The position numbers were made by a program, and so were the translations under genes. 12,924 bases of DNA from NCBI GenBank assembly GCA_017427625.1, contig JAFRSL010000238.1:1-12924 (forward strand), given 5' to 3'. Below, one piece after another: positions 1 to 12,924 of the stretch (position 1 is its first letter; every line of letters starts with the position of its first letter). Origin of the DNA: Synergistaceae bacterium (GTDB lineage: Bacteria; Synergistota; Synergistia; Synergistales; Aminobacteriaceae). Under the pieces are notes generated by a model, which was not told the origin of the DNA, did not search any database, and was given only the letters and a program-made list of their open reading frames with translations.

Positions 1-1
1 C

Positions 2-268
2 TGCGGGGGATGCTGCGGGAACATCACAACGAAGCTGGAGAATCTCGGAATGAGGCTGCGCAAGGCCGGTATCAGCAAGGACGACGTGGCGGTGCATTTC
101 GCGTCGTGCATATGCTCGGAGAATGCTCACAGGTTACCCTGCCCGTTCATGAACAGGATGAAGGCACTGTTACAGCACAAGGGCTTCGGGAATATCGTGC
201 TTGGGACTCATATCTCGAAGAAGGCTCAGGCGAAAAGGGACGCTGGGATTTATCGCAAGTGGGAGTGA
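2..268 (+). CDS. CGGC-domain protein, C-terminal part (5' end outside window)
   Basis: Reading from base 2, an open frame with no start in the window gives 88 residues and a TGA stop. It opens with the motif CGGCC, then has a second cysteine cluster (SCIC), then LPCPF, and ends with a GTH triplet about 15 residues before the terminus. This order (CGGC, then a cysteine pair, then PCP, then GTH) matches the CGGC domain family, small cytoplasmic proteins whose conserved Cys and His residues are thought to bind metal; their function is unknown. An internal ATG at 50 would give a 72-residue product but would cut off the defining CGGC motif, so I read the gene as continuing upstream of the window. 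The tail after GTH is rich in Lys and Arg. Confident about the family, not about any role. Confidence 0.8.
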   Translation, partial: CGGCCGNITTKLENLGMRLRKAGISKDDVAVHFASCICSENAHRLPCPFMNRMKALLQHKGFGNIVLGTHISKKAQAKRDAGIYRKWE

Positions 269-277
269 AATTCATTC

Positions 278-305
278 TTGCAATTTGGGGGAAATGCAGT
301 AAACT
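278..305 (+). promoter_or_regulatory. Weak candidate promoter for the nhaC-like gene
   Basis: TTGCAA (278-283) and TAAACT (300-305) lie 16 bp apart, each matching four of six bases of the sigma-70 consensus. The leader to the TTG start would be about 115 nt. An alternative -10 is TACAAT at 404-409, but it has no visible -35 and lies almost on the ribosome binding site. Elsewhere in 269-428 I see no hairpin terminator for the gene before. Low confidence. Confidence 0.2.
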
Positions 306-414
306 TTGCGCGATTTTCCGAATTAAGCCGTCAAGACCAATAGGCAAAAGCATTCCTCTCGCACTGGCGGACACTGTCGGGTATAGTCGGAGAAAGTTTC
401 ACCTACAATCTTTT

Positions 415-431
415 GGGAGGAATGTTATTTG
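415..431 (+). promoter_or_regulatory. Ribosome binding site that fixes a TTG start
   Basis: GGGAGG at 415-420 lies 8 nt before TTG at 429. The nearer ATG at 422 is only one nt from this site and opens a frame of just 18 codons in another phase, so the ATG is a decoy and the TTG is the probable initiator. Confidence 0.65.
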
Positions 432-2018
432 TGTCGTCGTCCGTCTCTTTTGCTGTCGATTTCTGTACTCCTTGTTAGCGCGTTAATCGTTACATTCGGC
501 GTTGTTGATGTCGAACTCGAATCGGGGTCGCATTTTGGTCTCGGTCTTCCCGCGCAAGTCCCGTTACTTTTCGCGGCAATCTTCGCGGCACTCGTCGGGG
601 CATTGTACCTCAGGCGTTCATGGTCTGAACTCGAAAAGGGAATGTCAGGAGCGATTCAGGTCTCAATTCAGGCAATCGTGATCCTCGTACTCGTTGGCTG
701 CCTCGTGGGTTCATGGATTCAGAGCGGCGTTGTCGCAACCATGATATATTACGGCCTCGAAGTAATGACACCGCGATATTTCTACCTCGCAAGTCTCATA
801 ATTTCCGTCGTCGTCGCAATAGCTACAGGCTGCTGCTGGACAACAAGCTCAACCGTCGGCGTTGCCCTGATCGGTATCAGCGCAGGTCTCGGACTTCCTT
901 TGCCGATAACCGCAGGCTTCGTGATTTCAGGGGCGTATTTCGGCGACAAGATTTCCCCGCTCTCGGATACAACTAACCTTGCCCCCGCAGTCGCAGGAAG
1001 TGAGCTTTTCGACCACGTTAAGGCAATGATGTGGTCAACAATCCCGACGCTTATCATTACGGCGATAATTGCGTTCATGATGGGCGACTCTGCTCAGGGT
1101 TCTGACGGAGGAAGAATCGCACTCATTCAGAGCATGATGCGCGCGGAGTTCAACATTTCGCTGTGGGCATTCATACCTCCGATGGTCATCATCGTTATGG
1201 CTTTCATGAAAATCCCCGCTATTCCCGGAATAGTCTCAGGAATTGCCGCAAGCATAGTGATTTCGCTCGTTCGAGGTTCAGGGGCGCATGAGGCTCTAGA
1301 AGTTCTTTTCTCCGGCTATGTTCCCGAACATCTAGGCGCGTTCGCGGAGGCGGCAACACCTGAAGCAGTCTCAGCTGTAACAGGAGCATTCACTCAGGCA
1401 TTCACGGCGGGAAGCCCGGCACTCAGCGTAACACCTGACGTTTTCGCAAAGGTCGGCGGACTTCTCACTCAGCTTTTCACGAGGGGCGGCATGACTTCTA
1501 TGTTGGAGACTATCTGCCTCATCGTCGTTGCGTTGTCGCTCGGCGGAATTATGGAGGTCTGCGGATTCCTTGACGTTATACTCGACGCACTCATGAGACA
1601 CGTTAAGAGCGTCGCGGGACTCATTGGGTCGGTTCTTGCGTCGGCGTTCATGGCTAACGTTTTCCTGTCCGAACAGTACCTCTCGATCATCGTACCCGGA
1701 AGAATGTTCAAGCGCGCTTTTGATGAGCGTACATGGCCGAACGGAAAGAAACTCGCGCCCGTAATGCTCTCGCGTTCACTTGAGGACTCCGGCACAATGA
1801 CGAGCGTTTTAGTCCCTTGGAACACTTGCGGCGTCTACGTGAGTTCGGTGCTTGGTGTTGCGACGCTGGATTACCTTCCGTATTGCTTCATGAACTGGCT
1901 GAATCCTCTCGTTGCGTTTGCGATGACTGCTCTCGGTCTCGGAATTATCTGGAAGAATGAGCCTCAGGAAGAAGGAATGTTCATTGCTGAGGTTGCTGAG
2001 GCTGCTCCATTGTTATAA
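429..2018 (+). CDS. nhaC: NhaC-family Na+/H+ antiporter
   Basis: A 529-residue polytopic inner-membrane protein. NhaC-family carriers exchange Na+ for protons; some relatives (MleN type) couple this to malate/lactate exchange, which I cannot exclude. Visible landmarks are the family motif GCCWTTSSTVGVAL at about residues 134-147, the loop GAYFGDKISPLSDTTNLAPA at 168-187 with polar residues suited to cation binding, and the C-terminal block LEDSGTMTSVLVPWNTCGVY at 451-470. About ten or more hydrophobic segments are spread over the chain. Compared with typical NhaC proteins of roughly 450-480 residues, there is an extra Ala/Thr/Gly-rich stretch at about 300-345, between two transmembrane blocks. 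The start is TTG at 429, supported by GGGAGG 8 nt upstream; the N-terminus then runs into the first hydrophobic helix as expected. The gene stands alone, closed by a hairpin terminator. The last codons are partly duplicated downstream (see the repeat entry). Confidence 0.9.
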   Translation: MCRRPSLLLSISVLLVSALIVTFGVVDVELESGSHFGLGLPAQVPLLFAAIFAALVGALYLRRSWSELEKGMSGAIQVSIQAIVILVLVGCLVGSWIQSGVVATMIYYGLEVMTPRYFYLASLIISVVVAIATGCCWTTSSTVGVALIGISAGLGLPLPITAGFVISGAYFGDKISPLSDTTNLAPAVAGSELFDHVKAMMWSTIPTLIITAIIAFMMGDSAQGSDGGRIALIQSMMRAEFNISLWAFIPPMVIIVMAFMKIPAIPGIVSGIAASIVISLVRGSGAHEALEVLFSGYVPEHLGAFAEAATPEAVSAVTGAFTQAFTAGSPALSVTPDVFAKVGGLLTQLFTRGGMTSMLETICLIVVALSLGGIMEVCGFLDVILDALMRHVKSVAGLIGSVLASAFMANVFLSEQYLSIIVPGRMFKRAFDERTWPNGKKLAPVMLSRSLEDSGTMTSVLVPWNTCGVYVSSVLGVATLDYLPYCFMNWLNPLVAFAMTALGLGIIWKNEPQEEGMFIAEVAEAAPLL

Positions 2019-2027
2019 AAAATAATT

Positions 2028-2065
2028 TTGCCGAACGGTACTCATTTTTCCCGGCAATTTTATTT
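2028..2065 (+). terminator. Rho-independent terminator after nhaC
   Basis: TTGCCG (2028-2033) pairs with CGGCAA (2052-2057) around an 18-nt loop and is followed by TTTTATTT. It begins ten bases after the antiporter stop codon. The stem is short (6 bp), so the efficiency is uncertain. Confidence 0.5.
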
Positions 2066-2093
2066 CTCCAAGTGATTTATATCATCGGAGTTT

Positions 2094-2172
2094 GTCGCAT
2101 AAGTGAAGAACCCGTTTATCGTCCCTTCGGGGCTACGCTAGAACGAAGTACCACTTGTGCGTGGATTGAAAT
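2094..2172 (+). repeat. CRISPR-repeat-like palindromic element (type I-C-like ends, expanded centre)
   Basis: The element starts GTCGC (2094-2098) and ends GCGTGGATTGAAAT (2159-2172), which are the typical 5' and 3' ends of type I-C CRISPR repeats. Such repeats are about 32 bp, but here the ends are 79 bp apart. The outer arms CGCATAAGTG (2096-2105) and CACTTGTGCG (2152-2161) pair over 10 bp with one G-T wobble. An inner hairpin, GTCCC (2121-2125) with GGGGC (2129-2133) across TTC, sits in the centre. Only one copy exists here and there are no spacers or cas genes, so this is not a CRISPR array. It may be a relic, an unrelated palindromic repeat, or a structured RNA. Confidence 0.35.
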
Positions 2173-2216
2173 ATCGCTGAGGTTGCTCCAGCTGTAGAGT
2201 AAGCGAAGATGTTTTG

Positions 2217-2244
2217 CCCCTGTCGAAAATGGCAGGGGTTTTTT
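2217..2244 (+). terminator. Strong Rho-independent terminator
   Basis: CCCCTGTC (2217-2224) pairs with GGCAGGGG (2231-2238), with one T-G wobble, around the loop GAAAAT, and is followed by six T residues (2239-2244). It would stop transcription that crosses the structured element, and it insulates the next operon. Confidence 0.8.
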
Positions 2245-2245
2245 G

Positions 2246-2254
2246 TGTTATAAT
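2246..2254 (+). promoter_or_regulatory. Extended -10 promoter for the RyR/TIR operon
   Basis: TGTTATAAT is a perfect extended -10 element (TG, one base, TATAAT at 2249-2254), placed directly after the T-run of the preceding terminator. No good -35 hexamer lies 16-18 bp upstream, since that space is the terminator stem. Transcription would start near 2261 with a leader of about 27 nt. Confidence 0.55.
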
Positions 2255-2287
2255 CATTTCCATTTTGAGTTGGAGGATTTTGTAGTT

Positions 2288-4219
2288 ATGATCTACGACA
2301 GTCATTTCATTAGTATTCTTGCAGCATGGGTTATTTCAATCGTTCTTTTTGCGACACTGATCATTTACTTAGCAAAGCACCCCCATAAAAGGACAATGCC
2401 TCTGAAAACAATTTTTGTCTTAATGTTTCTCGGAGGAACGGCCATGTATTGTGCTTTTCGTTACAGAGAGCTTATACAGGCCGTAAATTCTCAGTCAAAA
2501 AGTCATTATCTTGAATGGACAAATAGCGAAAACGCTCCATTGTTTTATATCCCTTACGTAATAGTTAGATCAGTAATAGATGTCGGATTGATGTTTTACG
2601 GACGCGGAGACAACAGCACATTTTACAGTATGCCTGAAGCGAAAAATCCGGCGGCTGTATTCCTGTTCTGGCTAATTCAGCTCATAGCATTTTATACGGC
2701 CGCAAGTGCGTTGCTTATACGTTTCGGGAATGACCTCCTGAGATGGATCAGGATAAAGACTTCAAACGTCTCAAATGTCGATTTAATCTTCGGGATAAAC
2801 TCGGACTCTCTTGCTTTAGGGCGTAACATAGCCGGTGCCAACCATAACATGATCATATACGTTGACAGCGTGTCTGAAGAAAGGTACGAGGCTTCAATAA
2901 GGGATCTCGGAGGCGTGGTGTATTTGAGCAAAGATGCACTCAAAGCGACTCCCTCATTCCTCCGTGAAATTCACATAAAGCCCGGAAAAACGACCTTCAC
3001 TCTTTATGCTCTGTCAACTGGGTACGACAAAAATATGCAGTACGCCCGGTCAGCTTCAGAAAGTCTCAAAGAGCTTGGCATACTTCCTGAACAGACTAAG
3101 CTCGTTCTTCTTGGTACAGAGGAATGGAAAGGAATGTACTTCTATTCCAGCGCGGATCATTACGGTTACGGGAGCGTCGAGTCATTTTATGATTTCGATT
3201 TTAGTGCCCGCCTCCTCATTCATGAATATCCTTTGTGCAACGCGATAAATTTCGACGAGAACGGGCTGGCAAAAGATGACATGACTGTCCTCATCGTCGG
3301 CTTTGGAAGGCTCGGCCATGAAGTTCTCAGGAAGGTCGTAGCTTCAGGACAATTTGAGGGGAGCAATTTCCATGTCGCTATATATGACCCTAATTTTGAG
3401 AATCGCGCGGGCTTCTTCATGTCGCAGTATAGTGCCATGTTCAAGAATTATAAAATTACGTTTGAGCCTCGTGAGGGAAGATGCGTTGAGATGTTCCAGT
3501 TCATTGAGGAAAATGCTGCAACATTGAAATACATCGTGATATGCCTCGATAACAGAGACACTGCCAGAGATATAGCCGTTCAGATGATAGACCGTCTCAA
3601 TACTTTGGGATACTCAAGGAACGTATACACCTGCGACTCAAAAGGCGTGAGATGCTACTCTCAGCACACTGAAGAATGTGAGTCCCACTGGCTCTATGAC
3701 TCTGATCTTATTTGTTCGGGTGAGCTTGACAGATACGCTATGGAACTTAACCACAGGTATGTCGGCGGAAAAGACGCAAAGGAAGACTGGAAGCAGTGCG
3801 CCTACTTTGATAGAATGAGCAGCCGTGCGAGCGTCGATTATCTTATTCCGTTGATACGAAAGATAAAGGCGGATAAAGGAAGTTTGACGCAGGAACAAAG
3901 GGAGAATCTGGCAAAGAGTGAGCATTTGAGGTGGTGTGCTTTTCATTACACATCAGGATTTGATGCAATGGGGAAAGACGAATTTGTTGAACGCATAAAC
4001 TCATACCTGGAAGAAATACGAGAGAACGGAAAGTCCCGTATCAGGATAACTAAGGATATTGATACCAGAAAGCATGTCTGCCTTGTTGACTGGGACGAAC
4101 TTGACGAGATTTCAGACCTCGAAAACTCTCTCACAGGCGGCAAAAGAGATTACAAGGAACTCGACAGAGCAAACATCGACATGATCATCGAACTCATAAA
4201 TGACGACGAGGAAAAGTAA
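2288..4219 (+). CDS. Membrane protein with TrkA-N-like Rossmann fold and C-terminal RyR domain
   Basis: A 643-residue protein. Hydrophobic helices lie at about 7-28, 41-58 and 122-145, with a weaker one near 84-104; the rest appears cytoplasmic. A first Rossmann-like strand (VDLIFGI, 164-170) lacks a proper GxGxxG and looks degenerate. A second (VLIVGFGRLGHEVL, 334-347) has an intact GFGRLG loop and a following acidic strand end (IYD, 365-367), as in TrkA-N/RCK nucleotide-binding domains. Residues about 541-633 match bacterial RyR repeats: LAKSEHLRWCAFHYTSGF, then RKHVCLVDWDEL, then DYKELDR, aligning with the RyR pattern of a helix with conserved W, an H-x-C-L-V segment and a final Y-x-x-x-D-R. 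RyR domains are named after ryanodine receptors; in bacteria their ligand is not known to me. The start ATG 2288 has GGAGG at 2272-2276; a TTG at 2243 would place the start inside the promoter. It is followed after 19 nt by the TIR gene. By eye it is richer in A and T than the flanking genes, hinting at transfer. Confidence 0.8.
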   Translation: MIYDSHFISILAAWVISIVLFATLIIYLAKHPHKRTMPLKTIFVLMFLGGTAMYCAFRYRELIQAVNSQSKSHYLEWTNSENAPLFYIPYVIVRSVIDVGLMFYGRGDNSTFYSMPEAKNPAAVFLFWLIQLIAFYTAASALLIRFGNDLLRWIRIKTSNVSNVDLIFGINSDSLALGRNIAGANHNMIIYVDSVSEERYEASIRDLGGVVYLSKDALKATPSFLREIHIKPGKTTFTLYALSTGYDKNMQYARSASESLKELGILPEQTKLVLLGTEEWKGMYFYSSADHYGYGSVESFYDFDFSARLLIHEYPLCNAINFDENGLAKDDMTVLIVGFGRLGHEVLRKVVASGQFEGSNFHVAIYDPNFENRAGFFMSQYSAMFKNYKITFEPREGRCVEMFQFIEENAATLKYIVICLDNRDTARDIAVQMIDRLNTLGYSRNVYTCDSKGVRCYSQHTEECESHWLYDSDLICSGELDRYAMELNHRYVGGKDAKEDWKQCAYFDRMSSRASVDYLIPLIRKIKADKGSLTQEQRENLAKSEHLRWCAFHYTSGFDAMGKDEFVERINSYLEEIRENGKSRIRITKDIDTRKHVCLVDWDELDEISDLENSLTGGKRDYKELDRANIDMIIELINDDEEK

Positions 4220-4238
4220 AACGGAGAATCATCTGCAC

Positions 4239-5525
4239 ATGGAAACAGAAACAAGTTTCAAGTATTACGCTTTTATCAGCTACAGCCATAAGGACCAAGA
4301 AATAGCGCATAAACTTCAGAAGCATCTTGAGAAATATCATTTATCTTCCTCACTGAAGAAATCGAATCCTGGCCTCCCTAAAAAGCTGAGTCCGATATTC
4401 ATAGATACTTCCGACCTTATAGGCAAAGGGACTCTGAAATCAGCTCTTCAGGAAAATCTCGATAACTCAAATTATCTTATTGTGATCTGTTCGCCAAACA
4501 GTGCAAAGTCGCCGTATGTGAATGATGAGGTCGAATATTTCGTCAAGGCAGGCCGTGTCGAGCATATAATACCGCTGATCATTGACGGTGCCCCGCATTC
4601 AAACGATCCTGAGCTTGAATGTTTCCCGCCGGCACTTCTCGCGCTTCCCCGTGAGAATGAACTTCTAGGGATAGACTTGAAGAAATATGGCTCACACGAA
4701 GCGTTTATCAGAGTTATCGCTACACTTCTCAGGCTTGACATCAATTATTTCGTGTCAAGAGACGCAAGAGAAAGAAAGCGGAAACTCTTCTTATTTGTAT
4801 CGATGCTTATGGCTCTTCTTATAGCTTCAATAATAATGAGGCCCAAGCCTTATGATGAAGTTTTGGCGGACAAAGTAATGGAGAGCTCTCTGTCTGGTTA
4901 TGTCAGAGTCGGAAGGCAGTGGAAAAATTTTCGGGACCTCGTTTACTGCGCGGCAAATAATCCTGAGAATTTTAACCAGCAGTTGAAGATCTATAAGGAT
5001 CATTTTTCAACTGAGGAAGCGGCACGGACGAAAGAGCTTCTTCAATATTTGTATGACATGATGAAGTCGGGAAGCGTCATGCCTTGGTCTGGAAAGCCCA
5101 TAGCTCAGAGGGTTTGTGCTGAACTTATTGCGCTTTACGGAAACCGTGAAATTCAGTACAAGTTCTTTGCCTCCGTGCTTGAGTTTACAATGAATGATCT
5201 TGAGACTCGGCGTGATTACGGTTCTCAATATATTGGGCTTTTGATGGAAATTCTTGAACTTGACGCTAACATCGCATCGACGCTTTTCCAGATTGTATGT
5301 GTACCGCATCTGACAGGAAAGTATGCTGATAATTCAGCGACAGCCCAGAAATTTGCGGCTCTGCTTTCATCAGTTCCAGAACAGAATGAGCATCTTCACA
5401 GTGAGAATGCAAAAAACGCCGATGAACATCTAGTGCTCTTTAAGGAAGAAAGGGGCGACTGTCTCATGAGATTAAATTCATGCGGTGTCTTCAATGCCTA
5501 TTCCTCACAAATAAGAGGAAAATAG
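4239..5525 (+). CDS. TIR-domain protein with one transmembrane helix
   Basis: A 428-residue protein. Residues 7-170 form a TIR domain: YYAFISYSHKD (9-19) is strand A with box 1, PIFIDTSDL (52-60) is the BB-loop region, and NYLIVICSPNSAKSPYVNDE (78-97) leads into helix D, followed by IIPLIIDG. Many bacterial TIR domains cleave NAD+; Glu97 in SPYVNDE aligns with the catalytic glutamate of SARM1-type TIRs (pattern WVxxE, here with Tyr for Trp), so activity is plausible but not shown. After a basic stretch (RERKRK, about 177-182) there is one transmembrane helix, 183-200. The remaining 228 residues are helical and soluble in look; I do not recognise a domain, and they have no clear repeats. The start ATG 4239 has GGAG at 4223-4226; an upstream in-frame ATG at 4200 would overlap the RyR gene by 20 nt and lacks a ribosome binding site. 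It is almost certainly co-transcribed with the RyR gene. Defence or signalling is inferred from domains and pairing. Confidence 0.85.
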   Translation: METETSFKYYAFISYSHKDQEIAHKLQKHLEKYHLSSSLKKSNPGLPKKLSPIFIDTSDLIGKGTLKSALQENLDNSNYLIVICSPNSAKSPYVNDEVEYFVKAGRVEHIIPLIIDGAPHSNDPELECFPPALLALPRENELLGIDLKKYGSHEAFIRVIATLLRLDINYFVSRDARERKRKLFLFVSMLMALLIASIIMRPKPYDEVLADKVMESSLSGYVRVGRQWKNFRDLVYCAANNPENFNQQLKIYKDHFSTEEAARTKELLQYLYDMMKSGSVMPWSGKPIAQRVCAELIALYGNREIQYKFFASVLEFTMNDLETRRDYGSQYIGLLMEILELDANIASTLFQIVCVPHLTGKYADNSATAQKFAALLSSVPEQNEHLHSENAKNADEHLVLFKEERGDCLMRLNSCGVFNAYSSQIRGK

Positions 5526-5532
5526 ACAAAGA

Positions 5533-5566
5533 GGGCGGAGCAGTTCGAGCTAAAATATATCCGCCC
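5533..5566 (-). terminator. Candidate terminator between convergent genes
   Basis: GGGCGGA (5533-5539) and TCCGCCC (5560-5566) form a perfect 7-bp stem around a 20-nt loop. Read on the minus strand it is followed by TCTTTGTCTATTTT, so it would mainly end the acetyltransferase operon; read on the plus strand no T-run follows. The stem overlaps the last codons of the minus-strand gene, whose stop lies in the loop. The loop is large, so confidence is moderate. Confidence 0.45.
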
Positions 5567-6296
5567 TTGTCGAGTAAACCTCAATCGCTCCCAAGTCCTC
5601 AAAGCCGAACGCACTATAGAAAGGAACTCCCGACGGCGTGGCCTGAAGAACGATCTTCCTTCCCCCTGAGAGACGGCATATCTCGCTCATCATTGAGGCA
5701 GCGACTCCCTTCCTCCGAAATTCCGGCTTGGTCGCAAAATAGTACACCCCCATCAATTCCGCCTCGTCTGTAACAAGAAAAGCCCCCGCATCATGGCCGT
5801 CAATCTCAGCGATATACATCGACATGCTTTCATCGCTGCTGAATGCTTTGACAAGGGCTAGATATTCCGCAGAAGGCTCACCCTCGCCGTACTCGAACGC
5901 TGACCACTCACAATTTGCCCACTGTACGAATGTCTCACGTGTTACAGCTCTCATTTTCACGGAAGGATTCACTCGGTCTCTCACTGCATGGGTAGGCTCA
6001 AGGCTCATTGCCTCAAGATGCCCCGCGTGAAGAAGCCCCGCAGCCTCCAATATGTTGTTACCTCCGTCGTAAACTGGCCACATGAATGTCTCTTTGCGTC
6101 GGCCGAAGAATGTCGTCGCCCTTTTCACTGTCTCAATGTCTCTTACGGTCTCGGGATAATATACCCAGTTCTCAAACTCGTTGTTCGTCGAAACGCAGAA
6201 GCCCCCGTTATTCCCAAGCGCAATACTCTCACTCACTGGAAGATTTCTCAGGTGTTCGGCAAAAAATCTCAGGTCCTCCCAAACATCACTCATCAT
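5550..6296 (-). CDS. GNAT-family N-acetyltransferase
   Basis: A 248-residue cytoplasmic enzyme predicted to move an acetyl group from acetyl-CoA to an amine; the substrate is unknown. The GNAT fold occupies about residues 112-240. Motif A is visible as VYYFATKPEFRRKGVAASMM (184-203), where RRKGVA is the pyrophosphate-binding loop of the Q/R-x-x-G-x-A type, and PFYSAFGFEDLG (225-236) is the usual C-terminal strand (YxxxGF). The first 110 residues form an extra N-terminal domain with several aromatic residues, common in GNAT proteins that carry a degenerate first repeat. The start ATG 6296 is preceded by GAGGAGG with about 9 nt spacing, located inside the end of the SbcC-like gene; the reading frame overlaps that gene by 11 nt, suggesting translational coupling. 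A TTG at 6314 lies within the binding site itself and is unlikely. It is the last gene of its operon. Confidence 0.85.
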   Translation of the reverse strand: MMSDVWEDLRFFAEHLRNLPVSESIALGNNGGFCVSTNNEFENWVYYPETVRDIETVKRATTFFGRRKETFMWPVYDGGNNILEAAGLLHAGHLEAMSLEPTHAVRDRVNPSVKMRAVTRETFVQWANCEWSAFEYGEGEPSAEYLALVKAFSSDESMSMYIAEIDGHDAGAFLVTDEAELMGVYYFATKPEFRRKGVAASMMSEICRLSGGRKIVLQATPSGVPFYSAFGFEDLGAIEVYSTRADIF

Positions 6297-8766
6297 CACT
6301 GAATACCTCCTCAAGTCCGCACGTCAGCATCAAGTCCTTAAGCTCCGGGATAATTTCACCGTTAATCTTATCGCGGTATGCCGACGACTCCGAGTCATCT
6401 TCGCCCTCGTTCCTCATCGCAGCTTTAAGACTCGCAATCATGTCCATAATCTCATCATTAGTCCGGCTAAGTCCGTCAGATTGAAGCTCCAGTATCTTCG
6501 CACGTGTGTTCTCGCGTTCAGCCTTCAAGTCCAAATCCGCCTGCGTAAGTTCCCTGAGGCGGTTCTGAATATCGCGCCTCTCGTCCGAAGTAAGACATGC
6601 CGCCGCGTAATCGTTCTCGTTCCTGAAACCAAGCGCAAGAAGCCTCTTGTTGAAGTTTATCTCATGACGCTGTAACTCCTCACGTCCCTTTGCAGCCTCC
6701 GTCTCAAGTGCGTGTATCTCAGTCTGAATCTTCTCAAGTTCCTGAGATTTCGCGTTCTTGTCCTCACGCCTCTCGTTCAACTGTGAGCGAAGTGCCTCAA
6801 CGTCAGCATTCATTCTCGACATCTCTTCATCAGGCTTCATCGACGCAAAAAGTATTATCCTCTGCTGCTGTATGCTGTCCCTCTCAGCCTCAACTGTCTT
6901 CACTCGCTGGGAAGACTCATCACGTTTCACACGGAGGGACTCGCGTTCCTTCTTGAGGGCGGTCATCTTTGTGTTTGCTACTGAGAGTTCGCGTTCAAGT
7001 TCCTCATACCGCAGTGAACCTTCCTGCCAATCCTTCATTCTCTTCGTTAGTGCCTCGACAACCTCAGCAGGGTTCTTGTCGGGAAGCGTCTTGTATCCGT
7101 ACATCGTAATCTGTGAGTTAAGCTCGCGTTTAAGGCTTGTTACTATCTCGGCCTGAGTCTTAGTCTCCGTGTCTAACTGCTCCTCCTCGATGCGGGCATT
7201 TTGCAGGGCGAACATTGCATCTTGATGAATGCGGGTAACTTCCTCCCTTGTCTCACGAATCTTGTCGAGTTCGTCCTGTGCTGCCTTCATGTCGCGTTCG
7301 GCTGTCTCAGCTGTGTCGGTGGCGTTCCGTGCGAGCTGTAATGTGTCGCGTGTCCTCTGGCGTTCCCTGTCAATCTCCTCGAACGGTGATATTCCTGTGC
7401 TTATCTTGAGACCGAGAAGTGAGACCTTTGACGATATTTCAGCCGTGATCTCGTTTATCTGCTTGCGTAGTTCACTTTCATCTTTGCCGACTGCTGAAAT
7501 CTCCTCGCTTAGTTTTCCGGCTTTTGTCTGACGTGAGGCCAAAGCGTCCCGGAGTTCGTCGAGTTCCTTCTGCGTGTCAAGAAGCTGTTGGTGTACTTCA
7601 TCAGGATTCGGGATCGTCGTTCCGGAAGTGTATGGGTGAGTCATTGAGCCGCAAAGTGGGCAAGGTGCACCGTCCTGCAATAGCTCACGTACAGCGTCAA
7701 GGTCTTCAATTCGACGGAGGAGTGCCGCGCGCTTTTCGAGGCGTTCTGCTTCCAACTGAAGCTCGTGAAGTTTCCCTGACTGCTCTACGTCCCTTATGTT
7801 GAGGGTACGTGTCTCCTGCTGAATGCGCAGGCGTATAACCTGAAAGTGCTTCAGCTTCTCTTCAAGGCTCCGAACTTCCTGAAACCTCTTATAGAGTTCG
7901 TCAAGGTCAGCGAGCCTCTTAATGTTCTTGTCACAGATCTCACGCCACTCGGTTATCGTCTTGCCCTTCAGCGTCCCCTCAAAGAATGCCCGCGCCCTCG
8001 TAAAATTCTTCTCGATAACGGCGTAACGGTGATTAACGTCCGAGAACATTGCCGACCTGTCATTGAGTACGCTCTGAGCCTGAAGCTTCCTCTGAATTGC
8101 TTTCGACCACGCGGCTTTGAGTGAGGTGTGCTTGTCGTCAGCCTGCTCGTACATCGCAAAGCATTTCTGAATCCCTGAGAGTCCAGTCTGAAGCTTCTCA
8201 TCAATGGAATGCTGCTGCAAAAACTTTCGTGCCTCACGCAATGCAACCTCGACACGCTCTAATGATACCTGCTCAGTCTCAGCCTTTGCCGAACACTCAC
8301 GGTATTGACGCTCCGATTCCTCGTACTCATTCCGTGCCTGAACAACTGCATCCTGCCTGTCCGTAATCTGAACATCAAGAGCCTTCACGCGCTGTATGAG
8401 GTTGGACATCTTTGACTGTTCCGCGAGCTTATCACGATATTCGGCCTCAATGAGAGTGAGTGCTTCGTCTGCATTCTGGACGGCGTTACGTGCTTCCGTC
8501 AAGTCATCACGGAGAGCTGCCTGCTTTATCTGGCTCTGTTCGCGCGACTGCCTCAAGTCCTTTATGGCCTCGTATTCCTCGCCGAGTTCAAGGGCTTTTC
8601 CTCCGAGTTCGAGTCTCTGCTTTGACGGAACGAAGAGAGCTGTCTTTCGGTCAAGGTCTATGCGTTTAGCGTCCAAGTCTTTGAGGAGTTCCTGCTGCCG
8701 AAGCTCCTCTGCCCTGTGCTGAAGTACCCTCCGTAACTCCTCGAATTGTCCTAGAATTTCCTGCAT
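6286..8766 (-). CDS. SbcC-like coiled-coil and zinc-hook protein lacking ATPase heads
   Basis: An 826-residue protein, charged and rich in Glu, Arg, Gln and Leu, with heptad-like coiled coil over nearly its whole length. At its centre, GAPCPLCGSMTHPY (about 366-379) is the zinc hook (CxxC) of SbcC/Rad50 proteins, by which two coiled coils are joined through one zinc ion. SbcC normally has about 1000-1200 residues: an N-terminal Walker A half, a coiled-coil arm, the hook, the return arm and a C-terminal Walker B/signature half. Here the first residue already lies in the arm and the last is before the expected C-terminal half; no GxxxxGK[ST], ABC signature or Walker B is visible. GTLKGKT (264-270) resembles a P-loop but has one residue too few. 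The frame upstream is occupied by tilS, so no head was missed in the window. The start ATG 8766 follows GAGGGGTGA; the tilS stop is 6 nt upstream. Without heads it cannot act as a DNA-processing ATPase alone; a structural or tethering role, or action with a separate full SbcC, is inference. Confidence 0.75.
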   Translation of the reverse strand: MQEILGQFEELRRVLQHRAEELRQQELLKDLDAKRIDLDRKTALFVPSKQRLELGGKALELGEEYEAIKDLRQSREQSQIKQAALRDDLTEARNAVQNADEALTLIEAEYRDKLAEQSKMSNLIQRVKALDVQITDRQDAVVQARNEYEESERQYRECSAKAETEQVSLERVEVALREARKFLQQHSIDEKLQTGLSGIQKCFAMYEQADDKHTSLKAAWSKAIQRKLQAQSVLNDRSAMFSDVNHRYAVIEKNFTRARAFFEGTLKGKTITEWREICDKNIKRLADLDELYKRFQEVRSLEEKLKHFQVIRLRIQQETRTLNIRDVEQSGKLHELQLEAERLEKRAALLRRIEDLDAVRELLQDGAPCPLCGSMTHPYTSGTTIPNPDEVHQQLLDTQKELDELRDALASRQTKAGKLSEEISAVGKDESELRKQINEITAEISSKVSLLGLKISTGISPFEEIDRERQRTRDTLQLARNATDTAETAERDMKAAQDELDKIRETREEVTRIHQDAMFALQNARIEEEQLDTETKTQAEIVTSLKRELNSQITMYGYKTLPDKNPAEVVEALTKRMKDWQEGSLRYEELERELSVANTKMTALKKERESLRVKRDESSQRVKTVEAERDSIQQQRIILFASMKPDEEMSRMNADVEALRSQLNERREDKNAKSQELEKIQTEIHALETEAAKGREELQRHEINFNKRLLALGFRNENDYAAACLTSDERRDIQNRLRELTQADLDLKAERENTRAKILELQSDGLSRTNDEIMDMIASLKAAMRNEGEDDSESSAYRDKINGEIIPELKDLMLTCGLEEVFSDDE

Positions 8767-8772
8767 CAACAA

Positions 8773-9768
8773 TCACCCCTCAAAATATATTTTCCCGTTT
8801 CTTCCTGAGACCGTAAAATTCCCGCACCATTGGAAGACGAATTTGCCGCCCTTACGGATTAAGCCCGAAAGTTCACGGCATCTTCCGCGCGATAATGTAC
8901 GAAGCCCGAGCCGCCTTCCCATTTCACGTATCACAAGAATAATATCATCATCGCTGAAATCTCTGAGCTTCCTTCGGTCTAAAGTGTGCGAGTCCTCAAG
9001 GCATGACGTGAGAATCTCGCGTGAATAAGAGTCCTCGTTCTCCCTGACTTTCCTCATGTCCTCGCCGAATTGTGCAAGGTGCTCGACAGCCGATGAGTTT
9101 ATTCCGGCCTCAATCATAGGCAAAAGTTTCAAGCGTATGAAGTTCCGCGTGTATCTGTCGTCATTGTTGGTGCTGTCCTCACGCCACGTTAAGCCCCTCA
9201 CTCGGAGAATGTCCCTGAGGAAGTCCCGCCTAAGTCCAAGCAAGGGACGGTAGAATGTTACACCTTCGCGCTCGCTGTGCTCGGTCATTCCAACGCCCCC
9301 GCGAATCCCAGTCCCGCGAAGAATGTTGAACAGCACGGTCTCGGCCAAGTCATCGCGGTTGTGCCCGAGCATTATTGACGATATACCCATTTCTTGAGCC
9401 GTGTCGATGAGGGATTGGAGCCTGAGTCTTCTTGCTGACGATTCGAGGGACTCACCCTTCATCTTCGAGGCCGGAACATCAACCTTCACCGCCCGGAATT
9501 TTAACCCCAAACTTTCCGCGAACATGGCCGTGAATCTTTCGTCGCCGTCAGACTCATCGCCGCGAATGCCGTGATTTATGTGTATGGCAGTCATATCACC
9601 ATCGTAGAAACGCCGGAACAGCCAGAGCATAGCAAGTGAATCCCCGCCCCCTGAAACCGCGAGGGCAACGGGATTCTTCGTGTTCAGCCAGCCTTGACGC
9701 TCTCCAGTCTCACGGAAATATTTTCCGAGAACGTAATCCGAAAGCTCGTAGGGAATATTACCTTCCAT
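8773..9768 (-). CDS. tilS: tRNA(Ile)-lysidine synthase
   Basis: A 331-residue cytoplasmic enzyme that uses ATP to attach lysine to C34 of the CAU-anticodon isoleucine tRNA, changing its codon reading from AUG to AUA and its charging from Met to Ile. The PP-loop SGGGDS lies at 39-44. Other family landmarks are HINHGIRG (63-70), GHNRDDLAETVLFNILRGTG (135-154), YRPLL (173-177) and EDSTNNDDRYTRNFIRLKLL (197-216). After the catalytic domain comes a short C-terminal region, so it is of the compact type (near 320-330 residues) rather than the 430-residue enterobacterial type. The start ATG 9768 overlaps the end of the transglycosylase gene by 11 nt. A longer reading from 9876 would overlap that gene by over 100 nt and adds a non-homologous Ser/Thr-rich leader, so it is rejected. 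The start has no strong ribosome binding site, in line with translational coupling. Confidence 0.93.
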   Translation of the reverse strand: MEGNIPYELSDYVLGKYFRETGERQGWLNTKNPVALAVSGGGDSLAMLWLFRRFYDGDMTAIHINHGIRGDESDGDERFTAMFAESLGLKFRAVKVDVPASKMKGESLESSARRLRLQSLIDTAQEMGISSIMLGHNRDDLAETVLFNILRGTGIRGGVGMTEHSEREGVTFYRPLLGLRRDFLRDILRVRGLTWREDSTNNDDRYTRNFIRLKLLPMIEAGINSSAVEHLAQFGEDMRKVRENEDSYSREILTSCLEDSHTLDRRKLRDFSDDDIILVIREMGRRLGLRTLSRGRCRELSGLIRKGGKFVFQWCGNFTVSGRNGKIYFEG

Positions 9769-11719
9769 CGTAGAGCAGCCTGTAGACTTCGAGATTTGCG
9801 CTGACACGCTGGACGTAGCCGTTTGTCTCGGAGATTTTGACGGCCTCAATCCACCGCGCGAGGTCAACGTTAGCACCGCCGTTCTTGAGCCATTTTCGGG
9901 CGTTCCCTGAGCCTGCGTTGTAAGCGGCCATGACGTACTCTTCGCGCCCCAAGCTCTTCTTCAGCGTTGCAAGATGTGATGCGCCCAACCGTATGCTGTC
10001 ATTGGCGTTGTACAGATCATAGTGTGCGATCCCTGCGCGTTTTGCTTCTTCCCTTGCTGTGGCGGGCATAAACTGCATCAATCCGGCCGCGCCGACCCAG
10101 CTTCTTGCGTTTACGTTGAACGCGCTTTCCTGACGCATTATTGCCCAGACGAAATTGGTCTCCGTACCGTACTGTCTGCAAGCCGCATCGACACTTGCCT
10201 TGTATGGGCGTGGGTAAAGTGCCTCCAAGTCCTGACGGTACATTGTTGTGCTTGATGTCATCAGCGTCTCAAGCCTTCTTGCCTCGCTGTAACTCTCCTC
10301 AAGTCCCAGCCATCTCGACAAATGCAAAGCCCTGTATAACTCCCTTGTGCTTGCCTTAGGACGTGAGAGCCTGAGATACGCATGGTACACGAATCCCCAC
10401 TGTTCAAGCTCGGTCTCCTTTAGCGCGAGGTTCGGGTTAGTGCCGTTGACGATATTGAGCTTCTGCCCCGTTAAGAACGCATAGATCGTGAGGGGGTACT
10501 TGCGTTTCAGGAGAGCAAGAGTGTTCGCGGCCTGCTGATTTTGACCGGCCATAGCCTGAGCGTGTCCGAGCCAGTAAAGTATCCTTGCGCGCCTGTACTG
10601 GTTCACGCCGGGAGCGTCGCACTGTCGGAAGAGCTTTACGGCCTCAGCGTAATTCCCAGCGTCAAGATTCCTCCATGCCCTTGCCCACAACGTATTGAAC
10701 GCGAACGTCGTGCCGGGAAATGACTTGAGGATTTGGGCTTCGAGAGCGTCCCTTCGTGCTGTGTTGGACTTCCCTGTGAGGTTGACGAGGGATTGCAACG
10801 CCCTTGCCTGAACGTTTCCGCGCCTTTCACGTGCTATTCGGTCTAACACTCTCATGCAGGCGTCGCGCATACCGTTGTCTTTTGCGAGGTTGGCGATTCT
10901 TGTTACGGAGCTTGAGGCGTAGGAGTTCCCGCTGACTGCGAGTGCCCCCCATAAGTTGAGAGCGTCGTTGTTGTTCTTGATGCGTGAATTTGCCCACGCG
11001 CGATAATATTGAGCCTTCCGGCCTGTCGCGCCCGTGAGAATATCGAGGGCTGCCCTGTTTTCGCCAACTGTGTGGTAATGCACTCCCAATGCAACGCGTA
11101 TATTGTTGTTGGGATTTTTGACTCTTGCGAGGACTGAGGCGGCCTCTTTGCTACCTGCCTGAAGTTCGAGGAGCTGTAGTGCGTGTGAATTTACCTCCCT
11201 GTCCGCTGGGTGCTGAACGAGTCGGGTGAGAGTGTAGATTTTGCGTTCGTCAGTTCCGGCGTTCTGGAGCATTCGGTTTAATGCTGTGAGAGATGCTGAG
11301 GGACTGCCCTGCGAGTCATTGATGCGGTACTGCGCGAGTGCAACGTAATATTTCAGGTCAGCGGGCGCGGACTTGTAGAGCGATTCTGCGAGGGTCAATG
11401 CTCTCTGTGTCTGGTGAAGATTCTCGTAGCCCAAGAGCAGCGTCATGTCAGCGTATGGTCTCACGGAAGCGGGGAAGTTCTTTGACTGAGCTTCGAGAAT
11501 GCTGACTGCTTCGGCCCATTTCTCCTGAAACCTGTAGGCGTTGGCCATGAGGGAGTAATCGCGGGTGGATTTCTTCTTGATTGACTTGAACTGAAGCTCC
11601 ATTTCCGGCCATGCTCTGCGCCAAAAGAGATCCTGAAGACTTGAGGCTGCCTCTGAATTTGACGGACTGTAAAACGCAACTGCCAATGTAATTATTAGCA
11701 AGCTGAAACTTTTTCTCAT
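9758..11719 (-). CDS. slt: Soluble lytic murein transglycosylase (Slt-like)
   Basis: A 653-residue exported enzyme predicted to cleave peptidoglycan between MurNAc and GlcNAc, forming 1,6-anhydro-MurNAc ends in the periplasm. Residues 1-24 are a Sec signal peptide (basic RK, hydrophobic core, SEA before ASS). Residues about 27-500 are alpha-helical with TPR-like repeats (for example AWPEMELQF, KWAEAVSIL, NYAEAVKLF), matching the ring-shaped superhelix of Slt70-type enzymes. The catalytic SLT domain covers about 503-650: YPRPY, then AIMRQESAFNVNARSWVGAAGLMQFMPATA split around catalytic Glu531, then MAAYNAGSG (597-605). Length agrees with Slt70 (about 640). The start ATG has AAGGAG with near-ideal spacing. 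It is the first gene of a minus-strand operon with tilS, the SbcC-like gene and the GNAT gene. Confidence 0.93.
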   Translation of the reverse strand: MRKSFSLLIITLAVAFYSPSNSEAASSLQDLFWRRAWPEMELQFKSIKKKSTRDYSLMANAYRFQEKWAEAVSILEAQSKNFPASVRPYADMTLLLGYENLHQTQRALTLAESLYKSAPADLKYYVALAQYRINDSQGSPSASLTALNRMLQNAGTDERKIYTLTRLVQHPADREVNSHALQLLELQAGSKEAASVLARVKNPNNNIRVALGVHYHTVGENRAALDILTGATGRKAQYYRAWANSRIKNNNDALNLWGALAVSGNSYASSSVTRIANLAKDNGMRDACMRVLDRIARERRGNVQARALQSLVNLTGKSNTARRDALEAQILKSFPGTTFAFNTLWARAWRNLDAGNYAEAVKLFRQCDAPGVNQYRRARILYWLGHAQAMAGQNQQAANTLALLKRKYPLTIYAFLTGQKLNIVNGTNPNLALKETELEQWGFVYHAYLRLSRPKASTRELYRALHLSRWLGLEESYSEARRLETLMTSSTTMYRQDLEALYPRPYKASVDAACRQYGTETNFVWAIMRQESAFNVNARSWVGAAGLMQFMPATAREEAKRAGIAHYDLYNANDSIRLGASHLATLKKSLGREEYVMAAYNAGSGNARKWLKNGGANVDLARWIEAVKISETNGYVQRVSANLEVYRLLYDGR

Positions 11720-11754
11720 TATCGAGTCTCCTTGCGATAAAATTTTCTTAAGTA

Positions 11755-11763
11755 ATCATAGCA
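11755..11763 (-). promoter_or_regulatory. Extended -10 promoter for the slt operon
   Basis: On the minus strand TGCTATGAT is an extended -10 element (TG, one base, TATGAT) about 35 nt before the slt ATG. No convincing -35 hexamer is seen at 16-18 bp upstream. Confidence 0.4.
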
Positions 11764-11773
11764 AATTTTCTCA

Positions 11774-11782
11774 TGGTAGAAT
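11774..11782 (+). promoter_or_regulatory. Extended -10 promoter for the sugar transferase gene
   Basis: TGGTAGAAT is an extended -10 element (TG, one base, TAGAAT) 24 nt before the ATG at 11807. It lies only about 10 bp from the divergent slt -10, so the two promoters probably compete or share a regulator. No good -35 hexamer is seen. Confidence 0.4.
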
Positions 11783-11806
11783 ACCTCAAAAGGAGCTTGA
11801 TATACA

Positions 11807-12924
11807 ATGACAGCAGCACATCGCTATTCTTATTACGTTTTCGCAGTATTGCAATCTATCGTCGACATGGCACTCTTTCAGCTCTGTATACCGTTCTCAG
11901 TATCATCAGAGACACGAATATTCCTGACAGGCACAATGTCAGCATGTTTCATCTTCGGGAAACTCTACGGCTTCCGAAATCTCTCGCTCTGGGACGAAGC
12001 AGGCTCAGTTCTCCGCTCAAGCGTCCTCGTTATTCTCGTCAACACTCTGTACCTTTACGCCTCAAAGTCATCGCTCTCATTCCTCGCAGTCTTTGCCGGA
12101 ACATCAGCATTCATTCTCCTCACACTGACAGCAAGATACTTTTTCCGGACGACATTCTTCCGTTTTGGCTGGCTCATGAAATCTGTGATCATTATCGGGG
12201 CAGGCGAAGGAGGCGAACTTTTTGCCAGCAAGATAAACTCATCACCTTTCACGATTCGCAGGGTACTTTGCTTCCTTGACGATGACGAATCGAAAGTTGG
12301 CGCGGAATTTTCGGGCATACCTGTTTCCGGAAGGATCGCGGATTTCAGGACGGTACAGGAAAAACTTCACGCTGACGAGGCCGTAATCGCAATCCCAACA
12401 GCATCGAGGCAGGAATTGTCATCAATCCTTAACATGCTTGAGTCATCAGTGAGCCGGGTGCTATATATTCCCGACATGTACATGCTTACGACATCAACGG
12501 CAACAATCCGGACCATCGACGGAATGCCGATAATCTCATCGTCTCAGGGCCTCCTCAATCCCGTGAACCTCGCCGCGAAAACCATAATCGACTACATAGG
12601 CGCGCTGATTGCGATTTTTGTGTTCTCGCCGTTCATGATCTGGGCTGCGTGGAAGATTTGGCGCGAGGACGGAAGACCTATACTCTTCGTTCAGGACAGA
12701 GTTGGCTGGAAGGGAAGGCATTTCAAGACGTTCAAGTTCCGCTCGATGTACAAGAATGCTGACGAGATTACGCAGAAATTATTCAGCGACCCAGAAATGT
12801 TCGCAGCCTACAGCCAGGGCATGAAGCTCAAGGACAATGACCCGAGAGTCACGAAGATAGGCAAAAAAATCCGCAAGACCAGCATAGATGAACTCCCTCA
12901 GCTTTTCAACGTATTGAGGGGAGA
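11807..12924 (+). CDS. Polyisoprenyl-phosphate sugar-1-phosphate transferase, WbaP-like (3' end outside window)
   Basis: The visible 372 residues stay open to the window edge. This family moves a sugar-1-phosphate from a nucleotide sugar to undecaprenyl phosphate at the inner membrane, the first step of O-antigen, capsule or exopolysaccharide synthesis. Hydrophobic helices fill about residues 9-115. A Rossmann-like domain (VIIIGAGEGGELF, 127-139, with CFLDDD at 155-160) follows, then the catalytic part: membrane helix 260-282, QDRVGWKGRHFKTFKFRSM (296-314), DPRVTKIGKKIRKTS (345-359) and the catalytic Asp-Glu pair DE (361-362) in SIDELPQLFNVLRG. About 80-100 residues should lie beyond the window, including the usual SLVGPRP motif. 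The start ATG 11807 has AAGGAG at 11790-11795. The large N-terminal part fits the WbaP/WcaJ type rather than the small PglC type. The sugar specificity cannot be read. Confidence 0.9.
   Translation, partial: MTAAHRYSYYVFAVLQSIVDMALFQLCIPFSVSSETRIFLTGTMSACFIFGKLYGFRNLSLWDEAGSVLRSSVLVILVNTLYLYASKSSLSFLAVFAGTSAFILLTLTARYFFRTTFFRFGWLMKSVIIIGAGEGGELFASKINSSPFTIRRVLCFLDDDESKVGAEFSGIPVSGRIADFRTVQEKLHADEAVIAIPTASRQELSSILNMLESSVSRVLYIPDMYMLTTSTATIRTIDGMPIISSSQGLLNPVNLAAKTIIDYIGALIAIFVFSPFMIWAAWKIWREDGRPILFVQDRVGWKGRHFKTFKFRSMYKNADEITQKLFSDPEMFAAYSQGMKLKDNDPRVTKIGKKIRKTSIDELPQLFNVLRG

Follow-up and report, generated by a model that had tools for sequence, protein, structure and literature searches.

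We describe a pair of adjacent genes from a Synergistaceae bacterium, encoding a membrane protein predicted to carry two RCK domains and a RyR-like domain (A) and a TIR protein (B). On balance, the pair is probably an accessory operon for immune-type signalling that operates in the manner of Thoeris, with B as the sensor-enzyme and A as the receiver-effector. That A and B act as one system, we hold with high confidence. The two genes lie in a window of 12,924 nt, which is the whole of contig C221, in a fragmented genome of 1.9 Mb (304 contigs, completeness 80.82).

The gene pair and its chromosomal site

Gene A extends on the + strand from an ATG at 2288 to a stop at 4219 (2288..4219, 643 aa; ORF listing), and gene B follows on the same strand from an ATG at 4239 to a stop at 5525 (4239..5525, 428 aa; ORF listing and Pfam). 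With these starts the genes are 19 nt apart, just as the original prediction had it; the ORF lister itself prefers starts further upstream (TTG 2243 for A and ATG 4200 for B). An nhaC-type antiporter gene (429..2018, + strand) is located to the left of A, and a GNAT acetyltransferase gene (5550..6314, - strand) to the right of B. Besides these, the window encodes TilS, a lytic transglycosylase and a coiled-coil protein that weakly resembles Rad50/SMC, and no match was found within it in Rfam (gathering cut-off) and tRNA searches. The neighbours of A-B look ordinary, and a defence-island setting was not seen in the window. The original proposal of a two-gene TIR plus TrkA-N/RyR system is supported in its conserved pairing, accessory distribution and catalytic-type glutamate (see below).

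The pair had also been credited with its own promoter and an insulating terminator. A strong hairpin is present left of A (2216..2239, + strand; 10 pairs, six of them G-C), although the terminator scan gave eight terminator-like sites in the window against 12.5 expected in shuffles, so that only the strength of this hairpin speaks for it. However, a near-identical hairpin lies between nhaC and GNAT in a relative (L074) in which A-B is absent from the site, which suggests that the terminator probably belongs to the upstream nhaC rather than to A-B. An extended -10 promoter-like sequence (TGTTATAAT, 2246..2254, + strand) can be read by eye from the consensus only and is absent from the sites given by the signal scan of the window.

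A homolog of the GNAT gene is found in 36 of the 43 genomes of the genus. We examined 20 GNAT loci, one of them the window itself, and used the other 19 to compare the site. In 11 of them nhaC lies beside GNAT within the flank; the other eight have no nhaC in the flank, some being at contig ends. The gap between nhaC and GNAT (aligned ends) is 62-116 nt in nine loci, 220 nt in L082 and 575 nt in L073, where it contains another small ORF. Five of the 11 (G001, G022, G030, G032, G096) have no A-B at the nhaC/GNAT site and carry A elsewhere. This comparison indicates that A-B is accessory and was gained at a chromosomal site. With A in 15 same-genus genomes and the nhaC/GNAT site of relatives without the pair, the distribution is not the housekeeping one that could have contradicted the original prediction. 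Given the same patchy presence and pair-free site, a role in housekeeping ion uptake is not preferred.

Predicted architecture of the two proteins

According to an AlphaFold2 model (pLDDT 86; the structure models of A are monomers only), A consists, from N to C terminus, of a membrane segment, RCK1, RCK2 and a RyR-like domain. The membrane segment (residues 4-158; 2297..2761, + strand) has four hydrophobic helices by the model and by hydropathy (peaks at residues 8-26, 39-57, 85-103 and 118-136), in line with the membrane helices originally noted in the first gene; a TVGYG-type selectivity filter was not found between the last two of them (residues 60-125). In the model, the last helix runs directly into RCK1 (residues 162-320; 2771..3247, + strand), which structurally matches GsuK, TrkA and the gating rings of CASTOR/DMI1. 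RCK2 (residues 330-480; 3275..3727, + strand) was recognised by fold search and contains GFGRLG at 338-343 and Asp367; the boundaries of both domains are approximate. A is thus predicted to carry tandem RCK Rossmann domains behind its last membrane helix. The earlier assignment as TrkA-N holds for this predicted fold but not for Pfam, in which TrkA_N gave no direct match in A and matched two of 43 aligned members (best E 0.05). Searches of the PDB gave 10 matches with the sequence of A (E 0.61-1.2) and six with its profile (E 0.078-0.44), all taken as chance or generic Rossmann matches.

The Rossmann loop is intact, as had been claimed: glycines 338, 340 and 343 are kept in 106, 105 and 106 of 106 homologs, a set made up of the Butyrivibrio and L058 proteins and of those 104 among the 120 listed A relatives that reach 560 aa. 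Asp367 is kept in 94 of them. As GsuK is activated by ADP and NAD+ (PMC3510474), RCK2 may be a second nucleotide site.

The C-terminal domain (residues 485-643; 3740..4216, + strand) is RyR Repeat12-like by predicted fold, profile match and conservation. It had been called a clear RyR repeat, and by sequence it is not clear: Pfam RyR (PF02026) has no match in A, and five of 43 aligned members match it weakly (best E 0.015). However, fold comparison of the predicted structure finds the R12 fold, and the A profile aligns over 430 columns with the RCK-RyR family of G084, whose RyR domain exceeds the Pfam cut-off. The match of the A profile to four short RyR proteins was weak.

Phage RyR R12 domains are described to bind 2'/3'cADPR, signals made by TIR proteins, and the ligand contacts of RyDEP are given as H75, W78, H100 and D117 (PMC13232231, a 2026 preprint). 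These contacts were placed on H546, W549, H596 and D626 of A by motif and spacing only. H-x-x-W is common to both proteins; H and D are 17 residues apart in both RyDEP and the RyR chimera but 30 apart in A, the longer distance being ascribed to an insertion in A. The four presumed residues are kept in 104, 104, 100 and 100 of the 106 homologs, and in conservation H546 and W549 rank in the top tenth, H596 and D626 in the top fifth, of all A positions. Judged by this placement, A appears to keep all four RyR ligand residues. Two alternatives had been offered originally, in one of which A senses and B acts; the other, in which the RyR or TrkA-N domain of A binds the TIR product, is the better one in view of these residues and of the 2'/3'cADPR binding by phage R12 domains (PMC13232231).

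The same domain might instead serve as an off-switch that sequesters or hydrolyses the TIR product and curbs leaky signalling, the effector being another protein. Indeed, RyDEP of phage DyoEdafos is reported to hydrolyse 2'/3'cADPR and sponge-type homologs to bind them tightly (PMC13232231), and A has both of the positions that are catalytic in RyDEP (H546, D626). However, of the RyDEP proteins assayed in that preprint a single one is described to hydrolyse the signals, no third gene is common to the loci seen, and the membrane segment and tandem RCK ring would be left without a role; we therefore consider an off-switch very improbable.

The TIR domain of B (residues 12-148; 4272..4682, + strand) matches both TIR_2 (E 1.6e-15) and ThsB_TIR (E 4.5e-11) above the cut-off. 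In the alignment, Glu97 (codon 4527-4529) takes the Y/W-x-x-x-E position, so the TIR domain with a glutamate at the catalytic position was correctly recognised, and so was the membrane anchor of B, a single TM helix seen by hydropathy (residues 182-200; 4782..4838, + strand). The remaining C-terminal part (residues 201-428; 4839..5522, + strand), presumably the sensor part, has no Pfam match at E <= 1, and residues 191-428 recur in L056 only, among the A-linked loci searched. TIR proteins of the B type abound: of 7,997 candidates that were scored, 2,418 proteins reached E <= 0.001. By sequence, B has no PDB match at E <= 0.1; among the PADLOC models, which are without curated cut-off, the best ThsB model gave E 1.3e-5 and the best overall, SAVED_TIR, 9.6e-7.

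Recurrence of the pair and exchange of the TIR partner

A has 140 homologs at E <= 0.001, and its profile matches 16 of the 185 genomes of the phylum, namely 15 from the same genus (43 genomes, taken as lying within the 185) and the distant G149. The 3' side of A is visible in 13 same-genus loci (the window, G012, G017, G024, G029, G022 C281, G022 C296, G032, G092, G093, G030, G018, G096). In 10 of them, a TIR-type gene follows directly downstream on the same strand (nine TIR_2 and, in G022 C296, one DUF4062), at a distance between a short overlap and about 40 nt; the partner in G092 is broken into two frames. No TIR-type gene follows A in the other three, i.e., in G096, with A in three frames, in G030, with A intact, and in G018, where the RyR-like end of A is damaged (Tyr replaces the first His, and the region around the second His is absent). 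Left out of the 13 were G034, G001 and G015, in which A runs off the contig (with no TIR start within 282 bases after A in G034), and G149, in which an ABC-type gene is next.

TIR_2 matches occur in 19 of the 43 genus genomes. Both A and TIR_2 are present in 13, TIR_2 only in six, A only in two (G018, G015) and neither in 22 (Fisher p 5.1e-5, uncorrected for shared ancestry). Five genomes have A and just one TIR_2 match, which is located beside A in four of them (G000, G012, G017, G024) and on another contig in G034.

Among 72,556 plasmid records (tblastn), A had one match, on plasmid pNP243 of Butyrivibrio fibrisolvens (Bacillota, bovine rumen), with 37.6% identity over 85%. A TIR gene is located there just upstream of the A relative, on the same strand and at a distance of 320 nt, so that a second phylum shows the pairing, in reverse order. 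Its product matches TIR_2 (E 8.5e-11), has weak beta-propeller matches and possesses the TIR Glu. Furthermore, four of the 120 listed A homologs (P0104, P0106, P0108, P0109) are TIR-A fusions, with an N-terminal TIR domain followed by RCK-RCK-RyR, in which a TIR-TM part stands for most of the membrane part of A. In L030 (P0125), two TIR domains flank a stretch like the last membrane helix of A. The listed A and B homologs have 11 apparent shared sources, four being the fusions themselves and seven others; this is a hint only, with no chance estimate. No match to A was found in the genome-contig collection or in phages and viral contigs, and the RCK-RyR family of G084 was found in that collection in the G084 record only. 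The conserved pairing in other genomes on which the original prediction depended is thus seen in the TIR or DUF4062 genes after A in 10 of the 13 informative loci, in the fusions and on the Butyrivibrio plasmid. That B is an unrelated NADase next to A by chance is rejected, given these same fusions, the repeated pairing and its occurrence on a plasmid of another phylum.

The A-adjacent partners differ in their C-terminal parts. These contain TPR and 22 Sel1 stretches in L020, Sel1 in L021, L025 and L055, TPR-S and Sel1 in L022, NB-ARC/AAA and TPR in L024, and TPR with a weak AAA match behind DUF4062 in L028; in the window, L018 and L056, Pfam names no C-terminal domain. The TIR Glu is present in all eight aligned A-adjacent TIR partners (the split L055 partner was left out), and the partners match PADLOC ThsB, SAVED_TIR, PDC-S66 and similar TIR models weakly only. 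A fixed receiver A with changing partners is expected if B-type proteins detect different triggers. An unchanging receiver served by interchangeable TIR sensors would amount to a modular immune layout, by analogy with plant NLR networks. As no TM is predicted in three A-adjacent partners (L024, L025, L028), the membrane anchor of B is not essential to the system.

With the roles reversed, A would track the membrane or nucleotide state via its RCK domains and free the NADase of B, leading to NAD+ depletion, and the fusions would be one-chain versions of this sensor and killer. A membrane anchor is found in B and most partners as well as in A, the fusions put TIR directly onto the RCK/RyR part, and the RCK rings of GsuK are described to sense NAD+/ADP (PMC3510474). 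We nevertheless regard this arrangement as unlikely, since the variable repeat-rich parts sit on the TIR partner and not on A, three partners are without TM, and the RyR pocket is better explained as a reader of the TIR product.

A pair outside defence, in which a TIR scaffold or NAD+ enzyme tunes an ion channel to the nutrient or redox state, seems improbable as well. It would fit the ordinary neighbours in the window, the common control of K+ or Ca2+ transport by RCK proteins and the use of such a ring by CASTOR in symbiosis signalling (PMC6697748), but not the patchy presence (15 same-genus genomes) at differing chromosomal sites, the swapped TIR partners or the plasmid carriage; moreover, the related RCK-RyR gene of G084 overlaps the start of JetA in a Wadjet locus.

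Proposed signalling and relation to known systems

In the preferred reading, with B as sensor-enzyme and A as receiver-effector, an infection cue would act on the variable C-terminal part of B, and its TIR domain would, judging from the TIR family and Glu97, convert NAD+ to an ADP-ribose-type messenger. Fold and residues suggest that this messenger would bind the RyR-like pocket of A; RCK2 may add NAD+/ADP sensing. As in RCK channels, the gating ring of A could then move the membrane helices and open a pore, and ion leak or depolarisation would halt the infected cell, with both ring assembly and a phage trigger presumed. More specifically, and more tentatively, A may be an ion channel in which a TIR-made messenger of the cyclic-ADP-ribose type controls gating via the Repeat12-like pocket, i.e., part of a two-gene NADase-messenger-channel circuit with exchangeable TIR-side infection sensors.

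TM-macro Thoeris likewise combines a TIR protein with a membrane effector that has a cytosolic nucleotide-binding domain and is activated by the TIR product; however, its ThsA is described as a macro domain with a short TM part (PMC11204291), whereas A combines about four TM helices with two RCK domains and a RyR-like domain. SIR2-SLOG Thoeris shares the TIR enzyme and a receiver, and its signals are cADPR isomers of the kind bound by phage RyR proteins (PMC11204291, PMC13232231), but A is without SIR2/SLOG (no macro, SIR2 or SLOG match in Pfam at E <= 1). No PADLOC model matches A. By the features tested, A-B is of neither the SIR2-SLOG nor the TM-macro type, and probably works like Thoeris with a new receiver-effector. 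Phage RyDEP and sponge-type RyR proteins share the R12-type domain and the presumed ligand residues with A, but are described as single-domain or short counter-defence proteins (PMC13232231), whereas the domain of A forms part of a cellular RCK membrane protein whose gene adjoins a TIR gene. The GsuK/MthK K+ channels resemble A in the last membrane helix leading into an RCK ring and in the Rossmann domains that bind nucleotides (ADP and NAD+ open GsuK; PMC3510474), but A lacks the TVGYG filter and has the additional RyR-like domain and a TIR partner. CASTOR/DMI1 are plant Ca2+ channels, for which the cited part of PMC6697748 mentions no RyR-like domain. The RCK-RyR family of G084 (A2: L064, P0238-P0245) has two Rossmann domains and then RyR in the same order, aligned over the 430 columns; it differs in its shorter membrane part, its RyR above the Pfam cut-off and its Wadjet locus, where no TIR gene was recognised among the ORFs listed. 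Animal ryanodine receptors, to which cADPR has long been linked (PMC13232231), are also membrane proteins with an R12 pocket, a functional parallel only.

Among the titles and abstract starts listed for open-licence PMC text, none describes an A-B-like pair; the preprint of Yirmiya et al. 2025 (10.64898/2025.12.03.692087) may already cover this or a similar type. If the proposal is true, it would add an ion-channel-type effector to TIR immunity and give a cellular RyR-like domain a sensing role, as opposed to the decoys and hydrolase described for phages (PMC13232231). It has long been asked whether the RyR Repeat12 pocket is a direct target of cADPR-type messengers, and the pair would then also offer a small model for studying this.

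Related proteins and a repeat outside the A-B arrangement

The partnerless copies of A, the predicted membrane protein with two RCK domains and a RyR-like end, in two genomes of the same genus (G030 and G096; loci L026 and L057, respectively) are situated amid similar ABC-transporter ORFs; in G096, the A gene is split into three frames. One 360-aa homolog of A (P0118) possesses neither RCK domain, its RyR-like end being joined directly to the membrane part. To the left of the A-B pair, the window itself contains a dispersed intergenic repeat with inverted ends (2076-2182), which is present in 4 of the 43 genomes of the genus (the window's own genome has seven matches, G020 has 12, G014 nine and G097 one).

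RyR genes in other surroundings

Short stand-alone RyR proteins of 91-94 aa are encoded at four loci (L065, 88-369; L066, 7542-7817; L067, 6980-7255; L068, 6361-6645). In the last three, the RyR gene follows a very long ORF and an ORF of 235-237 aa, the former resembling a kinase by eye and the latter a PP2C phosphatase. Furthermore, in the same-family genome G084, the gene for a 624-aa RCK-RyR membrane protein (L064, 7947-9821) overlaps the start of JetA (6491-7954) in a Wadjet-type locus, with JetC located downstream.

Clustered, doubled and fused TIR genes

At one locus (L024, 1850-14389), A is surrounded by a cluster of TIR genes comprising its partner, a divergent TIR-Sel1 gene and a TIR-NB-ARC-TPR gene; a fourth ORF resembles a TIR gene by eye, but its only Pfam match is to Sel1. 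For the TIR-A fusion P0104, one of four such single-chain proteins among the 120 listed homologs of A, and for an A protein (P0069), the listed length of the longest contig is identical (7,040), so that this fusion could be acting as TIR partner to P0069. Another protein (L030, 6485-8197; also P0125) carries two TIR domains, between which sits a segment resembling the last membrane helix of A; it may be what is left of a former fusion between TIR and A.
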